The position numbers and the translations under genes were made by a program. Positions 1 through 64,000 of a DNA stretch of 64,000 bases are shown in pieces. How positions within the stretch are numbered: the stretch's first letter is position 1; the number at the start of each line of letters is the position of its first letter. Location of the stretch: assembly GCF_014763045.1 (NCBI RefSeq), contig NZ_JACTAG010000001.1:744001-808000 (forward strand). Reading direction: 5' to 3'. This DNA is from Sulfitobacter aestuariivivens. GTDB taxonomy: Bacteria; Pseudomonadota; Alphaproteobacteria; Rhodobacterales; Rhodobacteraceae. The notes beneath the pieces are model-generated. The model did not search any database, was not told the origin of the DNA, and saw nothing but the letters and a program-made list of their open reading frames with translations.

Positions 1-540
1 GACGGCTTTGAAGAGACGCTCCGGGGGTACTACCGCGATGCCTGTTCGGTTGCCATGCAGGTGTTGCGCGGCGTGGCCCAGTCGATTGGGCGGCCCCGGG
101 ACAGCTTTGATACCGCGTTTTATCTGCCGATGGCGCTTTTGCGGGGCAACTATTATCCGGCGCGGCCCGACTGGGCAGGTGAGAAGGACTTCGGCATTGC
201 CACGCATACGGATTATGGCTGTCTGACGTTGCTGGCGACGGACGGCTCGCCCGGGCTGGAGGTGCGCAAGCGGGGCGGGGGCTGGATCCCTGTGAGCGCG
301 CCGCCGGGCGAATTCATCATCAATTTCGGCGAAATGATCTCGTTCTGGAGCGGTGGAGAGATCCAGGCAACGCCGCATCGGGTGGTGGGCGGCACGGCAG
401 AGCGCATTTCGGTGCCGCTGTTCTTCAATCCGGCCTATGAAACCAATGTCGCCCCTGACGGTGCAGATGAGGTGGTGAAGGCGGGCGATCATCTGACCAA
501 GCGGTACACCGAAACGTACGTGCATCTGCAGAAGAAATGA
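1..540 (+). CDS. 2-oxoglutarate/Fe(II)-dependent oxygenase, C-terminal part (5' end outside window)
   Basis: The reading frame is open from base 1, so this is the last 179 residues of a longer protein. It shows the metal facial triad of the isopenicillin N synthase-like dioxygenases: HTD (His codon 205-207, Asp 211-213) and the distal His at 376-378. The co-substrate motif RxS follows (Arg 403-405, Ser 409-411). The family oxidises small molecules with O2 and 2-oxoglutarate; the substrate cannot be read from sequence. The ATG at 55 is internal (the frame upstream is coding), so it is not the start. The stop overlaps the start of the next gene (ATGA), which implies translational coupling. Confidence 0.85.
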   Translation, partial: DGFEETLRGYYRDACSVAMQVLRGVAQSIGRPRDSFDTAFYLPMALLRGNYYPARPDWAGEKDFGIATHTDYGCLTLLATDGSPGLEVRKRGGGWIPVSAPPGEFIINFGEMISFWSGGEIQATPHRVVGGTAERISVPLFFNPAYETNVAPDGADEVVKAGDHLTKRYTETYVHLQKK

Positions 541-1169
541 GTTTGCAGGCGGCATGCGAGGCAGAGGTGACGCGGGTCCGGGCCGGGCAAACTGACGGCG
601 CGCATGATCTGGCGCATTTGCGACGGGTCTGGTCAACCGCTCAGCTGATTTCCGGGGCGCTCGGGCAGGGGAACCTGCGCGTGATCGAGGCCGCAGCCTT
701 TTTGCACGACATCGTCAATCCACCAAAGGACAGTCCGACGCGGGGGCAGGCCGCTGCGGCTTCGGCTGCGCATGCAGCTGCTTTTCTGAAGGGGTTGGAT
801 TGGGCAGATGCTGACATCAAAGCGGTCGCACATGCCATTGAAGCGCATAGTTTTTCGGGCGGTGTGCCGGCGGAGACGATTGAGGCGCAGATCGTTCAGG
901 ATGCGGATCGACTTGACGCTTTGGGGGCGCTTGGGATTGCGCGGTGTTTCAACGTGTCGGGCCAAATGGGGCGTGCGTTATTCGACCCGGAGGATCCGTT
1001 GGCGGAAGGACGGGCTTTGGACGATCGGGCCTTTGCGCTGGATCATTTCGAGACCAAGCTCTTTGCGATTGCACAGACTCTCAATACTGCGCCGGCACGG
1101 CTTTTGGCGCAAGAACGGGTTGCCTTCATGAAAGCGTTTCGGGAACAGTTGATGCGCGAAGTTACCTGA
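537..1169 (+). CDS. HD-domain phosphohydrolase
   Basis: A 210-residue soluble protein of the YedJ-like HD family. The metal-binding signature is visible as His23 and His27 (HDLAH), the HD pair at 57-58 (AAFLHDIV) and a later Asp in QDADRLDALG near residue 121. These enzymes are metal-dependent phosphohydrolases; the substrate here is unknown. Its start overlaps the stop of the upstream oxygenase by four bases, so the two are probably one operon. Its 3' end overlaps the convergent TfoX-like gene by eight bases. Confidence 0.85.
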   Translation: MSLQAACEAEVTRVRAGQTDGAHDLAHLRRVWSTAQLISGALGQGNLRVIEAAAFLHDIVNPPKDSPTRGQAAAASAAHAAAFLKGLDWADADIKAVAHAIEAHSFSGGVPAETIEAQIVQDADRLDALGALGIARCFNVSGQMGRALFDPEDPLAEGRALDDRAFALDHFETKLFAIAQTLNTAPARLLAQERVAFMKAFREQLMREVT

Positions 1170-1491
1170 GCGCTGCCAGCGCGTCCTGCGCCAGCGCGCA
1201 GGCTTCAGCCGGGTCATCCAGTGCCGCGTCGGGCATGTTCCAGTAGGGCATGGAGGATGCGGCACCGTCCTTGCGGGTGTAGGTCCATTTCTCGCAGCCC
1301 ATAGACGCCAGACGATCTGCAAACGGGCCGTCCTGCGCCTTGATCATGAAACGGCTGTCGGACATCAGCAGGGCAAAGATCGTGCCTTGGGAATAGATGC
1401 CGAGTCCGCCGAACATCTTGCGGGTGGACAGGTCCGGCATGTCGGCAAAGAGTTCACGTGCAAAGGCGATATCCGCCTCTGAAAGGCTCAC
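1162..1491 (-). CDS. TfoX N-terminal domain protein
   Basis: A 109-residue protein that matches the TfoX N-terminal domain: the stretch RKMFGGLGIY near residues 25-34 is the family hallmark, and the length equals that single domain. The C-terminal TfoX domain found in gammaproteobacterial competence regulators is absent. In alphaproteobacteria such single-domain proteins are common and their role is not established. The start overlaps the end of the A-type Fe-S carrier gene by four bases, so it is likely the last cistron of a minus-strand Fe-S operon. Confidence 0.8.
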   Translation of the reverse strand: MSLSEADIAFARELFADMPDLSTRKMFGGLGIYSQGTIFALLMSDSRFMIKAQDGPFADRLASMGCEKWTYTRKDGAASSMPYWNMPDAALDDPAEACALAQDALAALR

Positions 1492-1850
1492 TTGGCGAAC
1501 AGGCTGTCGTCGAACTTGATGGATTCGCCGCAGCCGCAGGCCTCGGAAACATTGGGGTTATTGAATTTGAAACCGGATTCCAGCAGCGTGGTTTCATAGT
1601 CGATTTCAGTGCCGAACAGGAACATCTGCGCCATGGGGGCGATCATCACACGCGCGCCGTCGTGTTCGACGACTTCGTCATTGGGGTCTGCGGTGTCCAC
1701 GTAGTCCATGGTGTATTCCATGCCCGCGCAGCCGCCTTTCTTGACGCCGATGCGCAGCCCGTGATGGCCTTTGGCCGCCATCAGCTTAACAATCTGTGCG
1801 GTCGCCTTGGGGGTTATGGTCACGGCTTGTTTGCCGGGGATGCCGAACAT
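1488..1850 (-). CDS. A-type iron-sulfur cluster carrier (HesB/IscA/SufA family)
   Basis: A 120-residue HesB/IscA-type protein. The three conserved cysteines are visible: one in KKGGCAGMEY near residue 41 and the CGCG pair near the C-terminus (EACGCGES). Family members accept and hand over Fe-S clusters to apo-proteins. A SufT-like gene lies just upstream on the same strand (56 bp apart), which supports membership of the SUF pathway. Whether it corresponds to SufA or ErpA cannot be decided from sequence alone, so no symbol is given. Confidence 0.9.
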   Translation of the reverse strand: MFGIPGKQAVTITPKATAQIVKLMAAKGHHGLRIGVKKGGCAGMEYTMDYVDTADPNDEVVEHDGARVMIAPMAQMFLFGTEIDYETTLLESGFKFNNPNVSEACGCGESIKFDDSLFAK

Positions 1851-1906
1851 TGCGTTGCTCCTTTGTGCCCAAGGTAATGGCTTGGGCGCCTCATCTCAAC
1901 CTTGGG

Positions 1907-2269
1907 CTACATGAACCCCAGTTCCAGTCTCGCCTCGTCTGACATCATTTCCATGCCCCAGGGGGGCTCCCACACCAGTTCGACGTCAACCTGTTTCACA
2001 CCCGGCAGCGGTTCGACCGCGTCGGCGACCCAGCCCGGCATCTCACCGGCCACCGGGCAACCCGGTGCGGTGAGCGACATTTTGATGTTCACCTCGTTTT
2101 CGTCGTTGATCAGGATCGTGTAGATCAGGCCCAGTTCATAGATATTGACGGGGATTTCAGGGTCATAGACAGAGCGGCACGCCTCGACAATCGCCTCGTG
2201 CAGGGGATGGTCCGTAGAAGAGGGCACGATCAGCGGTGTGCCTTCTAGCGGTTGGCTCTGTTCGGTCAT
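1907..2269 (-). CDS. sufT: SufT-like Fe-S assembly protein (MIP18/DUF59 family)
   Basis: A 120-residue protein with the DUF59/MIP18 core: the segment VYDPEIPVNIYELGLIY near residues 35-51 and the TAPGCP motif with its conserved cysteine near residue 73. In bacteria this family (SufT) assists Fe-S cluster maturation. The sequence ends in an acidic tail (DEARLELGFM). It precedes the A-type carrier gene on the same strand, so the two probably form the tail of a suf-type operon, although sufBCDS are not in this window. Confidence 0.85.
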   Translation of the reverse strand: MTEQSQPLEGTPLIVPSSTDHPLHEAIVEACRSVYDPEIPVNIYELGLIYTILINDENEVNIKMSLTAPGCPVAGEMPGWVADAVEPLPGVKQVDVELVWEPPWGMEMMSDEARLELGFM

Positions 2270-2477
2270 GACGCCCTCGGGGTTGGTTCCTGAGTGTTTA
2301 TATAGGGTTTGTGGCAGGGGGCGTCCAGAGGTGCGGCGCAGTCACGTAGAGTGTTGCGATTGACTTGCCCAGCAGACCGGGCTTTTTCAGGGCGTCCATG
2401 ACGGTATGGCTGACGGGGATGCGGAGCAGGTTGAGTTGGATGTGAGGCAGGGCGCAAAGCGCGTCCGGGGCGCAGGG

Positions 2478-3857
2478 CTATTTGCGCCGCCGCCGGACCG
2501 GTTGTGGTTTCACGCGCGCCTCGATCACGTCGTAAAGCTTGCCCGTGATATCCTTGCCCGTCGCTTTCTCGATCCCCTCAAGACCGGGGGAGGAATTGAC
2601 CTCAAGCACCTTGGGTCCGTCAGAGGATCGCAACAGATCCACACCCGCCAGCCCCAGATTAAACGCACGGGCCGCGCGCACGGCGGTTTCGCGTTCCTCG
2701 CGGGTGATGCGCACAACCTTGGCTGATCCGCCCCGGTGCAGGTTGGACCTAAAATCGCCCTCGGCCCCGGTGCGTTTCATGGCGGCCACGACCTTGCCCG
2801 CAACCACCAGACAGCGGATGTCTTCTCCCGCGGCTTCCTTGACGAAGTCCTGCACCAGAAAGTTTGCCTTGAGACCCCGGAAGGCGTCGATCACGCTTTC
2901 GGCGGCCTTTTTGGTTTCGGCCAGCACAACACCTTTGCCCTGTGTGCTTTCCAGCAGTTTCACGATCAGGGGCGCGGTGCCCACAAGGGCCATCAGGTTT
3001 GACGTGTCCTTGGGCGAGGCGGCAAATGCGGTCGTGGGCATGCCGATGCGTTTGGCGGCCAGGACCTGATGGGCGTGCAGCTTATCGCGGCTGGACAGGA
3101 TGCCGTCAGAGCCGTTGACGCAGTAGGTGCCGATGGTTTCGAACTGGCGAATGACCGCGCAGCCGTAGGGGGTGATCGATGCGCCGATGCGCGGGATCAC
3201 GGCATCGTAGCGCGGCAGGCGCTTGCCATCGTAGTGCACCTCGGGTGCGATAGTGTTGATGGCCATGTAGCAGCGGGTAGTGTCGATCACCTCGACCGTG
3301 TGACCGCGTGCCTCGCCCACCTCGACCAGACGCCCGGTGGAATAATTCGCCTCGCGGCTGAGGACGGCGATGCGCAGCGCGCGTTGGGGGGCCTGACTGC
3401 GCAGGCGGGTGTCATGGTAGACGTCATAGCTGAGGTCGGGCTGCAGCCGTTTTTCGGTGGGAGAGATGGATATGTGATCTGACAGGGCCTGACGGCCCAG
3501 CAACATGCGGCTGGTCAGCCCGTCGCGGTTCGTCAAAGTCACCTCGATGGGCCAGGTTTCGCCGCCGACCTCCAGCGTGGTGGAGATGACGTAACGGCTT
3601 TCGGCCTCACCGTTGGACGAGGTCACTTCGCGCCGGTCCACCAGGGGGGCAGAGCAGGTGATCGAGATATCGCGCCGTCCCGGAATAGGATGCACGTTGA
3701 ACCGCACCTTCGGTTTGCTGGCAGAACCAAAGGTTTCGATATCATTGGCATGCAGCGCCGAAGTGCGCGCACCGGTGTCTACCTTGGCCTTGATCGCGGG
3801 CAGGCCCAGATCGGGCAGGGCGACCCATTCCTCCCAACCGAATGTCAGTTCTTTCAT
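2478..3857 (-). CDS. RimB-like aspartyl protease fused to RimK-like ATP-grasp ligase
   Basis: A 459-residue two-domain protein. Residues about 1-140 match the RimB/DUF785 'ATP-dependent zinc protease' family, a retropepsin-like fold: the catalytic-type motif [10 protein letters not shown] lies near residues 26-35. Residues about 155-450 are a RimK-type ATP-grasp ligase, with the ATP-binding strands in [16 protein letters not shown] and the Mg-binding end [15 protein letters not shown]. RimK adds glutamates to ribosomal protein S6 or makes poly-glutamate, and RimB-type proteases trim such tails; a fusion would hold writer and trimmer together. It ends with a basic tail (RRRRK). A GGGGA ribosome site precedes the ATG at 3857. 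The biochemical target is inferred. Confidence 0.85.
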
Positions 3858-3962
3858 GTGTGACGATCCCCCTGCGCCTGAGTGGTGTCGGGCTAACAGG
3901 CGATGGCCGCGATCACAAGACGATGGGTCAAATGCCCGCTTGAATCGTCTGGGGTGCCGGTG

Positions 3963-5117
3963 TCAGACCAGATCCGCTTCGGTGGGGCCATCAAGTGGGA
4001 CGTCGTCTTCGATCACCATATGCTCGTCCGGCACCTCGACCGTGAAAAGGGCCATCACGTCGCTGAGCGCATATTGGTCATCGCAAACCGGCGGGGGCGG
4101 ATCGTCGGGGCATTCCCCGGTCAACTTGAGAGAGCCGTTGCGCGGCCCGTCCTCTTCGCCGACAGAGGTCAGGCGGATGCCGAATTCTTCGCCGGTGAAG
4201 TCGTCGATGGACAGGCCATCGGGATGGCTAAGGATGAAGGAGGTTTCCTGGATATCGTCATTGCCGCGCAGGCCCTGCCGCCCGATTTCGACCCCGCCGT
4301 CAAACGGGCTGCGGCCGCCGCCATTCATGTTGGCACCATTGCCAAGATTGCTGACGCTGTTGGCGTCAAATTCGGAATCCGTGACATCGGCACCTGTGAC
4401 GCTGATCGCGTCGAGCAGGCCATCGTTGCCGGTGTTAAAGAAAAAGCCACGCAGGTCACCGATTGCGCCGGTGCCGTTTTCGTCGTCCGCACCCAGCACT
4501 GACAGATCGACCTGCAGTTCGCCATTTGCAAGCTCTGTCAGGGTGACTGTGACATTGACCTCGCCTTCGATGAGAAATTCGCAGACGCCATCATCGGGGT
4601 CGTCCGGGGTGTCGGGGCCTCCTTTACCGTCTTTTCCGTCCTCATTGACCAGCAGGACCTGCCCGTCGGAGGTATCTGAATCGACCACGGTGGCGAGGCT
4701 GTCGAGATCGAGATCGGACAGCGACAGCGGGCTGCCGTCATTGGTGAAGACGACAAAAGACACCTCTTCAAGGCTTCCTTCGGTTGAATCGTTCACGGTC
4801 CCGAATTGCAGTTTGACGTCGTAAGGATCGGCAGTCTGTGCGCCGTTGGCCAGCGTGTCTTCGCTGTCTGCCGTGGCACTGAAATCAGTCAGACCCAGCG
4901 TGTTGATGCCGGGAAAGACATTGAGATTGTCAGCCTCGCTGTCGTCGCTGAGATCAAAGAAGAAGCCGTCGATGTCCGCCGGCTCTCCGTCCGCTGAGGT
5001 GATGTGGAAAAAGAGCGCGCCATTGGATTTCTCGTCGATGGTGACGCAGACCTGCGGGTCGCAGCCAAGCAGAAGTTCAATGGTGTCGATAACAATAGGG
5101 TCATTTGAACCAGACAT
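3963..5117 (-). CDS. Acidic protein with two diverged internal repeats, function unknown
   Basis: A 384-residue protein, very rich in Asp and Glu, with few Lys/Arg. I chose the ATG at 5117 because GGAGA sits about 5 bases before it; a longer frame reaches 5258 without a good ribosome site. Two halves look duplicated: each has an [I/L]xGFFF[D/N] block (DIDGFFFDLSDD near 47, DLRGFFFNTGND near 219) followed about 60-70 residues later by an ExSF[V/I] strand and a Leu/Asp-rich DL..L segment. No Sec signal peptide or membrane segment is visible. A Pro-rich linker and an acidic tail follow. The composition fits an extracellular Ca-binding-type protein, possibly exported by a type I system, but this is speculation. 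Confidence 0.7.
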   Translation of the reverse strand: MSGSNDPIVIDTIELLLGCDPQVCVTIDEKSNGALFFHITSADGEPADIDGFFFDLSDDSEADNLNVFPGINTLGLTDFSATADSEDTLANGAQTADPYDVKLQFGTVNDSTEGSLEEVSFVVFTNDGSPLSLSDLDLDSLATVVDSDTSDGQVLLVNEDGKDGKGGPDTPDDPDDGVCEFLIEGEVNVTVTLTELANGELQVDLSVLGADDENGTGAIGDLRGFFFNTGNDGLLDAISVTGADVTDSEFDANSVSNLGNGANMNGGGRSPFDGGVEIGRQGLRGNDDIQETSFILSHPDGLSIDDFTGEEFGIRLTSVGEEDGPRNGSLKLTGECPDDPPPPVCDDQYALSDVMALFTVEVPDEHMVIEDDVPLDGPTEADLV

Positions 5118-5329
5118 GGGGGTCTCCGGAAATTGGATGTGTCTAAATTGTGGAAATTTTGGGGCAGTTAAGCCGGCAGGTCTACAAAAACAGGTGGAAT
5201 TGGCGGAAATACAATCTGAGGTAGAAAATGTGTCACCGCGTGCGAAACGCTGATGCACTCATAGCGTGATTGTATCGCGAGCAGAGATTGTGCGTGGGGT
5301 CAATTGTGGCACACCGAAAGGCCCATTCT

Positions 5330-6976
5330 TCAGTTTTCGGGCATGTCATCCGGCTTGGGGGGCAGAATGGACGTGCCTTCGGACTGCAGTTTGCGCGCCG
5401 CTTTCTGCAAACCTTCGCGCACGCGGCATTCGATGTCCCAGCCGGTGGCCGGATTGGCTGCTGGAAGCTCGAACCGGACCTTTAGGCCAAAAACATCCTG
5501 GTCGATCACGCGCACCGCTGCGCGTTCTTTTGGGTGGACGTCTTCGTCATCTTCGCGCTCAAGCAAATCAAGGAAAACCTTGCGCATTGCGTCAACGTCC
5601 GCGTCCTGTGCAAGCGTCATCAAAATGGGGCGTACCATCTTGGGGTCCTCCAGCGACCAGTTTTCAAAGGCGTCAGAGACGAAATAGCTGACCGGCACGA
5701 TCAGCCGAGTGCCATTCCAGATCATCAGTTGCACATAAGTGAAATGGATGCGTTCGACCGTGCAGAAATGCCCCTCGAAAATCAGCTGGTCGCCGATCCG
5801 AGCAGACCGGTTGAGCGCGATTTGCACCGAAGAGAGGATATTGCCCAGCACCTCGCGGGCGGCAAAACCAAGGACGATCGTCAGCGCACCGGCTGAGGCC
5901 AGCAGCGAGAGGCCGAGGTTCGGGAAGGTATCGACCGACGTGAGGACAACGCCGGTCCCCACCAATGTGGCGATAACGATCAAGAACTTGCGGGCTGCTG
6001 AGATGGTCGTGGCCATCGAACGCAGGTGCGAATTTTCCGGATCGGCCAGTTCATTGGGGTTGCTCTTGCTGATCCGGTCGAAAACCTCGTCGATGATGAG
6101 CACAAGGGCGAGGGTCGCCGCAAAGACATAGGCGATCACCAGCACCGGGTTAAGGATGGCATCCAGCACGCCGGATACGACCAGCACTTCGCGGGTGCCG
6201 GTGCCCAATACTGCAGCAAAAAGAGCAATTGCGGCGGGCCAGCGAAACGATCGGCCCAGAAACCGCATCCAGCGTTGCGGGGCTTTTTCGCCCATCTCTT
6301 TGAGGAAACCAAAGGCGAGGAACGAGAGGATCGATGCCACGATCAGCAGAAGCGGAAGGAACAGTACCTCCCAGACATACATGCCCCAAAAGCCTTCGGC
6401 GCGGGCCCACAGGGGCAGCTTCTTTTCCAGTTCAGTCGGGCCGTAAAGTTCATGCAGGCGGGGGATGTTGTCGACAGTCTGGGGCGAAAAGACCCAGACA
6501 GGATCGGCGTTTTCACCCGCTTTGATGCGGTTGAGCCGTAAGGGGACAAAGTGGTCATCAAGCTCCATCCGGTCGATAAGAAGCGACCGGCGCACACGGC
6601 CCGAGGCCTGATCATCGTTTGATCCGGCAAGCCAGCCATCGGGGCGGTCGGCCAGCGAGCCCCAGGGAATGACCACCTTGCGCTCTAACACGACGCTGAG
6701 TTCTCTGGCGCGTTTGGCCCCTTCGGTCGCCTGATCGGCACGGGGCAGATCCGTCAGATCCAACAGGTGCGCGGCATCCGAGAAGTGACCGCGCGCGGTC
6801 AGGTAAAGAAAGCTTTCCACGCTCGACATGGGCGTGCTGCGATCCATGCTGGAAGGCGGGGGGCCAAGGCCCGGGTTCAGGGCGTCGGTTTCAAACCAAC
6901 GCTCTTCGGCATGGGCCAGCGTGACAAGCACGAGCAGCGCAGCGGCTGCGCCAAGACATCTGCGCAAAAGTAACAT
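5330..6976 (-). CDS. MscS-family mechanosensitive ion channel
   Basis: A 548-residue membrane protein. It begins with a cleavable-looking signal peptide (LVLVTLAHAEERW, about residues 1-23), then a periplasmic domain of about 170 residues, several hydrophobic helices between about 200 and 350, and an MscS core. The pore-lining helix with small residues (SLLASAGALTIVLGFAAREV near 350-370) and the beta domain after it (IGDQLIFEGHFCTVERI) are typical. Such channels open on membrane tension to release solutes during osmotic downshock. It stands alone, oriented like its neighbours, and is a large-type MscS rather than the minimal 280-residue form. Confidence 0.9.
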   Translation of the reverse strand: MLLLRRCLGAAAALLVLVTLAHAEERWFETDALNPGLGPPPSSMDRSTPMSSVESFLYLTARGHFSDAAHLLDLTDLPRADQATEGAKRARELSVVLERKVVIPWGSLADRPDGWLAGSNDDQASGRVRRSLLIDRMELDDHFVPLRLNRIKAGENADPVWVFSPQTVDNIPRLHELYGPTELEKKLPLWARAEGFWGMYVWEVLFLPLLLIVASILSFLAFGFLKEMGEKAPQRWMRFLGRSFRWPAAIALFAAVLGTGTREVLVVSGVLDAILNPVLVIAYVFAATLALVLIIDEVFDRISKSNPNELADPENSHLRSMATTISAARKFLIVIATLVGTGVVLTSVDTFPNLGLSLLASAGALTIVLGFAAREVLGNILSSVQIALNRSARIGDQLIFEGHFCTVERIHFTYVQLMIWNGTRLIVPVSYFVSDAFENWSLEDPKMVRPILMTLAQDADVDAMRKVFLDLLEREDDEDVHPKERAAVRVIDQDVFGLKVRFELPAANPATGWDIECRVREGLQKAARKLQSEGTSILPPKPDDMPEN

Positions 6977-7011
6977 TGAGCCTAAGATAGCGCGGGCGCG
7001 CAGGCGTCAAG

Positions 7012-7290
7012 TCAGCCGTCGTTGATATCACGTTTCACGATGCGCGCGCCGCTTGACTGGCGGCGAAACATCATGCGCAAAACGACCCAGCCGATCAGCG
7101 ACAGGATGGCGAACATCGCGATCAGTGCTGCGACATTGGTGGCGGGCATGACAAAGACGAAGACTGCCATGGAGAGTGCCCCGATGGCGAAACCGAGGAA
7201 AATGAAACCGGGGGCGAGCAGTTCGACGACCCCCAGCGCCAGGGCGACGCAGATCCAGACCCACCAAAGGGAGAAATAGGCCGCCATCAT
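7012..7290 (-). CDS. NfeD-like membrane protein (short form)
   Basis: A 92-residue protein with two hydrophobic stretches (VWICVALALGVVELLAPGF and a second around residues 45-72). The motif ELLAPGFIFLGFAIGA is typical of NfeD-like membrane domains; the soluble OB domain of full NfeD proteins is missing or very short. It overlaps the upstream SPFH gene by four bases. NfeD/stomatin pairs are a widespread operon and are thought to act together in membrane microdomains or membrane protein quality control. Confidence 0.8.
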   Translation of the reverse strand: MMAAYFSLWWVWICVALALGVVELLAPGFIFLGFAIGALSMAVFVFVMPATNVAALIAMFAILSLIGWVVLRMMFRRQSSGARIVKRDINDG

Positions 7291-8180
7291 CCTCTTCCTT
7301 TCAGCAGTTTGAACGCGTCATTGAAGGCGGTCAGCGCTTCGGCAGGCAGGACGATGGTCTGGTTGCCCTGACCGGCGCCCAGCGCATTGAGCGCCTCGAC
7401 CTGTTTGAGCGCGATCTGGTACTGCGCGGCCTCCAGCCCGTTTTCGTTGATCGCCTTGGCGACGGTCTGGGTTGCATAGGCCTCGGCATCGGCCAGAATA
7501 CGGCGGGCCTTGGCGGTCTGTTCTGAGGCATAAAGCTCAGCATCCGCCGAGAGTTCGACCGCGCGTTTGGCTCCTTCGGCTTCGGTCACCTGCGCGCGGC
7601 GGGCGCGTTCGGCGTTAAGCTGTTGCATCATCGCGTTGCGGGTGGCCTGATCGAGGTTCACATCAAGAATTTCAGCACGTGTTACTTCGATCCCCCAGTT
7701 GTCCACCGCGTCTTCGACGTTGGCCTTGATGGTGTTGATCAGCTGCGAGCGGTTCGCCTGGACCTCATCAAGGTCCATCTTGCCAATCTCGGCGCGCACG
7801 ATACCCGCGACGGTGGTCGAGATCGCGCTGTCCACGTCGCGGATACGGTAGACGGTCTTTTCTGGTTCGGTGATGCGATAAAAGACGGATGTATCAACCT
7901 GGGTGAGCACGTTATCGCGGGTGATTGCGTCCTGGCTGGCGGTGGGCAATTGGCGTTCCAGGATCGACACCTTGTGCGCGATCTTGTCGATGAAAGGCAC
8001 GATCATGTTGATGCCCGGGCCCAGCACACTGCGCAGGCGGCCAAAGCGTTCGACCACGTGCTGTTCTGACTGGGGGACGATCTTGACCCCTTTGAAGATC
8101 AGAATGAAGATGAGGAGGGCCAGCAAAAGCCAGATCAGATTGTTTTGCAGGGTGTCGATCAAAAACTGTTCAATATCCAC
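7287..8180 (-). CDS. SPFH/Band 7 (paraslipin-type) membrane protein
   Basis: A 297-residue stomatin-like protein: an N-terminal membrane helix ([15 protein letters not shown], about 13-27) followed by the SPFH domain with [15 protein letters not shown] and [19 protein letters not shown], then a helical, Ala/Glu-rich region ending in a short C-terminal segment. I prefer the GTG at 8180 because AAGGGA lies nine bases before it; an in-frame start at 8213 would add 11 residues ahead of the conserved DIEQFL start. It is translationally coupled to the NfeD-like gene. Members form large membrane rings and are linked to protease regulation and membrane organisation. Confidence 0.88.
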
Positions 8181-8293
8181 TAAAATACGTCCCTTGGCAG
8201 TGTTGTTTAACAATATCTGGGGGTTTTGCGACTGATTTGCAAGTTTTCATGGCAGGGTGTAACGCCACTCACAAGCATCTGAGAGGCGTATCC

Positions 8294-9421
8294 ATGACGG
8301 GTTTTTCCTTTGAAAAGCTGGGCCAGGACGGCAAGGCACGCACGGGCGTGATCCACACGCCGCGCGGCGACATTCGGACACCGGCGTTCATGCCAGTGGG
8401 TACGGCAGCAACCGTCAAGGCGATGATGCCCGAGAGCGTTGCCGCGACGGGCGCGGATATCCTGTTGGGCAATACCTATCATCTGATGCTGCGGCCCACG
8501 GCTGAGCGGATTGACGCGCTTGGCGGGCTGCATCGGTTCATGAACTGGGATAAACCGATTCTGACCGACAGTGGCGGCTTTCAGGTGATGAGCCTTGCGG
8601 GCCTGCGCAAGCTGACGGAAGAGGGCGTGACCTTCAAGAGCCACATCGACGGGTCCAAACATGCGCTGACGCCGGAACGGTCGATGGAGATCCAGCGGTT
8701 GCTGGGGTCGGACATCGTGATGTGTTTCGATGAATGCCCCGCGCTGCCCGCCGACAAGGCGCGGATCGCGGACAGCATGCGGTTGTCGATGCGATGGGCG
8801 GCGCGGTCGCGGGATGCATTCGGGGATCGGCCGGGGCATGCGCTGTTCGGGATCCAGCAGGGCGGTCTGGAAGAGGATTTGCGCGCGGAGAGTGCGCAGG
8901 CGCTGACAGAGATCGGGTTTGAAGGCTACGCCGTCGGGGGACTGGCGGTGGGCGAGGGGCAGGAGGCGATGTTCGGGTGTCTGGATTTTGCGCCGGATCA
9001 GCTGCCTGCGGATAAACCGCGGTATCTAATGGGTGTGGGCAAGCCAGATGACATCGTGGGTGCGGTAGCGCGGGGCATCGACATGATGGACTGCGTGCTG
9101 CCGTCGCGGTCAGGCCGCACCGGTCAGGTCTTTACCCGCCACGGCGTTCTGAACATCAAGAACGCGCGGCATCAGGACGATCCGCGCCCGCTGGACGAGG
9201 CCTGTGGCTGTCCGGCGTGCCGGGGGTATTCACGCGCCTATCTGCACCATGTGTTCCGCAGTCAGGAGATCATCAGCTCAATGCTGCTGACATGGCATAA
9301 CCTGCAGTATTATCAGGACATTATGTCAGGCATGCGCGCCGCGATTGCTGCCGGCGGGTTTGAAGCGTGGCAGGCGACATTCCACGCCGCGCGCGCGCAG
9401 GGCGATATCGATCCATTGTGA
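8294..9421 (+). CDS. tgt: Queuine tRNA-ribosyltransferase
   Basis: A 375-residue tRNA-guanine transglycosylase that exchanges guanine 34 for a queuosine precursor in tRNAs with GUN anticodons (including the tRNA-Asp in this window). The catalytic region [10 protein letters not shown] lies near residue 90, the RHG-type loop [14 protein letters not shown] near 270-290, and the zinc site CGCPACRGY...H near 305-320. Start: the ATG at 8294 follows GAGAGG with good spacing; the in-frame upstream ATGs add non-conserved residues. Length is normal for the family. No other queuosine gene is nearby. Confidence 0.95.
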
Positions 9422-9478
9422 TGGCGTATGGCGCGCGTCTGCGACGACGCCCCGCCCGCCATCCCTTCCTGTGACGTC

Positions 9479-10372
9479 TCAGACGTAGCGTCGGACCTTG
9501 CGCCGGAAGATGCCGCTCATGCTCCAGTCCCGTTTGCCCAGTTCCTGAGCGCGCATGAGGTCGGTCTGGTCCCCCAGGGCGTCGTCAAACCACATGGCAA
9601 ACCCTTCTCTGGGCAAGAGCGCATTTCGGTGGGTTTCGATCAGCACATCGCAGCCGTCCCCATTCTCGCGGGGGGTGATGGTGACCTCGTAGGTGCCTTC
9701 CACCAATGCGCGGTTTTTTGGATCAACCTCGCCCACATGATGATACCGCGCATGATGAGGGGCGGACAGGTCGAGATAGGTGATGGTTTGCAGCTCGTAG
9801 AGGGAGCCGCCCATCGCATAGCGCACGTCGTAGGTGTCGCGCGCCTCTGGATCGGGAGTGATTTCATGCAAGAGCGGATCCCAGTGGCGGTCAGCCGTTT
9901 CAGGGAGCGGAACGAGACGATCCCACAGCGCTTGGGCCCATAGGGGAGACACAAAGTGACGGCGCTGGTGATGATCGAGCCAGATCGGAAACCGATCCAG
10001 CGTGGTGCCATACATCAGACTGAAAATGCCGATGTAGAGAAAGAACGGAAGGACACCGCCGACATAAGCGATGTCATACATCTGCGGGATCAGAGACTTG
10101 GTAACGGCAATGACAAAGAGGAAGATCGCCAGAACTTCAAGAAGTTGCCTCCAGGTCGGCAGGACCAGCAGCACGAGGACCCCAATCGCCATCGCCGACA
10201 GCACCAGCACAAAAAAGACGATGCTGAAGGTCGCGATCCCGATCCACGGCACCGTGAAGAAGGACGCCATTTCAAGCGGATGGGTGGTCCAGACCAGAAG
10301 CAGGAGCGACAGCGCGGCGGTCAGGCTGGTAAACAGCAGGCGACGACGTTGGCGAAAGATCAGTCTGAACAT
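9479..10372 (-). CDS. Conserved membrane protein with soluble C-terminal domain, function unknown
   Basis: A 297-residue protein with four or five hydrophobic segments in the first 140 residues (for example LLFTSLTAALSLLLLVW and VLVLSAMAIGVLVLLVL), followed by a soluble region of about 150 residues. That region has alternating beta-type sequence (YELQTITYLDL, GTYEVTITPRENGDGCDVLI). I do not recognise a named family. The last residues are basic (RRKVRRYV). It is convergent with tgt and shows no operon partner. Confidence 0.7.
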   Translation of the reverse strand: MFRLIFRQRRRLLFTSLTAALSLLLLVWTTHPLEMASFFTVPWIGIATFSIVFFVLVLSAMAIGVLVLLVLPTWRQLLEVLAIFLFVIAVTKSLIPQMYDIAYVGGVLPFFLYIGIFSLMYGTTLDRFPIWLDHHQRRHFVSPLWAQALWDRLVPLPETADRHWDPLLHEITPDPEARDTYDVRYAMGGSLYELQTITYLDLSAPHHARYHHVGEVDPKNRALVEGTYEVTITPRENGDGCDVLIETHRNALLPREGFAMWFDDALGDQTDLMRAQELGKRDWSMSGIFRRKVRRYV

Positions 10373-10472
10373 GGAAGGCCCATATAAGGAGCACGGATCA
10401 ATCTTAACCTTTCGGGCAACCGAGGCCGTTTTGCGGCACGGTTACGACATTTTTCAGAAATCCCTCCTGATA

Positions 10473-11126
10473 TCAGGCAATTCGCACCGCTGGCCGGGGC
10501 GATGTCGGTTCGTTGCCCTGAGCGCGGCTTAGGTGCGTGGCGTCAGCCTTGAGCAGGCCAAGCACGTCCGCGGTGGGCAGTGCCGTACAGAATTCACCAT
10601 GCATGGAGGCGATCGCAAGATCGTGCACAAGCTCAGGATCGTGATCGGTGCCGTCAAGCGCCACCCGGTTGCAGGTCGCGCAACCATCATGGACCAGATA
10701 GACGTCGTAGTTCATGTTGCCTGCCATGCGCACGGTTGTCTCTACGCAAAAGTTGGTGAAGTAGCCCGCAACCACCAGTCGGGTGATCCCGGCGCGACGC
10801 AGATCGACCTCAAGCGACGTGCCGATAAAGCCCGCATTTGTGTGTTTCTCGACAACGATATCCTGCGGTGCAGGCACCAGCCCGTCCAGTTGCGCCCCGC
10901 CTGGAAGGTCGAATTTCAGCGGACTGTCAGGCTCAAGACTGTCATGTCGCGTAAAGGCACACCTCAGCCCGGCCTCCCTAAATCCTGTCAGAAGGGCGCG
11001 CAGGTTATCAAGGCACTCAGGGTTGTTCATGCGCCCCGTGGCACCGCCCCAATGGCCAAGATCATGTACGCCCCGCTGAACATCGATCAGCAGCAGCGCG
11101 GTTTGGTCATCAAATTTGGCAATCAT
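10473..11126 (-). CDS. Isochorismatase-family cysteine hydrolase
   Basis: A 217-residue hydrolase with the isochorismatase-like triad: Asp in LLLIDVQRGVHD (near 17), Lys in IVVEKHTNAGF (near 107) and the nucleophilic Cys in GYFTNFCVETTVR (near 141). The non-prolyl-cis-type sequence before the Cys fits the nicotinamidase/isochorismatase superfamily. The substrate is unknown: nicotinamide, ureidoacrylate and N-carbamoyl amides are all possible. The ATG at 11126 has GAGGGG upstream. A perfect 14-bp palindrome sits 29 bases upstream (11155-11168) and may be an operator. Confidence 0.85.
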   Translation of the reverse strand: MIAKFDDQTALLLIDVQRGVHDLGHWGGATGRMNNPECLDNLRALLTGFREAGLRCAFTRHDSLEPDSPLKFDLPGGAQLDGLVPAPQDIVVEKHTNAGFIGTSLEVDLRRAGITRLVVAGYFTNFCVETTVRMAGNMNYDVYLVHDGCATCNRVALDGTDHDPELVHDLAIASMHGEFCTALPTADVLGLLKADATHLSRAQGNEPTSPRPAVRIA

Positions 11127-11154
11127 TGCGGGCCCCTCTTGCAGATTTTGCTGT

Positions 11155-11168
11155 TTTCAGCGCTGAAA
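11155..11168. promoter_or_regulatory. 14-bp perfect palindrome upstream of the cysteine hydrolase
   Basis: TTTCAGCGCTGAAA is a perfect dyad, 29 bases upstream of the isochorismatase-family start on the minus strand. Its position fits a repressor or activator site, but no regulator gene lies beside it and no promoter elements were confirmed. Confidence 0.3.
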
Positions 11169-11418
11169 CTACCAGCTTGTTCGCGCAATAATGCCCCGAA
11201 AACGGCAAAACGCGTCGCGGGCAGCCCGCGTTAATTTCTGTCAAAGGCGAGGAAAAGCCGTATTGCCCTGAGGGGCTGGAACAGCGATGATGCCCCAAAC
11301 CCCATCAGAAGGGATTGAAACGGGCGGGTCGGGTACACAGATACCTTATCCAGACAAGGAGACGACAGCGGCTGCCGCATCGGGGCCCGGCGCGTCTTGC
11401 TAAAACAAGGAATTGAGC

Positions 11419-11784
11419 ATGTTAGAACCTTTGAACGCGTCTTATCCGGTCTTGCCTTTGCGCGACATCGTGGTGTTTCCGCACATGATTGTCCCGCTTT
11501 TCGTGGGCCGCGATAAATCCGTGCGCGCGTTGGAAGAAGTGATGTCGGACGACAAGCAGATTCTGCTGTCCAGCCAGATTGACCCGGCAGAGGACGACCC
11601 TGAGGCTGAGGGTATTTTCAAGGCTGGTGTGCTGGCCAATGTGTTGCAACTGCTGAAACTGCCCGATGGCACCGTCAAGGTGCTGGTCGAGGGGCAGGCG
11701 CGGGTGCGCATCACCGAATACCTGGAGAATGATAACTTCTTTGAAGCCCGCGCAGAGTATTTGAAGCCCGCGCAGAGTATCTGA
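11419..11784 (+). pseudogene. lon: Lon protease, N-terminal fragment (frameshifted by a 20-bp duplication)
   Basis: Residues 1-114 are the start of a normal Lon N-terminal substrate-binding domain (YPVLPLRDIVVFPHMIVPL). After Tyr114 a duplicated 20-bp unit shifts the frame, adding LKPAQSI before a TGA at 11782. The start ATG at 11419 has AAGGA seven bases upstream; a TTG at 11413 is less likely. If one 20-bp unit is removed the frame joins directly to the downstream ORF, giving an 803-residue Lon, the usual alphaproteobacterial length. As it stands the N-terminal domain is separated from the ATPase and protease. This could be a real mutation, a reversible slippage state, or an assembly error. 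Confidence 0.9.
11740..11780. repeat. Exact 20-bp tandem duplication inside lon
   Basis: The unit TTGAAGCCCGCGCAGAGTAT occurs at 11741-11760 and again, without mismatch, at 11761-11780; the preceding T is also shared, so 41 bases have a period of 20. Twenty is not a multiple of three, so the copy shifts the lon frame. One copy fits the conserved Lon protein sequence exactly. Confidence 0.97.
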
Positions 11785-11789
11785 CCGAG

Positions 11790-13850
11790 ATGCCCGGCGA
11801 TGAGGCCACGACACAGGCGCTGATCAAGACGGTTGGAGATGAGTTTGAGCGTTACGCCAAAGTGAAGAAAAACGTGCCGGATGAGGCGCTTGCCGCAGTC
11901 GGTGAAAGCGCGGAGCCGGCCCGTCTGGCGGATCTGGTCGCAGGTCATCTGGGCATCGAGGTTGAGCAAAAGCAGGAGTTGCTTGAAACTCTTAGCGTGA
12001 GCGAACGGCTTGAGAAGGTCTATGGCCTGATGCAGGGCGAAATGTCCGTGCTGCAGGTCGAGAAAAAGATCAAAACGCGCGTCAAATCGCAGATGGAGCG
12101 GACCCAGCGCGAATATTACCTCAACGAGCAAATGAAAGCCATTCAGCAAGAGCTGGGCGATGGCGAAGACGGCAAGAACGAAGTTGTCGAGCTTGAAGAG
12201 AAAATTGCCGAGACCAAACTTTCGAAAGAGGCCAAGGAAAAGGCCGAAGCCGAGGTCAAAAAGCTCAAGAACATGTCGCCCATGTCAGCGGAAGCGACTG
12301 TCGTGCGCAACTACCTTGACTGGATGCTGTCTATCCCGTGGGGCAAGAAGTCACGCGTGAAAAAGGACCTCTCCAAGGCGCAGGAGATTCTTGATAACGA
12401 CCACTATGGTCTTGAAAAGGTGAAAGAACGCATTGTCGAGTACCTTGCGGTGCAGCAGCGTTCGTCCAAGATGAAAGGCCCGATCATGTGCCTTGTCGGC
12501 CCTCCGGGTGTGGGCAAGACATCATTGGGCAAGTCTGTTGCCAAAGCCACGGGGCGCGAGTTCATTCGCATCTCGCTGGGCGGCGTGCGCGATGAAAGCG
12601 AAATTCGCGGTCACCGCCGGACGTACATTGGCTCCATGCCGGGCAAGATCATTCAGGCGCTGAAAAAGGCGAAAACGACCAATCCGCTGATCCTCTTGGA
12701 TGAGATTGACAAGATGGGTCAGGATTTCCGGGGTGATCCGGCGTCGGCCATGCTTGAGGTGCTGGATCCGGAGCAGAACTCGACCTTTGTCGATCACTAT
12801 CTGGAGGTCGAATATGACCTTTCGAACGTGATGTTTTTGACCACGTCGAACTCCTACAACATGCCCGGCCCCTTGCTGGACCGGATGGAGATCATTCCGC
12901 TGTCGGGATACACCGAGGACGAAAAGCGCGAGATTGCCAAGCAGCATCTGGTCGACAAGCAGATCAAGAACCACGGTCTGAAGGGCAAGGAATTTGCCAT
13001 TGAAGACAGTGCTTTGACGGGCATGATACGGTACTACACCCGCGAGGCGGGCGTACGAAACCTGGAGCGGGAAATCGCCAAGGTGGCGCGCAAGTCGCTG
13101 ACCAAGATCATCAAGAAGGAAGCGGAAGAGATCACCGTCACCGGTGACAACCTCGAAGACTTCCTTGGTGTGCGCAAATTCCGCTACGGTCTTGCAGAAA
13201 AAGAGGATCAGGTCGGGGTGGTGACCGGATTGGCCTATACGTCCGTCGGCGGTGAATTGCTGTCGATCGAAGCGTTGCGCCTGCCGGGCAAGGGCCGGAT
13301 GAAGACCACCGGCAAGCTTGGCGATGTGATGAAGGAATCCATCGATGCCGCGTCGAGCTATGTGCGGTCGATCAGCCCCAGGATCGGGGTGAAGCCGCCG
13401 AAGTTCGACACAGTGGATATCCATGTGCACGTGCCCGATGGTGCGACGCCCAAGGACGGTCCCTCAGCGGGGCTTGCCATGGTAACCGCCATAGTATCGG
13501 TGCTCACGCAGATCCCGGTGCGCAAGGACATCGCCATGACCGGTGAGGTCACACTGCGCGGGAATGCGTCGGCCATCGGTGGTCTGAAGGAAAAGCTGTT
13601 GGCAGCCCTGCGTGGGGGCATCACCACCGTACTGATCCCGGAAGAAAATGAGAAGGATTTGCCTGAAATTCCCGATAACGTGAAAGAAGGGCTGACCATC
13701 ATTCCGGTGTCTCATGTGTCGGAAGTGTTGAAACATGCGCTGGTGTCAACGCCTGAGGCGATCGAGTGGGATCAGGAAGCCGAAGACGCGGCAGCCGCCG
13801 CGGCCCTCGCAGCGAAATCGGGCTCAGGAGATGGCGCCACCGCGCACTGA
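11790..13850 (+). CDS. lon: Lon protease, ATPase and protease part (out of frame with its N-terminus)
   Basis: This 686-residue frame holds the rest of Lon: the end of the N-terminal domain and coiled coil, then the AAA+ module with Walker [14 protein letters not shown] and Walker [12 protein letters not shown], and the Ser/Lys protease domain with the nucleophile in [11 protein letters not shown] and the catalytic Lys further on. Lon degrades misfolded and regulatory proteins in an ATP-dependent manner. The ATG at 11790 lies five bases after the TGA of the N-terminal fragment, so termination-reinitiation could produce this piece, but there is no good ribosome site of its own. Without the first 117 residues, substrate selection and hexamer assembly would probably be impaired. 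A strong terminator follows the gene. Confidence 0.9.
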
Positions 13851-13877
13851 TCCGGCCGCCCGGCATCTGGTAAAAGA

Positions 13878-13905
13878 AACGCCCCGCAAGTTGCGGGGCG
13901 TTTTC
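13878..13905 (+). terminator. Rho-independent terminator of lon
   Basis: AACGCCCCGCAA at 13878-13889 is followed one base later by its perfect complement TTGCGGGGCGTT, running into TTTT. It lies 28 bases after the lon stop codon. Confidence 0.9.
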
Positions 13906-13929
13906 GTTTAATGGGGTCCGGATCCGGGG

Positions 13930-14118
13930 TTAGTCGGTGAGAACCGGAACGCTCATCAACAGAGCCAGGGCAAGAACCAGTGAGGTGCCTGTACTGCTGC
14001 TGGTGGCATCTTCGACGATAACCGGCGCTTCGATGACGGGATCTGCGACTGAGCCTGCAAAGGTCCCGGTTGCAAAGAACGCGGCAGAAACGGCAATCGC
14101 CAACGTAGATTTTTTCAT
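13930..14118 (-). CDS. Small exported protein with C-terminal membrane helix
   Basis: A 62-residue protein. The ATG at 14118 is preceded by GGAGA five bases away, so it is preferred over the GTG at 14130. Residues 1-25 are a signal peptide (AVSAAFFATGTFAG); a short Pro/Val/Glu segment (ADPVIEAPVIVED) follows, then a Ser/Thr linker and a C-terminal hydrophobic helix (LVLALALLMSVPVLTD). Rhodobacterales genomes carry many small proteins of this layout; their role is unknown. It is convergent with lon beyond the shared terminator region. Confidence 0.7.
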   Translation of the reverse strand: MKKSTLAIAVSAAFFATGTFAGSVADPVIEAPVIVEDATSSSTGTSLVLALALLMSVPVLTD

Positions 14119-14147
14119 GAGAGTCTCCACTATAATTCGACAGCGCC

Positions 14148-14175
14148 ACTATATGTAGCGGCGTGTCGGGGGCAA
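14148..14175 (-). promoter_or_regulatory. Putative promoter of the small exported protein
   Basis: On the minus strand TTGCCC (14175-14170) and TATAGT (14153-14148) are separated by 16 bases and lie about 30-57 bases before the start codon. A second TATAGT follows 20 bases downstream, so the exact -10 is uncertain. Confidence 0.35.
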
Positions 14176-14412
14176 GTGCGATGGATTGTGCGCCAAAAAA
14201 CGCCTCCACTTAGCGGCAATTCGGCATCAAGTATGCCTCGGCGCGGGGGGCGCGGGCCGAAACTGAGCCTTCGGCAAGGCATTGAAAACGCGGCGCGATC
14301 AACCCTATGATATCGACCGCGACGCGACCGCAAGTATGATGCGGCCCCAAGCGGGAATTTCATACGGCAAGGTCTTGCACGGCATCACGCATTTGGGTAC
14401 TTCCTCCACGGC

Positions 14413-14487
14413 GGGTGATTAGCTCAGTGGTAGAGCGCTTCGTTCACATCGAAGATGTCAGGAGTTCAAATCTCTTATCACCCACCA
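14413..14487 (+). tRNA. tRNA-Val (anticodon CAC)
   Basis: The cloverleaf is readable: acceptor GGGTGAT pairs with ATCACCC, the D arm is GCTC/GAGC, the anticodon stem is CTTCG/CGAAG with loop TTCACAT (anticodon CAC), the T arm is AGGAG/CTCTT with loop TTCAAAT, and an encoded CCA follows at 14485-14487. Confidence 0.95.
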
Positions 14488-14627
14488 CTCCAACCGGTTA
14501 GTGTAGATAAAATTCGGCCCGTTCCGGTGCTGCGGCGACGTATCTTTTTTACTGCGGCACTGGCAAGGTGTGAATGAACGCCGAACTGTCGTCGTTTGGC
14601 GTGATGTTAGGACGGGAGGATATTGCA

Positions 14628-15041
14628 GTGTCTGAAAAGGAAATCGTCAATCTGGTCGAAACCTATCGACTGGCCTGGAACGCGCGTGATTTCGAAGGGA
14701 TGGCGGCGCTCTTTTCAGAGCCCGCCATGTACATCGTTCCGGAAGGTGTTCTGCACATCCCCGATAAGGCCGCGCTTGTATCGAAGTTGCAGCTACAATT
14801 TGTAGACTTGGAAGCCGAAGGTTTTGATCGCACCGAGATTGGTGACGTCGTTTTCACTATGGTTACTGAGTATTCTGGATTGGCAGAACTCAGACACTTG
14901 CGGCGGCTCAGGACTGACGGATCGGAAATTTCTGCGATTGATGTCCTGTACATTTGCGTCCTTGAAGAAGGAAACTGGCGTTTAAGTGTTGCGATGGCTG
15001 GACCTTGTGGGTGGAACGATAAGGCTGGGCCAACCTCCTGA
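14628..15041 (+). CDS. NTF2-like (SnoaL-type) fold protein
   Basis: A 137-residue protein starting at GTG 14628, which has GGGAGGA seven bases upstream; an earlier ATG at 14574 lacks this. The sequence begins EKEIVNLVETYRLAWNARDF, followed by MAALFSEPAMYIVPEG, the typical opening helices and cone of NTF2-like/SnoaL proteins, and ends with a strand pair around IDVLYICVLEEGNWRLSVAM. Such small cone-shaped domains include isomerases, hydrolases and pure ligand binders, so the activity is open. Base composition is visibly less GC-rich than the neighbours, and it sits directly behind a tRNA gene, which hints at acquisition. Confidence 0.65.
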   Translation: MSEKEIVNLVETYRLAWNARDFEGMAALFSEPAMYIVPEGVLHIPDKAALVSKLQLQFVDLEAEGFDRTEIGDVVFTMVTEYSGLAELRHLRRLRTDGSEISAIDVLYICVLEEGNWRLSVAMAGPCGWNDKAGPTS

Positions 15042-15144
15042 GTGCGCGCATCGGCTGCATTGTGGTGTGATGCTCCGGGTCCCGCAGGTTTTTGGGCGTG
15101 CCGGCAGTTGACCTCTGCCATCCTATGCCGCACATCGCTGATCG

Positions 15145-15726
15145 ATGCGTATCTATCCTCCCATATGGTTTCTGCGGCATGGTCAGACCGTGTGGAACAA
15201 GGCGTACCGGCTGCAGGGGCAGCTTGATTCCCCGCTCACCGATCAGGGCATTGCCGAGGCGCGCCGGCAGGCGGTCGTGATCGCGCCGGTGCTGAAAGAA
15301 GCCCCCGCGATCTGGGTATCGCCGCTTGGGCGCGCGCGCCAGACGGCGGATATTGCGTTGGACGGCGCATCCTATCAGACGGATCCGCGCCTGATGGAGA
15401 TCCACGCAGGTCGCTGGCAGGGCATGTTGCGGACCGAAATCATGGATGCACAACCTGATTGGGCGGCGTGCGCGCCCTCAGCGCTTGAGATTTACGAGGC
15501 CGCCGAGGGCGGCGAGGGGATTGCGGCATTTGAGGCGCGCATTCTTGCTTTCTTGCGTGATCTGAGCGGCCCCACGGTGATCGTCGCACATGGTTTATTG
15601 GGACAGGTGCTGCGCGCGCATGTGCTGGGCGCTGATGTGGGGCAGGCCGGGGCACTCAGCAACCTCCAGGGGGTCGTGTATCATTTGCGCGACGGGCAGG
15701 AGTACGTGCTGGAGGCGCCGGAATGA
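15145..15726 (+). CDS. Histidine phosphatase family protein (first of tandem pair)
   Basis: A 193-residue protein of the phosphoglycerate mutase-like superfamily. The phosphorylated His is in WFLRHGQTVWN (His12), the Arg/Leu block in SPLGRARQTADIA, the acidic Glu in MEIHAGRWQG, and the second His in VIVAHGLLGQVLR. Substrates of this branch range from sugar phosphates to alpha-ribazole phosphate and cannot be told from sequence. It overlaps the next gene, a paralogue, by four bases. Confidence 0.88.
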   Translation: MRIYPPIWFLRHGQTVWNKAYRLQGQLDSPLTDQGIAEARRQAVVIAPVLKEAPAIWVSPLGRARQTADIALDGASYQTDPRLMEIHAGRWQGMLRTEIMDAQPDWAACAPSALEIYEAAEGGEGIAAFEARILAFLRDLSGPTVIVAHGLLGQVLRAHVLGADVGQAGALSNLQGVVYHLRDGQEYVLEAPE

Positions 15727-16280
15727 TCCCGCCGCTTTACATCCTGCGCCATGGAGAAACGGAGTGGAATGCCCAGGGGCGTCTGCAGGGCAGTTTTGAC
15801 AGCCCGCTGACCTCCCGTGGTCGGGCGCAGGCGCGGGCGCAAAACCGCATTCTTGCGCAACGGGATCTGTCGGCGTCAACCGCACTGAGCAGCCCGCAGG
15901 GCCGTGCGTTTCAAACCGCCGCCATCGCGCTGGAAGGGTTGGTGGCTGATATCGTGACCCACGCCGCTCTGCGTGAGATCGGGTTGGGCGATTGGGCGGG
16001 GCAGGACCGTGCGGCGCTGATCGCAGAAACCAATGCGCAAGACGCATTCGACCTTTATGAGCTTGCCCCCGGGGGCGAGGGGTTTGCGGCCCTGCACGCC
16101 CGGTGCGGCGCGTTTCTTGACCAGATCACCGCCCCGTCTGTTCTGGTCACACATGGGATCACCTCGCGGATGCTGCGCCTGATCCTGACCGGTCAACCCA
16201 TCACGGCACTGCGTGATATCGCGGGGGGGCAGGGCATCGTGTTCTATCTTGAGAACGGCATCCAGCATCAACTCAGATGA
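15723..16280 (+). CDS. Histidine phosphatase family protein (second of tandem pair)
   Basis: A 185-residue paralogue of the preceding gene with the same motifs in the same order: YILRHGETEWNAQG (catalytic His10), SSPQGRAFQTAAIAL, LREIGLGDWAGQ and VLVTHGITSRMLRL. The shared layout, similar length and ATGA overlap point to a local gene duplication followed by divergence. The two gene products may act on successive or alternative phosphate substrates; this is inference. Confidence 0.88.
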   Translation: MIPPLYILRHGETEWNAQGRLQGSFDSPLTSRGRAQARAQNRILAQRDLSASTALSSPQGRAFQTAAIALEGLVADIVTHAALREIGLGDWAGQDRAALIAETNAQDAFDLYELAPGGEGFAALHARCGAFLDQITAPSVLVTHGITSRMLRLILTGQPITALRDIAGGQGIVFYLENGIQHQLR

Positions 16281-16323
16281 GGGCTTGAAGCCCGCCCCCG
16301 CCTTGCGCTAAGAGGCGTGCAGC

Positions 16324-16399
<76 letters not shown>

Positions 16400-16630
16400 G
16401 ATCCCTTTAGTTTGATGAGACCGGTTTCGAGCTGGATGGCCCGGTTGCCCGCACGCTATGCGGTCAGGCTGGGTCGGGGGTATGCGCCTTTCAGAAACCT
16501 TGATCGCAGCCCGTATTCGCAAAGATGTCCCGCTCTGCACAGCCGCTCCGCATGTCCGCACAGGACAGGCTATTGTGGGAAAGCAAAATTGGTCTACGTT
16601 TGAGGAGATACGCCCAAAAGGAGACCACCC

Positions 16631-17569
16631 ATGAGCTGGAACCCCGCCCTTGATCCCGATTGCCCAACCGGTGATGCTGTGGACGCCATTGAGACTGTTA
16701 TTGTGCCGCGGGCGCGTGATCTGGGGGGGTTTGAGGTGCGGCGGGCCTTGCCGGCGCAGGCGCGGCAGATGGTGGGGCCATTCATCTTTTTTGATCAGAT
16801 GGGGCCGGCGGAGTTTCTGACGGGGCAGGGGATTGATGTGCGTCCGCATCCGCATATCGGGCTGGCAACAGTGACCTATCTTTACAAGGGCAAGATCCAC
16901 CACCGGGACAGTCTGGGGACCGATCAGTGGATTGAACCGGGTGCCGTGAACTGGATGGTGGCGGGCCATGGGATCACCCATTCTGAGCGCGCCGACGGGG
17001 ATATGGTCAAGAAACCTCACAGTCTTTTTGGATTGCAGACCTGGGTGGCGTTGCCCGAGAAGCACGAAGACGCTGCTGCGCAATTCGAACATGCGCCAAA
17101 GGACACCTTGCCGATGCTTGAGGGGGAGGGCAAAGAGGTGCGCCTGATCCTTGGCACGGCTTACGGAGAGACCGCGCCGGTCAAGGTCTATTCCGAGACG
17201 TTTTATGCCGATGCCTTGCTGGAGGCGGGCGCGTCCATCCCCTTGCCGGACGATCATGAAGACCGGGGGCTTTATGTGCTGCAGGGAAAAATTATCGTTT
17301 CAGGGCAAGAGTTTGAGGCCGGGCGGATGCTGGTTTTCCGCCCCGGCGACCGGATCAGCGCCAAGGCCGGAGACACGGGCGCGCGCCTGATGCTGCTCGG
17401 CGGGGCAACGATGGACGGGCCACGCCATATCTGGTGGAACTTCGTCGCTTCGAGCCGCGACCGCATTGATGCGGCCAAGGAAGCCTGGCGTGCGGGCGAC
17501 TGGGCGCATGGGCGGTTTTCGCTGCCGCCGGGCGACGATCAGGAATTTATTCCGGCCCCTGAGCGGTGA
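16631..17569 (+). CDS. Pirin family protein
   Basis: A 312-residue bicupin. The N-terminal pirin domain carries the metal ligands in DVRPHPHIGLATVTYL (about residues 71-86) and the HxxxxxE pattern in AGHGITHSE; the C-terminal cupin follows with a Pirin_C-like segment (GLYVLQGKIIVSGQEF). Bacterial pirins are Fe-binding proteins, some with quercetinase activity; the role here is unknown. Start ATG has AGGAG eight bases upstream. It stands between tRNA-Val and tRNA-Asp. Confidence 0.9.
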   Translation: MSWNPALDPDCPTGDAVDAIETVIVPRARDLGGFEVRRALPAQARQMVGPFIFFDQMGPAEFLTGQGIDVRPHPHIGLATVTYLYKGKIHHRDSLGTDQWIEPGAVNWMVAGHGITHSERADGDMVKKPHSLFGLQTWVALPEKHEDAAAQFEHAPKDTLPMLEGEGKEVRLILGTAYGETAPVKVYSETFYADALLEAGASIPLPDDHEDRGLYVLQGKIIVSGQEFEAGRMLVFRPGDRISAKAGDTGARLMLLGGATMDGPRHIWWNFVASSRDRIDAAKEAWRAGDWAHGRFSLPPGDDQEFIPAPER

Positions 17570-17669
17570 GGTGTCAGAAAAACCGGGGTTGGTGCAAAAT
17601 CCCGCTTGACGGGGCGGGGCCACGGCCATATCAGACCCGAACACCGCGCGTCAGCACGGTGAGCAGTGG

Positions 17670-17746
17670 GCGGTTGTAGCTCAGTTGGTTAGAGTACCGG
17701 CCTGTCACGCCGGGGGTCGCGGGTTCGAGCCCCGTCAACCGCGCCA
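17670..17746 (+). tRNA. tRNA-Asp (anticodon GTC)
   Basis: Acceptor GCGGTTG pairs with CAACCGC; anticodon stem CCGGC/GCCGG with loop CTGTCAC (anticodon GTC); T arm GCGGG/CCCGT with loop TTCGAGC; discriminator G and encoded CCA at 17744-17746. It is a substrate for the tgt product encoded in this window. Confidence 0.95.
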
Positions 17747-17855
17747 CCGCTGCATTTCCTTCAGGTTAACACAAATCGGAAGCAACGTTTTGCGGCGCTC
17801 CTGCGCGCGGCAACGCGAATCGTCCGTTAATGCTGCGTTTGCTGGCTTTTTCGCT

Positions 17856-17899
17856 GTCGGTATCACGTCGGTATTGCGTCGGTACCGCGTCGGTGACAG
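17856..17899 (+). repeat. Four imperfect 11-bp direct repeats downstream of tRNA-Asp
   Basis: Four consecutive 11-mers begin GTCGGT: GTCGGTATCAC, GTCGGTATTGC, GTCGGTACCGC and GTCGGTGACAG. The last copy also forms a small hairpin (TCGGTG/CACCGA). The 252-bp gap between the tRNA and the next gene holds no credible gene. The position behind a tRNA 3' end would suit an old integration site, but no integrase or tRNA 3'-end duplicate is visible. Confidence 0.75.
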
Positions 17900-17998
17900 G
17901 CACCGACAGGGCCAGATTAACAGGGCGCGCGGCGGGGAAGTGTGAAGGATGGGTTACAATGGGACCTAGTTAGATGCCCGGACCACCTGTAGCATCTG

Positions 17999-18991
17999 TC
18001 ACAGCCTGTCGGGTGCTGCGCGGAGGATCTGCCGGGCACCTGCGTAGATTTCATCGACAATCTCGGACGCGGATTGGATCTTGCGCACCAGTCCGACGCC
18101 TTGCCCGGCCCACAGGGACATGGCGGCGACATCGCCGGTGGTTTCGGGCAGCGGCGTATAGCTTTGATACCTGACAACCGGTGTGCCATCAGGGCGGTGT
18201 CCGATCACCTGATCTTCGTTGGGCCGTTTGCCGGGGTTTGCCGCCCCGTCCGCCTGCCAGTCGGCAGAGGTATCATTCCTGAGCGCCCGGTGCGGTGCAT
18301 CCGGCCAGGCAACATCATAAAGGTCGCGATACCATTCGGTTTGGGTCTCAGCGGCGTTCAGGATACGGGTGCGGTAGGTGTCGTGGATTGTGGCCTCTTT
18401 GCTGGCCAGAAAGCGGGTGCCGATCCAGACGCCTGACGCCCCCAGCATGAGCGCTGCTGCCATGCCGCGTCCGTCGGCGATGCCGCCTGCTGCCACGACG
18501 GGGATATCCACCGCGTCCGCCACCGCAGGCACGAGGGCCAAAGTCGACACCTCGCCCCAGACGTGGCCGCCAGCCTCCCATCCCTGCGCCACGATGATGT
18601 CGGCGCCTGCTGCCTCGGCGGCTTTGGCCTCCGTCACGCTGCCGACGCTAGACAGGACGACCAGACCGGCAGATTTGGCGGTCGAGATGGCATCGCTGTC
18701 CATACCCCAGAACAGGGAAACGGCATGAATCTTGTGGTCGATGCAGGTTTGCAGTTGGTCGCCAAAGGGAAAGGACAGGTTGAGGTTCACCGCAAAGGGG
18801 CGGTCCGTGATGGCCCGGACCTGCGCGATGCCTTGGGCGACGTCAGCAGCAGATTTGCCCCAGAGCGGGATCACCCCATAGCCGCCTGCGTTGCAGACCG
18901 CCGCCACCAGATCAGGACCCGCAGCGCCGCCCATCGGGGCGGACAGGATCGGTTTTTCGATGTCGAGTATTCGGCGCAGATCGGATGTCAT
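17999..18991 (-). CDS. Nitronate monooxygenase-like FMN enzyme
   Basis: A 330-residue TIM-barrel flavoprotein of the 2-nitropropane dioxygenase/nitronate monooxygenase family. It shows PILSAPMGGAAGPDLVAAV at the N-terminus, the FMN-phosphate loop AAGGIADGRGMAAALMLGA and GVWIGTRFLASKEA, and a His in GWEAGGHVWGEV that matches the catalytic position. The family oxidises nitroalkanes, but many members have other or unknown substrates. The gene is alone between tRNA-Asp and the next minus-strand hydrolase. Confidence 0.85.
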   Translation of the reverse strand: MTSDLRRILDIEKPILSAPMGGAAGPDLVAAVCNAGGYGVIPLWGKSAADVAQGIAQVRAITDRPFAVNLNLSFPFGDQLQTCIDHKIHAVSLFWGMDSDAISTAKSAGLVVLSSVGSVTEAKAAEAAGADIIVAQGWEAGGHVWGEVSTLALVPAVADAVDIPVVAAGGIADGRGMAAALMLGASGVWIGTRFLASKEATIHDTYRTRILNAAETQTEWYRDLYDVAWPDAPHRALRNDTSADWQADGAANPGKRPNEDQVIGHRPDGTPVVRYQSYTPLPETTGDVAAMSLWAGQGVGLVRKIQSASEIVDEIYAGARQILRAAPDRL

Positions 18992-19093
18992 GGCGGTAAT
19001 CTCCTTTGGCGGTCGGGTGCGGCAAATCGGGCAAAAGCCGGGTCTTAAGTCAATGTGGGGGTGTTGGGCAAAGGTGCGCAGTCAATGCGCACC

Positions 19094-19963
19094 CTACGGG
19101 AGGAAGTCGAGGAGGGCGGTTGCGGTCTGTGTCGGGTATTGGTCGACGAAGAAATGGCCGCCGGGCAGGGGTGTGCTGCGCATGTTGCTCAGCCGATCTG
19201 CCCATGTATCCGCCACCTCGTACATCTTGCCCATAGCGCCGTCTGTGCCCCACATCACAAGGGATGGGCAGTCGATGGTGCGGTGCAGATCGGCGGCGTC
19301 GAGGTCAAAGTCGATGTCGAGGGCGGCGCGGTAGTCGTTGCACATGCCCCGGATCGCCTCTGGTGTGCGCCACGCGGCGCGATAGGCGGCAAGTGCGAGT
19401 GGATCAAAGTCGGACAGCGGGGTGCTGCCCCAGGCCATCAGGCTGGCCTCAAAATAGGTATCCGGATCGTGGCCGATCAGGGTTTCGGGGAAGGGGGTGG
19501 GTTGGGCCAGAAAGAACCAGTGATAATAGGCGCGGGCGACGTCCTGGCGCAGATCGCTGAGCAGCAGGTGAGTTGGGATGATGTCCATCACGGTGAGCGT
19601 GTCGATGCGGGCAGGCGCGTCGAGCGCCATGCGGTGCGCGGTGCGCCCGCCCCGGTCGTGGCCCACGAGATGGAAGGTGTCAAAGCCAAGATGGGTCATC
19701 AGGGCCAGTTGATCGGTGCCCATTTCACGAAAGGAATACTGGGCCGTGTCCTGCGGTTTCGAGCTGGCGCCATAGCCGCGCAGATCAGGCGCAATGACGG
19801 TGAACCGCTGCGCCAGTGCGGGGGCCACGGCGTGCCACATGGCGTGGGTTTGGGGAAAGCCGTGCAGCAACATCACAGGCGGGCCGCTGCCGCCACGGGC
19901 ATAAAAGATCTGCTGGCCGTTCACATCTGCCACGTCGGTTTGAAAGTCGGGGAGGAGGGTCAC
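19094..19963 (-). CDS. Alpha/beta hydrolase, haloacetate dehalogenase-like
   Basis: A 289-residue hydrolase. The oxyanion segment LLHGFPQTHAMWH, the nucleophile elbow GHDRGGRTAHRMALD (Asp nucleophile followed by Arg and a second Arg three residues on) and the later YYHWFFLAQP resemble the fluoroacetate dehalogenase FAcD, where these Arg residues hold the carboxylate and the His-Trp pair holds fluoride. The catalytic His is in LPGGHFF. Related epoxide hydrolases share the fold but use different lid residues. Substrate specificity is an inference from these motifs. Confidence 0.82.
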   Translation of the reverse strand: MTLLPDFQTDVADVNGQQIFYARGGSGPPVMLLHGFPQTHAMWHAVAPALAQRFTVIAPDLRGYGASSKPQDTAQYSFREMGTDQLALMTHLGFDTFHLVGHDRGGRTAHRMALDAPARIDTLTVMDIIPTHLLLSDLRQDVARAYYHWFFLAQPTPFPETLIGHDPDTYFEASLMAWGSTPLSDFDPLALAAYRAAWRTPEAIRGMCNDYRAALDIDFDLDAADLHRTIDCPSLVMWGTDGAMGKMYEVADTWADRLSNMRSTPLPGGHFFVDQYPTQTATALLDFLP

Positions 19964-20034
19964 GGGGGCAAAACCTTTCGCTGCTGGGTTGAGTGCAGCT
20001 TAACAATCTCGGCATGGGAAGTGTAAGAGGGGGG

Positions 20035-20982
20035 ATGACCGCGCCCGCATCCTCACGCCTTGGTATCTATTGCATGTTGGGGGGGATGTTTCTCATTTCC
20101 ATCAATGACATGCTGATCAAGTCGCTGTCGGGGGGCTATTCGCTGCATCAACTGGTGCTGATGCGGTCGTTGGTGGGGGTCTTCTTTACGCTGTTCATGC
20201 TGAAGATGGAGGGCGGGTTTGCGGTGCTGCGTACGGGGCGCCCGGGGTTGCATCTGCTGCGCGCGCTGCTGATCGTTTTTGCCAATACGTCGTTATATGC
20301 AGCAATCGTGTCGATGCCTTTGGCCACGGCGACGGCGCTTTACTTTGCCTCACCGCTGTTTGTGACGCTGTTGTCGATCCCGGTGCTGGGGGAACGGGTG
20401 GGCCCGCGCCGGTTTGCGGCAGTGGGGATCGGGTTTGCCGGGGTGCTGACGATGATGGCCCCGCAACTGGCGGGCAAGGGGGACATTGGTTGGGTGATGA
20501 TCCTGCCGGTGATGGCGGCGGCGGGCTATGCGTGCATGGCGGTGCTGACGCGCAAACTGGGAGCGACCAGCCGCGCCTCGGCGCTGGCGATACATTTGCA
20601 GGTGGCGTTTGTGATCGTGAGCCTTGGTGTCTGGGCGGTTGCCGGTGATGGGCGGTTTGCGGAAGGGACGGACAATGAGAGCGTGCGGTTCCTGTTGCGG
20701 GCATGGGTCTGGCCTGAGACGGGGGATCTGGCGGCCATCGCGGGGCTTGGGGTGATGTCGGCTGTTGTGGGCTATCTGATGACGCAGGCCTACCGGTTGA
20801 GCCGCGCCTCAACCGTGGCGCCGTTTGAATACGTGCTGCTGCTGTATTCGCTGTTCTGGGGGTGGAGCATTTTTGGCGAATGGCCGGAGCCGACGGTCTT
20901 TATCGGTGCTGCGGTGATCATCGCGGCAGGTGTCTATGTGTTCATGCGCGAGGACCGGGTGAAGGCCACGCGGCGCACCTGA
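20035..20982 (+). CDS. DMT superfamily (EamA) transporter
   Basis: A 315-residue membrane protein with about ten hydrophobic helices in two EamA repeats (first from IYCMLGGMFLISINDML, second from MILPVMAAAGYACMAVLT). Such proteins usually export small metabolites or amino acids. The ATG at 20035 follows AGAGGGGGG closely; upstream in-frame starts at 19993 (GTG) and 20014 would add a non-conserved stretch. It is divergent from the hydrolase gene, with about 70 bases between the starts. Confidence 0.85.
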   Translation: MTAPASSRLGIYCMLGGMFLISINDMLIKSLSGGYSLHQLVLMRSLVGVFFTLFMLKMEGGFAVLRTGRPGLHLLRALLIVFANTSLYAAIVSMPLATATALYFASPLFVTLLSIPVLGERVGPRRFAAVGIGFAGVLTMMAPQLAGKGDIGWVMILPVMAAAGYACMAVLTRKLGATSRASALAIHLQVAFVIVSLGVWAVAGDGRFAEGTDNESVRFLLRAWVWPETGDLAAIAGLGVMSAVVGYLMTQAYRLSRASTVAPFEYVLLLYSLFWGWSIFGEWPEPTVFIGAAVIIAAGVYVFMREDRVKATRRT

Positions 20983-21083
20983 GCGGTTGGCACTGATCTG
21001 CACGTCTTGCGAGAATTTTGCCGGACCGCGCGCGATTGCCCTTAGACTGAGACGGGAATCATAGCGTCTTGGGGGACACCATC

Positions 21084-22760
21084 ATGAAAAAGTATCTATT
21101 CGCAACGGTCGCAGCCATCGCCCTTTTGCCCGGCGTCTCCCGGGCTGAGATGTCGCTGGTGCGCATTGCAACGATGCCGGACGGGGCGGAGGTGACCGGG
21201 ATTTCCACCAACGCGATTGGGGATCTTTTCCTTAATGCGCAGCATCCGGGTGGCAAGAACACCTTTAAGGACGACGCACCCGCCGCGCTTGTTGGATATG
21301 TGGCGCGGTTTGACGCCGCCAGCCCCGGCATGCCCATTCCGCCTGAAGATCAGCGCGCTGATCTGCAGGTGAATTCCGGCCAGTACGTCACCTTTGGCAA
21401 AGCTGGGGATGCGCTGGGGTCGGGTGAGGTTTTCGGGGGTGTCTATGACGCGGCGGGGGCGTTGATGTATGTCTCGAACGCGCCGGATTTCAACGGGTTT
21501 GTGCCGACGGGCGCCAACACTGCCTATCTCTACACGGGCTGGGAAGGTGCGGGCCGCGACGGGGCCAGCGCGATCTCAAAAGTGGCGCTCAGCCGCAGGG
21601 ATGGGGTCTGGCAGGCGGATCTGTCGCAATCCAAGATGCTGGATCTCAGCTCGGTGCATGGGGGGGCGGTGCTGTGTTCGGGCACGATCACGCCCTGGGG
21701 GACGCCGCTGCTGGCGGAGGAATATTTCTTTTACAATTCTGCCACATGGAACCACCCGGACAACCATGATGAGGATGAACGCGCGGGTTTTGCGGGCGGC
21801 AATGACATCAACTACATCAAGCCCAAGAACATGTCGCAGTATCTGGGGAAGATGGCGAACCCGTATCGGTATGGCTACATGATCGAGATCAACAATGCGG
21901 CATCCGCGGATGATGAGCAGTTGGTCAAGCATTATGCGACCGGGCGGCTGAGCCATGAGACCGCAGCGATCATGCCGGATAACCGGACGATCTATATGAC
22001 GGACGACGACAGTGCTGTGTACAGCCACGAGACCTATAACACCGCATCGGGTGGCGTGTTTTTCAAGTTCGTGGCGGATCATCCCGGTGATCTGAGCGCG
22101 GGGACGCTGTATGCCGCAAAGATGATGCAGGACGACACCGCCGATCCCGACAAGGCGGGGTTCGACATCACGTGGATCGAACTGGGGCACGGCAACAATG
22201 CACAGATTGAGGCCTGGGCGGCGGAGTATGATGACGTGACTGTTGCCGATTACGTTGACGGGCAGACCAGCTATCTGTCGGACGATGCGATCCGCGCCCA
22301 TGCGGCCGGAACGGCACCGGATGCGCGCGCGGCTTTTCTTGAATCGCGGCGCACGGCGGCTGCCATGGGGGCGACCAATGAGTGGGACAAGCTGGAAGGG
22401 GTCACGACGCATGGTGACAAGGTCTATATCGCGGCGTCTGCACTGGCCTTTACGATGGACAAAAGCTGGGGGCACAAGGACTGGTCAACAGGCGAGATCG
22501 ACACCAGCAATGGCGGCGATATCGCGTTGAATGCCGAAGGGTGCGGCGGAACCTACGTGTCGACCGTTGGGGCGGATTACAACATCACGCGGATTGAGCC
22601 TTATGTCATCGGTCAGACCGATGCCGAGGGGCGCTGTGTGGCGGATCTGCCGGCCAATCCCGACAACATCGTCACCCTCAACGATGGCACGTTGCTGATA
22701 GGCGAAGACGCCGGGCCCAAGCGGCATGACGTGGACATGCTGTGGATGGTCAAAGGCTAG
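21084..22760 (+). CDS. PhoX-like (DUF839) secreted protein
   Basis: A 558-residue exported protein beginning with a Sec signal peptide (YLFATVAAIALLPGVSRA) rather than the twin-arginine signal usual for PhoX. The body is a beta-propeller-like repeat protein with PhoX-type motifs: SHETAAIMPDNRTIYMTDDD near 295-315, TNEWDKLEGVT near 435 and ANPDNIVTLNDGTLLIGEDA near the C-terminus. PhoX proteins are Ca/Fe alkaline phosphatases; it is not certain that this member is an active phosphatase. It ends four bases inside the convergent LysR gene. The ATG at 21084 has GGGGGA seven bases upstream. Confidence 0.8.
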   Translation: MKKYLFATVAAIALLPGVSRAEMSLVRIATMPDGAEVTGISTNAIGDLFLNAQHPGGKNTFKDDAPAALVGYVARFDAASPGMPIPPEDQRADLQVNSGQYVTFGKAGDALGSGEVFGGVYDAAGALMYVSNAPDFNGFVPTGANTAYLYTGWEGAGRDGASAISKVALSRRDGVWQADLSQSKMLDLSSVHGGAVLCSGTITPWGTPLLAEEYFFYNSATWNHPDNHDEDERAGFAGGNDINYIKPKNMSQYLGKMANPYRYGYMIEINNAASADDEQLVKHYATGRLSHETAAIMPDNRTIYMTDDDSAVYSHETYNTASGGVFFKFVADHPGDLSAGTLYAAKMMQDDTADPDKAGFDITWIELGHGNNAQIEAWAAEYDDVTVADYVDGQTSYLSDDAIRAHAAGTAPDARAAFLESRRTAAAMGATNEWDKLEGVTTHGDKVYIAASALAFTMDKSWGHKDWSTGEIDTSNGGDIALNAEGCGGTYVSTVGADYNITRIEPYVIGQTDAEGRCVADLPANPDNIVTLNDGTLLIGEDAGPKRHDVDMLWMVKG

Positions 22761-23647
22761 CGCGCGGCAAAGCGGTTTGCCAGAAAGTCCACGAATGTCC
22801 TGATGCGGGGCGCCAGATTGCGGCGCTCTGCAAAAGTGACGGCGACGTCGGCATGGGCCTGAGCATAGGACGGAAAGAGGTGCACCAGATCGCCGGACGC
22901 GACCTTGTCAGCGACGATATAGGTTGACAGCCGCGCGATGCCCAGCCCGGCGAGGGCGGCTTTGAATACAGCGTCGGCGCTGTTGCCTTTGAAGCTGCCG
23001 GTGGCGTGCACGCGGGTGGGCGTGCCGTCCAGCGTTGCCTCCCAGGCGTTGCGGCCAAAGCTGTTTGAGGTCCGCAGGCAGTTGAAGTCAGCCAGATCTG
23101 CAAAGGTGCGGGGCGTGCCGTGGCGCGCCAGGAACGCAGGGGAGGCACACAGGATGCGTTCGTTGCGCATGATCTTGCGCACGATGACGTTGGGGTTGGT
23201 CAGTTGTTCGGCAAAGTTGATTGCGGCGTCGAATTGTTCTTCCTCCAGATCAATGGAGCGATCGGTCAGTTCAAGCGAGAGGGTGATGTCCGGGTTTTGC
23301 GCCAGAAAGTCGGGCAGGGCGGGGATCAGTTGGTATTTGCCAAAGGCGACGCTTGCGGCCACGCGCAATTCGCCCTTTGGGGCAACATCAACGGCTGAGA
23401 TGTATTCTTCGGCCTCAAAGAACTTTTCCGCAACGGCCCGGCATTTTTCGAAAACCGCGCGCCCCTCCGGGGTGAGGGTCACGCCCGAACGGGAGCGGCG
23501 CAGCAAGCGTTGGCCCACGTGATCTTCGAGATGGCCGATCTGTTTGCTGACGGCGGAGGGCGTTTGCCCGCTGGCACGCGACGCGGCCGAGATGCTGCCC
23601 ATCTCGACCACCCTGACAAAGGCGAGCATCTGGCTTGAGACATCCAT
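22757..23647 (-). CDS. LysR-family transcriptional regulator
   Basis: A 296-residue LysR regulator. Residues 1-60 are the winged helix-turn-helix (FVRVVEMGSISAASRASGQT, then PSAVSKQIGHLEDHVGQRLL), and the rest is a substrate-binding-like domain. The ATG at 23647 starts the conserved MDVSSQMLAFV; a longer frame to 23767 is not conserved in type. The convergent neighbour encodes the PhoX-like protein. Upstream, 13-bp direct repeats at 23730-23761 could be its own operator. The inducer is unknown. Confidence 0.9.
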   Translation of the reverse strand: MDVSSQMLAFVRVVEMGSISAASRASGQTPSAVSKQIGHLEDHVGQRLLRRSRSGVTLTPEGRAVFEKCRAVAEKFFEAEEYISAVDVAPKGELRVAASVAFGKYQLIPALPDFLAQNPDITLSLELTDRSIDLEEEQFDAAINFAEQLTNPNVIVRKIMRNERILCASPAFLARHGTPRTFADLADFNCLRTSNSFGRNAWEATLDGTPTRVHATGSFKGNSADAVFKAALAGLGIARLSTYIVADKVASGDLVHLFPSYAQAHADVAVTFAERRNLAPRIRTFVDFLANRFAAR

Positions 23648-23729
23648 CGTGTGACCCGTTCCTTTCCCTGCAGGCAAGGCCCCTATGCGTGGCAGAGGGC
23701 TTTCGTTCAGGGGACTGTTTGCGCTACCT

Positions 23730-23761
23730 CTGCAGTGCAGCATGAATACTGCAGCGCAGCA
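23730..23761. promoter_or_regulatory. 13-bp direct repeats upstream of the LysR gene
   Basis: CTGCAGTGCAGCA (23730-23742) and CTGCAGCGCAGCA (23749-23761) differ at one base and are spaced by 19 bases, close to two helical turns. They lie 83-114 bases upstream of the LysR start and could be bound by that regulator. The 481-bp gap around them (23648-24128) has no credible gene but also carries the small RNA candidate. Confidence 0.45.
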
Positions 23762-23909
23762 ATGCACAAAAAGATGATCGCGTCCTGACCGTCGCGGGAA
23801 CCCGCAAACTGACTATGAGACAGGCAGCTTCGCGCGCGGTTCGCCCAAGACTTGGGCAGTTGAAAGATGGTCCGTACGCCGCGTCGCCTAAGTGGCGGCA
23901 CTGGAATTT

Positions 23910-24030
23910 GATATGCCCTGAGCGGGGATCTGACGCCGCTCAGTCCAACGATTTAACGGTCCTTCCTCCCGGAACCCGTTATGACTGGCCGGTTCGCCCA
24001 TCCTCCTCCCGGGTGGACCGGCCCTTTTTT
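23910..24030 (+). ncRNA. Candidate small RNA with CCTCC-containing hairpin loops
   Basis: Three consecutive hairpins on the plus strand: CTGAGCGG/CCGCTCAG (23918-23943); a bulged stem at 23955-23980 with loop TTCCTCCC; and a 13-bp stem at 23987-24023 whose 11-base loop is ATCCTCCTCCC, followed by TTTTTT. No ORF lies upstream on this strand to explain a terminator. Anti-Shine-Dalgarno CCUCC loops over a terminator are the hallmark of alphaproteobacterial 'cuckoo'/CcsR-type small RNAs. The 5' end is a guess and no promoter was identified. Confidence 0.65.
23987..24030 (+). terminator. Rho-independent terminator (3' end of the small RNA candidate)
   Basis: GGCCGGT (23987-23993) pairs with ACCGGCC (24017-24023); six further pairs (two wobble) extend the stem inward, and TTTTTT follows at 24025-24030. 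Confidence 0.85.
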
Positions 24031-24128
24031 CCCAAATTACAGGCGCGGTTTGGTTGCTTTGCGGCCATTGCGGACAGATAGGCCGATTTGTGGTAGTGTG
24101 CTGCATTAATCATAAACTGGATTCCGGC

Positions 24129-24914
24129 ATGCAGGACAAATGGACTGACGGCGACGCGTACGAGATGTATGTCGGGAGGTGGAGCAGAAAGACAGGGCGC
24201 AAGTTCTTGTCCTGGCTGGATCAGGACGCGGGATTGCGCTGGCTTGACCTGGGGTGTGGGACCGGTGCGCTGACGGCGCAGATCCTGCAGGAGTGCGCGC
24301 CAAGGTCGGTTGTTGGCGTCGAACCGTCAGAGGGTTTTTTGAAACTTGCGCGGCAGCACACGGATGATCCGCGCGCCGCGTTCCGGCAGGGGTCAGGTGA
24401 TACCATTCCGCTGGAGGATGGCTCTGTTGATGTGGTCGTGTCGGGGCTGGTGCTGAATTTCATCCCGGACAAACCCAAGGCCCTGGCCGAGATGATGCGC
24501 GCCGTTGAAAAGGGCGGGACGGTGGCGGCTTATGTGTGGGATTATGCGGGCCACGTTCAGTTCATGCGCTACTTTTGGGACGCGGCAGTCGCGCTTGACC
24601 CTGCTGCCCGTGACAAGGATGAAGGCGTTCGATTTCCGATTTGCCGCCCCGATGCATTGGCCGCGTTGTTTTCAGACGCGGGACTCCGGGACGTCACGAC
24701 TGCACCTATTGATGTCGTGACGCCATTCGCAGATTTCGAAGACTACTGGACACCTTTTCTGTCTGGTATCGCGCCTGCGCCGGGCTACTGCGCCTCTTTG
24801 GACGATGCAGCACGCGCGAAATTGAAAGAGCGCCTGATCGAGACCCTGCCCACGGACCCGGATGGGATGATCTTGATGGCCGCGCGCGCATGGGCCGTAC
24901 GGGGGACGCGGTAG
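24129..24914 (+). CDS. Class I SAM-dependent methyltransferase
   Basis: A 261-residue methyltransferase. The SAM-binding motif I is LRWLDLGCGTGALTAQIL (near residues 35-52), followed by VVGVEPSEGFL (motif II) and DTIPLEDGSVDVVVSG (motifs III-IV); it resembles UbiE/Methyltransf_11 proteins acting on small molecules. I start at the ATG at 24129 because the protein from there matches the usual N-terminus (DKWTDGDAYEMYVGRWS). The longer frame to 24054 runs over the small RNA region. The substrate is unknown. Confidence 0.82.
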   Translation: MQDKWTDGDAYEMYVGRWSRKTGRKFLSWLDQDAGLRWLDLGCGTGALTAQILQECAPRSVVGVEPSEGFLKLARQHTDDPRAAFRQGSGDTIPLEDGSVDVVVSGLVLNFIPDKPKALAEMMRAVEKGGTVAAYVWDYAGHVQFMRYFWDAAVALDPAARDKDEGVRFPICRPDALAALFSDAGLRDVTTAPIDVVTPFADFEDYWTPFLSGIAPAPGYCASLDDAARAKLKERLIETLPTDPDGMILMAARAWAVRGTR

Positions 24915-25087
24915 GCTGACATGTCCGCGATGCGGCAGGTGAGAGAAGTTTGAAGGGTCAGGATCGGCGCGGCGCCCGTCGATCATTTTCTATGAGGCGC
25001 GAAGGGCGTTTTACCAAATCGAGCGCAGGCTTTAGGTCTGGCAGGGCAGAGAACAGGCACATGGGGTCATCCGCTGGGGGAAGGGAC

Positions 25088-25948
25088 ATGCCTAAGATAT
25101 TCGATTGCTTTACTTTTTATAACGAATTGAGATTGCTGGAACTCCGCTTGCAGCTGCATTGGGACAGCGTTGATCGTTTCGTCATCGCAGAGGCGACCCG
25201 GACGTTTCAGGGCCAGCGCAAGTCGCTGTTCCTGCTGGACGCGAAAGAGCGGTTTGCCCCGTACTGGCATAAGATCGAACATCTTATCATCGATGACATG
25301 CCCGAGACGCAAAACAGCTGGGATCGCGAATACCACCAGCGCAATGCGCTGGGGCGTGGTTTGGCGGCTGCATCATCCAGCGACATTGTTTTGTTGTCCG
25401 ACGTTGACGAGCTGATCCGACCTGAGGTTCTGTCTGACCTCAAAACCCGACAGCTTGGGCCAAGAGATATCTTGTGTTTCGAGCTTGACTGGTACGCCTA
25501 TTATCTGAATTTCAAGCGGGCTGAAAAATGGCTGCGCCAAAGTCCCAGAGGTATACTGAAAGGAAGCCTGTCGCGCTTTCAGTCCCTTCGGGAGGTGCGC
25601 GGCCCCGTCACGTCATTTACGCGCGACTTTGTGCGGGCGTGCAAGACAAACTGGTCGTTTGGCAAATTCATGAAACGGCGGCTTGTTCCTGATGCGGGCT
25701 GGCATTTGACGTGGCTTGGCGGAACAAGTGCGATTGTAGACAAAGCGCGGGCGATCTCTGTTCACAGCAGCATGACCAATAGCGGCGACGATCTGTCCGA
25801 GACCTTTTTGAAACAGCGCGGTGCAATAGAGCAAGGGCAGGGAACGGATGGGTTTTCGCCCGTCGCACTGGATGCGTCCTATCCACAGATCATTCTGGAC
25901 AACACGCAGCAGTGGGAAGATTTGATCTTCAGGGGCGGCACCCCTTGA
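25088..25948 (+). CDS. Glycosyltransferase family 17-like protein
   Basis: A 286-residue protein resembling GT17 (beta-1,4-N-acetylglucosaminyltransferase-type) enzymes: it opens with KIFDCFTFYNELRLLELRL, then FVIAEATRTFQG and the DxD motif SDVDELIRPE near residue 107, which binds the metal-nucleotide sugar. The GWHLTWLGG segment near 205 is also typical. No signal peptide is visible, so it should act in the cytoplasm on a surface-glycan precursor. The ATG at 25088 has AAGGGA just upstream. No other glycan genes are adjacent. Confidence 0.82.
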   Translation: MPKIFDCFTFYNELRLLELRLQLHWDSVDRFVIAEATRTFQGQRKSLFLLDAKERFAPYWHKIEHLIIDDMPETQNSWDREYHQRNALGRGLAAASSSDIVLLSDVDELIRPEVLSDLKTRQLGPRDILCFELDWYAYYLNFKRAEKWLRQSPRGILKGSLSRFQSLREVRGPVTSFTRDFVRACKTNWSFGKFMKRRLVPDAGWHLTWLGGTSAIVDKARAISVHSSMTNSGDDLSETFLKQRGAIEQGQGTDGFSPVALDASYPQIILDNTQQWEDLIFRGGTP

Positions 25949-25976
25949 TTGCGGGACGTTGAGACGAAAGGTTCGG

Positions 25977-26004
25977 CCCCCATCGCCTGACAAAACGATG
26001 GGGG
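25977..26004. terminator. Possible bidirectional terminator hairpin between convergent genes
   Basis: CCCCCATCG and CGATGGGGG form a perfect 9-bp stem with a 10-base loop, 14 bases after the dipeptidase stop and 28 bases after the glycosyltransferase stop. There is no clear T-run on the plus strand; on the other side four T bases lie in the loop only. It may be a stabilising hairpin. Confidence 0.4.
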
Positions 26005-26017
26005 GATGCACCCGTTT

Positions 26018-27388
26018 TCAGGTCACAGCGTCGAGGATGCGGGCCCAGCTGCGGATGCCTTTGTGAAAGCTTTCCATGTCATATTTTTCGTTTGGAGAAT
26101 GGATGGCATCATCATCGCGGCCAAAGCCGATGAGCATGGGTTCGGTTTGCGTGATGCTTTGGAAATGGCCCGCGATGGGGATCGAACCGCCGCAGCCGAT
26201 ATAGGCCGCCGGGATGCCCCATTCCTCTGACAGGGCCTGACGGGCCTCTTCGAACATGGCGCCGGAGGTGTCGGCGCCTGAGGCCGCGGAGGCGCCGTGA
26301 CCGGAGAATTCGACCGTGCAATCGGGCGGCAGCATGTCCTGCACCATCTTGCGAAAGCTTTCGCGGATTGCCAGCGGATCCTGCGTGCCGACGAGGCGGA
26401 AACTGATCTTGGCATGGGCCTGCGCGGGCAGGACGGTCTTGAACCCGTCGCCGGTATAGCCGCCCCAGATGCCGTTCACGTCGCAGGTGGGGCGCGACCA
26501 GATCATCTCGAGCGGGGTGCGGTCGTGTTCGCCGGCGGGATGCGACAGGCCGACATCGCCCAGAAAGCGGTCGTGGTCAAAGGCGAGGCCCTGCCACTGT
26601 GCTTCAAGCGCGTCGGGGAGTTCGGGGACACCGTCATAGAACCCCGGCACGGTGATGCGCCCGGTCTCATCATGCAGGGATGCGATGATGCGGCTGAGGA
26701 CGCGGATGGGGTTGCGGGCGATGCCGCCGTACATGCCCGAATGCAGGTCGATATCGGGGGCGGTGATGGTCAGTTCCTCGCCCAGCAGACCGCGCAGCAT
26801 CGTGGTGATGCCGGGGGTCTTGGATTGGAAAAGGCCGGTGTCGCAGATCATGGCGACGTCGGCTTTCAACTCTGCCGCGTTCTCCTGCATGAAGGGAACC
26901 AGCGAGGGGGAGCCGCTTTCTTCTTCGCCTTCGAGAAAGAAGGTGATCTTGCAGGGCCAGTCGCCTTTGACCGCTTTCCAGGCGCGCAGGGCCTCGACAA
27001 AGGTCATCAGCTGGCCCTTGTCGTCTGCCGCGCCGCGCCCGCGGATGACCTTGCCCTTTGGCGTGTCCTGTATTTCAGGATCGAACGGGTCACGGTCCCA
27101 CAAGTCAAGCGGATCAACGGGTTGCACGTCATAGTGGCCGTAAAACAGCAGATGCGGATCCCCTTCGCCGACGTGGCCCACGACCATGGGATGCCCCGGT
27201 GTGGGACGCTTTTCGGCGGTGACACCCATCGTTGCGAGATCGGCGACCAGCCAGTCCGCCGCGCGGTCGCAGTCAGCCTTGAAGGCCGGATCGGTCGAGA
27301 TGGAGGGAATTTTCAACAGGTCGATCAGCCTGTCGGTGGCGGCGGGTAGGTCGGCATCAATGCGGTCGAGGACGTCGGAGAGGGACAT
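26018..27388 (-). CDS. M20-family dipeptidase
   Basis: A 456-residue metallopeptidase. The zinc-binding signature is complete: FYGHYDVQPVDP (His, Asp near 83-85), RGAADDKGQL, LEGEEESGSPSL (catalytic and bridging Glu near 151-153), the CDTGLF region and the C-terminal HSPNEKYDM (His). The middle dimerisation domain starts around 200. M20 dipeptidases cleave short peptides in the cytoplasm during amino-acid uptake. It stands alone on the minus strand. Confidence 0.9.
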   Translation of the reverse strand: MSLSDVLDRIDADLPAATDRLIDLLKIPSISTDPAFKADCDRAADWLVADLATMGVTAEKRPTPGHPMVVGHVGEGDPHLLFYGHYDVQPVDPLDLWDRDPFDPEIQDTPKGKVIRGRGAADDKGQLMTFVEALRAWKAVKGDWPCKITFFLEGEEESGSPSLVPFMQENAAELKADVAMICDTGLFQSKTPGITTMLRGLLGEELTITAPDIDLHSGMYGGIARNPIRVLSRIIASLHDETGRITVPGFYDGVPELPDALEAQWQGLAFDHDRFLGDVGLSHPAGEHDRTPLEMIWSRPTCDVNGIWGGYTGDGFKTVLPAQAHAKISFRLVGTQDPLAIRESFRKMVQDMLPPDCTVEFSGHGASAASGADTSGAMFEEARQALSEEWGIPAAYIGCGGSIPIAGHFQSITQTEPMLIGFGRDDDAIHSPNEKYDMESFHKGIRSWARILDAVT

Positions 27389-27610
27389 GGTGTGCTTTCA
27401 TATCAGGAACGGGGGCCGCCAGCGCGGAGATTGGCGGCATATTGACCGCATCGGACGGCACAAGGCAATCGGATCGTGGCGCAAAACAGGTCTCATGCTC
27501 GCAGGGATGTGATGCAGCGCGATTAGGCCGGAGCCCCGTGCAGTGGTTAAGCAGGGGAAGGGTGCGACACCGCGCCGCAGCCCTGAAAACCAATACGGGA
27601 GGGAGACCCC

Positions 27611-28201
27611 ATGAAATTTTTGATACCCGCCGCCGCCGGCACAGCGTTGGCTTTTGCTGCAATGGCAAGCACCGCCAGTGCGCAGGACTGCACCTTTGAC
27701 AAAAAGGCCGTTGATTTTGAACAGGCTGACATTGATGCGCTTTATGCCTGTGTCAAAGACAAGTTGGCTGCGGGCTATGCCAAGGAAGGCCACGAGATCG
27801 GAAGTGTCTATCGCGACTGGCAGGCGACAAGCACCGGACCGGCGGCACCGGGGCCGCACGGGGATCGGTTTCTGTTCACCTACGCCAATGACGTGGGCTA
27901 TGCGCAATACGTGAAATATGCCGATGAGGGTGGGTTTGCGATGCCTGTGGGGTCTGTCCTGGCCAAGGAAAGCTATAAGCTGTCCAAGAAGGGAAAGCCG
28001 CGCAATGGGCCGCTTTTCATCATGACCAAGGTCGACGCAGGCGAGGCAGATGAGTTTGGAAATTGGGTCTACTCAGCCGTGCAGCCCAACGGCAAGAACA
28101 TGAAGATCAAGCAAAGCTTTTGCCACGATTGCCATGCGGCCTTTGCTGATCAGGATTCGCTGGGGTATCCGGATGTCGATGTCCGGTTCAGTGGTGACTG
28201 A
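27611..28201 (+). CDS. Cytochrome P460-like exported c-haem protein
   Basis: A 196-residue protein with a Sec signal peptide ending in TASAQD (about residue 25), a cytochrome P460-type beta-sheet domain (FLFTYANDVGYAQYVKY, GPLFIMTKVDAGEADEFGNW) and a single haem-binding CHDCH motif near residue 169. Members bind a c-type haem in the periplasm; well-studied ones oxidise hydroxylamine or bind NO, but this one's activity is unknown. An AGGGAG ribosome site precedes the ATG. It lies directly upstream of hemA on the same strand, which suggests a haem-related context. Confidence 0.85.
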   Translation: MKFLIPAAAGTALAFAAMASTASAQDCTFDKKAVDFEQADIDALYACVKDKLAAGYAKEGHEIGSVYRDWQATSTGPAAPGPHGDRFLFTYANDVGYAQYVKYADEGGFAMPVGSVLAKESYKLSKKGKPRNGPLFIMTKVDAGEADEFGNWVYSAVQPNGKNMKIKQSFCHDCHAAFADQDSLGYPDVDVRFSGD

Positions 28202-28259
28202 CACCGCAGCGTAGAAAATGCCGGGGTGCTGTGGATTTCCGCGTGCGCTGAAACATCTG

Positions 28260-28273
28260 TTGATCCAGATCAA
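28260..28273 (+). promoter_or_regulatory. FNR/FnrL-type box upstream of hemA
   Basis: TTGATCCAGATCAA is a perfect TTGAT-N4-ATCAA inverted repeat, the consensus of the oxygen sensor FNR/FnrL, and lies 123 bases before the hemA start. In Rhodobacter, hemA is known to be FnrL-controlled; transfer of that knowledge to this strain is inference. Confidence 0.85.
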
Positions 28274-28396
28274 GGCTGCGACAACAAGGCCTGCGGTATT
28301 TCATTGAAGCCAAGCGAGGCATTCTATAATTGTTCCAGGGAACTTGGGATCCGGGCCGCCGCGCGACCGGATCTTTCTGCCAGACGGAGAGGCGCG

Positions 28397-29620
28397 ATGA
28401 ACTATATCGACCAGCTGGATCGCGCGATTGCGCGTCTGCATGACGAGGGCCGTTACCGCACCTTCATCGACATCGAACGCCGCAAGGGTCAGTTTCCGCA
28501 CGCGGTCTGGACCCGGCCCGATGGCACCGAGCAGGAGATCACGGTCTGGTGCGGCAACGATTATCTCGGCATGGGTCAGCATCCGGTTGTGTTGGAGGCG
28601 ATGCAAGAAGCGCTGACAGCGACCGGTGCGGGGTCTGGCGGCACACGCAACATTTCCGGCACGACGGTGTATCACAAGCGGCTGGAGCGCGAGCTGGCCG
28701 ATCTGCACGGCAAGGAAGCGGCGCTGCTGTTTACCTCGGCCTACATCGCCAATGACGCAACACTGTCGACGCTGCCGAAGCTTTTTCCCGGTTTGATCAT
28801 CTATTCCGATGCGCTGAACCATGCCTCGATGATCGAGGGCGTGCGGCGCAATGGCGGTGCCAAGCGGATTTTCCGCCACAATGACGTCGCGCACCTGCGC
28901 GAATTGCTGGAAGCGGACGATCCTGCGGCGCCCAAGTTGATTGCATTTGAATCGATTTATTCGATGGATGGTGACTTTGGGCCGATCGAGGCGATCTGTG
29001 ATCTGGCGGATGAATTCAATGCGCTGACCTATATCGACGAGGTGCACGCGGTGGGCATGTACGGCCCGCGCGGGGCCGGGGTCGCCGAGCGGGATCGCCT
29101 GATGCACCGGCTGGACATCATCAACGGGACGCTGGCCAAGGCGTACGGCGTCATGGGCGGCTATATCGCGGCGTCGGACAAGATGTGCGATGCGATCCGG
29201 TCCTATGCGCCCGGATTCATCTTTACCACGTCGTTGCCGCCAGCGGTCGCGGCGGGCGCTGCAGCCAGTGTGGCATACCTCAAACGCGCACCGGAGTTGC
29301 GCCAGAAGCACCAAGAACAGGCCCGCGCGCTGAAGCTGCGCCTCAAGGGACTGGGCCTGCCGATCATCGATCACGGCAGCCATATCGTGCCGGTGATGGT
29401 CGGCAATCCGGTGCATACCAAGATGCTGAGCGACATGTTGTTGGAAGAGCACGGCATCTATGCCCAGCCCATCAATTTCCCGACAGTGCCCCGTGGTACA
29501 GAACGTCTGCGGTTCACCCCCTCCCCGGTACACGGCCCGGATGAAATGGATGCTTTGGTGCGTGCGATGGACAATCTTTGGTCGCACTGTGCGCTGAATC
29601 GTGCCGAAGCGGCGGGCTGA
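28397..29620 (+). CDS. hemA: 5-aminolevulinate synthase
   Basis: A 407-residue PLP enzyme that condenses glycine with succinyl-CoA to 5-aminolevulinate, the first step of haem and tetrapyrrole synthesis in alphaproteobacteria. Visible are the N-terminal [13 protein letters not shown], the glycine-rich [13 protein letters not shown], the [15 protein letters not shown] block with the PLP-binding Asp, and the Schiff-base lysine in [14 protein letters not shown] (near 248). The ATG at 28397 follows GGAGAGG; an earlier ATG in frame at 28226 is not supported. A perfect FnrL box lies upstream, so oxygen control is likely. Confidence 0.97.
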
Positions 29621-29741
29621 TTACCCGCTATTCGTGTTTTACGTTGCCTTATGCTAGACTTAGGGAAACAAAAGGCTACATCCGAATCGCGTAGACGAAA
29701 TTGGATGAAGGCAGCGGGCAGCAAGAACACGGGGCATTGGC

Positions 29742-31001
29742 ATGATCGGGCGTTGGTCCTCCAAGAGCGCAGACACGGAAGTGGTAGCGGAAGAGCCGAA
29801 GGGCTTTGACGCTTTTGAACTGCGTTTGGGCGATGTCATGCGGGGCGAACGGGCCACGCTGGGCAAGTCGTTGTTGGATGTTCAGCGCGAGCTGCGGATC
29901 AAGGCCTCGTACATTGCCGCCATCGAAAATGCCAATCCGGATGCGTTTGACACCCCCGGTTTTATCGCAGGCTACGTGCGGTCCTATGCGCGCTATCTGG
30001 GAATGGATCCTGACAAGGCGTTTGCCGCTTTTTGCACCGAATCCGGGTTTGAGGTTGCGCACGGCATGTCTGCCAACGCGTCTGTCATCAAGAAGCCGAG
30101 CTTTGAGGATCGCGCGAAGACACGCAGCCAAGACGCTGATTTCTTTGCCAAACCAATGCTGCCGTTCACGCCCCAGGGCGATAGCCTGATCAGCCGGATT
30201 GAGCCGGCAGCGGTCGGATCGATGATGGTTTTGGTCGGGTTGATCGGGGCCATCGGGTTTGGCGGCTGGACGGTGCTGCAGGAAGTGCAGCGCGTACAGG
30301 TCGCACCGGTCGATGAAACGCCTGTGGTGCTGTCGGATCTAGATCCGCTGGATGGGGCGCTTGCCTCGGCCCCGGAGGCGACTTCAGATTCAGCGGCACC
30401 GCGCCTTGTGGCAGATGCGCCGCGCGCGGATGCGCTGGACCGTCTTTACCGTCCGCAGGCGCTGGATGTGCCGCGTCTGACGCCGCGGGATGCACCGATC
30501 GCATCGATTGACCCGCGGTCGATCGGGAATTTCCAGTCGCCGGAGCCGGGTGGTTTGCGCGGTGCCGAGGTTCAGACCGCGTTGCTGGGTGCCGATTTGC
30601 CGGCGCCGGACACCGCGGCCTCTGTTCCGCAGGTCGTCGAAGGGGTGCCGGACACGCTGCGGATGGTGGCGGTTGAACCATCCTGGGTGCAGGTCAAGGC
30701 GGCGGATGGGTCCGTAATTTTTGAAACAACGATGAGCACCGGCGACACGTGGGACATTCCTGCGACCGAAGAACCACCGATGCTGCGGACCGGCCAGTCG
30801 GGGGCGATCTATTTCGCGATGGACAATGCCTATTATGGTCCGGTGGGGCCGCGCGGGGCTGTGACGTCGAACGTGCCGCTGAACCGTGAGGCGCTTGCAG
30901 AGTTGTACGACCCGGCCGTAGTGGAAGAAAACACACGGCTGGCGACATTGGTCTCTGAGCTTCAGAATGCCGCAGACACTGACGAAGGCGCGGACGACTA
31001 G
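29742..31001 (+). CDS. RodZ-like helix-turn-helix membrane protein
   Basis: A 419-residue protein with the RodZ layout: an N-terminal Cro-type helix-turn-helix (LLDVQRELRIKASYIAAIE near 40-60, then GFIAGYVRSYARYLGMDP), one membrane helix around 160-185 (VGSMMVLVGLIGAIGFGGW), a Pro/Ala/Asp-rich linker and a C-terminal DUF4115 domain (SWVQVKAADGSVIFETTM to AIYFAMDNAYYGP). RodZ links MreB to the membrane in cell-shape control. The gene precedes ispG, as in many bacteria. In this family the HTH is thought to bind MreB rather than DNA. Confidence 0.85.
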   Translation: MIGRWSSKSADTEVVAEEPKGFDAFELRLGDVMRGERATLGKSLLDVQRELRIKASYIAAIENANPDAFDTPGFIAGYVRSYARYLGMDPDKAFAAFCTESGFEVAHGMSANASVIKKPSFEDRAKTRSQDADFFAKPMLPFTPQGDSLISRIEPAAVGSMMVLVGLIGAIGFGGWTVLQEVQRVQVAPVDETPVVLSDLDPLDGALASAPEATSDSAAPRLVADAPRADALDRLYRPQALDVPRLTPRDAPIASIDPRSIGNFQSPEPGGLRGAEVQTALLGADLPAPDTAASVPQVVEGVPDTLRMVAVEPSWVQVKAADGSVIFETTMSTGDTWDIPATEEPPMLRTGQSGAIYFAMDNAYYGPVGPRGAVTSNVPLNREALAELYDPAVVEENTRLATLVSELQNAADTDEGADD

Positions 31002-31065
31002 TTGCGCGCAGCCCGCGTGGTGCTTAGGTTGAGCGCACCCGCGTATCCTGCCAAAGGCTTCCCTC

Positions 31066-32193
31066 ATGTCGCTCAATCACATCCGCCCCTGGCGTAATAT
31101 CTATCGGCGCAAGTCGCGGCAGATCATGGTGGGGTCGGTGCCTGTCGGGGGCGATGCGCCCATTACCGTGCAGACCATGACCAATACGCTGACCACGGAT
31201 GTGGCGGCCACCATTGCACAGGTCAATGCAGCGGCTGACGCGGGCGCGGATATCGTGCGGATTTCCGTTCCGGACGAGGCGTCATCAAAGGCGCTGCGCC
31301 AGATCGTGCCAGAGGTCAGCGTGCCAATCGTGGCGGATATTCATTTTCACTATAAGCGCGGGATCGAGGCGGCAGAGGCGGGCGCGGCCTGTTTGCGGAT
31401 CAATCCGGGCAATATCGGGGATGAGACGCGGGTGCGCGAAGTGATCAAGGCCGCGCGGGATCATAATTGTTCGATCCGGATCGGGGTGAATGCCGGATCG
31501 TTGGAAAAACACCTGTTGGAAAAGTATGGCGAACCTTGCCCCGATGCGATGGTTGAAAGCGGGCTGGATCACATCAAGATACTGCAGGACAACGACTTTC
31601 ACGAGTTCAAGATCAGCTGCAAGGCGTCGGATGTCTTTATGGCGGCGGCCGCCTATCAGCAATTGGCCGAGGCCACGGATGCGCCGATTCACCTTGGCAT
31701 TACCGAGGCGGGCGGGCTGGTCAGCGGCACGATCAAATCCGCCATCGGGCTTGGCAATCTGCTGTGGATGGGGATCGGTGATACGATCCGCGTGTCGCTG
31801 TCGGCAGATCCTGTGGAAGAGGTAAAGGTTGGCTATGAGATTCTAAAGTCGCTTGGATTGCGGCACCGTGGGGTGAACATCATCTCGTGCCCGTCCTGCG
31901 CGCGGCAGGGATTTGACGTGATCAAGACGGTCGAGGCGCTGGAAAAGCGGTTGGAGCATATCAAGACGCCCATGAGCCTGAGCATCATTGGCTGTGTGGT
32001 CAACGGGCCGGGTGAGGCGCTGATGACGGATGTAGGCTTTACCGGCGGTGGCGCGGGGTCGGGAATGGTCTATCTGGCGGGCAAGCAAAGCCACAAGCAA
32101 AGCAATGACGACATGATCGAACATATCGTTGAGCAGGTGGAAAAGAAAGCCGCAGAGATTGATGCGGAAACCGTGAAAGAGGCGGCAGAATAA
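31066..32193 (+). CDS. ispG: (E)-4-hydroxy-3-methylbut-2-enyl-diphosphate synthase
   Basis: A 375-residue GcpE/IspG enzyme of the MEP isoprenoid pathway. The N-terminal TIM-barrel shows [20 protein letters not shown] and ADIHFHYK; the C-terminal [4Fe-4S] domain has the cysteines in [11 protein letters not shown] and [10 protein letters not shown] with the conserved Glu. The length is that of the two-domain bacterial type. It follows the RodZ-like gene by 64 bases on the same strand, a common arrangement. The stop is followed by a short gap to the convergent DsbA-like gene. Confidence 0.96.
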
Positions 32194-32238
32194 GAACTTA
32201 GCCGGCGTCCCTCGTGCAATAGCTGAAGGTGTTCGGCC

Positions 32239-32982
32239 TTAGCTGCGCTTGTTGTCGACCAAGGCCAGCATCGCATCAAGCGGCAGATACCCCCGCAGCA
32301 GTTCATCCTGCATCACGAAGGTCGGGGTGCCGGTGATCTGCATTTTCTGGGCCAGGGCGCGCGTCTTGTTGATTTCTTCTGTCACTTCGGGTGCATCCAT
32401 ACGCGCCTCGATCGCGTCGGCGTCCAGACCGAATGTTTCGGCCACACGGCGCAGTGCGGGCACGGTGAAATCGCCCGGAAAGGTCATCAGCGCGTCATTC
32501 ATGTCCTTGTAGGCGTCATCGCCGGCCACCTGTTTGGTTGCCACGGCCCAGCGCGACGCCAGGACGGATTGTTCGCCGAGGATCGGGAATTCCTTGACGA
32601 TCAGTTTGATATTGCCATCGGTTTCCAGCAGTTGCGCCACCTCATCGTGGGCCCGGCGACAATAGCCGCAGCGATAATCAAGAAATTCAACCAGCACGAT
32701 GTCGCCATCGGGGTTGCCGCCAACCCAGGAATAGCCGTCGTTGAAGAGTTCGTCGGTATTGTCCGCGACAAGATCGAGGTCAGCGCGTGCCTTGGCTTCG
32801 GCTTCGCGGGTCTGCAGGACCTGCACGGCGTCCATTATGACCTGGGGGTTGTCCATGAGGTAGGCGCGCACTTCGGCGCGGAACAATTCGCGTTCGGCTT
32901 CGGTCATGGCGCCAAGGTCCAGCGCGACGGCGGGCAGCGCGATGGCGGAGGCCAGAACGGGGGCAATCAGGCGGTGCAACAT
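32239..32982 (-). CDS. DsbA-family thiol:disulfide oxidoreductase
   Basis: A 247-residue exported protein. An N-terminal signal peptide ends near residue 20 (VLASAIALPAVALDL); a helical segment with TEAERELFRAEVRAYLMDN follows, and then a thioredoxin fold with the active-site CGYC (DYRCGYCRRAHDEV) and the cis-Pro region GTPTFVMQD. Such proteins make or shuffle disulfide bonds in the periplasm; the extra N-terminal region is typical of the DsbA-like 'Com1/ScsC' branch. It is convergent with ispG. Confidence 0.88.
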   Translation of the reverse strand: MLHRLIAPVLASAIALPAVALDLGAMTEAERELFRAEVRAYLMDNPQVIMDAVQVLQTREAEAKARADLDLVADNTDELFNDGYSWVGGNPDGDIVLVEFLDYRCGYCRRAHDEVAQLLETDGNIKLIVKEFPILGEQSVLASRWAVATKQVAGDDAYKDMNDALMTFPGDFTVPALRRVAETFGLDADAIEARMDAPEVTEEINKTRALAQKMQITGTPTFVMQDELLRGYLPLDAMLALVDNKRS

Positions 32983-33068
32983 ATGTCAGAGCCTTTTGTC
33001 AGGGGTGCCGGGGTTGACGGCGTGCGTTTGGCACGGTGAAAGCATGAACCAAGCCTAGGAGCAAGCCC

Positions 33069-34211
33069 ATGCGCATATCAACCCGATCTGCTGTTGATCC
33101 CTTTATTGTGATGGATGTAATGCAAGCCGCCACGGATGCCGAAGCGGCGGGGCGGCATATCATCCACATGGAGGTGGGCCAGCCCGGTACAGGGGCACCG
33201 AGGGAGGCCACGCAGGCCTTGGCCCGCGCGATGGAGGAGGGGGCGCTGGGGTACACGGTCGCCTTGGGGCTGCGGGCGTTGCGCGAACGGATCGCGCGGA
33301 TGTATGGCGATTGGTACAACGTCGATCTGGATCCGGCGCGCGTGGTGATTACGCCGGGATCGTCGGGCGGGTTCATTCTGGCGTTTACCGCTTTGTTCGA
33401 CACGGGTGATCGCGTCGGGATCGGCGCGCCGGGGTATCCGAGCTATCGGCAGATCCTCAGGGCGCTGGATCTGGTGCCGGTTGATCTGCCCACGGCTGCG
33501 CAGAACCGCTATCAGCCGGTGCCGGGTGATTTTGACGGGCAGGATCTGACGGGGTTGCTGGTGGCTTCGCCCGCCAATCCGACAGGCACAATGCTGGACC
33601 GTGAGGCGATGCGCGGGCTGGTGGATCGCTGTGCTGCGCGCAGTATGTCGTTCATTTCAGACGAAATTTACCACGGCATCGAGTATGACAAGAAAGCTGT
33701 CACCGCGCTGGAAGTGACGGATGAGTGCTATGTGATCAATTCGTTTTCCAAGTATTTTTCCATGACCGGATGGCGCGTTGGCTGGATGGTGGTGCCGGAA
33801 AATCACGTGCGGGTGGTGGAACGGATTGCCCAGAACATATTCATTTGTGCCCCCCATGCAAGTCAGGTTGCGGCGCTTGCAGCGCTGGAGTGCGACGGGG
33901 AATTGCAGGCCAATATGGATGTTTACCGCGCCAACCGCGCGCTGATGCTGACGGGGCTGGCAGAGGCGGGCTTTACCGATATCGCGCCGCCTGACGGGGC
34001 GTTTTACGTCTATGCGGATGTATCGGCCTTCACCGATGACAGCCGCGCCTTTGCGGCGGAGATACTCGAGCGGGCCGGGGTTGCGGTGACGCCCGGGCTG
34101 GATTTCGATCCGGCGCGGGGTCATGCCACGTTGCGGTTTTCCTACGCGCGCAGCACGGCGGATATCGAAGAGGGGCTGGGGCGGCTCAAAACCTTTATGG
34201 CGGCGCGCTGA
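33069..34211 (+). CDS. Class I/II PLP-dependent aminotransferase
   Basis: A 380-residue fold-type I aminotransferase. Visible motifs are GSSGGFILAF near 97, SPANPTGTML with the Asn that contacts PLP, ISDEIYHGIEY with the PLP Asp/Tyr, and the Schiff-base lysine in SFSKYFSMTGWRVGW (near 230). The C-terminal FSYARS holds the substrate-carboxylate Arg. It resembles aspartate/alanine-type aminotransferases but the substrate is not identified. AGGAG precedes the ATG. It is followed on the same strand by a cell-wall amidase gene. Confidence 0.88.
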   Translation: MRISTRSAVDPFIVMDVMQAATDAEAAGRHIIHMEVGQPGTGAPREATQALARAMEEGALGYTVALGLRALRERIARMYGDWYNVDLDPARVVITPGSSGGFILAFTALFDTGDRVGIGAPGYPSYRQILRALDLVPVDLPTAAQNRYQPVPGDFDGQDLTGLLVASPANPTGTMLDREAMRGLVDRCAARSMSFISDEIYHGIEYDKKAVTALEVTDECYVINSFSKYFSMTGWRVGWMVVPENHVRVVERIAQNIFICAPHASQVAALAALECDGELQANMDVYRANRALMLTGLAEAGFTDIAPPDGAFYVYADVSAFTDDSRAFAAEILERAGVAVTPGLDFDPARGHATLRFSYARSTADIEEGLGRLKTFMAAR

Positions 34212-34276
34212 GGCGCTGGCGTGGCGGGGTCATTGATGCTAATTTGCCCGCAACGACACACCGAATGGTGGGGCAT

Positions 34277-35488
34277 ATGCGGGCGATCCTGAACACATTT
34301 CTGGCTTTTATGCTGTGTGCCGGCGGCGCGTTGGCGCAGGAGCTGACGGCATTGGCGCGGGTTGAACCGGAGCGCAGCCTGATTGAGGACGGCTGGTTCG
34401 GCAAGACTGAGCTGCGCATCGGGCTGAGTCAGGGCGTGCCGTTTCGGGTGTTCTTGTTGGATAATCCGGCGCGCGTTGTGGTTGATTTTCGCGAGGCAGA
34501 CTGGTCCGGCGTTGCCTCATCGGAGATTTTGACCGAGCCGGGGCGCATCACGGGCCTGCGATTTGGCGCATTCCAGCCTGGCTGGTCGCGGCTGGTTGCC
34601 GATCTGGGCGAGCCGATGGTGCCAAAGGAAATCGGGATGCCGGTGGATGATGCCAGCGGGGCCGCGGTGCTGGAGATCTGGCTTGAAACGGCGACGCCAG
34701 AGGCCTTTGCACAAGCCGCCGGCGCGCCGGTTGATCCGGCCTGGACGGTCGCGTTGGTCGAAAAACCCAAGGGGCCTGAGGCCAAGGATGGGTTTCTGGT
34801 CATGCTGGATCCGGGGCATGGCGGCATTGATCCCGGTGCTGAGCGGGACGGGGTCTCTGAAAAAGAGCTGATGCTGAATTTTGCCCGTGCCCTGGCCGAT
34901 ACCTTGCGCCGGTCAGGGGTCGCGACGGAATTGACGCGGGACGCGGATATATTTGTCGCGCTCGAGACCCGGGTGGCCATGGCGCATCAGGCGCGCGCGG
35001 ATCTGTTCATTTCGCTGCACGCCGATAGCCTGAGCCAGGGCGGGGCCAAGGGAGCGACGGTCTATACCCTTTCGGACGAGGCCAGCGATGCGGCGTCCGC
35101 GCATCTGGCGGCGCGGCATAACCGGGCCGATATCATTGCGGGGGCGGATTTGACCGGATCAGATGATCAGGTCGCCTCTGTCCTGCTGGATCTGGCGCGG
35201 CAGGAAACCGAGCCGCGCTCGGACGCGCTGGCCCAATCGCTGATCGCGTCGATGACCGAAGCGGGCGGGCCGATGAACCGCCGACCTGCGCGCGAGGCGG
35301 GGTTTTCCGTGTTGAAATCGGCGGATATTCCGTCGGTTCTTGTCGAGGTCGGCTTTCTGAGTTCGGCGCGCGATCTGGCAAACCTGCGCGATCCGGTGTG
35401 GCGCGCGGTCATGGTTGAGGCGCTGGCCGACGGGATCCGTGCGTGGCGCGATCAGGATGAGGCCCTCAAGCCCTTGATCCGCAAATAA
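34277..35488 (+). CDS. N-acetylmuramoyl-L-alanine amidase (AmiC type)
   Basis: A 403-residue periplasmic zinc amidase that cleaves the peptide stem from peptidoglycan. The start at 34277 gives a signal peptide ending AGGALAQ; then an AMIN domain (about 30-130) and the Amidase_3 domain from about 165, with the zinc ligands in MLDPGHGGIDPGAERDG, EKELMLNF, FISLHADS and the catalytic Glu in VLVEVGFLSS. AmiC-type enzymes split daughter cells during division. It stands just before a PBP1A gene in the same direction, a functional wall-metabolism pair. Confidence 0.92.
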   Translation: MRAILNTFLAFMLCAGGALAQELTALARVEPERSLIEDGWFGKTELRIGLSQGVPFRVFLLDNPARVVVDFREADWSGVASSEILTEPGRITGLRFGAFQPGWSRLVADLGEPMVPKEIGMPVDDASGAAVLEIWLETATPEAFAQAAGAPVDPAWTVALVEKPKGPEAKDGFLVMLDPGHGGIDPGAERDGVSEKELMLNFARALADTLRRSGVATELTRDADIFVALETRVAMAHQARADLFISLHADSLSQGGAKGATVYTLSDEASDAASAHLAARHNRADIIAGADLTGSDDQVASVLLDLARQETEPRSDALAQSLIASMTEAGGPMNRRPAREAGFSVLKSADIPSVLVEVGFLSSARDLANLRDPVWRAVMVEALADGIRAWRDQDEALKPLIRK

Positions 35489-35593
35489 TTCTGGTGGGCG
35501 GGTTTCCGCCCTGACGGTCAAATCCGGGCTTTTGACCATCTTAACCTGCCAGTGTATATCTGACAGGCACAACACGAGATTTGGTGGCCCGCA

Positions 35594-38146
35594 GTGTTCC
35601 GATTTATCCTCTCTTTTCTGGGTGGTATCTTTACGACCCTGACCATGAGCCTTGCCATGGTGGCGCTGACCATTGGGGCGGTGTTCTGGATGTATGGCCG
35701 GGACCTGCCCAGTCACGAATCGCTGGCGCAGTATACGCCGCCCACCATCAGCCGGATTTATTCCGGTCAGGGGCGTCTGATCGACGAGTTTGCGAAGGAA
35801 CGGCGGCTGTTTGTTTCGGCCGAAACGATCCCCGATCTGGTCAAACAGGCCTTCATTTCTGCCGAGGACAAGAATTTCTACCAGCACGATGGTTATGATC
35901 TGCGCGGGATTGGTGCGGCGGCCTTTGATGCGGTCAAATCGCGCGGGCGCGACGTGCGTGGTGCGTCGACCATCACGCAGCAGGTGATGAAGAATTTTTT
36001 GCTGTCGGGGGACCGTCGGGCAGAACGCAAGATCAAGGAAATCATCCTGGCCGCGCGCATTGAGCAGACGCTGAGCAAGGAAAAGATCCTTGAGCTTTAC
36101 ATGAACGAGATCTTTCTGGGGCAGAATTCCTATGGTGTCGCGGCTGCGTCGCAGACGTATTTCAACAAGACGCTAAGTGATCTGGCCCCGCATGAGGCCG
36201 CCTTTCTGGCGTCTCTGCCGAAGGCACCGTCTGATTATCACCCCGTACGCCAGAAAGATCGCCTGATGGCGCGGCGCAATTTCGTGCTGCGTGAGATGAA
36301 CGAGAACGGGTACATCTCTGACACGGAATACGCGCGCGAACGGGATATGCCGTTGCGGTCGGTGCAGAATGGCGATTTCGAGAGCTTCAAAGCGGACCTG
36401 CCACCGCGTGATTACTTTACCGATGAGATCCGCCGCCAGCTGAGCCGGGATTTCGGTGAAGGCGAATTCTTTACCGGCGGGCTGACGGTGCGGGCGACCA
36501 TCGACAACGAGATGCAGCCGATTGCCGCAAATTCCCTGCGCTTGCAGCTGGAGCAATATGATCGCGGGCGCGGTATCTGGAACGGCACCGGTGAAGTGAT
36601 CCCGCGTGAGCAGCGGACCAGTGAGGAAAGCTGGCGCGCAGCCCTTGCGGATCTGCGCGTGCCGCGCGACATCGATCTGGAAAGTCAGTGGTATCCGGCA
36701 GTCGTGCTTGAGGTCGGCGAGACCGATGCCCGGATCGGTATCGAGGGCGTGGCGGAAGACGCCGATGGTCACTGGATCCCGGCCAAGGACGTGCAGTGGG
36801 CGCGCAAGCGGCTGGAGGATGGATCGCTTGCGCGCAAGGCGCAGGTTGCAGGTGATCTGGTCAGTGTCGGCGATGTGGTTCTGGTGCGCCGGATGACGGC
36901 GGATGCGGATGGATCCTTTATCCGGTGGACGTTGCGGCAGGTGCCCGAAGTGCAGGGTGGGTTTGTCGCCATGGACGTCGACACAGGCCGGGTGATCGCG
37001 ATGCAGGGCGGGTTCTCTTATCAGGCATCCGTATTCAACCGGGCCACGCAGGCCAAGCGGCAGCCCGGATCCAGTTTCAAACCTTTTGTCTATGCATCCG
37101 CGCTGGACAGCGGCTATTCGCCCGCCACGATTGTGGTTGACGCCCCGATCGAGATCAACACACCGCAAGGCGTCTGGCGGCCCAAGAACGCATCGAACCG
37201 CTATTATGGCCCGACGCCTTTGCGAACCGGGATCGAACAGTCGCGCAATCTGATGACCATTCGTCTTGCCCAGGAAGTGGGCATGGATGTCGTGGGGTCT
37301 TATGCGGAGCGGTTTGGGGTTTATGACGATCTGAGCCCGGTTCTGGCCAATGCCCTGGGATCGCAGGAAACCACGCTTTATCAGATGGTCAGCGCCTATG
37401 CGATGTTCGCCAACGGGGGTGAACGGGTGCAGCCGACGCTGGTGGACCGGGTGCAGGACCGCTATGGCCGGACCGTCTATCAGCACGACCAGCGGATTTG
37501 TAATGACTGTCGGCTGGCCAGCCTTGATCCCGGTCGGGCGCCGCGGGTGATCTCGAACCGCGAACGGGTCATGGACCCGGTGACGGCCTATCAGCTAACG
37601 TCGATGATGCGCGGTGTGGTTGAGCGTGGCACGGCGCGCAAGGCGGTCGATCTGGGTGTGCCTACCGCCGGCAAGACCGGCACGACCAACGATGCCAAGG
37701 ATGTCTGGTTCATCGGTTTTACGTCGAACATCGTAGCGGGCTGCTATATTGGGTTTGACCAGCCCCGGGCGATGGGGCGCGGTGCGTCGGGCGGTGGCAT
37801 GTGCGGCCCGGTGTTTCAGCGGTTCATGAGCGAGGCGGTCAAGAAATACGGCGGCGGCAAGTTCGCTGTGCCCTCGGCGTGTCAGTTCATCAAGATCGAC
37901 CGGTTCTCGGGCGCGCGTCTGAGCGACGGGGCATCGGGGCCCAATGTGGTGTCTGAGTGTTTCCGCGATGGCGAAGAGCCGATCTTTGGTATCACCTTTG
38001 ACGGTGGTTTTGCCATGGGCGCGGATTTGCCCTTGGTCGAAGAGATCGGGCGCACATCGCGGCAGGTCACGACGTCAACGGGCCGCAAGGCGGTTGTGGG
38101 ACCGAAGGCCAGCTTTGGCACGCTGTCCTCGGGTGGATTGTACTGA
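35594..38146 (+). CDS. mrcA: Penicillin-binding protein 1A
   Basis: An 850-residue bifunctional peptidoglycan synthase. A membrane anchor (LSFLGGIFTTLTMSLAMVAL) is followed by the GT51 glycosyltransferase (FISAEDKNFYQHDGYD with its catalytic Glu, then GASTITQQVMKNF), an OB-like insert, and the transpeptidase with SxxK in PGSSFKPF, SxN in EQSRNL and KTG in AGKTGTTND. It starts with GTG at 35594; no better start is apparent upstream. It follows the amidase gene by 105 bases. Confidence 0.95.
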   Translation: MFRFILSFLGGIFTTLTMSLAMVALTIGAVFWMYGRDLPSHESLAQYTPPTISRIYSGQGRLIDEFAKERRLFVSAETIPDLVKQAFISAEDKNFYQHDGYDLRGIGAAAFDAVKSRGRDVRGASTITQQVMKNFLLSGDRRAERKIKEIILAARIEQTLSKEKILELYMNEIFLGQNSYGVAAASQTYFNKTLSDLAPHEAAFLASLPKAPSDYHPVRQKDRLMARRNFVLREMNENGYISDTEYARERDMPLRSVQNGDFESFKADLPPRDYFTDEIRRQLSRDFGEGEFFTGGLTVRATIDNEMQPIAANSLRLQLEQYDRGRGIWNGTGEVIPREQRTSEESWRAALADLRVPRDIDLESQWYPAVVLEVGETDARIGIEGVAEDADGHWIPAKDVQWARKRLEDGSLARKAQVAGDLVSVGDVVLVRRMTADADGSFIRWTLRQVPEVQGGFVAMDVDTGRVIAMQGGFSYQASVFNRATQAKRQPGSSFKPFVYASALDSGYSPATIVVDAPIEINTPQGVWRPKNASNRYYGPTPLRTGIEQSRNLMTIRLAQEVGMDVVGSYAERFGVYDDLSPVLANALGSQETTLYQMVSAYAMFANGGERVQPTLVDRVQDRYGRTVYQHDQRICNDCRLASLDPGRAPRVISNRERVMDPVTAYQLTSMMRGVVERGTARKAVDLGVPTAGKTGTTNDAKDVWFIGFTSNIVAGCYIGFDQPRAMGRGASGGGMCGPVFQRFMSEAVKKYGGGKFAVPSACQFIKIDRFSGARLSDGASGPNVVSECFRDGEEPIFGITFDGGFAMGADLPLVEEIGRTSRQVTTSTGRKAVVGPKASFGTLSSGGLY

Positions 38147-38158
38147 TCTGAGCGGGCG

Positions 38159-38228
38159 CGTTTTCTTGTAAAGAAAACGGGGCGGAAACTTTGGAAGTTT
38201 CCGGTCCGGAATTTTTGAAAAATTCCGG
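38159..38228. repeat. Palindrome-array element, copy 1 (three hairpins)
   Basis: Three palindromes in a row between mrcA and prfB: CGTTTTCTT/AAGAAAACG (38159-38179), CGGAAACTT/AAGTTTCCG (38183-38203) and CCGGAATTTTT/AAAAATTCCGG (38206-38228). The first two are the same modules as copies at 45254-45297 and 54863-54906, in the opposite order, so this copy is inverted relative to them; the third module is unique to this copy. Confidence 0.9.
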
Positions 38229-38289
38229 GGGCGGTTGTGGCTGTCGGTGGGCTGGTCTATCTCAGGCAGACGAATTTGAGGGCAGGGCA

Positions 38290-39414
38290 ATGCGCGCAGA
38301 AGCACAGAATTTCGCGGATGAGATCAACAAGTCGCTTGAACTGCTTGCGCAGCGTCTTGATGTGGAGACCGCACAACATCGTCTGGAAGAATTCAATGCC
38401 CGGGTCGAAGATCCCAACCTGTGGGACGATGCGGAGGCTGCGCAAAAGCTGATGCGCGACCGTCAGGCGCTGGTGGACGCCATGGCGACCTACGAGGGCA
38501 TCCGGACCGAGTTGCAGGACAATGTCGATCTCATTGAATTGGGCGAAATGGAGGAAGACACCGAGGTTGTTGCCGAGGCCGAAGCGGCGTTGAAAAAGCT
38601 GGCTGCCACTGCGGCCCAAAAAGAGCTTGAGGCGCTGCTGGACGGGGAAGCGGATGCCAACGATACGTTTCTTGAAATCAATTCAGGCGCCGGCGGGACC
38701 GAGAGCTGTGACTGGGCGTCTATGCTGGCGCGCATGTATGTCCGCTGGGCCGAGCGCAAGGGATACAAGGTTGAACTGCAGGCCGAGAGTGCGGGCGAAG
38801 AGGCCGGGATCAAATCCGCAACCTACAAGGTCAGTGGACATAACGCGTATGGCTGGATGAAGTCGGAAAGCGGGGTACACCGGCTGGTGCGGATATCGCC
38901 TTTCGATTCAGCCGCCAAGCGGCACACGTCGTTCACCTCCGTCAAGGTCTATCCGGTGGTGGATGACAATATCGAGATTGAGGTGAACCCGGCGGATATC
39001 CGTATCGATACTTACAGGTCCTCTGGCGCGGGGGGACAGCACGTGAACACCACTGATTCCGCTGTGCGCATCACGCACCATCCTACGGGGATCGTCGTGA
39101 CCTCGTCAGAGAAATCGCAGCACCAGAACCGCGATATCGCGATGAAGGCCCTGAAGTCGCGGTTGTATCAGATGGAACTGGATAAGCGGTCTGCATTGGT
39201 GAACGAAGCGCACGAGAGTGCGGGCGACGCGGGCTGGGGCAATCAGATCCGGTCGTATGTGTTGCAGCCCTATCAGATGGTCAAGGATCTGCGCACCAAC
39301 TACGAGACATCCGATACCAAAGGTGTGCTGGACGGGGATCTGGATGGGCTGATGGCCGCCACGCTGGCGCTTGCGGTCAGCGGCAAGAGCCGCGCGGAGG
39401 CGCAGGAGGGGTAG
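38290..39414 (+). CDS. prfB: Peptide chain release factor 2
   Basis: A 374-residue RF2 that releases peptides at UGA and UAA. The GGQ tripeptide in SSGAGGQHVNTTDSAV (near 235-250) reaches the peptidyl-transferase centre and SPF (RISPFDSAAKRHTSF) reads the stop codon. The gene is one continuous frame: the in-frame UGA and +1 programmed frameshift of many bacterial prfB genes is absent. ATG 38290 follows GGCAGGGC. The preceding mrcA gene is separated by the triple palindrome element, which may isolate the two transcripts. Confidence 0.95.
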   Translation: MRAEAQNFADEINKSLELLAQRLDVETAQHRLEEFNARVEDPNLWDDAEAAQKLMRDRQALVDAMATYEGIRTELQDNVDLIELGEMEEDTEVVAEAEAALKKLAATAAQKELEALLDGEADANDTFLEINSGAGGTESCDWASMLARMYVRWAERKGYKVELQAESAGEEAGIKSATYKVSGHNAYGWMKSESGVHRLVRISPFDSAAKRHTSFTSVKVYPVVDDNIEIEVNPADIRIDTYRSSGAGGQHVNTTDSAVRITHHPTGIVVTSSEKSQHQNRDIAMKALKSRLYQMELDKRSALVNEAHESAGDAGWGNQIRSYVLQPYQMVKDLRTNYETSDTKGVLDGDLDGLMAATLALAVSGKSRAEAQEG

Positions 39415-39472
39415 GCTCAACGCGGGCCTCAGTGTTCGGGCGGAGCGTGGTACGAGAGATTTTGGCCCTCCG

Positions 39473-39498
39473 GGGGGGAATATTCTGGCCAGAAAAAG
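39473..39498 (-). repeat. Dispersed short repeat around GGCCAGAA, copy A
   Basis: Read on the minus strand this is CTTTTTCTGGCCAGAATATTCC, nearly identical to 62313-62334 read on the plus strand (three differences in 22 bases). Both copies lie between genes, which suggests a family of small intergenic elements. Confidence 0.65.
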
Positions 39499-39538
39499 AC
39501 ACCATGGGGCTGTGACATCAGGGGGGAGGCAATATCAG

Positions 39539-40957
39539 ATGGATATTTTGGAGATGGATGCCTGCGCGCAATCAGAGGCCCTGGCTGCGGGGACGCTGTC
39601 GGCGGTTGAGCTGATGCAGCCGACCCTTGCGCGCATCGCGGCGGTAAATGGGACGGTAAACGCGATTGTTTCACTGCGCGACAGCGACGCGTTGATGGCA
39701 GAGGCGCGCGCGGCGGATGCGGCCCCGCGCAGGGGGTGGCTGCATGGCATCCCATTTGCGGTCAAGGATCTGGCCAATGTTGCGGGGCTGCCCACGTCCA
39801 TGGGGTCACCGGTTTTTGCCGGGCAAGTGGCGGCGGCGGACGATCTGGTTGTCGCGCGGATCAGGCAGGCGGGGGCGATTTTCATCGGCAAGACAAACAC
39901 CCCGGAATTCGGGATGGGGAGCCACACATTCAATCCGGTGCACGGGGCCACGCGCAATCCGTACGATCCGACAAAATCGGCGGGCGGATCCTCTGGCGGG
40001 ACGGCGGCGGGCCTTGCGTCGCGGATGCTGAGCGTTGCCGATGGGTCAGACATGATGGGGTCGCTGCGCAATCCGGCGGGGTGGAACAATGTTTACGGGA
40101 TGCGCCCGACCTGGGGGACGGTGCCGTCAGAGCCGGTGGGCGACATGTTTATGCATCAGCTGGCAACGTCGGGGCCGATGGCGCGCTGTCCGCGTGACCT
40201 TGCCGCGTTGCTGGATACGATGACCGGGGCTGATCCGCGTCAGCCGCATGGGATTTCGCCCGCTGACACAGTGCCACACCTGGACGCGGCCCTGCCGCGC
40301 CAGCGCGTGGGCTGGTTGGGAGACTGGGGTGGTGCGCTGCCTTTTGAAGACGGCATCATGGCGATCAGCGAAAGCGCGATCACCCAGATGCAGGGGCAGG
40401 GGCATTCGGTGAGCCGGATGGCGGCTCCCTTTGATGCGGATCTGATGTGGGAAAGCTGGACCACGCTGCGGTCTTTTACTGTCGCGGCAGGTTTGGGTGA
40501 CATCCATGCCGATCCTGAGCGACGCGCCCTGCTGAAGGAGGCGGTGCAGTGGGAGGTGGAACGCGGGTTGGCCCAGCAGGCGATGACCCTGCATCGGGCC
40601 AGCGTGATCCGATCAGATTGGTATCGGCGGGTGCTGACCCTTTTTGATGAGGTCGATGTGCTGGTGCTGCCGTCGGCGCAGATGTGGCCCTTTGATGTCG
40701 ATTGGGTACATCCCACGCAGATCGCGGGCGTGGCGATGGACACCTATCATCGCTGGATGCAGGTCACTGTCCCGGCGGGGCTGATCGGTCTGCCGGTGGT
40801 GAATTTGCCCATTGGTTTTGGGGCAAACGGATTGCCCGCCGGGTTGCAGATCATCGGGCCGCGGGGGTCGGATGCCAAGCTTTTGCAGTTCGCGCAAGCC
40901 TGGCATCAGGAGACTGATTGGCCGGGGCAAAAACCGCCCAAGCTGCCTGCCGCTTGA
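39539..40957 (+). CDS. Amidase (amidase signature family)
   Basis: A 472-residue amidase with the Ser-cisSer-Lys triad: Lys in HGIPFAVKDLANV, the cis-Ser in KSAGGSSGGTAAG, and the nucleophile Ser in DMMGSLRNPAG. It is typical of cytoplasmic amidases that hydrolyse small amides or ureas; the substrate is unknown. The frame reads back to 39371, but the ATG at 39539 is preceded by GGGGGGAGG with good spacing and begins the conserved region. A dispersed GGCCAGAA repeat lies upstream. Confidence 0.9.
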   Translation: MDILEMDACAQSEALAAGTLSAVELMQPTLARIAAVNGTVNAIVSLRDSDALMAEARAADAAPRRGWLHGIPFAVKDLANVAGLPTSMGSPVFAGQVAAADDLVVARIRQAGAIFIGKTNTPEFGMGSHTFNPVHGATRNPYDPTKSAGGSSGGTAAGLASRMLSVADGSDMMGSLRNPAGWNNVYGMRPTWGTVPSEPVGDMFMHQLATSGPMARCPRDLAALLDTMTGADPRQPHGISPADTVPHLDAALPRQRVGWLGDWGGALPFEDGIMAISESAITQMQGQGHSVSRMAAPFDADLMWESWTTLRSFTVAAGLGDIHADPERRALLKEAVQWEVERGLAQQAMTLHRASVIRSDWYRRVLTLFDEVDVLVLPSAQMWPFDVDWVHPTQIAGVAMDTYHRWMQVTVPAGLIGLPVVNLPIGFGANGLPAGLQIIGPRGSDAKLLQFAQAWHQETDWPGQKPPKLPAA

Positions 40958-40983
40958 CGCGCGCGCGCTTGAGGGCGCATCCT

Positions 40984-41778
40984 ATGGAGATGACGACCCT
41001 TGCACGTGTCCACGGCGCCCCTGCATTCAAGGCCCCCACTGCCGCTCTGATGCGCCACGCGCTGAGCGCGGGATGGCGTGATTTCCTTGCCGCGCCGACA
41101 TTTGGTCTGATGATGGGGGCGGTCTGTGTCGCTGCGGGGTGGGCTTTGGCCGGGCTGACGATGTGGTCAGGCCATACCTTTTGGCTGGTGTTGGCGGTTT
41201 TTGGCTTTCCGCTTGTCGCCCCCTTTGCAGCCATCGGCACCTACGAGGTATCGCGCCGGCGCGCGCATGGGGCTGCGGGCGATCTGCGCAGCATTGTGCA
41301 TGTGTTATGGGCGGAACGCGCGCGGCAATTACCCTGGCTTTCGGCGCTGATGGTCTTTGTGCTGCTGTTCTGGTTCTTTCTGGGCCATATGATTTTTGCC
41401 CTGTTTCTGGGCCTCAAGCCGATGACCAACATCATGACCTCTACCGACGTCTTTCTCAGTGCGGACGGGCTGCTGATGATGCTGATCGGCAGTGTTGTCG
41501 GCGGTGGCTTTGCGCTGTTGATCTATGCGGTCTGCGTGGTGGGTGTGCCGATGCTGCTGGAGCGGGAGGTTGATTACGTCACCGCCTTGCTGCGCTCTAT
41601 CGGGTTGGTGGCAGCGCACCCCAAGGTCATGCTGGGGTGGGCGTTGGTGATTGCGGCATTGCTTTTTCTAGGAATGGTGCCGGGTTTTCTGGGGTTGCTG
41701 TTCATCCTGCCCTGGCTGGGGCATGCGTCCTGGCATGTCTATGATGGGCTGGTCGTGCGCGAAGGGCCGGCAGACTAG
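40984..41778 (+). CDS. DUF2189 membrane protein
   Basis: A 264-residue membrane protein with about six helices (for example LMMGAVCVAAGWALAGLTMW and WLSALMVFVLLFWFFLGHMI) and the DUF2189 ending LGHASWHVYDGLV. DUF2189 proteins are conserved in alphaproteobacteria with no assigned function. It starts 26 bases after the amidase stop on the same strand and may be co-transcribed. The ATG at 40984 or six bases later are both possible starts. Confidence 0.85.
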   Translation: MEMTTLARVHGAPAFKAPTAALMRHALSAGWRDFLAAPTFGLMMGAVCVAAGWALAGLTMWSGHTFWLVLAVFGFPLVAPFAAIGTYEVSRRRAHGAAGDLRSIVHVLWAERARQLPWLSALMVFVLLFWFFLGHMIFALFLGLKPMTNIMTSTDVFLSADGLLMMLIGSVVGGGFALLIYAVCVVGVPMLLEREVDYVTALLRSIGLVAAHPKVMLGWALVIAALLFLGMVPGFLGLLFILPWLGHASWHVYDGLVVREGPAD

Positions 41779-41788
41779 CGGGTGCGTG

Positions 41789-42019
41789 TCAGGATGGGGG
41801 CTGAAGCGGCTCTTCACACCCCATGTCGACCAGCCGCTGACGCAGGTGAGGTGCTTGCGCGTCCCCCATTTCCAAGGCGAACACATAGGCATGGGTGAGA
41901 AAGAAAGCCTGCGCGATGGGGTCGTCGGCAGCATCGGCTGCCTGCTGGTAGAGCGTAATCAGGGCGTCCCGGTCATCAGCGGCATGGGCCGCGAGAAGCC
42001 GGGTATTCAGGTCCGTCAT
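41789..42019 (-). CDS. Small conserved-looking protein coupled to the Rieske oxygenase
   Basis: A 76-residue helical protein (LLAAHAADDRDALITLYQQA then AFFLTHAYVFALEMGD), resembling a single TPR-like helical hairpin. It overlaps the stop of the Rieske oxygenase gene by four bases and so is almost certainly translated with it. I do not recognise a family. Rieske oxygenases usually need a reductase or ferredoxin partner, and this protein lacks the cysteines for that, so a structural or accessory role is more likely. Confidence 0.65.
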   Translation of the reverse strand: MTDLNTRLLAAHAADDRDALITLYQQAADAADDPIAQAFFLTHAYVFALEMGDAQAPHLRQRLVDMGCEEPLQPPS

Positions 42020-43179
42020 TCTGCGGCGTGCGGCACAGCGCGATGGCGCTCAACCTGGCTGGCGACCCATTTGTGAAACAGATGCGTCGGACCATCCATT
42101 GCCGGTGAGAAACGTCCGCCGTCAAACGCCACGCCGTGTCGGCCGCGCTGCATGCTTTCAACCGCCATGATGTCTTCGACGAAAACGACCCGCCACTGTT
42201 CGGTATTGCGCGCGCGCAGTGTCGCTGAGGTGTCCGGCTCAGCATAATAGAGGTGCGCGGTTTCGATGGTTTGATCCACGGCAACGGGATCAAGGATGAT
42301 GACGAAGATGTGGTCGCGTTGTACGCCGACCATGACATTCGGGAGGAAGGTCAGATATTCGCCCGCTGCATCCCACTTTTCGGACAGTCCGGGGAAGTCG
42401 GGAAAGACGGTGCCGTCGTCGTCCTTGATCTGGCGATAGACATGTGTGCCCTGACCGGAGAATTTGCCCTCCATCTCGATATGGTAGTGGTCTTCCAGTC
42501 GCGAATAGGAGTTCAGGCCGGGGTGGACCCAGGGCAGATGGTAACTTTCACAATAGTTCTCGACCACCAGTTTCCAGTTGGTCTTGAGCGATAGCTGGAT
42601 GCGGCTGTCCTTGCCGCCGTGATACATCGGCACGTCGAATTCCGTCCACCGCGCCAGCAAGTCTGCGTGGACCACTTCAAAAGGATCCGCGGTGCCGGTG
42701 ATGTTGACAAAGATCACATCCATCCAGATGTGGCTTCGGATTTCCACCAGGCCAAGCAGCGATCTGTCGATGCCGTCGTGGGTGTTCTGGCCCGGACCGC
42801 CGACATGCGGGGTCGAGACAAGGCGCCCGTCCGTGGCATAGCACCAGCTGTGATAGGGACAGCGGATGGCGCCTTCGATCTTGCGGGGTTCTTCGACGAG
42901 GATCATGCCCCGGTGGCGGCAGGTGTTCTGGAAAACCCGCACCTTATTCTGTTTGTCGCGTACGATCAGCAGCGGCATGTCGAGAAACGTCACCGGAATC
43001 GCGTCCCCGATTTCGGGTACGTCGGCGGCGACGGCCAGACCGGCCCAGTTGTCAAAGAGAACGGCGGTGCGTTCCTCGGCGTGGATGGCCGGATCGATAT
43101 AGTGCGCGTTGGGCAGCCCTTGCGCATGTTCGATGGGTCGACGGACATTGCTGAGATCGGTGATGGGGTGTTGATCCAT
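42016..43179 (-). CDS. Rieske non-haem iron oxygenase, alpha subunit type
   Basis: A 387-residue ring-hydroxylating-type oxygenase. The Rieske [2Fe-2S] motif is complete: CRHRG near 86-90 and CPYHSW near 107-112. The mononuclear iron site follows in ENYCESYHLPWVHPGLN (two His) and a later acidic ligand. The spacing and the E-N-Y start resemble carnitine, choline or betaine-type demethylating monooxygenases more than aromatic dioxygenases. No beta subunit or reductase gene is adjacent, so electron supply must come from elsewhere. A small gene is coupled to its stop. Confidence 0.88.
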   Translation of the reverse strand: MDQHPITDLSNVRRPIEHAQGLPNAHYIDPAIHAEERTAVLFDNWAGLAVAADVPEIGDAIPVTFLDMPLLIVRDKQNKVRVFQNTCRHRGMILVEEPRKIEGAIRCPYHSWCYATDGRLVSTPHVGGPGQNTHDGIDRSLLGLVEIRSHIWMDVIFVNITGTADPFEVVHADLLARWTEFDVPMYHGGKDSRIQLSLKTNWKLVVENYCESYHLPWVHPGLNSYSRLEDHYHIEMEGKFSGQGTHVYRQIKDDDGTVFPDFPGLSEKWDAAGEYLTFLPNVMVGVQRDHIFVIILDPVAVDQTIETAHLYYAEPDTSATLRARNTEQWRVVFVEDIMAVESMQRGRHGVAFDGGRFSPAMDGPTHLFHKWVASQVERHRAVPHAAE

Positions 43180-43275
43180 GAGGGGCCTCCTGACGCTGGA
43201 CTGATCATAGGCGCGGTTGGAGCGGCTTAGGAACGCATCAGCGACCAGACTTTGTCAGGGGCGACATTCCGACAG

Positions 43276-44073
43276 TCAGGTGAAGGGCTGATCAGGTTGA
43301 AGCAGGCGCCGATGAAAGGGTGGCAGTGCGTCACGGTTGCAGAACCCGGCGGCGCGGGCGGCGGGAAGGGCCTGGGCCAGACCGGTGCCCAGATATTCGT
43401 ATACCAGTCGCGAGGCCCGCATGCCGCCGACGCTTTCAGGCACGGTGCGGGTGACATAGCCGACCCAGTAATTGTTCTCGAACGACGCGACCCGGCTGAG
43501 GTAATTGAACGAGCAGGTCATCGCATTGCTGCGTGCGGCAATGACCGCAATGCCGTCTTCCTGTTGCATGACGATGCCCCGAAATTCGCGCGCGCGTCCA
43601 TCCGTTGGCAGATCCTGCATCTGCATGGCCGCCCGGCTTTCGAAGCCCCTTAGAAAGGTGTTGGTGCCATCGCGGCGCACATGCACCAACCCGACGACAA
43701 AGACGTCATGATCGATAAAGCTGCGGCGCGAGAACCGGTAAAAGCCGCTTGGGAAGACGTCGTGCGGAATGTCATGTGCGCCCGACCCGACGAAGTTGCG
43801 CAGAAAGGGGTTTGCGATGGGATCCTGGCCCGCGCCGATCTCGTCCACGGGTTCCAGCAGCACGCGGGCGTCGACCTCGAAAAAGCTGCAGATGCGTGAC
43901 AGGACGTCCGGACGAGGGAAGCTTTCGCCCGCGAGGTAGCGGTTGAATTGTGTCCGATTGATACCCAATTGTCGCGATAGATCCGAGATGGACACATACG
44001 ACGCGGAAAGCTTGCGCAGGTTCGCACCGAACATTGCTCTAAGTTGTGCGGGAGATTTGCTGTGTTTCGCCAT
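43276..44073 (-). CDS. XRE-family regulator with C-terminal sensor-like domain
   Basis: A 265-residue protein with an N-terminal Cro/C1-type helix-turn-helix (SISDLSRQLGINRTQFNRYL, then GESFPRPDVLSRICSFFEVD) and a C-terminal half of about 170 residues that I do not recognise, of mixed alpha/beta type (FSRRSFIDHDVFVVGLVHV). It is transcribed in the same direction as the Rieske operon, 96 bases before it, and may regulate or belong with it. An SD-like AGAGAGA precedes the ATG. Confidence 0.8.
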   Translation of the reverse strand: MAKHSKSPAQLRAMFGANLRKLSASYVSISDLSRQLGINRTQFNRYLAGESFPRPDVLSRICSFFEVDARVLLEPVDEIGAGQDPIANPFLRNFVGSGAHDIPHDVFPSGFYRFSRRSFIDHDVFVVGLVHVRRDGTNTFLRGFESRAAMQMQDLPTDGRAREFRGIVMQQEDGIAVIAARSNAMTCSFNYLSRVASFENNYWVGYVTRTVPESVGGMRASRLVYEYLGTGLAQALPAARAAGFCNRDALPPFHRRLLQPDQPFT

Positions 44074-44302
44074 TTATCTCTCTGTAAGACGCGCCGGAAT
44101 TGACTTTCTGTGCTGTCTGACACGCAGGTTCCTAAGCAAATACAGACATGTGACGCGCAACAGCATCACCATAGGCGCTAATCCGCTACAAAAGACTAAT
44201 GTGGCAGACACAAAAAGCAAGCCGCTCTGGCAGAATTAACTATGTCGCCCTAGATGCACGTATTGGTAGCAATGCTACAGGGACGTTGGGCAAGGAAGAG
44301 TT

Positions 44303-44659
44303 ATGATTGGTGTAGTGTTGTGGTGCGATGCTGAGGCAGGAAAAGCTGTGTTTTGGTGCGAAGATCAGGGGGATCTGGCATATTTCGAAGATCCGGCCCT
44401 GCCGGGCATTGCGTCAGAGGTATTTTTTGATGCAGGCGACATGGTGCAGTTTGACGTCACAAACGAGAGCCGGCAAAGGCGCGCGCGTAATCCGCGGCTT
44501 TTGCAGGAGCAGGGATATGCCACCCTGCCAGAGCGCTTGCGCGAGGATGCGGCAAAACCACCGGTCGCTGCGTGCACGGCCACATCGGCCAAGATCATCC
44601 CGTTTCAGGCGGCTGCGCGTGCCGTGCGGCGTCGCCAGAACAGCCTGCAGCAGGCCTAG
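44303..44659 (+). CDS. Cold-shock-domain-like small protein, degenerate
   Basis: A 118-residue protein. Its first 65 residues follow the cold-shock domain pattern (GVVLWCDAEAGKAVFWCEDQ, then DAGDMVQFDV), but the usual aromatic RNP1 and RNP2 residues are mostly replaced, so nucleic-acid binding by the classical face is doubtful. The rest is a basic Ala/Arg-rich tail (ARAVRRRQNSLQQA). AAGGAAGAG precedes the ATG. It is convergent with ilvN, ten bases apart. The family call is tentative. Confidence 0.6.
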   Translation: MIGVVLWCDAEAGKAVFWCEDQGDLAYFEDPALPGIASEVFFDAGDMVQFDVTNESRQRRARNPRLLQEQGYATLPERLREDAAKPPVAACTATSAKIIPFQAAARAVRRRQNSLQQA

Positions 44660-44668
44660 CAGCGCTGG

Positions 44669-45229
44669 CTATTCGCCGCGTGACAGGGCCGCGACACCTG
44701 TGCGAGCCACATCCGTCAATCCAAGCGGGCGCATCAGGTCGGCGAAGGCGTCGATCTTGTCGGGTGCGCCGGTAATTTCAAAGACAAAGCTTTCCAGGGT
44801 GCTGTCGACGACATTGGCGCGAAAGATATCCGCAAGCCGCAGCGCTTCGACCCGTTTTTCGCCGGTGCCCGTCACCTTGAACATGGCCAGTTCGCGTTCG
44901 ACCGATCGCCCCTCAACGGTGAGGTCATTCACGGCGCGCACGCTGACGATGCGGCCCAGCTGTGCCTTGATCTGTTCGATGATCTGCGGTTTGCCGGAGG
45001 TCACGATTGTGACGCGGCTGAGGTGTCCGGTATGATCCACCTCGGCCACGGTCAGGCTGTCGATGTTGTACCCCCGGCCAGAGAAAAGCCCGATCACGCG
45101 GGCCAGCACGCCGGGTTCGTTTTCCACCAGAACCGCCAAAGTGTGGCTTTCCACCTTGTCGGAAAAGGTGGGGCGCAGGTTGTAGGCGGAATGGCTCGTG
45201 GCGCCTTTTTTCAGTTTTAGCGGGGACAT
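44669..45229 (-). CDS. ilvN: Acetolactate synthase small (regulatory) subunit
   Basis: A 186-residue regulatory subunit of acetohydroxyacid synthase. The N-terminal ACT domain reads HTLAVLVENEPGVLARVIGL, then FSGRGYNIDSLTVAEVD, where branched-chain amino acids bind and give feedback inhibition. The ATG at 45229 has AGGAAG upstream; an in-frame alternative at 45253 overlaps the palindrome element. It follows the large-subunit gene on the minus strand and is separated from it by palindrome-array copy 2. Confidence 0.95.
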   Translation of the reverse strand: MSPLKLKKGATSHSAYNLRPTFSDKVESHTLAVLVENEPGVLARVIGLFSGRGYNIDSLTVAEVDHTGHLSRVTIVTSGKPQIIEQIKAQLGRIVSVRAVNDLTVEGRSVERELAMFKVTGTGEKRVEALRLADIFRANVVDSTLESFVFEITGAPDKIDAFADLMRPLGLTDVARTGVAALSRGE

Positions 45230-45253
45230 GACGACTTCCTTTATCAATTGCAT

Positions 45254-45297
45254 CGGAAACTTTGAAAGTTTCCGTCCGTTTTCTTTGCAAGAAAACG
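45254..45297. repeat. Palindrome-array element, copy 2 (two hairpins)
   Basis: CGGAAACTTT G AAAGTTTCCG (45254-45274) and CGTTTTCTT TGC AAGAAAACG (45277-45297), separated by TC, fill the gap between ilvB and ilvN. Copy 3 at 54863 has the same order and spacing. In the ilv mRNA the two hairpins would protect or partly terminate transcription between the subunits. Confidence 0.9.
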
Positions 45298-45300
45298 TTT

Positions 45301-47043
45301 CTACACCAGCACAGAGCCCTTTGCGTCGATGACGCCTTGGGTTTCCGCCTCGCCGAGGAGCATTTCGTTGTGGGCCTTGCCCGAGGGGATCATGGGGAAG
45401 CAGTTTTCATGCTTTTCAACCAGACAATCGACGATCACCGGGCCGTCATGGTCCAGCATCTCCTGAATGGCATCATCGACCTTGTCCGGGTCCTTTACCA
45501 GAATGCCCTTGGCGCCGAAGGCATCGGCAAGTTTTACGAAATCGGGCAGGGCTTCGGACCAGGACTGCGAGTAGCGTTCGCCGTGCAGCAGTTCCTGCCA
45601 CTGGCGCACCATGCCCAGGCGTTCATTGTTGAGAATGAACTGTTTGACCGGCAGGTTGTACTGCACAGCTGTGCCCATTTCCTGCATGTTCATCAGCCAG
45701 GACGCCTCGCCTGCCACATTGATCACAAGGCTGTCAGGATGCGCCATTTGCACGCCGATTGACGCCGGAAAGCCGTAACCCATGGTGCCCAGGCCGCCGG
45801 AAGTCATCCAGCGGTTGGGGTCTTCAAAACCCATGTATTGCGCAGCCCACATCTGGTGCTGGCCGACCTCTGTACAGATATAGCGGTCATGACCCTTGGT
45901 CAGGGCTTCAAGTCGTTCCAGCGCGTATTGCGGGCGGATGACCTTCCCCTTTTGCTCGAATTTCAGGCAGTCAACCGCCTGCCATTCCTTGATTTTTGTC
46001 CACCATGTCTCAAGTGCGGCACCATTGGTCTTGCGCCCGCGTGATTTCCAGATCTTCAGCAGGTCTTCCAGCACATGGCCCACGTCACCGACAATGGGCA
46101 CATCTGCCTTGATCACCTTGTTGATCGAGGAGGGATCAATGTCGATATGGGCCTTTTTGGATTTCGGGCTGAAGTCGGGGATGGTGCCGGTGATGCGGTC
46201 GTCAAAGCGCGCGCCGATGTTGATCATCAGATCGCAGTCGTGCATCGCCATGTTGGCCTCGTACAGCCCGTGCATGCCCAGCCAGTTTTTGCCCGACGCA
46301 GGGTAAGCGCCGAGGCCCATCAGCGTTGACGTGATGGGGAACCCGGTGGCATCCACCAGTTCGCGCAAAAGCTGTGACGCGCCGGGGCCGGAGTTGATCA
46401 CGCCGCCGCCGGTGTAGAACACCGGGCGCTTTGCTTTTTCGATCAGGGCAACCAGTTCGGTGATCTCTTCCAGATCGCCTTTGACCTGCGGCTGGTAGTG
46501 CGAATTGGAAGGTTTCGGGCCCTCGTATTTGCCGGTGGCAAACTGCACGTCCTTGGGGATGTCCACGAGCACCGGGCCGGGACGGCCCGAGGTTGCCACG
46601 TGGAATGCCTCGTGCAGGACGCCGGACAGCCGGTCGGTTTCCTTGACCAGCCAGTTATGTTTGGTGCAGGGGCGGGTGATGCCGACGGTGTCCGCTTCCT
46701 GAAAGGCGTCGGAGCCGATCATGAAGGTGGGCACCTGACCGGTGAGCACGACGATCGGGATCGAATCGAGCAGCGCATCCGTCAGGCCCGTGACTGCGTT
46801 GGTGGCCCCGGGGCCGGACGTGACCAGCACAACACCCGGTTTCCCGGTTGAGCGCGCATAGCCTTCTGCCGCGTGGACGGCACCCTGTTCGTGACGCACG
46901 AGAATGTGCTTGATGCTGTTTTGCTGAAACACCTCGTCATAGATGGGTAGGACGGCGCCGCCCGGATACCCAAATACGGTATCGACACCCTGATCTATCA
47001 GGGCTTGAACGATCATCTTCGCTCCGGTCATCTGGCGTGTCAT
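45301..47043 (-). CDS. ilvB: Acetolactate synthase large subunit
   Basis: A 580-residue thiamine-diphosphate enzyme joining two pyruvates, or pyruvate and 2-oxobutyrate, in valine, leucine and isoleucine synthesis. The catalytic Glu is in FGYPGGAVLPIYDEV and RHEQGAVHAAEG (near 50); the ThDP-binding region is AGEASWLMNMQEMG and the C-terminal FILNNERLGMVRQWQ. The gene is preceded by a leader peptide and terminator (attenuator) and followed by ilvN. It is of the catabolite-type length and not the pyruvate oxidase paralogue. Confidence 0.96.
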   Translation of the reverse strand: MTRQMTGAKMIVQALIDQGVDTVFGYPGGAVLPIYDEVFQQNSIKHILVRHEQGAVHAAEGYARSTGKPGVVLVTSGPGATNAVTGLTDALLDSIPIVVLTGQVPTFMIGSDAFQEADTVGITRPCTKHNWLVKETDRLSGVLHEAFHVATSGRPGPVLVDIPKDVQFATGKYEGPKPSNSHYQPQVKGDLEEITELVALIEKAKRPVFYTGGGVINSGPGASQLLRELVDATGFPITSTLMGLGAYPASGKNWLGMHGLYEANMAMHDCDLMINIGARFDDRITGTIPDFSPKSKKAHIDIDPSSINKVIKADVPIVGDVGHVLEDLLKIWKSRGRKTNGAALETWWTKIKEWQAVDCLKFEQKGKVIRPQYALERLEALTKGHDRYICTEVGQHQMWAAQYMGFEDPNRWMTSGGLGTMGYGFPASIGVQMAHPDSLVINVAGEASWLMNMQEMGTAVQYNLPVKQFILNNERLGMVRQWQELLHGERYSQSWSEALPDFVKLADAFGAKGILVKDPDKVDDAIQEMLDHDGPVIVDCLVEKHENCFPMIPSGKAHNEMLLGEAETQGVIDAKGSVLV

Positions 47044-47080
47044 CTGCTTGGCTCCATCTAAAGCAGTTATCGTTGCGCAT

Positions 47081-47107
47081 AAAAAAGCCCCCGAGTGTGT
47101 CGGGGGC
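47081..47107 (-). terminator. Attenuator terminator upstream of ilvB
   Basis: On the minus strand GCCCCCGA pairs with TCGGGGGC over a five-base loop and is followed by TTTTTT. It lies between the leader peptide stop (47133) and the ilvB start (47043), so it would cut transcription before the gene unless the leader ribosome stalls. Confidence 0.9.
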
Positions 47108-47132
47108 GCATGGGGTCAGAAAGGGTCTACCG

Positions 47133-47180
47133 TTACCGGCCCATGCGCTTTCTTCCTACAATGACGACTAGTGCTGCCAT
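47133..47180 (-). CDS. ilv leader peptide (attenuator)
   Basis: A 15-residue reading frame, MAALVVIVGRKRMGR, with AAGGAG nine bases before its ATG; an in-frame ATG at 47198 would begin upstream of that ribosome site. It holds a run of Leu, Val, Val, Ile, Val codons, the end products of the pathway. The segment GCGCATGGG near its end can pair with CCCATGCGC just before the terminator, touching its first arm, so stalling at the Leu/Val/Ile codons could prevent termination. Confidence 0.85.
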   Translation of the reverse strand: MAALVVIVGRKRMGR

Positions 47181-47320
47181 GTGCGGCTGCTCCTTCATGC
47201 TGCGCGGGACATTAGGAGGGGTTGGCAGGGGCGTCAACAGGCAAATCGCGAAATTTGTGTCGCCAAAGGTGATTTCCACGACATATTCTTGCGCTCACGG
47301 GCGCAGGCGCGCAATTTTGC

Positions 47321-48067
47321 CTAATTCCCGGTGCGATATGCCTCATTCACATCGTCATGGGCATCCTTCGCGAGTTGTTGAATTTCCTCGGCCAGTGACC
47401 GGAATTCATGCGCGACAACCATCAGCCCCTTTCCGGCGTCACCCGCGCGCGCAGCTTCGACGCTTGCGTTCAGCGAGACAAGGCGCACGTGTTTTCCAAT
47501 GTGTTGCAGCCGTGCGAGGCGATGGGCAAGCTGATCTGCTGCGTGGCGCGCGGTTTCCAGTTGCGATTTGTGTTCGCGGGCGAGGTCGTCCCAGAACCCA
47601 TCGCAAATTGATGTGACAGCGCCAAAGTATCCCCCGCGCCCAAGTTTGAAATGCCGGGCAAGGACGGTGTGTTGGTCCGGGCTGTTTGTTCTGACAGCCC
47701 TCAGAAGGTCCACAGAGAGGGTTTTCAGTCGCAGGATCATCGCGAGGTTTTCCGGCTGCTGTTGCGCAATGCTGTAGATCCAGTTGCACAGGTCAGGTGG
47801 CGTATCCTCCAGCGGAACCCCGTTGCTGAGGGTGTTGCAGACGCCGGTGATGATATCGATTTGTCGGGCCAGTATTTCAAGGTAATGCGCCCGCTCTGTC
47901 GGCGAATTGGGCGCCTGTGGGTTTGGCCGGCAGATCATCGCCGCAAAAAGCGCGATCCGGATGTTGCGCGCGCGCATTGTTGCCACGCGGTCGATGACGC
48001 GGCGGATGTCCTCGAACGGGTGGTTTTGCAGGACGTCACCCGGACAGGGCGGGGAATGCTGGTTCAT
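47321..48067 (-). CDS. Soluble chemoreceptor-like signalling protein
   Basis: A 248-residue protein without membrane helices. Residues about 190-240 have the signalling tip of methyl-accepting proteins (RLVSLNASVEAARAGDAGKG, then LMVVAHEFRSLAEEIQQLA), which in chemoreceptors contacts CheA and CheW. The coiled coil on each side is short and no methylation sites are obvious; the first 150 residues are unknown helical sequence. It lies 43 bases after the response regulator gene on the same strand, so it may be the third gene of a histidine kinase operon. Confidence 0.75.
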   Translation of the reverse strand: MNQHSPPCPGDVLQNHPFEDIRRVIDRVATMRARNIRIALFAAMICRPNPQAPNSPTERAHYLEILARQIDIITGVCNTLSNGVPLEDTPPDLCNWIYSIAQQQPENLAMILRLKTLSVDLLRAVRTNSPDQHTVLARHFKLGRGGYFGAVTSICDGFWDDLAREHKSQLETARHAADQLAHRLARLQHIGKHVRLVSLNASVEAARAGDAGKGLMVVAHEFRSLAEEIQQLAKDAHDDVNEAYRTGN

Positions 48068-48110
48068 TCAGCCAGTCTTGCCGGGAAACCCTAATATTCG
48101 ATGAGTTGGA

Positions 48111-48749
48111 TCAGAAGGCGACGCCGGTGCCCTGCAGCACACCGTGTTCCAGCGCATATCGGGTCAGCCCGGCGGTGGAGGATATGCCCAATTTGCGTTT
48201 GATGTTCTTGCGATGCGTCTCGACCGTCCGGACGGAGATGTCGAGGTCGTAGGCCACCTGTTTGTTCGACTTGCCCTGTGCAAGTTGCAGCAGGATGGTC
48301 TGTTCGCGTTCGGTCAGCGCCTCGCGGGCGCCGCCGGGCTTGGGGGCAAGGCTGCCCTGGGCGCCGGTGCACAGATAACGATCTCCCGCCATAACAGTGT
48401 CGATGGCCTGCTTGATTTCGTCCGTGGGCACGTCTTTTAGAAGATACCCCATGGCACCGTGGCTGAGCGCGCTGTCGATGTATTCGGCATTGTCGTGCAT
48501 GGACAGGATCACGACGCGGGTTTCGGGACGGCGTTCGAGCACGATTTCGGTCGCGGAGAGGCCACCGATTTCGGGCATGTTGAGATCCATCAGGATCACG
48601 TCCGGTGTCAGCCTGTCGAGTTGATCGATGATGGCGCGGCCGTGAGGCAGGGTGCCGACAACCTCCACATCATCATAGCTTTCGAGAATGGACTGGATGC
48701 CTTCGGCCACCATGGGGTGGTCATCAACAATGGCGACACGGATGGTCAT
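48111..48749 (-). CDS. NarL/FixJ-family response regulator
   Basis: A 212-residue response regulator. The receiver domain shows VAIVDDHPMVAEGIQSIL at the N-terminus, the phospho-acceptor Asp in VILMDLNMPEIGG (near 54) and Lys in YLLKDVPTDE; the C-terminal LuxR helix-turn-helix is ALTEREQTILLQLAQGKSNK then DISVRTVETHRKNI. It overlaps the stop of the kinase gene by four bases and is its cognate partner. The operon diverges from a TRAP transporter, a likely target. Confidence 0.93.
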   Translation of the reverse strand: MTIRVAIVDDHPMVAEGIQSILESYDDVEVVGTLPHGRAIIDQLDRLTPDVILMDLNMPEIGGLSATEIVLERRPETRVVILSMHDNAEYIDSALSHGAMGYLLKDVPTDEIKQAIDTVMAGDRYLCTGAQGSLAPKPGGAREALTEREQTILLQLAQGKSNKQVAYDLDISVRTVETHRKNIKRKLGISSTAGLTRYALEHGVLQGTGVAF

Positions 48750-50170
48750 TCGGCGGCGACTTTCTGGACGGGTGATGCACTTTCAGGGGTCAGCATATGG
48801 CTGAGTGGGACGGTGGCTTCAATAGAGGTGCCGCCGCCGGCTGCTTCGCGGATGGTCAGCGTGCCGCCGAGCTGGTCCATGCGTTCCTGCATGTTGCGCA
48901 GGCCGAGGCCCGGATTGCCACCCCGTTGCGATGTCGGCAATCCGCATCCGTTGTCAGTGATCCTGAGAGACGCGCCGCGTCGGTGGCCGCGGATGTCAAT
49001 CTCAACCTCGGTGGCCCCTGAATGTCGCTCGACGTTGGTCAGGGCTTCTTGCGCAATGCGGTAGAGGGCGATCTTGGCGTCGTTATCCAGACGATTGCGG
49101 AAGACCACCGTATCAAAGTGGCAGGTGATGCCAGTGCGGGCCTGAAAGTCGCTTGTGAGCGTTTTGAGCGCCGGACCAAGGCCCAGATCATCCAACACGC
49201 CGGGGCGCAGGTCGCGGCTGATGCGCCGGACTTCGGTAATAGCCTCGCCCAGAGATTCTATCCCTTTTCCAAGGGGTTCTTCGGCGTTCTTCGCGCCTCT
49301 TTCAAGCCGACGACGGGCATTGTCGAGGGCATACCGCACGCCGACAAGGATCTGGCTGATGCCGTCGTGCAATTCACGGGCCACGCGGCCGCGTTCTTCT
49401 TCCTGTGCGTCAAAAACCCGCTGGGTCAGCTTTTTCAGCTTGGCATCGGCCAGCCTGCGTTCGCGCAGGTTGATCAGCATGCCGGTGCCAAAGACCGCCA
49501 GAAGTGCCGCCAGTGCAATGGCACCGATGTAGACAAACGTCCGTTCGACCCGCGCCTCGACATCGGCGCGGGCGATGGCGACGGAGCCCACGACATCATC
49601 GATAAAGACGCTGGTGCCAACTGCCCACCGCCAATCCTGCAGGCCGACCACATAGGAAATCATCCGCGCGTCTTCACCCGTCGAGAGCTTTGGCCACATA
49701 TAGGTGTGATAGCCCGCACCGTTACGGGCGATGCGGATCAGCTCATCGACAATGGGTGTGCCTTCGGCGTCGGTATCGCCAGCCCAGTTGCGGGTGATTC
49801 TGTGGGTGTGACGCGGGGAGACAAGGGCGGTGCCGTCATAGTCATAGACAAAAAACTGCCCTTCGTCGCCATAGATCATCGCCGCGAGGATCTGGCTGAC
49901 GCGGGCCTTGGCGTCTTCGTCGTCAGGCGGGGCAGATCCGTAGATGAAATAGAAACCGTTACGGGCCTGTGTCACGTAGTTGCGCAGCTCGGCCTTCTTG
50001 GCCTCGATCAACTGGCCCTCGAGGGTGGAAATCTCGCGTTCGGCCAGCGCACGGGCCTGCCAGGCCACCACGCCCGCGATCGCGGCCACAGCCAGGATCA
50101 GCGGAACGGCAGCCAGCAGGGTCAGTTTCTGACCATAGCTGGGCATGAATTGGGACAAGCGGCGCGCCAT
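48746..50170 (-). CDS. Sensor histidine kinase with extracytoplasmic Cache-like domain
   Basis: A 474-residue membrane kinase of the HisKA_3 (NarL partner) type. A first membrane helix (LLAAVPLILAVAAIAGVVAW, about 18-37), a periplasmic single-Cache-like domain up to about 205 (NGFYFIYGSAPP; DEGQFFVYDYDG), a second helix (VYIGAIALAALLAVFGTGM), and the catalytic part with H-box ARELHDGISQILVGVRYALD and ATPase motif ITDNGCGLP, GNPGLGLRNMQERM. The Cache domain should sense a small organic acid outside; the divergent TRAP genes suggest its substrate. Confidence 0.9.
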   Translation of the reverse strand: MARRLSQFMPSYGQKLTLLAAVPLILAVAAIAGVVAWQARALAEREISTLEGQLIEAKKAELRNYVTQARNGFYFIYGSAPPDDEDAKARVSQILAAMIYGDEGQFFVYDYDGTALVSPRHTHRITRNWAGDTDAEGTPIVDELIRIARNGAGYHTYMWPKLSTGEDARMISYVVGLQDWRWAVGTSVFIDDVVGSVAIARADVEARVERTFVYIGAIALAALLAVFGTGMLINLRERRLADAKLKKLTQRVFDAQEEERGRVARELHDGISQILVGVRYALDNARRRLERGAKNAEEPLGKGIESLGEAITEVRRISRDLRPGVLDDLGLGPALKTLTSDFQARTGITCHFDTVVFRNRLDNDAKIALYRIAQEALTNVERHSGATEVEIDIRGHRRGASLRITDNGCGLPTSQRGGNPGLGLRNMQERMDQLGGTLTIREAAGGGTSIEATVPLSHMLTPESASPVQKVAAE

Positions 50171-50306
50171 GGGCGATTCGTATGCGAAGTGCCGCGCGAA
50201 TCAAAGGGATTAGCGATCGTGAAGGCGAAACAATCCTGTTGTCCGACCGGTAGCCGGACCCCGAAAACATGCAAATTGCCCAATATTTCAGCGATTTCGG
50301 CGCAGG

Positions 50307-50317
50307 CTACGCAGTAG
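50307..50317. promoter_or_regulatory. Palindrome in the two-component/TRAP intergenic region
   Basis: CTACGCAGTAG is an inverted repeat (CTAC-GCA-GTAG) within the 252-bp gap between the divergent histidine kinase gene and the TRAP operon, 106 bases before the TRAP start. Its place fits a response regulator site, but a LuxR-type regulator consensus cannot be confirmed from one site. Confidence 0.3.
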
Positions 50318-50422
50318 TAGGTATTTCATATTCTGACCTGCTCGTTAGTGTGGCGCTACTTGTAACGACCTGCGGGCGAAAAATGCATCGTGGGCAATCC
50401 AAATTCGGGAGGAGTATCCTAT

Positions 50423-51505
50423 ATGGACCGTCGTTCATTTTTGAAGACATCCGCAGTAGGCGGTGCCGCCGCTGCAACCACCACACTGGCAGCCCCGGCC
50501 TACGCCGCTGGCCACCGCACGTTGACCATGGTCACATCCTGGGGCCGCGGCCTTGCAGGCGTGTTTGACGCCGCACAGCGCGTTGCCGACAGCATCAATG
50601 CCATGTCCGATGGTTCTTTGACCATTGAGATCAAAGCGGCTGGCGAACTTGTTGGTGCGTTTGAAGTATTCGACGCCGTGACCGCCGGTCAGGCTGACAT
50701 GTATCACGCTGCTGACTATTACTTCGGGGGTCAGCATCCGGGCTATTTCTACTATACATCCGTTCCCTTCGGCATGACCGCACAGGAACTGGCAAACTGG
50801 TACTACCATGGCGACGGTATGGCGCTGCATGACGAGCTGGGTCAGATCTTTGGTCTGAAGTCCTTCCTTGCGGGCAACACCGGCGCGCAGGCTGGCGGCT
50901 GGTTCCGCAATGAGATCAGCGGCCCGGAAGACTTTAACGGTCTGAAGTTCCGTATGCCCGGTATGGGCGGTGAAGTGCTGGGCAAGATGGGCGCCTCCGT
51001 TCAGAACCTTCCTGGTGCAGAAGTGTATCAGGCGCTGGCATCTGGTGCGCTGGACGGTACCGAGTGGATCGGCCCCTGGGCTGACGAAAAGGCCGGTTTC
51101 CAGGAGATCACCAAGATCTACTACACCGCCGGCATGCACGAGCCGGGCGCGGGTCTGTCCCTTGCCACCAACCGCGATGTCTTTGACAGCCTGACACCCG
51201 CCCAGCAGAAGATCATCGAGATCGCGGCGGGCGAGTGTCACCAGTGGAACCTGGCACAGTTCCTGAACAACAACGGTGCGGCGCTGCAGCGTCTGCAGTC
51301 CGGCGGTGTGAAGGTTCTGGAATTCCCCGACACTGTCTGGGATGCAATGGGTGCTGCGGCGGCCGAGACCAAGGACCAGTACAATGGCGACGAGATCTAT
51401 GACAAGATCCGCACCTCCTACGAGGCCTCCATGTCCGCGTCGTCTGGCTGGCTGACAAAGTCCGAAGGGGCCTACCGCGCACAGCGTGACCGGATTACCG
51501 GCTAA
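50423..51505 (+). CDS. TRAP transporter solute-binding protein (DctP family)
   Basis: A 360-residue periplasmic binding protein with a twin-arginine signal (MDRRSFLKTSAVGG, cleavage near PAYAAG). The DctP domain contains GELVGAFEVFDAV near 75, the conserved Arg in GGWFRNEISGPEDFNGLKFR, and GALDGTEWIGPW in the hinge. The Tat signal and the large permeases that follow resemble the 2-oxo acid (TakP) type. GGGAGGAG precedes the ATG. It is the first gene of a three-gene operon and the only one with its promoter region, which is shared with the kinase operon. Confidence 0.92.
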   Translation: MDRRSFLKTSAVGGAAAATTTLAAPAYAAGHRTLTMVTSWGRGLAGVFDAAQRVADSINAMSDGSLTIEIKAAGELVGAFEVFDAVTAGQADMYHAADYYFGGQHPGYFYYTSVPFGMTAQELANWYYHGDGMALHDELGQIFGLKSFLAGNTGAQAGGWFRNEISGPEDFNGLKFRMPGMGGEVLGKMGASVQNLPGAEVYQALASGALDGTEWIGPWADEKAGFQEITKIYYTAGMHEPGAGLSLATNRDVFDSLTPAQQKIIEIAAGECHQWNLAQFLNNNGAALQRLQSGGVKVLEFPDTVWDAMGAAAAETKDQYNGDEIYDKIRTSYEASMSASSGWLTKSEGAYRAQRDRITG

Positions 51506-51608
51506 CCCTTTGAGGTGACACAATAATGGGGAGGGCCTGCTGCAGCGCAGGCCCTTGCCCGCGCAGGACCCGCGACAAGCGGGCCGCATCTGACAGGGGG
51601 GCTTTGGT

Positions 51609-52496
51609 ATGGAAGTGATTGGGTCGTTTTTGACCAATGTGGTCATGGCGTTCTACAATCTGGCCTATGCGATCACGCATCCGGGTTTGTGGCTTGACTG
51701 GACTGACAAGGAAGCGCTGTCGCGCTTTGTCTATTACGGCGGGTCATCAGAGCTTTTCTACGTCATCTTCGTTATTTTATTGATCGTAACAGCCATCGGG
51801 CTGTGGCGGCATTCGTTCCTGTGGAAGGTCACGATTGGCCTTGAAGCAGTCTCCAACACGGTAGGCCGCATTGCGGCCTGGGCCGGTTTGCTGATGGTCC
51901 TGCAACAGATCATTATTGTGCTTTTGCAGCGGGTGTTTACGGCCGCTGATATTTCAATCGGATTCGGCAAGGTTTTCACCTTCGATGTAAGCTGGTGGGC
52001 GGAAGAGCTGAAGCTCTATAACGCGATCGTCGTGTGCCTGTGCTGTGCCTATACGTTCGTGCAGGGCAGTCACGTCCGCGTTGACCTCTTTTATGCCGGT
52101 GCCAAGTGGCGCACTAAAAAGATCGTCGATATGTTCGGCGCGGTGTTTTTTATGATGCCTTTGGCAATTCTTACATGGATTTACGGCTGGTACTTCATGT
52201 GGCGGCACCTGATCGTGCCGAAGCCTTCGGCGTCGGATGCGCTGGACCGGATGCTGATGAAGTCCCGCGCGCTGCGCTGGAATGTCGAAACCATTGGGTT
52301 TTCGCCCAACGGGTTCAACGCCTACTTCCTGTTCAAGGTGCTGTTGTGCCTCTTCTGCCTGATGGTGTTTTTGCAAGCCATTGCAACGCTTTATCGGTCG
52401 TACCTCGAGTTGCGCGAAGGACCGAAGAGCAAGGACAAGTATCTTGACAAAGACAGCCTTGGTGAAGGCGAAGAAGCCTACGAGGGGACGCACTGA
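51609..52496 (+). CDS. TRAP transporter small permease (DctQ family, long form)
   Basis: A 295-residue membrane protein, well above the usual 160-190 residues. The DctQ core (about 85-200) has AWAGLLMVLQQIIIVLLQRV, AYTFVQGSHVRVDLFY and the aromatic-rich helix ILTWIYGWYFMW; the extra N-terminal helices and an acidic C-terminal tail (GEGEEAYEGTH) account for the length. It bridges the binding protein and the large permease; its stop overlaps the next start by one base. Confidence 0.88.
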   Translation: MEVIGSFLTNVVMAFYNLAYAITHPGLWLDWTDKEALSRFVYYGGSSELFYVIFVILLIVTAIGLWRHSFLWKVTIGLEAVSNTVGRIAAWAGLLMVLQQIIIVLLQRVFTAADISIGFGKVFTFDVSWWAEELKLYNAIVVCLCCAYTFVQGSHVRVDLFYAGAKWRTKKIVDMFGAVFFMMPLAILTWIYGWYFMWRHLIVPKPSASDALDRMLMKSRALRWNVETIGFSPNGFNAYFLFKVLLCLFCLMVFLQAIATLYRSYLELREGPKSKDKYLDKDSLGEGEEAYEGTH

Positions 52497-54850
52497 TGCT
52501 GTTTGGTCTGGATGGGGTCGAAATTGGCCTGATCATCGTCTTTGTCTGCCTGTTTGGCGGTATTCTGAGCGGCTTTCCGGTGGCCTTTGCCATTGGCGGA
52601 GCGGGCATCATCTCTTTCGGGATCATTGCGGCACTCGACAGTGCCGGGCTGTTGATCCATCAGGCCGTTGACACCGGCAGTCAGGCATTCCGCGATCTGG
52701 TGGCCAGCGGCGTAAAGCCGGACGCGATATCCCAGTTCCGATACCCTGATTTACCGCGCGTCGGTGAACCGGTGTTCCCGCAGGGTTGGGAAGTGGCGCT
52801 GGACCGCAACGTCAGCTTTATCGTCAACCGCATCAACGAACGTGTGCTGGCCGGTCAGTCCATCGAGACGCTGCTGGCGGTGCTGATGTTCGTGCTGATG
52901 GGGATCACGCTGGAGCGTTCGAAGATTGCCAATGATCTGCTGACGACGATGGCGCGTGTCTTTGGCCCGTTGCCGGGCGGTCTGGCTGTGTCCATTGTTG
53001 TGGTGGGTGCGTTTCTTGCGGCCTCTACAGGGATCGTTGGCGCCACGGTTGTGACGATGGGGCTGCTCGCGCTGCCAACGATGCTGCGCAACAATTATTC
53101 GCCTGAAATTGCCACCGGGGTCATTGCGGCTTCGGGTACGCTGGGGCAGATTATTCCGCCCTCTATCGTGATTGTTCTGTTGGGAACGCTGGCGGGGGAT
53201 CTGTATTCCGCGGCACAGGAACAGCGCGCGGCGGCCGCTGGCTGTACCGATGCGCTGACGTTCCTCGGAGAGCCTGCGGTTGTGTCCGTGGGCACGCTTT
53301 TCCAGGCGGCATTGCTGCCGGGGATCATGCTGGCGCTGCTTTATGCGCTTTATGCCTTTGGCTATGCGTTGCTGAACCCCGAAAAGGCGCCGGCGGTGCC
53401 GATGGGGTCCACGAATTCAGAGCCCGTGACCCGCAATGAGGCCTTCACATGGTTCCTGGGTGTGCCTGCCGCACTGATCATCGGTGTTGTCGTACTGGGC
53501 AATCTTGGGCTGGTGGGTAGTCAATCGACGACCATTTCCAGCTTTTCGGACAGTGGACAGACGGCGTCGCTGCGCACGAACGTGGGGCCTGAATGTGCGG
53601 CCTCCATGATTGAGTTGCACGGGCAGGACGCGTGGGATGCCGCCCTTGCCCAGCAGTCGGCGATTGACGACGCGGGCGGCGTGGCGCAGTCGGAGCGACT
53701 GACGGAAGAAGAACTGGTTGCGGCCCTTGACGCAAAGGTGGCCGCAGCGGCCCCCATCGGAACGGGCATCGCGGTCTTTCTCGTGCTCTTTGGTCTGATC
53801 CTTGCGGTGGGCCGGGGTGTGTCGCCGTCCGCCAGCAGCCGGCCTTTCCTGATCGGGGGTGTCGGGCTGGTGCTTGCCGCATTGACAGACATTGTGCTGG
53901 TGGGGCCGCTGACCTCGCCAGGTATGACCGTGGTGCTGATGGCGATCCCCTTTGCACTGGTGCTCTACGGGGTCACTCATGCGATTGGCCATTGTGCCAA
54001 GAACGAGCTCATTCGTGTGGTCTTTCCGCCGCTGGTGCTGATCATCGCGGTGCTGGGATCGATCCTTGGTGGAATCACCAACCCGACGCCCGCAGCGGCG
54101 CTGGGGGCGGGTGGTGCGATCATGCTGGCGGCCTACCGCAAGCTGAAAGATCTGGACCGCAGCCCTAAGGTGATCATCTGGTCCACGCTGGCGATCATCA
54201 TCTGTATCCTGATCGGTGTGAATTTTGATCTGCGGATCAATCAGGAGAACGTGGGCTTTGAAAACTGGATCGCCTTCATTGCGGCCTACGCGGCCTATCT
54301 TTATGCGCTCTTCGGGCTCTTCTTTTCGTGCTGGATCCTCTACAGCTCGGGTGTGCTGACGCCGGTGGTGCGTGAGACTGCCAAGGTGACGTCGATGGTC
54401 TTTACCATCCTCATCGGCTCGCAATTGCTGAACCTGGTGGTGATCTCGTTCGGGGGGGAGCATTACATCCAGCAGTTCCTCAAGAGTTTTGACAACGAGC
54501 TGACGGTGTTCCTCATCGTGATGCTGGTGCTGTTCATCCTTGGATTTGTGCTGGATTTCCTTGAGATCATCTACATCGTGATCCCGATTGTGGGCCCGGT
54601 GATTTATGGCGGGACGTTCGACCCCAAGTGGGTCACGATCATGATCGCGGTGAACCTGCAGACGTCGTTCCTGACACCACCCTTCGGGTTTGCGCTGTTC
54701 TATCTGCGCGGTGTGGCACCGCCGCAGGTGACGACGGGGCACATCTACCGCGGGATCATTCCGTTTGTGCTGATCCAGGTGTTGGGGCTGGCGATCTTGT
54801 GGCTGTTCCCGTCAATTGTGACGATTGTGCCGGATCTGATCCCGAACTGA
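52496..54850 (+). CDS. TRAP transporter large permease (DctM family, extended form)
   Basis: A 784-residue membrane protein; typical DctM subunits have about 430. The core is recognisable from SGFPVAFAIGGAGIISFGI, AASTGIVGATVVTMGLLALP and SGTLGQIIPPSIVIVL (near 200-220), and its second half ends with TSFLTPPFGFALFYLRGV. Extra stretches include about 60 residues after the first helix, a soluble acidic stretch near 345-410 (QTASLRTNVGPECAASMIEL region) and additional helices. This matches the extended permeases of the 2-oxo acid/chloroaromatic TRAP branch. It carries substrate across the inner membrane using the sodium gradient. Confidence 0.88.
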   Translation: MLFGLDGVEIGLIIVFVCLFGGILSGFPVAFAIGGAGIISFGIIAALDSAGLLIHQAVDTGSQAFRDLVASGVKPDAISQFRYPDLPRVGEPVFPQGWEVALDRNVSFIVNRINERVLAGQSIETLLAVLMFVLMGITLERSKIANDLLTTMARVFGPLPGGLAVSIVVVGAFLAASTGIVGATVVTMGLLALPTMLRNNYSPEIATGVIAASGTLGQIIPPSIVIVLLGTLAGDLYSAAQEQRAAAAGCTDALTFLGEPAVVSVGTLFQAALLPGIMLALLYALYAFGYALLNPEKAPAVPMGSTNSEPVTRNEAFTWFLGVPAALIIGVVVLGNLGLVGSQSTTISSFSDSGQTASLRTNVGPECAASMIELHGQDAWDAALAQQSAIDDAGGVAQSERLTEEELVAALDAKVAAAAPIGTGIAVFLVLFGLILAVGRGVSPSASSRPFLIGGVGLVLAALTDIVLVGPLTSPGMTVVLMAIPFALVLYGVTHAIGHCAKNELIRVVFPPLVLIIAVLGSILGGITNPTPAAALGAGGAIMLAAYRKLKDLDRSPKVIIWSTLAIIICILIGVNFDLRINQENVGFENWIAFIAAYAAYLYALFGLFFSCWILYSSGVLTPVVRETAKVTSMVFTILIGSQLLNLVVISFGGEHYIQQFLKSFDNELTVFLIVMLVLFILGFVLDFLEIIYIVIPIVGPVIYGGTFDPKWVTIMIAVNLQTSFLTPPFGFALFYLRGVAPPQVTTGHIYRGIIPFVLIQVLGLAILWLFPSIVTIVPDLIPN

Positions 54851-54862
54851 TGAAACGCAGAT

Positions 54863-54906
54863 CGGAAACTTTCAAAGTTTCCGACCGTTTTCTTTCAAAG
54901 AAAACG
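54863..54906. repeat. Palindrome-array element, copy 3 (two hairpins)
   Basis: CGGAAACTTT C AAAGTTTCCG (54863-54883), AC, then CGTTTTCTTT C AAAGAAAACG (54886-54906): both palindromes are perfect around one central base. It lies just after the TRAP large permease gene and before the convergent bpt gene, where it could also end transcription. Confidence 0.9.
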
Positions 54907-54968
54907 ATGGCTCGTGCGATGGTGTGCAAGGATATCGAATTCGGGCCGATCTTACTCAAAAGATCGTC

Positions 54969-55790
54969 TTAGTCGCGGGTGCGGGCCATATCTGGCAGCG
55001 CGATATTCGCGACCTGCTCCGCAATGGGATCATTGCTTAAAGGGTGCGTATCAGGCTCAAAGCTTTCGGGATCCTTCAGCTTTTGCCAACTGCCGCCCAG
55101 ATACACTTCCAATCCCGAAAAGCGGGCCTTGTAGCCCATTTTCTGACTGCCGGGCACCCAGTAGCCCAGATAGACATAGGGCAGACCCGCCTCACGGGCG
55201 ATGTCGATATGATCGAGGATGATGTAGTTGCCAAGCCCGTCTCTGGGCCGGTCCGGGGTGTAGAAGGAATAGACCATGCTGACCCCGTCCCCCAGAACAT
55301 CTGTCAGGCACACACCGATAAGCGCGTCCGTGTCGGGATCGGTGTATTCGATCACGCGACTGCGGATCGGCGTTTCCTCGATCATGGCTGCGAATTCAAA
55401 GACATCCATATCTGCCATGCCGCCATCGGCATGGCGACTGTCCAGATAGCGTCGAAAGAGCGCGTATTGGTCTTCGGTGGCCCAGGGCGACGTGGCGCGC
55501 CGTTCCAGTTTTGAGCTGCGGCGCAGTATGCGGCGCTGGCTGCGGCTGGGTGTAAAGGCGGCCACGTCGATCCGTGCAGAAAGACAGGCCGCGCAGTCCG
55601 CGCAGGAAGGTCGGTAGAGCACATTTTGTGAGCGGCGAAACCCCTGCGCTGACAGGCTGTCGTTCAGCTCTGCTGCGTTTTCGCCTTGCAGGGCCGTGAA
55701 CAACTTACGCTCCATCCGGCCCTCAAGGTAGGGACACGGCTGCGGCGCTGTCACATAGAACTGCGGCGTCAGAGGGAGGGTGTGGCGCAT
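54969..55790 (-). CDS. bpt: Aspartate/glutamate leucyltransferase (bacterial Bpt)
   Basis: A 273-residue aminoacyl-tRNA-protein transferase that adds leucine to proteins with N-terminal Asp or Glu, making them ClpS/ClpAP substrates. The N-terminal part has [13 protein letters not shown] and the conserved Cys-rich segment [15 protein letters not shown]; the C-terminal part has the GNAT-like [15 protein letters not shown] and [18 protein letters not shown]. The ATG at 55790 starts the usual [13 protein letters not shown]. It is convergent with the TRAP operon. Confidence 0.93.
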
Positions 55791-55863
55791 GGGATTCCCG
55801 GTGGTTTGGGTTGATGATATCAACCCCCCTCAGCAGGGCCAAGTCCCGTTTTCCGGGGAAGTC

Positions 55864-56295
55864 TTACCGGCGTCTGTTCAGCGCTGTTGCGGACAGGACC
55901 ATGTCGGTCAGTCCCTGTCCCCGCGCGGTGGTGGCCATCAACACCACCGAGATCAGCTGCAAGGGCGGCATGGCCACGCTTACCGTATAGCCCAGGGTGT
56001 GGGCAAAGGCCTGGCCAAGGTCAAATTTCTGGTCCCGGCCATCGCGCAGTTCGATCGCCATCAGGCGCATGCCCCAGGTTGCCGATGAATTGGCAATCGT
56101 CATCACCCGGTAGACAAACCCCACGACGAGCATCAGGAGCGGAAAGAAGAAAATGCCGGTGAAGGCCGTGAAGGGTACGATGAGCACGCAGATCACCGCG
56201 ATCAGCACGATGTCCACCACCCATGCGATCAGACGCTTGAGCGGGACGCCCTCATAGAATTGCGGTTGTATGTCGGGATCAGGCAGGCGGGTCAT
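55864..56295 (-). CDS. RDD family membrane protein
   Basis: A 143-residue protein with the RDD domain: KRLIAWVVDIVLIAVICVLI begins the first helix with the Arg and Asp that name the family, a second helix follows, and the motif SSATWGMRLMAIELRD is conserved. The function of RDD proteins is not settled; some act as Na+/H+ antiporters. The ATG at 56295 is preferred over an upstream in-frame start at 56532, which overlaps the next gene. It is minus-strand, next to bpt. Confidence 0.85.
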   Translation of the reverse strand: MTRLPDPDIQPQFYEGVPLKRLIAWVVDIVLIAVICVLIVPFTAFTGIFFFPLLMLVVGFVYRVMTIANSSATWGMRLMAIELRDGRDQKFDLGQAFAHTLGYTVSVAMPPLQLISVVLMATTARGQGLTDMVLSATALNRRR

Positions 56296-56368
56296 TGGGG
56301 GTTCTCGTGTCAAACTGGAAGGTGCCCCCCGGACAGGTCCGGGAGGCGGGGGGAGGATGGTTTGGGTC

Positions 56369-56785
56369 TTATGCCTCGGCTGTGCCGTCGTCGCGGGTCC
56401 GGCTGGCGCGTTCGTCCATGAACTGGTCGAACTCTGCCTTGTCCTTGGCTTCGCGCAGACGCTCGAGGAAGGCCTCGAAGTTGGTCTGCTCTTCTTCCAG
56501 GCGGCGCAGCGTGTCGGCCTTGTAGGCGTCAAAAGCGGCGTTGCCGGTGTTGCGTGTGGGCAGTGAGAAGGATTTGCCGCGGCGGGCGCAGGATTTGCCG
56601 GAAAACATGCGTTTGCTCCAGATCATGTACATCAGAAGGGCGAGGCCAACGGGCCAGAAGAGAATGAAACCAAGGACCATAGCGGCAATCCACGCGCCTT
56701 TGCCCTTGTCATCCAGCCAGTTCTCGGCACGCGCAAACCAGGAGGGCTGCGAGGAGTAACCGGCATCGGAGGTGATGGTGTTCAT
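56369..56785 (-). CDS. DUF2852 protein
   Basis: A 138-residue protein with one or two hydrophobic segments (GAWIAAMVLGFILFWPVGLA, then LLMYMIWSKRMF) followed by a basic, charged helix ending in DERASRTRDD; this is the DUF2852 layout found in Rhizobiales and Rhodobacterales. The function is unknown. Upstream, between 56845 and 56921, two near-identical 19-bp inverted repeats lie in the promoter region, so it is probably tightly regulated. It is transcribed before the RDD gene. Confidence 0.85.
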   Translation of the reverse strand: MNTITSDAGYSSQPSWFARAENWLDDKGKGAWIAAMVLGFILFWPVGLALLMYMIWSKRMFSGKSCARRGKSFSLPTRNTGNAAFDAYKADTLRRLEEEQTNFEAFLERLREAKDKAEFDQFMDERASRTRDDGTAEA

Positions 56786-56844
56786 ATGATCAAGCCTTTC
56801 GTATCAAGAGGCCATGTTGCGGCCCTGTTGCGGTGGAAGGTCTT

Positions 56845-56863
56845 ATGTGAATGCCTTTCACAT
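56845..56863. promoter_or_regulatory. 19-bp operator candidate 1
   Basis: ATGTGAATGCCTTTCACAT is a perfect inverted repeat (ATGTGAA-N5-TTCACAT), 60 bases upstream of the DUF2852 start codon. A second copy with one arm mismatch lies 58 bases away, centre to centre. Confidence 0.65.
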
Positions 56864-56902
56864 TACCAAGATTGGGATTCGATCTCTGTGTTGCAAGAGT
56901 AA

Positions 56903-56921
56903 ATGTGAAAGGTTTTTACAT
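56903..56921. promoter_or_regulatory. 19-bp operator candidate 2
   Basis: ATGTGAAAGGTTTTTACAT has the same ATGTGAA arm and the arm TTTACAT, which differs from site 1 by one base; it ends just before the stop codon of the YbaK-type gene. Two sites with equal arm spacing suggest one dimeric regulator bound cooperatively. Confidence 0.6.
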
Positions 56922-57398
56922 TTATTTGGATAAAGACGTAAAATCAGCGACTTGTGCACCGGAAAGTTCCACGATTTTGGCCGGGCTCAGACAAAAGACA
57001 TGGTGCGGCGTGCCTGCAGCGGCCCAGATCATGTCGAATTCCAGCAGCCGCGGATCGACCCAGGCGCGGGGTGGGGTCAGGTGCCCGACAGGGGCCACGC
57101 CGCCAATTGCAAAGCCGGTTTGGGCGCGGATCAGGGCGGCGTCTGCCTTGCCCAGGGGCTCTTGTGCAAGATCGGCGGCGCGCGTGGCATCCACCTGATT
57201 GCCCCCGGCGGTGATAAACAACAGGGCTGCCCCGCTGTGCTGGCCGCAAAAGATGATCGACTTGGCGATCTGATCGACCTCGCAATTCACGGCATGTGCC
57301 GCGTCCGCCGCCGTGCGTGCCAGCGCCGTTTCGCGGATGTCGACGTCGACGCCTGCGTCGGTCAATGCTTTGCGCACGCGCGCGAGGCTCTTGCTCAT
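56922..57398 (-). CDS. YbaK/EbsC-type aminoacyl-tRNA deacylase
   Basis: A 158-residue protein of the YbaK/ProX/INS domain family, which removes wrongly charged amino acids from tRNA-Pro in trans. Typical features are ESIIFC-like AKSIIFCGQHSGAALLFITA, the Lys-less GFAIGGVAPVGHL loop and the FDMIWAAAGTPHHVF strand. The start ATG at 57398 begins SKSLARVRKAL; longer in-frame starts to 57464 are less convincing. It diverges from glnE, with about 28 bases between the starts. Confidence 0.85.
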   Translation of the reverse strand: MSKSLARVRKALTDAGVDVDIRETALARTAADAAHAVNCEVDQIAKSIIFCGQHSGAALLFITAGGNQVDATRAADLAQEPLGKADAALIRAQTGFAIGGVAPVGHLTPPRAWVDPRLLEFDMIWAAAGTPHHVFCLSPAKIVELSGAQVADFTSLSK

Positions 57399-57426
57399 GG
57401 CCCGGTTGTGCCGCAATGCTGGACGC

Positions 57427-60249
57427 ATGACAACTGCTTCGCTTTCCACGTTAATGACCCGCATGCCGCGCCGCTATCATGCGGGCCGGGCAGAGGACGC
57501 GGAGGCGTTGGTGGCGGCACTGGACAGGGACGCCAGAACACTGGCCGTGAACGCGGCCTCGACGGCGCCCTATCTGTTGGGGCTTCTTGAGAAAGAGGCG
57601 TCATGGCTGCAGCAGGCCGCTGAGGATCCGCACGGCGCTGTCGCCCGGGTGATTGGCACAGCCGCCGCGCATCCGCCCGAAGGCATCGCGGCACATCTGC
57701 GGCAGGCCAAGCGTCGCGTGGCGCTGATGACAGCGCTAGCCGATCTTGGGGGGGCATGGGGCCTTGAAGAGGTGACCCGTGCGCTGACGGATTTCGCCGA
57801 TGCCGCTTGCCAGTCGGCCTTGCGGGCCGGTCTTACCCCGCAGATCCGGCGTGGAAAAGTGCCGGGGATGACAGAGGATGACCTGCACGATGCCGCTGGC
57901 ATGGTGGTGCTGGCGATGGGCAAGATGGGCGCGGGAGAGCTGAATTATTCCTCCGATATCGACCTGATTTGTCTTTTTGACGAAACCCGGTTTGATCGGG
58001 ATGACTTTCACGCGGCCCGCAGTGCCTTTGTCCGCGCCACCCGCACGATGAGCGGTCTGCTGAATGACCGCACCGCTGATGGCTATGTCTTTCGCACGGA
58101 TCTGCGGCTTAGGCCGGACCCCGCGGTGACCCCGGTCTGCATGGCGATGGCGGCCGCCGAGAACTATTACGAAAGCCTGGGACGTACCTGGGAGCGTGCC
58201 GCCTATATCAAGGCGCGGCCCTGCGCGGGCGATCTGGAGGCGGGCGCACGTTTTCTTGAAACGCTGCGTCCGTTTGTCTGGCGCAAACACCTTGATTTTG
58301 CCGCCATTCAGGATGCCCACGACATGCGGCTGGCCATTCGCGAACATAAAGGGCTGGGCGGGGCGATCACATTGCCCGGTCATGACATGAAACTGGGCCG
58401 GGGCGGCATTCGGGAGATCGAGTTTTTCACTCAGACCCGTCAGTTGATTTCAGGCGGGCGCGACCCTGACCTGCGGGTGCGCGACACCTGCGGGGGCCTT
58501 GATGCGCTGGCCGAAAAGGGGTGGGTCCCCAGTCATGCCGCTGAGGCGCTGCAGGACCACTATCGGGCGCACCGGATGATCGAGCACCGCCAGCAGATGG
58601 TGCAGGACGCCCAGACCCATCTGCTGCCCCAGTCGGATGCAGGATTTGATCGGCTGGCCTGCATGGTTGATATGGACACCCATGACCTCAAGGCCGATCT
58701 GCGCACCCGGCTTGGCGCAGTGCATGAGATCACCGAAGGCTTCTTTGCCGCCTCGCGCGCGCCTGCACCGGCGCGGGACGTGCCCGCAGCACATATCTTT
58801 GACGCCAAGGTACTGGACCGCTGGCCAAGCTATCCGGCACTGCGCAGTGAAAGGGGCTCTGAAATATTCAAGCGGCTCAAGCCCGATTTGCTGGCGCGTC
58901 TTGCTGCGGCGGGCAAGCCGGATGAGGCGCTGCTTGCCTTTGACGGGTTTCTTGCGGGACTGCCTGCGGGGGTTCAGCTGTTTTCGCTGCTCAAGGCGAA
59001 TCCGCAGCTGGCGGATCTGCTGATTGATATCGTTAGCACCTCGCCCGCGCTGGCGGCCCATCTGTCGCGCAATGCGGGCGTGTTTGATGCGGTGATCGGG
59101 GGGGATTTCTTTTCCGACTGGCCTGGCGAAGACGCGTTGGCCGCGATGCTGCAGGCCGAGCTTTCCCGCGAGCCGGATTACGAGGCCCGGCTTGACGGCA
59201 CGCGCCGATGGGCGCGCGAATGGCATTTTCGCATCGGCGTGCATTTGCTGCGCGGGCTGATCGCGCCCGAGGTTGCGGGCGCGCAATACGCTGATCTGGC
59301 GCGATCGGTCCTGCGCGCGCTTTGGCCGGTGGTGGGCGATCAGTTTGCAACACGGCACGGGCCGCCGCCGGGGCGCGGTGCGGTGTTGCTGGGCATGGGG
59401 TCGCTGGGGGCGGGTCGGCTCAACGCGACCTCCGATCTCGACATGATCGTGATCTATGACGCGCAGGGCGTCGAAAGCTCTGACGGGAAACGCCCGCTGG
59501 CGGCCCGGCTTTACTATGCACGGCTGACGCAGGCCATGATCACTGCGATGACCGCACCCATGGCGCAGGGGCGGCTTTATGAGATCGACATGCGATTGCG
59601 GCCTTCGGGCAATCAGGGCCCTGTGGCCACCAGTCTTGGCAGTTTTGAAAGCTACCAGAAAACGCAGGCCTGGGTTTGGGAGCATCTGGCGCTGACGCGG
59701 GCTGCGGTTGTCGCGGGGCCCCACGATCTGGTCCGGGACGTGGAACAGTTGCGGCGCGAGATATTGGGATCTGGGCAAAGCAGGGCGCATGTCATGGGCG
59801 AGGTTGCCGCGATGCGGGCCCGGATCGCGGCGGCCAAGGCCCCCGAGGACATCTGGGATGCCAAGATCGGACCTGGCCGGTTGCAGGACATTGAGTTGTT
59901 GGCGCAAGGGGCCACGTTGAGTGCCGGTCAGGCGGACCGCGCCATCGCGTCGGGCCTTGCGCTGGCCGAAGCGCAGGATATCGTCAGATCAGGTGAGGCC
60001 GCAACTTTGCAAGCTGCCTATAGGCTGGCCTGGGCGCTGCAATGCGCCACACGGTTGCTTTCTGCCGGTCCCTTGGCGGTGCGTGATCTGGGACAGGCAG
60101 GCACAGCATTTCTGTGCCGGACACTGGAAAGCGACACGCTGGCTGAACTTGAGACGCAGATGCAGCAGAGCTATGCGCAGGCGGCGGGTATCATCGACCG
60201 CGCGCTTGGCGCGTATCAGGGCAGGGAGGACAGCAATGAAGAAAGGTGA
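57427..60249 (+). CDS. glnE: Glutamine synthetase adenylyltransferase/deadenylase
   Basis: A 940-residue bifunctional enzyme that adenylylates glutamine synthetase to switch it off and removes the AMP under nitrogen starvation. Two nucleotidyltransferase-like domains show the paired acidic residues: GKMGAGELNYSSDIDLICLF (near 165-185) and GSLGAGRLNATSDLDMIVIY (near 660-680), each followed by the regulatory helical domain. The start at 57427 is 28 bases from the divergent deacylase. The stop overlaps the next small gene by 14 bases. Confidence 0.94.
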   Translation: MTTASLSTLMTRMPRRYHAGRAEDAEALVAALDRDARTLAVNAASTAPYLLGLLEKEASWLQQAAEDPHGAVARVIGTAAAHPPEGIAAHLRQAKRRVALMTALADLGGAWGLEEVTRALTDFADAACQSALRAGLTPQIRRGKVPGMTEDDLHDAAGMVVLAMGKMGAGELNYSSDIDLICLFDETRFDRDDFHAARSAFVRATRTMSGLLNDRTADGYVFRTDLRLRPDPAVTPVCMAMAAAENYYESLGRTWERAAYIKARPCAGDLEAGARFLETLRPFVWRKHLDFAAIQDAHDMRLAIREHKGLGGAITLPGHDMKLGRGGIREIEFFTQTRQLISGGRDPDLRVRDTCGGLDALAEKGWVPSHAAEALQDHYRAHRMIEHRQQMVQDAQTHLLPQSDAGFDRLACMVDMDTHDLKADLRTRLGAVHEITEGFFAASRAPAPARDVPAAHIFDAKVLDRWPSYPALRSERGSEIFKRLKPDLLARLAAAGKPDEALLAFDGFLAGLPAGVQLFSLLKANPQLADLLIDIVSTSPALAAHLSRNAGVFDAVIGGDFFSDWPGEDALAAMLQAELSREPDYEARLDGTRRWAREWHFRIGVHLLRGLIAPEVAGAQYADLARSVLRALWPVVGDQFATRHGPPPGRGAVLLGMGSLGAGRLNATSDLDMIVIYDAQGVESSDGKRPLAARLYYARLTQAMITAMTAPMAQGRLYEIDMRLRPSGNQGPVATSLGSFESYQKTQAWVWEHLALTRAAVVAGPHDLVRDVEQLRREILGSGQSRAHVMGEVAAMRARIAAAKAPEDIWDAKIGPGRLQDIELLAQGATLSAGQADRAIASGLALAEAQDIVRSGEAATLQAAYRLAWALQCATRLLSAGPLAVRDLGQAGTAFLCRTLESDTLAELETQMQQSYAQAAGIIDRALGAYQGREDSNEER

Positions 60250-60505
60250 CGCGTCGGACCCCAAGGGTCTGATCTACGAATCCTACCGCATTGACGGGAT
60301 CAGCAAGCCGGAGTGCCGCACCATTTTTCTCGACTGGGCGCTCAGCCTGCCGGTGGAAGAAGATACCGGTGCTGCGATCCGCGCGTTGCTGGCGCGGTAC
60401 CGCGATCAGGGGCCGCATCCGATGACAGAGGTGCTGACCGAAGGGTTGGCGGGCATGGCCGCCCCCCGCAGGCGCGGCGGATGGCGGGGGCGTGCGCGGA
60501 ACTAG
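60236..60505 (+). CDS. Small conserved-looking protein downstream of glnE
   Basis: An 89-residue protein beginning MKKGDASDPKGLIYESYRID with GGGAGGA five bases before its ATG, a strong ribosome site. Its start lies inside the last codons of glnE (14-base overlap), which supports translation. The middle is helical (FLDWALSLPVEEDTGAAI) and the end basic (RRRGGWRGRARN). I do not recognise a domain, but the position behind glnE is probably a conserved one in this group; a nitrogen-related role is a guess. Confidence 0.75.
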   Translation: MKKGDASDPKGLIYESYRIDGISKPECRTIFLDWALSLPVEEDTGAAIRALLARYRDQGPHPMTEVLTEGLAGMAAPRRRGGWRGRARN

Positions 60506-60555
60506 CGGCGTCTTTGGGCTTTCGGTCATCGGGCGAGACGCGTAGAGGGGGCGCC

Positions 60556-61767
60556 ATGACATCCGATATCTCCCCCCCCGCAGAGCGCCCGACAGTCCGA
60601 TTGTTGCCCAAGGCGAATGCCCGTGCCATTCGGCATGGATTTCCCTGGGTCTATGCAAATGAAATGGTGCTGGACCGGCGCACCAAGAAGCTTGAGCCGG
60701 GGACCCTTGCCGTGCTGGAAGACAGCGCGCGGCAGGTGATGGGGCTGGTTGCGGTCAACCCGTCCTCGAAAATCGCGGCGCGGATGCTGGATACGGATGC
60801 CTCGGCGGCGCTGGATGCGGCGTGGTTCGAGGTGCGCATCGCCAAAGCGCTTGATCTGCGCGCACGGCTCTTCGATGCGCCGTTTTACCGGCTCATTCAT
60901 GCCGAAGCGGATGGATTGCCGGGGGTGGTCATTGATCGCTTTGGCGATACCTGTGTGCTGCAACCCAATGCGGCCTGGGCCGAGGCGCTGATTGCGCCGC
61001 TGTGTGCCGCGTTGGTCAAGGTCACCGGCGTGTCGGTGGTGATCAAGAACGCCGCGGGACGCACGCGGGCGCTGGAAGGGCTCGATGATGTGTCCGGCGT
61101 TTTGGCAGGTGCTGCCCCGCAAGGCCCAATCGCCGTTTCGATGAACGGGGCCACCTATTTGGCGGACGTGATGGGGGGACAGAAGACCGGCCTTTTCTAC
61201 GATCAGCGGCCCAATCATGCCTTTGCCGCATCGCTGTCGCGCGGCGCGCGGGTGCTGGATGTTTTTGCCCATGTGGGCGGGTTCTCACTGGCCGCGCTGG
61301 CAGCGGGCGCACAGGAGGCACTGGCCGTTGACGCCTCTGCGCCGGCGCTGGAGCTTGCAGCACAGGGTGCAGCGGCGATGGGTGCCGAAGAACGCTTTGC
61401 CACGCGACAGGGCGATGCCTTTGACACGCTGGCTGCCTTGCGCAGCGAAGGGGCGCAGTTCGACGTGGTGATCTGTGATCCACCGGCCTTTGCCCCATCA
61501 CGCAACGCGCTGGAGGCAGGCTTGCGTGCCTATGAGCGGATTGCGCGGCTGGCGGCACCCCTTGTGGCGGATAACGGCATTCTCGGGCTGTGCTCGTGTT
61601 CTCACGCGGCTGATCTGGCGCAGTTCCGCAACGCCAGCGTCCGGGGCATTGGCCGTGCAGGGCGGCGCGCGACGCTGTTGCATACAGGCTTTGCCGGGCC
61701 GGACCATCCGCAACTGCCGCAGCTGGCCGAAAGCGGATACCTCAAATCCCTCTTCTTTGGCCTGTGA
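60556..61767 (+). CDS. Class I SAM-dependent rRNA methyltransferase (RlmI-like)
   Basis: A 403-residue enzyme of the RlmI/RlmK type that methylates a cytosine of 23S rRNA. The PUA domain fills the N-terminal 70 residues (HGFPWVYANEM), then an RlmI-like domain, and the Rossmann methyltransferase with motif I VLDVFAHVGGFSLAALAAG and motif IV CDPPAFAPSR, the NPPY-like site. The C-terminal CSCSHAAD holds the Cys that attacks the base. The start ATG at 60556 follows AGAGGGG. Its stop overlaps the PIN gene start by four bases. Confidence 0.9.
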   Translation: MTSDISPPAERPTVRLLPKANARAIRHGFPWVYANEMVLDRRTKKLEPGTLAVLEDSARQVMGLVAVNPSSKIAARMLDTDASAALDAAWFEVRIAKALDLRARLFDAPFYRLIHAEADGLPGVVIDRFGDTCVLQPNAAWAEALIAPLCAALVKVTGVSVVIKNAAGRTRALEGLDDVSGVLAGAAPQGPIAVSMNGATYLADVMGGQKTGLFYDQRPNHAFAASLSRGARVLDVFAHVGGFSLAALAAGAQEALAVDASAPALELAAQGAAAMGAEERFATRQGDAFDTLAALRSEGAQFDVVICDPPAFAPSRNALEAGLRAYERIARLAAPLVADNGILGLCSCSHAADLAQFRNASVRGIGRAGRRATLLHTGFAGPDHPQLPQLAESGYLKSLFFGL

Positions 61768-62312
61768 GTACGCCGCGCATCCTGATTGATGCCTGCGTGC
61801 TATACCCCACGGTGATGCGCGAAGTGGTTCTGGGGGCCGCGCGCGCAGGTCTGTTCGAGCCCATCTGGTCGGGTCGGATCTTGGAAGAATGGGCGCGCGC
61901 GGCGCGCAAGCTGGGGCCCACAGGCGAGGCGCAGGCCCGCGCCGAGATCGCGATGCTGCAGGCGGCCTGGCCGGATGCTGAACAAGCACCGGCACCGGGC
62001 CTTGAAGCGCGGCTGTGGTTGCCGGACGAGAATGACATCCACGTGCTCGCCGTCGCGGTATCGGCCAGCGCGGACAGTATCATGACCCTGAATGCAAAGG
62101 ATTTTCCGCGCGGTATTCTTGGTGAAGAGGGGCTGACGCGGATCGACCCGGACAGCTACCTGATGCAGGTCTGGCCCGCCCATGACACTGTCCTTCGGCA
62201 GGTTGCTGGGCGTGTTCTGGATCAGGCGCGGGCGCTATCGGGCGACGACTGGCAGATGCGCGCCTTGATGAAAAAAGCGCGATTGCCGCGATTTGGCAAA
62301 GCCCTGAGCTGA
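61764..62312 (+). CDS. PIN-domain protein (no adjacent antitoxin)
   Basis: A 182-residue protein starting with GTG at 61764 (GTGA overlap with the previous stop). The N-terminal strand carries ILIDACVLYP with the first Asp, and a later acidic pair in LPDENDIHVLAVAVSA and MTLNAKDFPRG; these are the four-acidic-residue site of PIN nucleases. PIN proteins are RNases, often toxins, but there is no antitoxin-sized gene next to it; coupling to an rRNA methyltransferase makes an RNA-processing role more likely than a toxin role. Confidence 0.8.
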   Translation: MSTPRILIDACVLYPTVMREVVLGAARAGLFEPIWSGRILEEWARAARKLGPTGEAQARAEIAMLQAAWPDAEQAPAPGLEARLWLPDENDIHVLAVAVSASADSIMTLNAKDFPRGILGEEGLTRIDPDSYLMQVWPAHDTVLRQVAGRVLDQARALSGDDWQMRALMKKARLPRFGKALS

Positions 62313-62334
62313 CTTTCTCTGGCCAGAACATTCC
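62313..62334 (+). repeat. Dispersed short repeat around GGCCAGAA, copy B
   Basis: CTTTCTCTGGCCAGAACATTCC begins immediately after the PIN gene stop; the reverse strand of 39473-39498 has the same motif. Directly after it lie two further hairpins, so the element may be composite. Confidence 0.65.
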
Positions 62335-62342
62335 TCGGGAGT

Positions 62343-62386
62343 ATGAGGGTCCGAGGACCCTCATCCGCCAAGCCCCGTCTTGGCGG
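62343..62386. terminator. Double hairpin between convergent PIN and M48 genes
   Basis: ATGAGGGTCC GA GGACCCTCAT (62343-62364) is a perfect 10-bp inverted repeat with a two-base centre, followed without gap by CCGCCAAG CCCCGT CTTGGCGG (62365-62386), an 8-bp stem. No T-run follows, so it may be a transcript-stabilising structure or a bidirectional terminator between convergent genes. Confidence 0.5.
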
Positions 62387-62415
62387 CACCCCCTTTGCAG
62401 AAAAGCGCCGCAGGT

Positions 62416-63099
62416 CTATTGGTGCCACTTCGCCTCAAGACCCCTCAGATGCGCGATGCGTTCTTCTGTCTTGGGGTGGCTCAGCAGCCAGGCCGGGGCG
62501 GTGCCATGGTTGGTCTGGGTCAGAGCTTCGAGTTTCTGGAACAGTGAAATCTGCGGCGCGACGCCGATACCGGCCTTGGTCAACAGGGCGGCGGCATAGG
62601 CATCCGCCTCGTATTCATCAGACCGCGAAAGTTTTGCGGCCAAAAGGGTGGTGATCATATTGGCAATCCAGACCCCGACAAAGGGAATGAACCGGCCCAG
62701 TACCATGGCCAGTACCGTGCGCATGGCGTTTTGGCCGGAAAAGTCGATCATGCGGCGGCGTGAATGGCCAAGGGCGACGTGCCCCAATTCATGGGCGATG
62801 ACCGAGGCCAGCTCTTCGGCCGTGACCTCGCCGGACTTGAAGCGGTTATAGAACCCGCGGGTGATGAAAATGCGCCCGTCCGGAGCGGCAAGGCCGTTGA
62901 CCGGTTCAATCTCATAGATGTTCACCTTGATGCGGGGCAGGTCCAGCGCGCGCGCCATCCGGGCGCTCATGTCCTTGAGCGCGGGATCCATCAGCTCGGT
63001 TGATTTGGCATCCAGTTCGCGCGCTGTGCGCCAGGCGGAAAAGCGATACATGGCAAGCCCGTAGAGGACCGCCAGCAGAATGGGCAGGACGCGGATCAT
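62416..63099 (-). CDS. M48-family metallopeptidase
   Basis: A 227-residue zinc peptidase. The zinc site is ASVIAHELGHVALGHSRRR (HELGH, near residue 105) with a later Glu ligand in SRSDEYEADAYA. An N-terminal helix (RVLPILLAVLYGLAMYRFSAW) anchors it to the membrane and a second hydrophobic stretch lies near 130. M48 peptidases such as HtpX remove damaged membrane proteins, but this short form is of the uncharacterised kind. It is convergent with the PIN gene. Confidence 0.88.
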   Translation of the reverse strand: MIRVLPILLAVLYGLAMYRFSAWRTARELDAKSTELMDPALKDMSARMARALDLPRIKVNIYEIEPVNGLAAPDGRIFITRGFYNRFKSGEVTAEELASVIAHELGHVALGHSRRRMIDFSGQNAMRTVLAMVLGRFIPFVGVWIANMITTLLAAKLSRSDEYEADAYAAALLTKAGIGVAPQISLFQKLEALTQTNHGTAPAWLLSHPKTEERIAHLRGLEAKWHQ

Positions 63100-63177
63100 A
63101 AGGTTAATATGGGGAGCATTGCGCCCGGGGCAAGCGGCGCGCAGAGGTATTTGAAAAAGGGTGAAAGACCCAAGGTG

Positions 63178-64000
63178 TCACGACCACGCAACGGGCACGG
63201 ATGTGGGACCGCGGAAGGCCCACCCCGTAAAGGGGGCGGTGCCTGTCAGCCGCAGGTTGGGCAGGGCGTCAAAAAGCATGGGCAATGCAATTTCGGTGAT
63301 CAGGCAGCGTGAGGCCGCGGCACCGGCGCAGAAATGGGGGCCTGCGCCAAATGGGATGGCAGGGGACGTATCGCGGGTGATGTCGTATCGGTCAGGGGCG
63401 TCGAAATGTGTCTCATCCCGGCCCGCTGATGAAAACATCAGGAACACGCGGTCACCGGCGTCAAATGTGACGTCACTTACGGTTTCTGCGCGGGCCACGA
63501 CGCGTGGGGACATCCCGATAGGCGAGATCCAGCGGACGTATTCGCCAAAGGCCTCTGCCCAGGTCGATTGCTGGTCATGGATGCGGCGCAGTTGGTCGGG
63601 GTGGTTGAGAAGGGCCCAGACGGTGCCCGCGATGGCATCGCGCGGTTCATTCTGGCCCCCGGAGATGACCAGCTTGACGTTGGCGCGCAGACTGTGTTCG
63701 GGCACTCCGGCCGCTTGCTGGACGGCAATCGCACTTTTCGCCGGCGGACCTGCCAGCATGCGGTCAATATGATCATCGATCAGCGCTGTTGCGGCGTGGC
63801 AGCGTGCCTCAATCTGCGGATCGCCTGCGTAGTTTGCGCAGCCGTCGATCATGTGCTGGCTCACCCGGTCCATTTCGCGTGGTTGCATCTGGCTGAGGCC
63901 GGTGATGGCGATGAGCGCTGCAGCTGAGACGGGCATGGCATAGTCTGTCACCAGATCGCCGGCCCCTTTTGGTGCCAGATCGTTCAGGATCTTTTGCGTT
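63178..64000 (-). CDS. Cytochrome P450, C-terminal part (5' end outside window)
   Basis: The frame is open to the end of the window, giving 273 residues that lack the N-terminus. The haem-binding loop is FGAGPHFCAGAAASR with the axial Cys; the I-helix is LVISGGQNEPRDAIAG with an E-P-R-D in place of the usual E/D-T; the ExxR-like region is WAEAFGEYVRW and the meander follows. P450s insert oxygen into small substrates; the substrate and redox partner are unknown. The GTG at 63951 is an internal codon. Confidence 0.9.
   Translation of the reverse strand, partial: TQKILNDLAPKGAGDLVTDYAMPVSAAALIAITGLSQMQPREMDRVSQHMIDGCANYAGDPQIEARCHAATALIDDHIDRMLAGPPAKSAIAVQQAAGVPEHSLRANVKLVISGGQNEPRDAIAGTVWALLNHPDQLRRIHDQQSTWAEAFGEYVRWISPIGMSPRVVARAETVSDVTFDAGDRVFLMFSSAGRDETHFDAPDRYDITRDTSPAIPFGAGPHFCAGAAASRCLITEIALPMLFDALPNLRLTGTAPFTGWAFRGPTSVPVAWS

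Follow-up and report, generated by a model that had tools for sequence, protein, structure and literature searches.

The lon gene of Sulfitobacter aestuariivivens raises the question of why a gene that is whole in its relatives is read here in two frames, and whether the interruption marks a recent mutation, an error of the assembly, a functional division of the protein, or a reversible switch. The gene lies in a window of 64 kb, which spans bases 744001-808000 of a 1.97-Mb contig, within a genome of 4.19 Mb available as a 14-contig draft with an estimated completeness of 99.99%. A recent loss-of-function or hypomorphic allele of lon, private to this lineage, is the probable explanation. The first-pass annotation had listed a switch, a fixed loss of full-length Lon, and an assembly error as options; a recent loss or weakening of Lon is favored here, while the switch finds no positive support and the standing of the assembly error is lowered.

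The duplicated unit and the two pieces of lon

The features of the locus, all on the forward strand, are the following:

11419..11784 (+): lon N piece, 121 aa, first half of PF02190 (Lon N-lobe), with the last few residues out of frame
11736..11746 (+): short inverted repeat CTTC-TTT-GAAG at the left end of the duplication, weak
11740..11759 (+): first 20-base unit, by direct reading, Tandem Repeats Finder, and script
11760..11779 (+): second 20-base unit, identical, the old and new copies being indistinguishable; carried by 0 of 109 junctions at other loci
11773..11783 (+): short inverted repeat CAGA-GTA-TCTG at the right end of the duplication, weak
11782..11784 (+): TGA stop closing the N piece, by frame reading
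11790..11792 (+): ATG, candidate reinitiation start, five bases past the stop; an internal methionine in most genus relatives
11790..13850 (+): lon C piece, 686 aa, uninterrupted, with the remainder of PF02190, the AAA+ ATPase, the lid, and the S16 protease domain

The unit TTTGAAGCCCGCGCAGAGTA occupies positions 11740-11759 and is repeated without change or gap at 11760-11779, as found by direct reading and by script, and one base past the second unit matches too. Tandem Repeats Finder reports the repeat at 11740-11784 with a period of 20 and a score of 83, the top of its 23 rows. Only two matches to the 20-base unit exist in the genome, both at the lon site. Chance is no explanation, as random sequence of 64 kb would contain some 6e-8 perfect tandem copies of 20 bases (64000/4^20, equal base frequencies). 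Two identical 20-bp units side by side, and a lon gene split by them into two frames, were what the first-pass annotation had described, and both the repeat and the division into a 121-aa N piece and a 686-aa C piece are confirmed.

As the extra 20 bases are not a multiple of three, the frame is shifted after about residue 115. Instead of a single frame of approximately 800 codons, lon consists of 121 and 686 aa, and its open frame measures 701 aa. The N piece starts from ATG 11419, giving 121 aa, or alternatively from TTG 11413, giving 123 aa; it covers profile positions 2-116 of the 200 in PF02190 and aligns to the E. coli Lon N-terminal structures 2ane and 3ljc. The C piece resumes PF02190 at positions 123-199 and continues with AAA+, lid, and Lon_C. 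The LonA domain order (PF02190, AAA+, lid, Lon_C) is therefore complete, but across two frames. Mapped onto E. coli Lon (6u5z), the two pieces meet between residues ~118 and 123, where the N-terminal fragment with a structure of its own (2ane) ends.

A Lon_C family search and a search with the DNA of the gene both found no LonA gene in the genome besides this one. A second lon copy was rejected, the other row at E<=0.001 being a 34% match over 126 residues that belongs to another gene, and a one-unit allele was not found in the assembly as a second copy or contig.

Intact lon in relatives and the age of the break

The genus search, covering 62 genomes, gave a full-length match to the C piece in 60, this genome included, and the two without one are 87% and 64% complete. 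In all 59 other genus genomes matched full-length, the open lon frame measures 803-891 aa, against 701 aa here; the uninterrupted frame of one relative (L151) is 803 aa, the length that had been named for a restored gene. At the level of the family, 388 of 395 genomes matched. Frames were taken from the best 150 of the 388 rows (this genome, two more of the genus, and 147 from elsewhere in the family). They reach at least 801 aa in every case except our own, and recurrent breakage of lon in the family is not seen among these 150.

The odd cases of both searches, 16 genomes with low-scoring, double, or missing lon matches, were reopened. Eight of the 16 have no match; five (G268, G440, G245, G114, and G437) have lon frames of 791-818 aa, two (G178 and G144) have lon cut by contig starts, and the match in G201 is partial. 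G201 aside, none of the reopened matches away from a contig start has a frame break like the one described here.

Some of the genomes and records compared are of interest in their own right. G087, G205, and G417 are 96-100% complete and have no LonA match at 1e-8, which represents either real loss of lon or assembly gaps (70-340 contigs). G440 and G268 encode, beside a standard lon, second LonA-like proteins that are 46% identical to the C piece (L172 at G440:C11:3086-4981 and L173 at G268:C4:48431-50344). Two records carry a lon N piece close to our own under distant titles, L030 (Chromatiales bacterium, 85% identical) and L012 (Enemella evansiae, 89% identical), and are likely mislabelled or contaminated.

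The same duplication was also sought in relatives, a check that the first-pass annotation had named. The insert is present at none of the 109 other lon junctions (97 in an alignment and 12 measured further), which are not all independent; those of L003 (Sulfitobacter sp. EAC16) and L103, of the same genus, are identical. The starts of the N and C pieces lie 371 bases apart here, whereas the distance is 351 bases in each of the 29 genus relatives compared. The nearest lon compared, L084, is 83.9% identical over the C piece, the comparison holding no conspecific strain. With an exact copy, a length indivisible by three, and relatives without the insert, the locus has the features of a frameshift by tandem duplication, and the earlier claim that lon is broken by a precise and recent duplication stands.

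The two pieces have changed at an ordinary pace. The ratio of amino-acid to nucleotide change is 0.136 for the C piece (0.109-0.155 in 29 relatives) and 0.132 for the N piece (0.089-0.150), and the root-to-tip distance of this lon ranks 21 of 30. Relaxed selection is thus not seen in either piece, and, with a normal replacement ratio and branch length, an old, decaying pseudogene is rejected. A lon long useless would show raised replacement changes; as none are seen, the break would be young relative to the split from the nearest relatives, or an artefact, or one that leaves the pieces functional, three possibilities that the replacement ratio does not separate.

Competing explanations

The exact duplication in a single-copy gene, intact in relatives and free of decay, fits best with a recent private mutation. 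One strand would have slipped or switched template in replication over 20 bases of lon, which would then have been copied twice, whether in nature or in culture. Through the frame shift, the strain would no longer make full-length Lon in quantity, and the allele would be a null or a strong hypomorph. Some 686-residue Lon without the N-lobe may leak through by reinitiation at the ATG of 11790, and one unit might, in principle, be deleted again by a rare slip. Slippage or template switching would be the natural cause. The near-repeat and small hairpins at the ends of the duplication are features that slippage would like, but both are weak marks: in the window, both ends fall within such hairpins for approximately 1% of 20-base spans taken at random, and pairs such as the near-repeat TTTGA/TCTGA, 20 bases apart, occur at 1.8% of positions. 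What speaks against a recent chance mutation is the closeness of the cut to a domain boundary, a place that a random event has no need to favor.

Loss of Lon is known to be survivable in an alphaproteobacterium, as Caulobacter without Lon is described as viable, with slower growth and defects in division and motility (PMC8545394); the label of "essential-type" given to the gene in the first-pass annotation is therefore too strong. Spontaneous loss alleles of lon have been reported in cultured or selected bacteria, including a one-base lon frameshift, described together with a frameshifting 8-base duplication in Klebsiella ramR (PMC11753663), and a structural variant in lon (PMC4079197). The present case resembles the spontaneous lon loss alleles of E. 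coli under antibiotic exposure in being a sporadic, probably lon-inactivating mutation in a viable strain, but its lesion is a duplication of 20 bases, and it comes from an unselected marine isolate, no selective pressure being known.

An assembly or consensus artefact, in which the second unit exists in the assembly alone, for example through an untrimmed join of pieces overlapping by 20 bases, is unlikely. Adjacent pieces in a k=21 assembly graph share a 20-base overlap, the assembly is a draft, and a single mis-joined overlap of this length would look identical; a lon that is whole in relatives and under normal constraint is also what is expected of an intact gene. On the other side, the site is internal to a 1.97-Mb contig, and a 20-base duplication is short relative to usual read lengths. 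Moreover, in the 784 kb sampled of the 4.19 Mb (the window and 36 further stretches), there is no N, and lon has the sole perfect tandem duplication reaching 15 bases or more; a systematic fault of the assembly is rejected on this evidence. Seven smaller tandem duplications in this sample have periods of 11 or 12, and 700 kb of three relatives hold six perfect ones of at least 15 bases with periods all divisible by three, so that the lon duplication is the sole frame-breaking one of at least 15 bases in the two samples.

Comparison of the open reading frames (ORFs) of relatives with the window bears on the same point. ORFs with matches covering half or more of their length number 84 in G029, 25 in G032, and 19 in G002; of the 84, lon alone is split without explanation by an opposite-strand ORF, as judged from overlaps. 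Widespread frameshifts were rejected, the other flagged splits being judged spurious from ORF overlaps: L156_25 is an ORF antisense to lon, L156_22 and L156_26 lie opposite other long ORFs, and the second half of L151_44, L160_41, and L160_12 is opposite or upstream of a gene. In G002, lon straddles the border of two sequence stretches, and the gene is unflagged in that comparison.

A separate short-period repeat was observed in the window, where units of GTCGGTA-N4 recur with an 11-base period at 17856-17884 (array 17851-17894), approximately 100 bases after tRNA-Asp. Further sites in the same genome include G000:C1:227471, C1:1213031, and C7:1112364. Three or more units give 18 overlapping pattern matches in this genome (C1, C7, and C8) and none in 10 other genomes, while the two-unit form is present nine times in 320 kb of this genome and a single time in 300 kb of G029, and is absent from 300 kb of G032 and from 100 kb of G002. 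The array seems to belong to a repeat family that is specific to this species.

Returning to lon, a functional split is improbable. Coupled termination and restart would here yield a separate N-lobe and a 686-residue ATPase-protease core blind to damaged proteins, an arrangement that the strain would tolerate or profit from. The break at the edge of the N-lobe, as placed above on 6u5z and 2ane, speaks for such a division, as does the position of the restart next to the stop, which is characteristic of translationally coupled split genes; the bases CCGAG lie between TGA 11782-11784 and ATG 11790-11792, so the spacing of five bases that had been claimed is correct. The two pieces are also otherwise unmutated, but their intactness is equally accounted for by the youth of the break. 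No such split is seen in any relative compared, and half of PF02190 (positions 123-199) remains on the core and may misfold.

No clear Shine-Dalgarno match is visible by eye for ATG 11790, which lies within a predicted stem, the fold of the site not being unusual (z -1.25). RNA and DNA folds at the site are altogether not unusual (z -1.25, 0.67, and -0.07; -0.88 and -1.06), and a promoter and terminator scan gave no more matches than in shuffles. At this position, 26 of 29 genus relatives encode an internal methionine, and 42 of the 97 loci in the junction alignment have ATG; being common in relatives, the codon was inherited and not created for reinitiation. The reinitiation proposed in the first-pass annotation is thus possible, but looks weak on account of the ribosome-binding site and the stem.

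What such a product might do is suggested by Meiothermus Lon, in which the N-lobe is described as the part that binds damaged substrates, and removal of residues 1-241 as leaving ATPase, peptidase, and casein degradation while abolishing degradation of heat-unfolded protein (PMC8087443). The AAAP construct of that work (residues 242-793) likewise comprises the ATPase and protease core minus the substrate-sensing N-lobe; as presented there, it is laboratory-made and lacks 241 residues, while the hypothetical product here would lack ~117 and keep the second half-domain. According to PMC10643698, truncated monomeric Lon mutants without N-terminal regions, which carry extra point changes, inhibit full-length Lon in E. 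coli. By analogy, a 686-residue product that is made and folds should be a core unable to sense damage; if none is made, the strain is without Lon. A fuller version, in which a free N-lobe accompanies a reinitiated core that cuts regulatory or disordered substrates without sensing damage, and full-length Lon is recoverable by loss of a unit, would be a natural two-piece Lon and is very improbable.

A reversible on/off switch, with frequent and selected gain and loss of the unit producing phase variation of Lon, has only a slight chance of being correct. Exact tandem repeats are losable by slippage, and known slippage switches retain the repeat as a standing feature. Here, two 20-base units make a minimal array, the assembly has no one-unit allele, and phase-variable loci have arrays of varying copy number in relatives, whereas the second unit is found at 0 of 109 other loci; a slip-prone array was not inherited, and selection would have had no established repeat to maintain. 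In Salmonella mutL, a change in small-tandem-repeat copy number is reported to switch between working and defective alleles (PMC2955026), which resembles the lon case as a change of this kind in a housekeeping gene; as reported there, however, the repeats belong to the working gene and conversion was measured, whereas relatives of this lon have one unit and conversion is hypothetical. No account of a tandem-duplication switch in lon was found in open-access papers. The switch accordingly has no positive support: loss of a unit can happen, as in any tandem duplication, with nothing showing it to be frequent or selected.

Meaning for the strain

The duplication gives no pointer to a new kind of system. 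Were it an artefact, the public gene model would be wrong. With a recent private lon allele as the preferred reading, those who use the type or model strain would have a lon-defective line if it is truly without full-length Lon, and effects on the cell cycle, motility, and stress would be expected, as known for Caulobacter without Lon. If the two-piece reading were true, one slippage event would uncouple quality control from regulatory proteolysis in a reversible way. A strain that does make the 686-residue product would offer a natural test of Lon minus its damage-sensing lobe.
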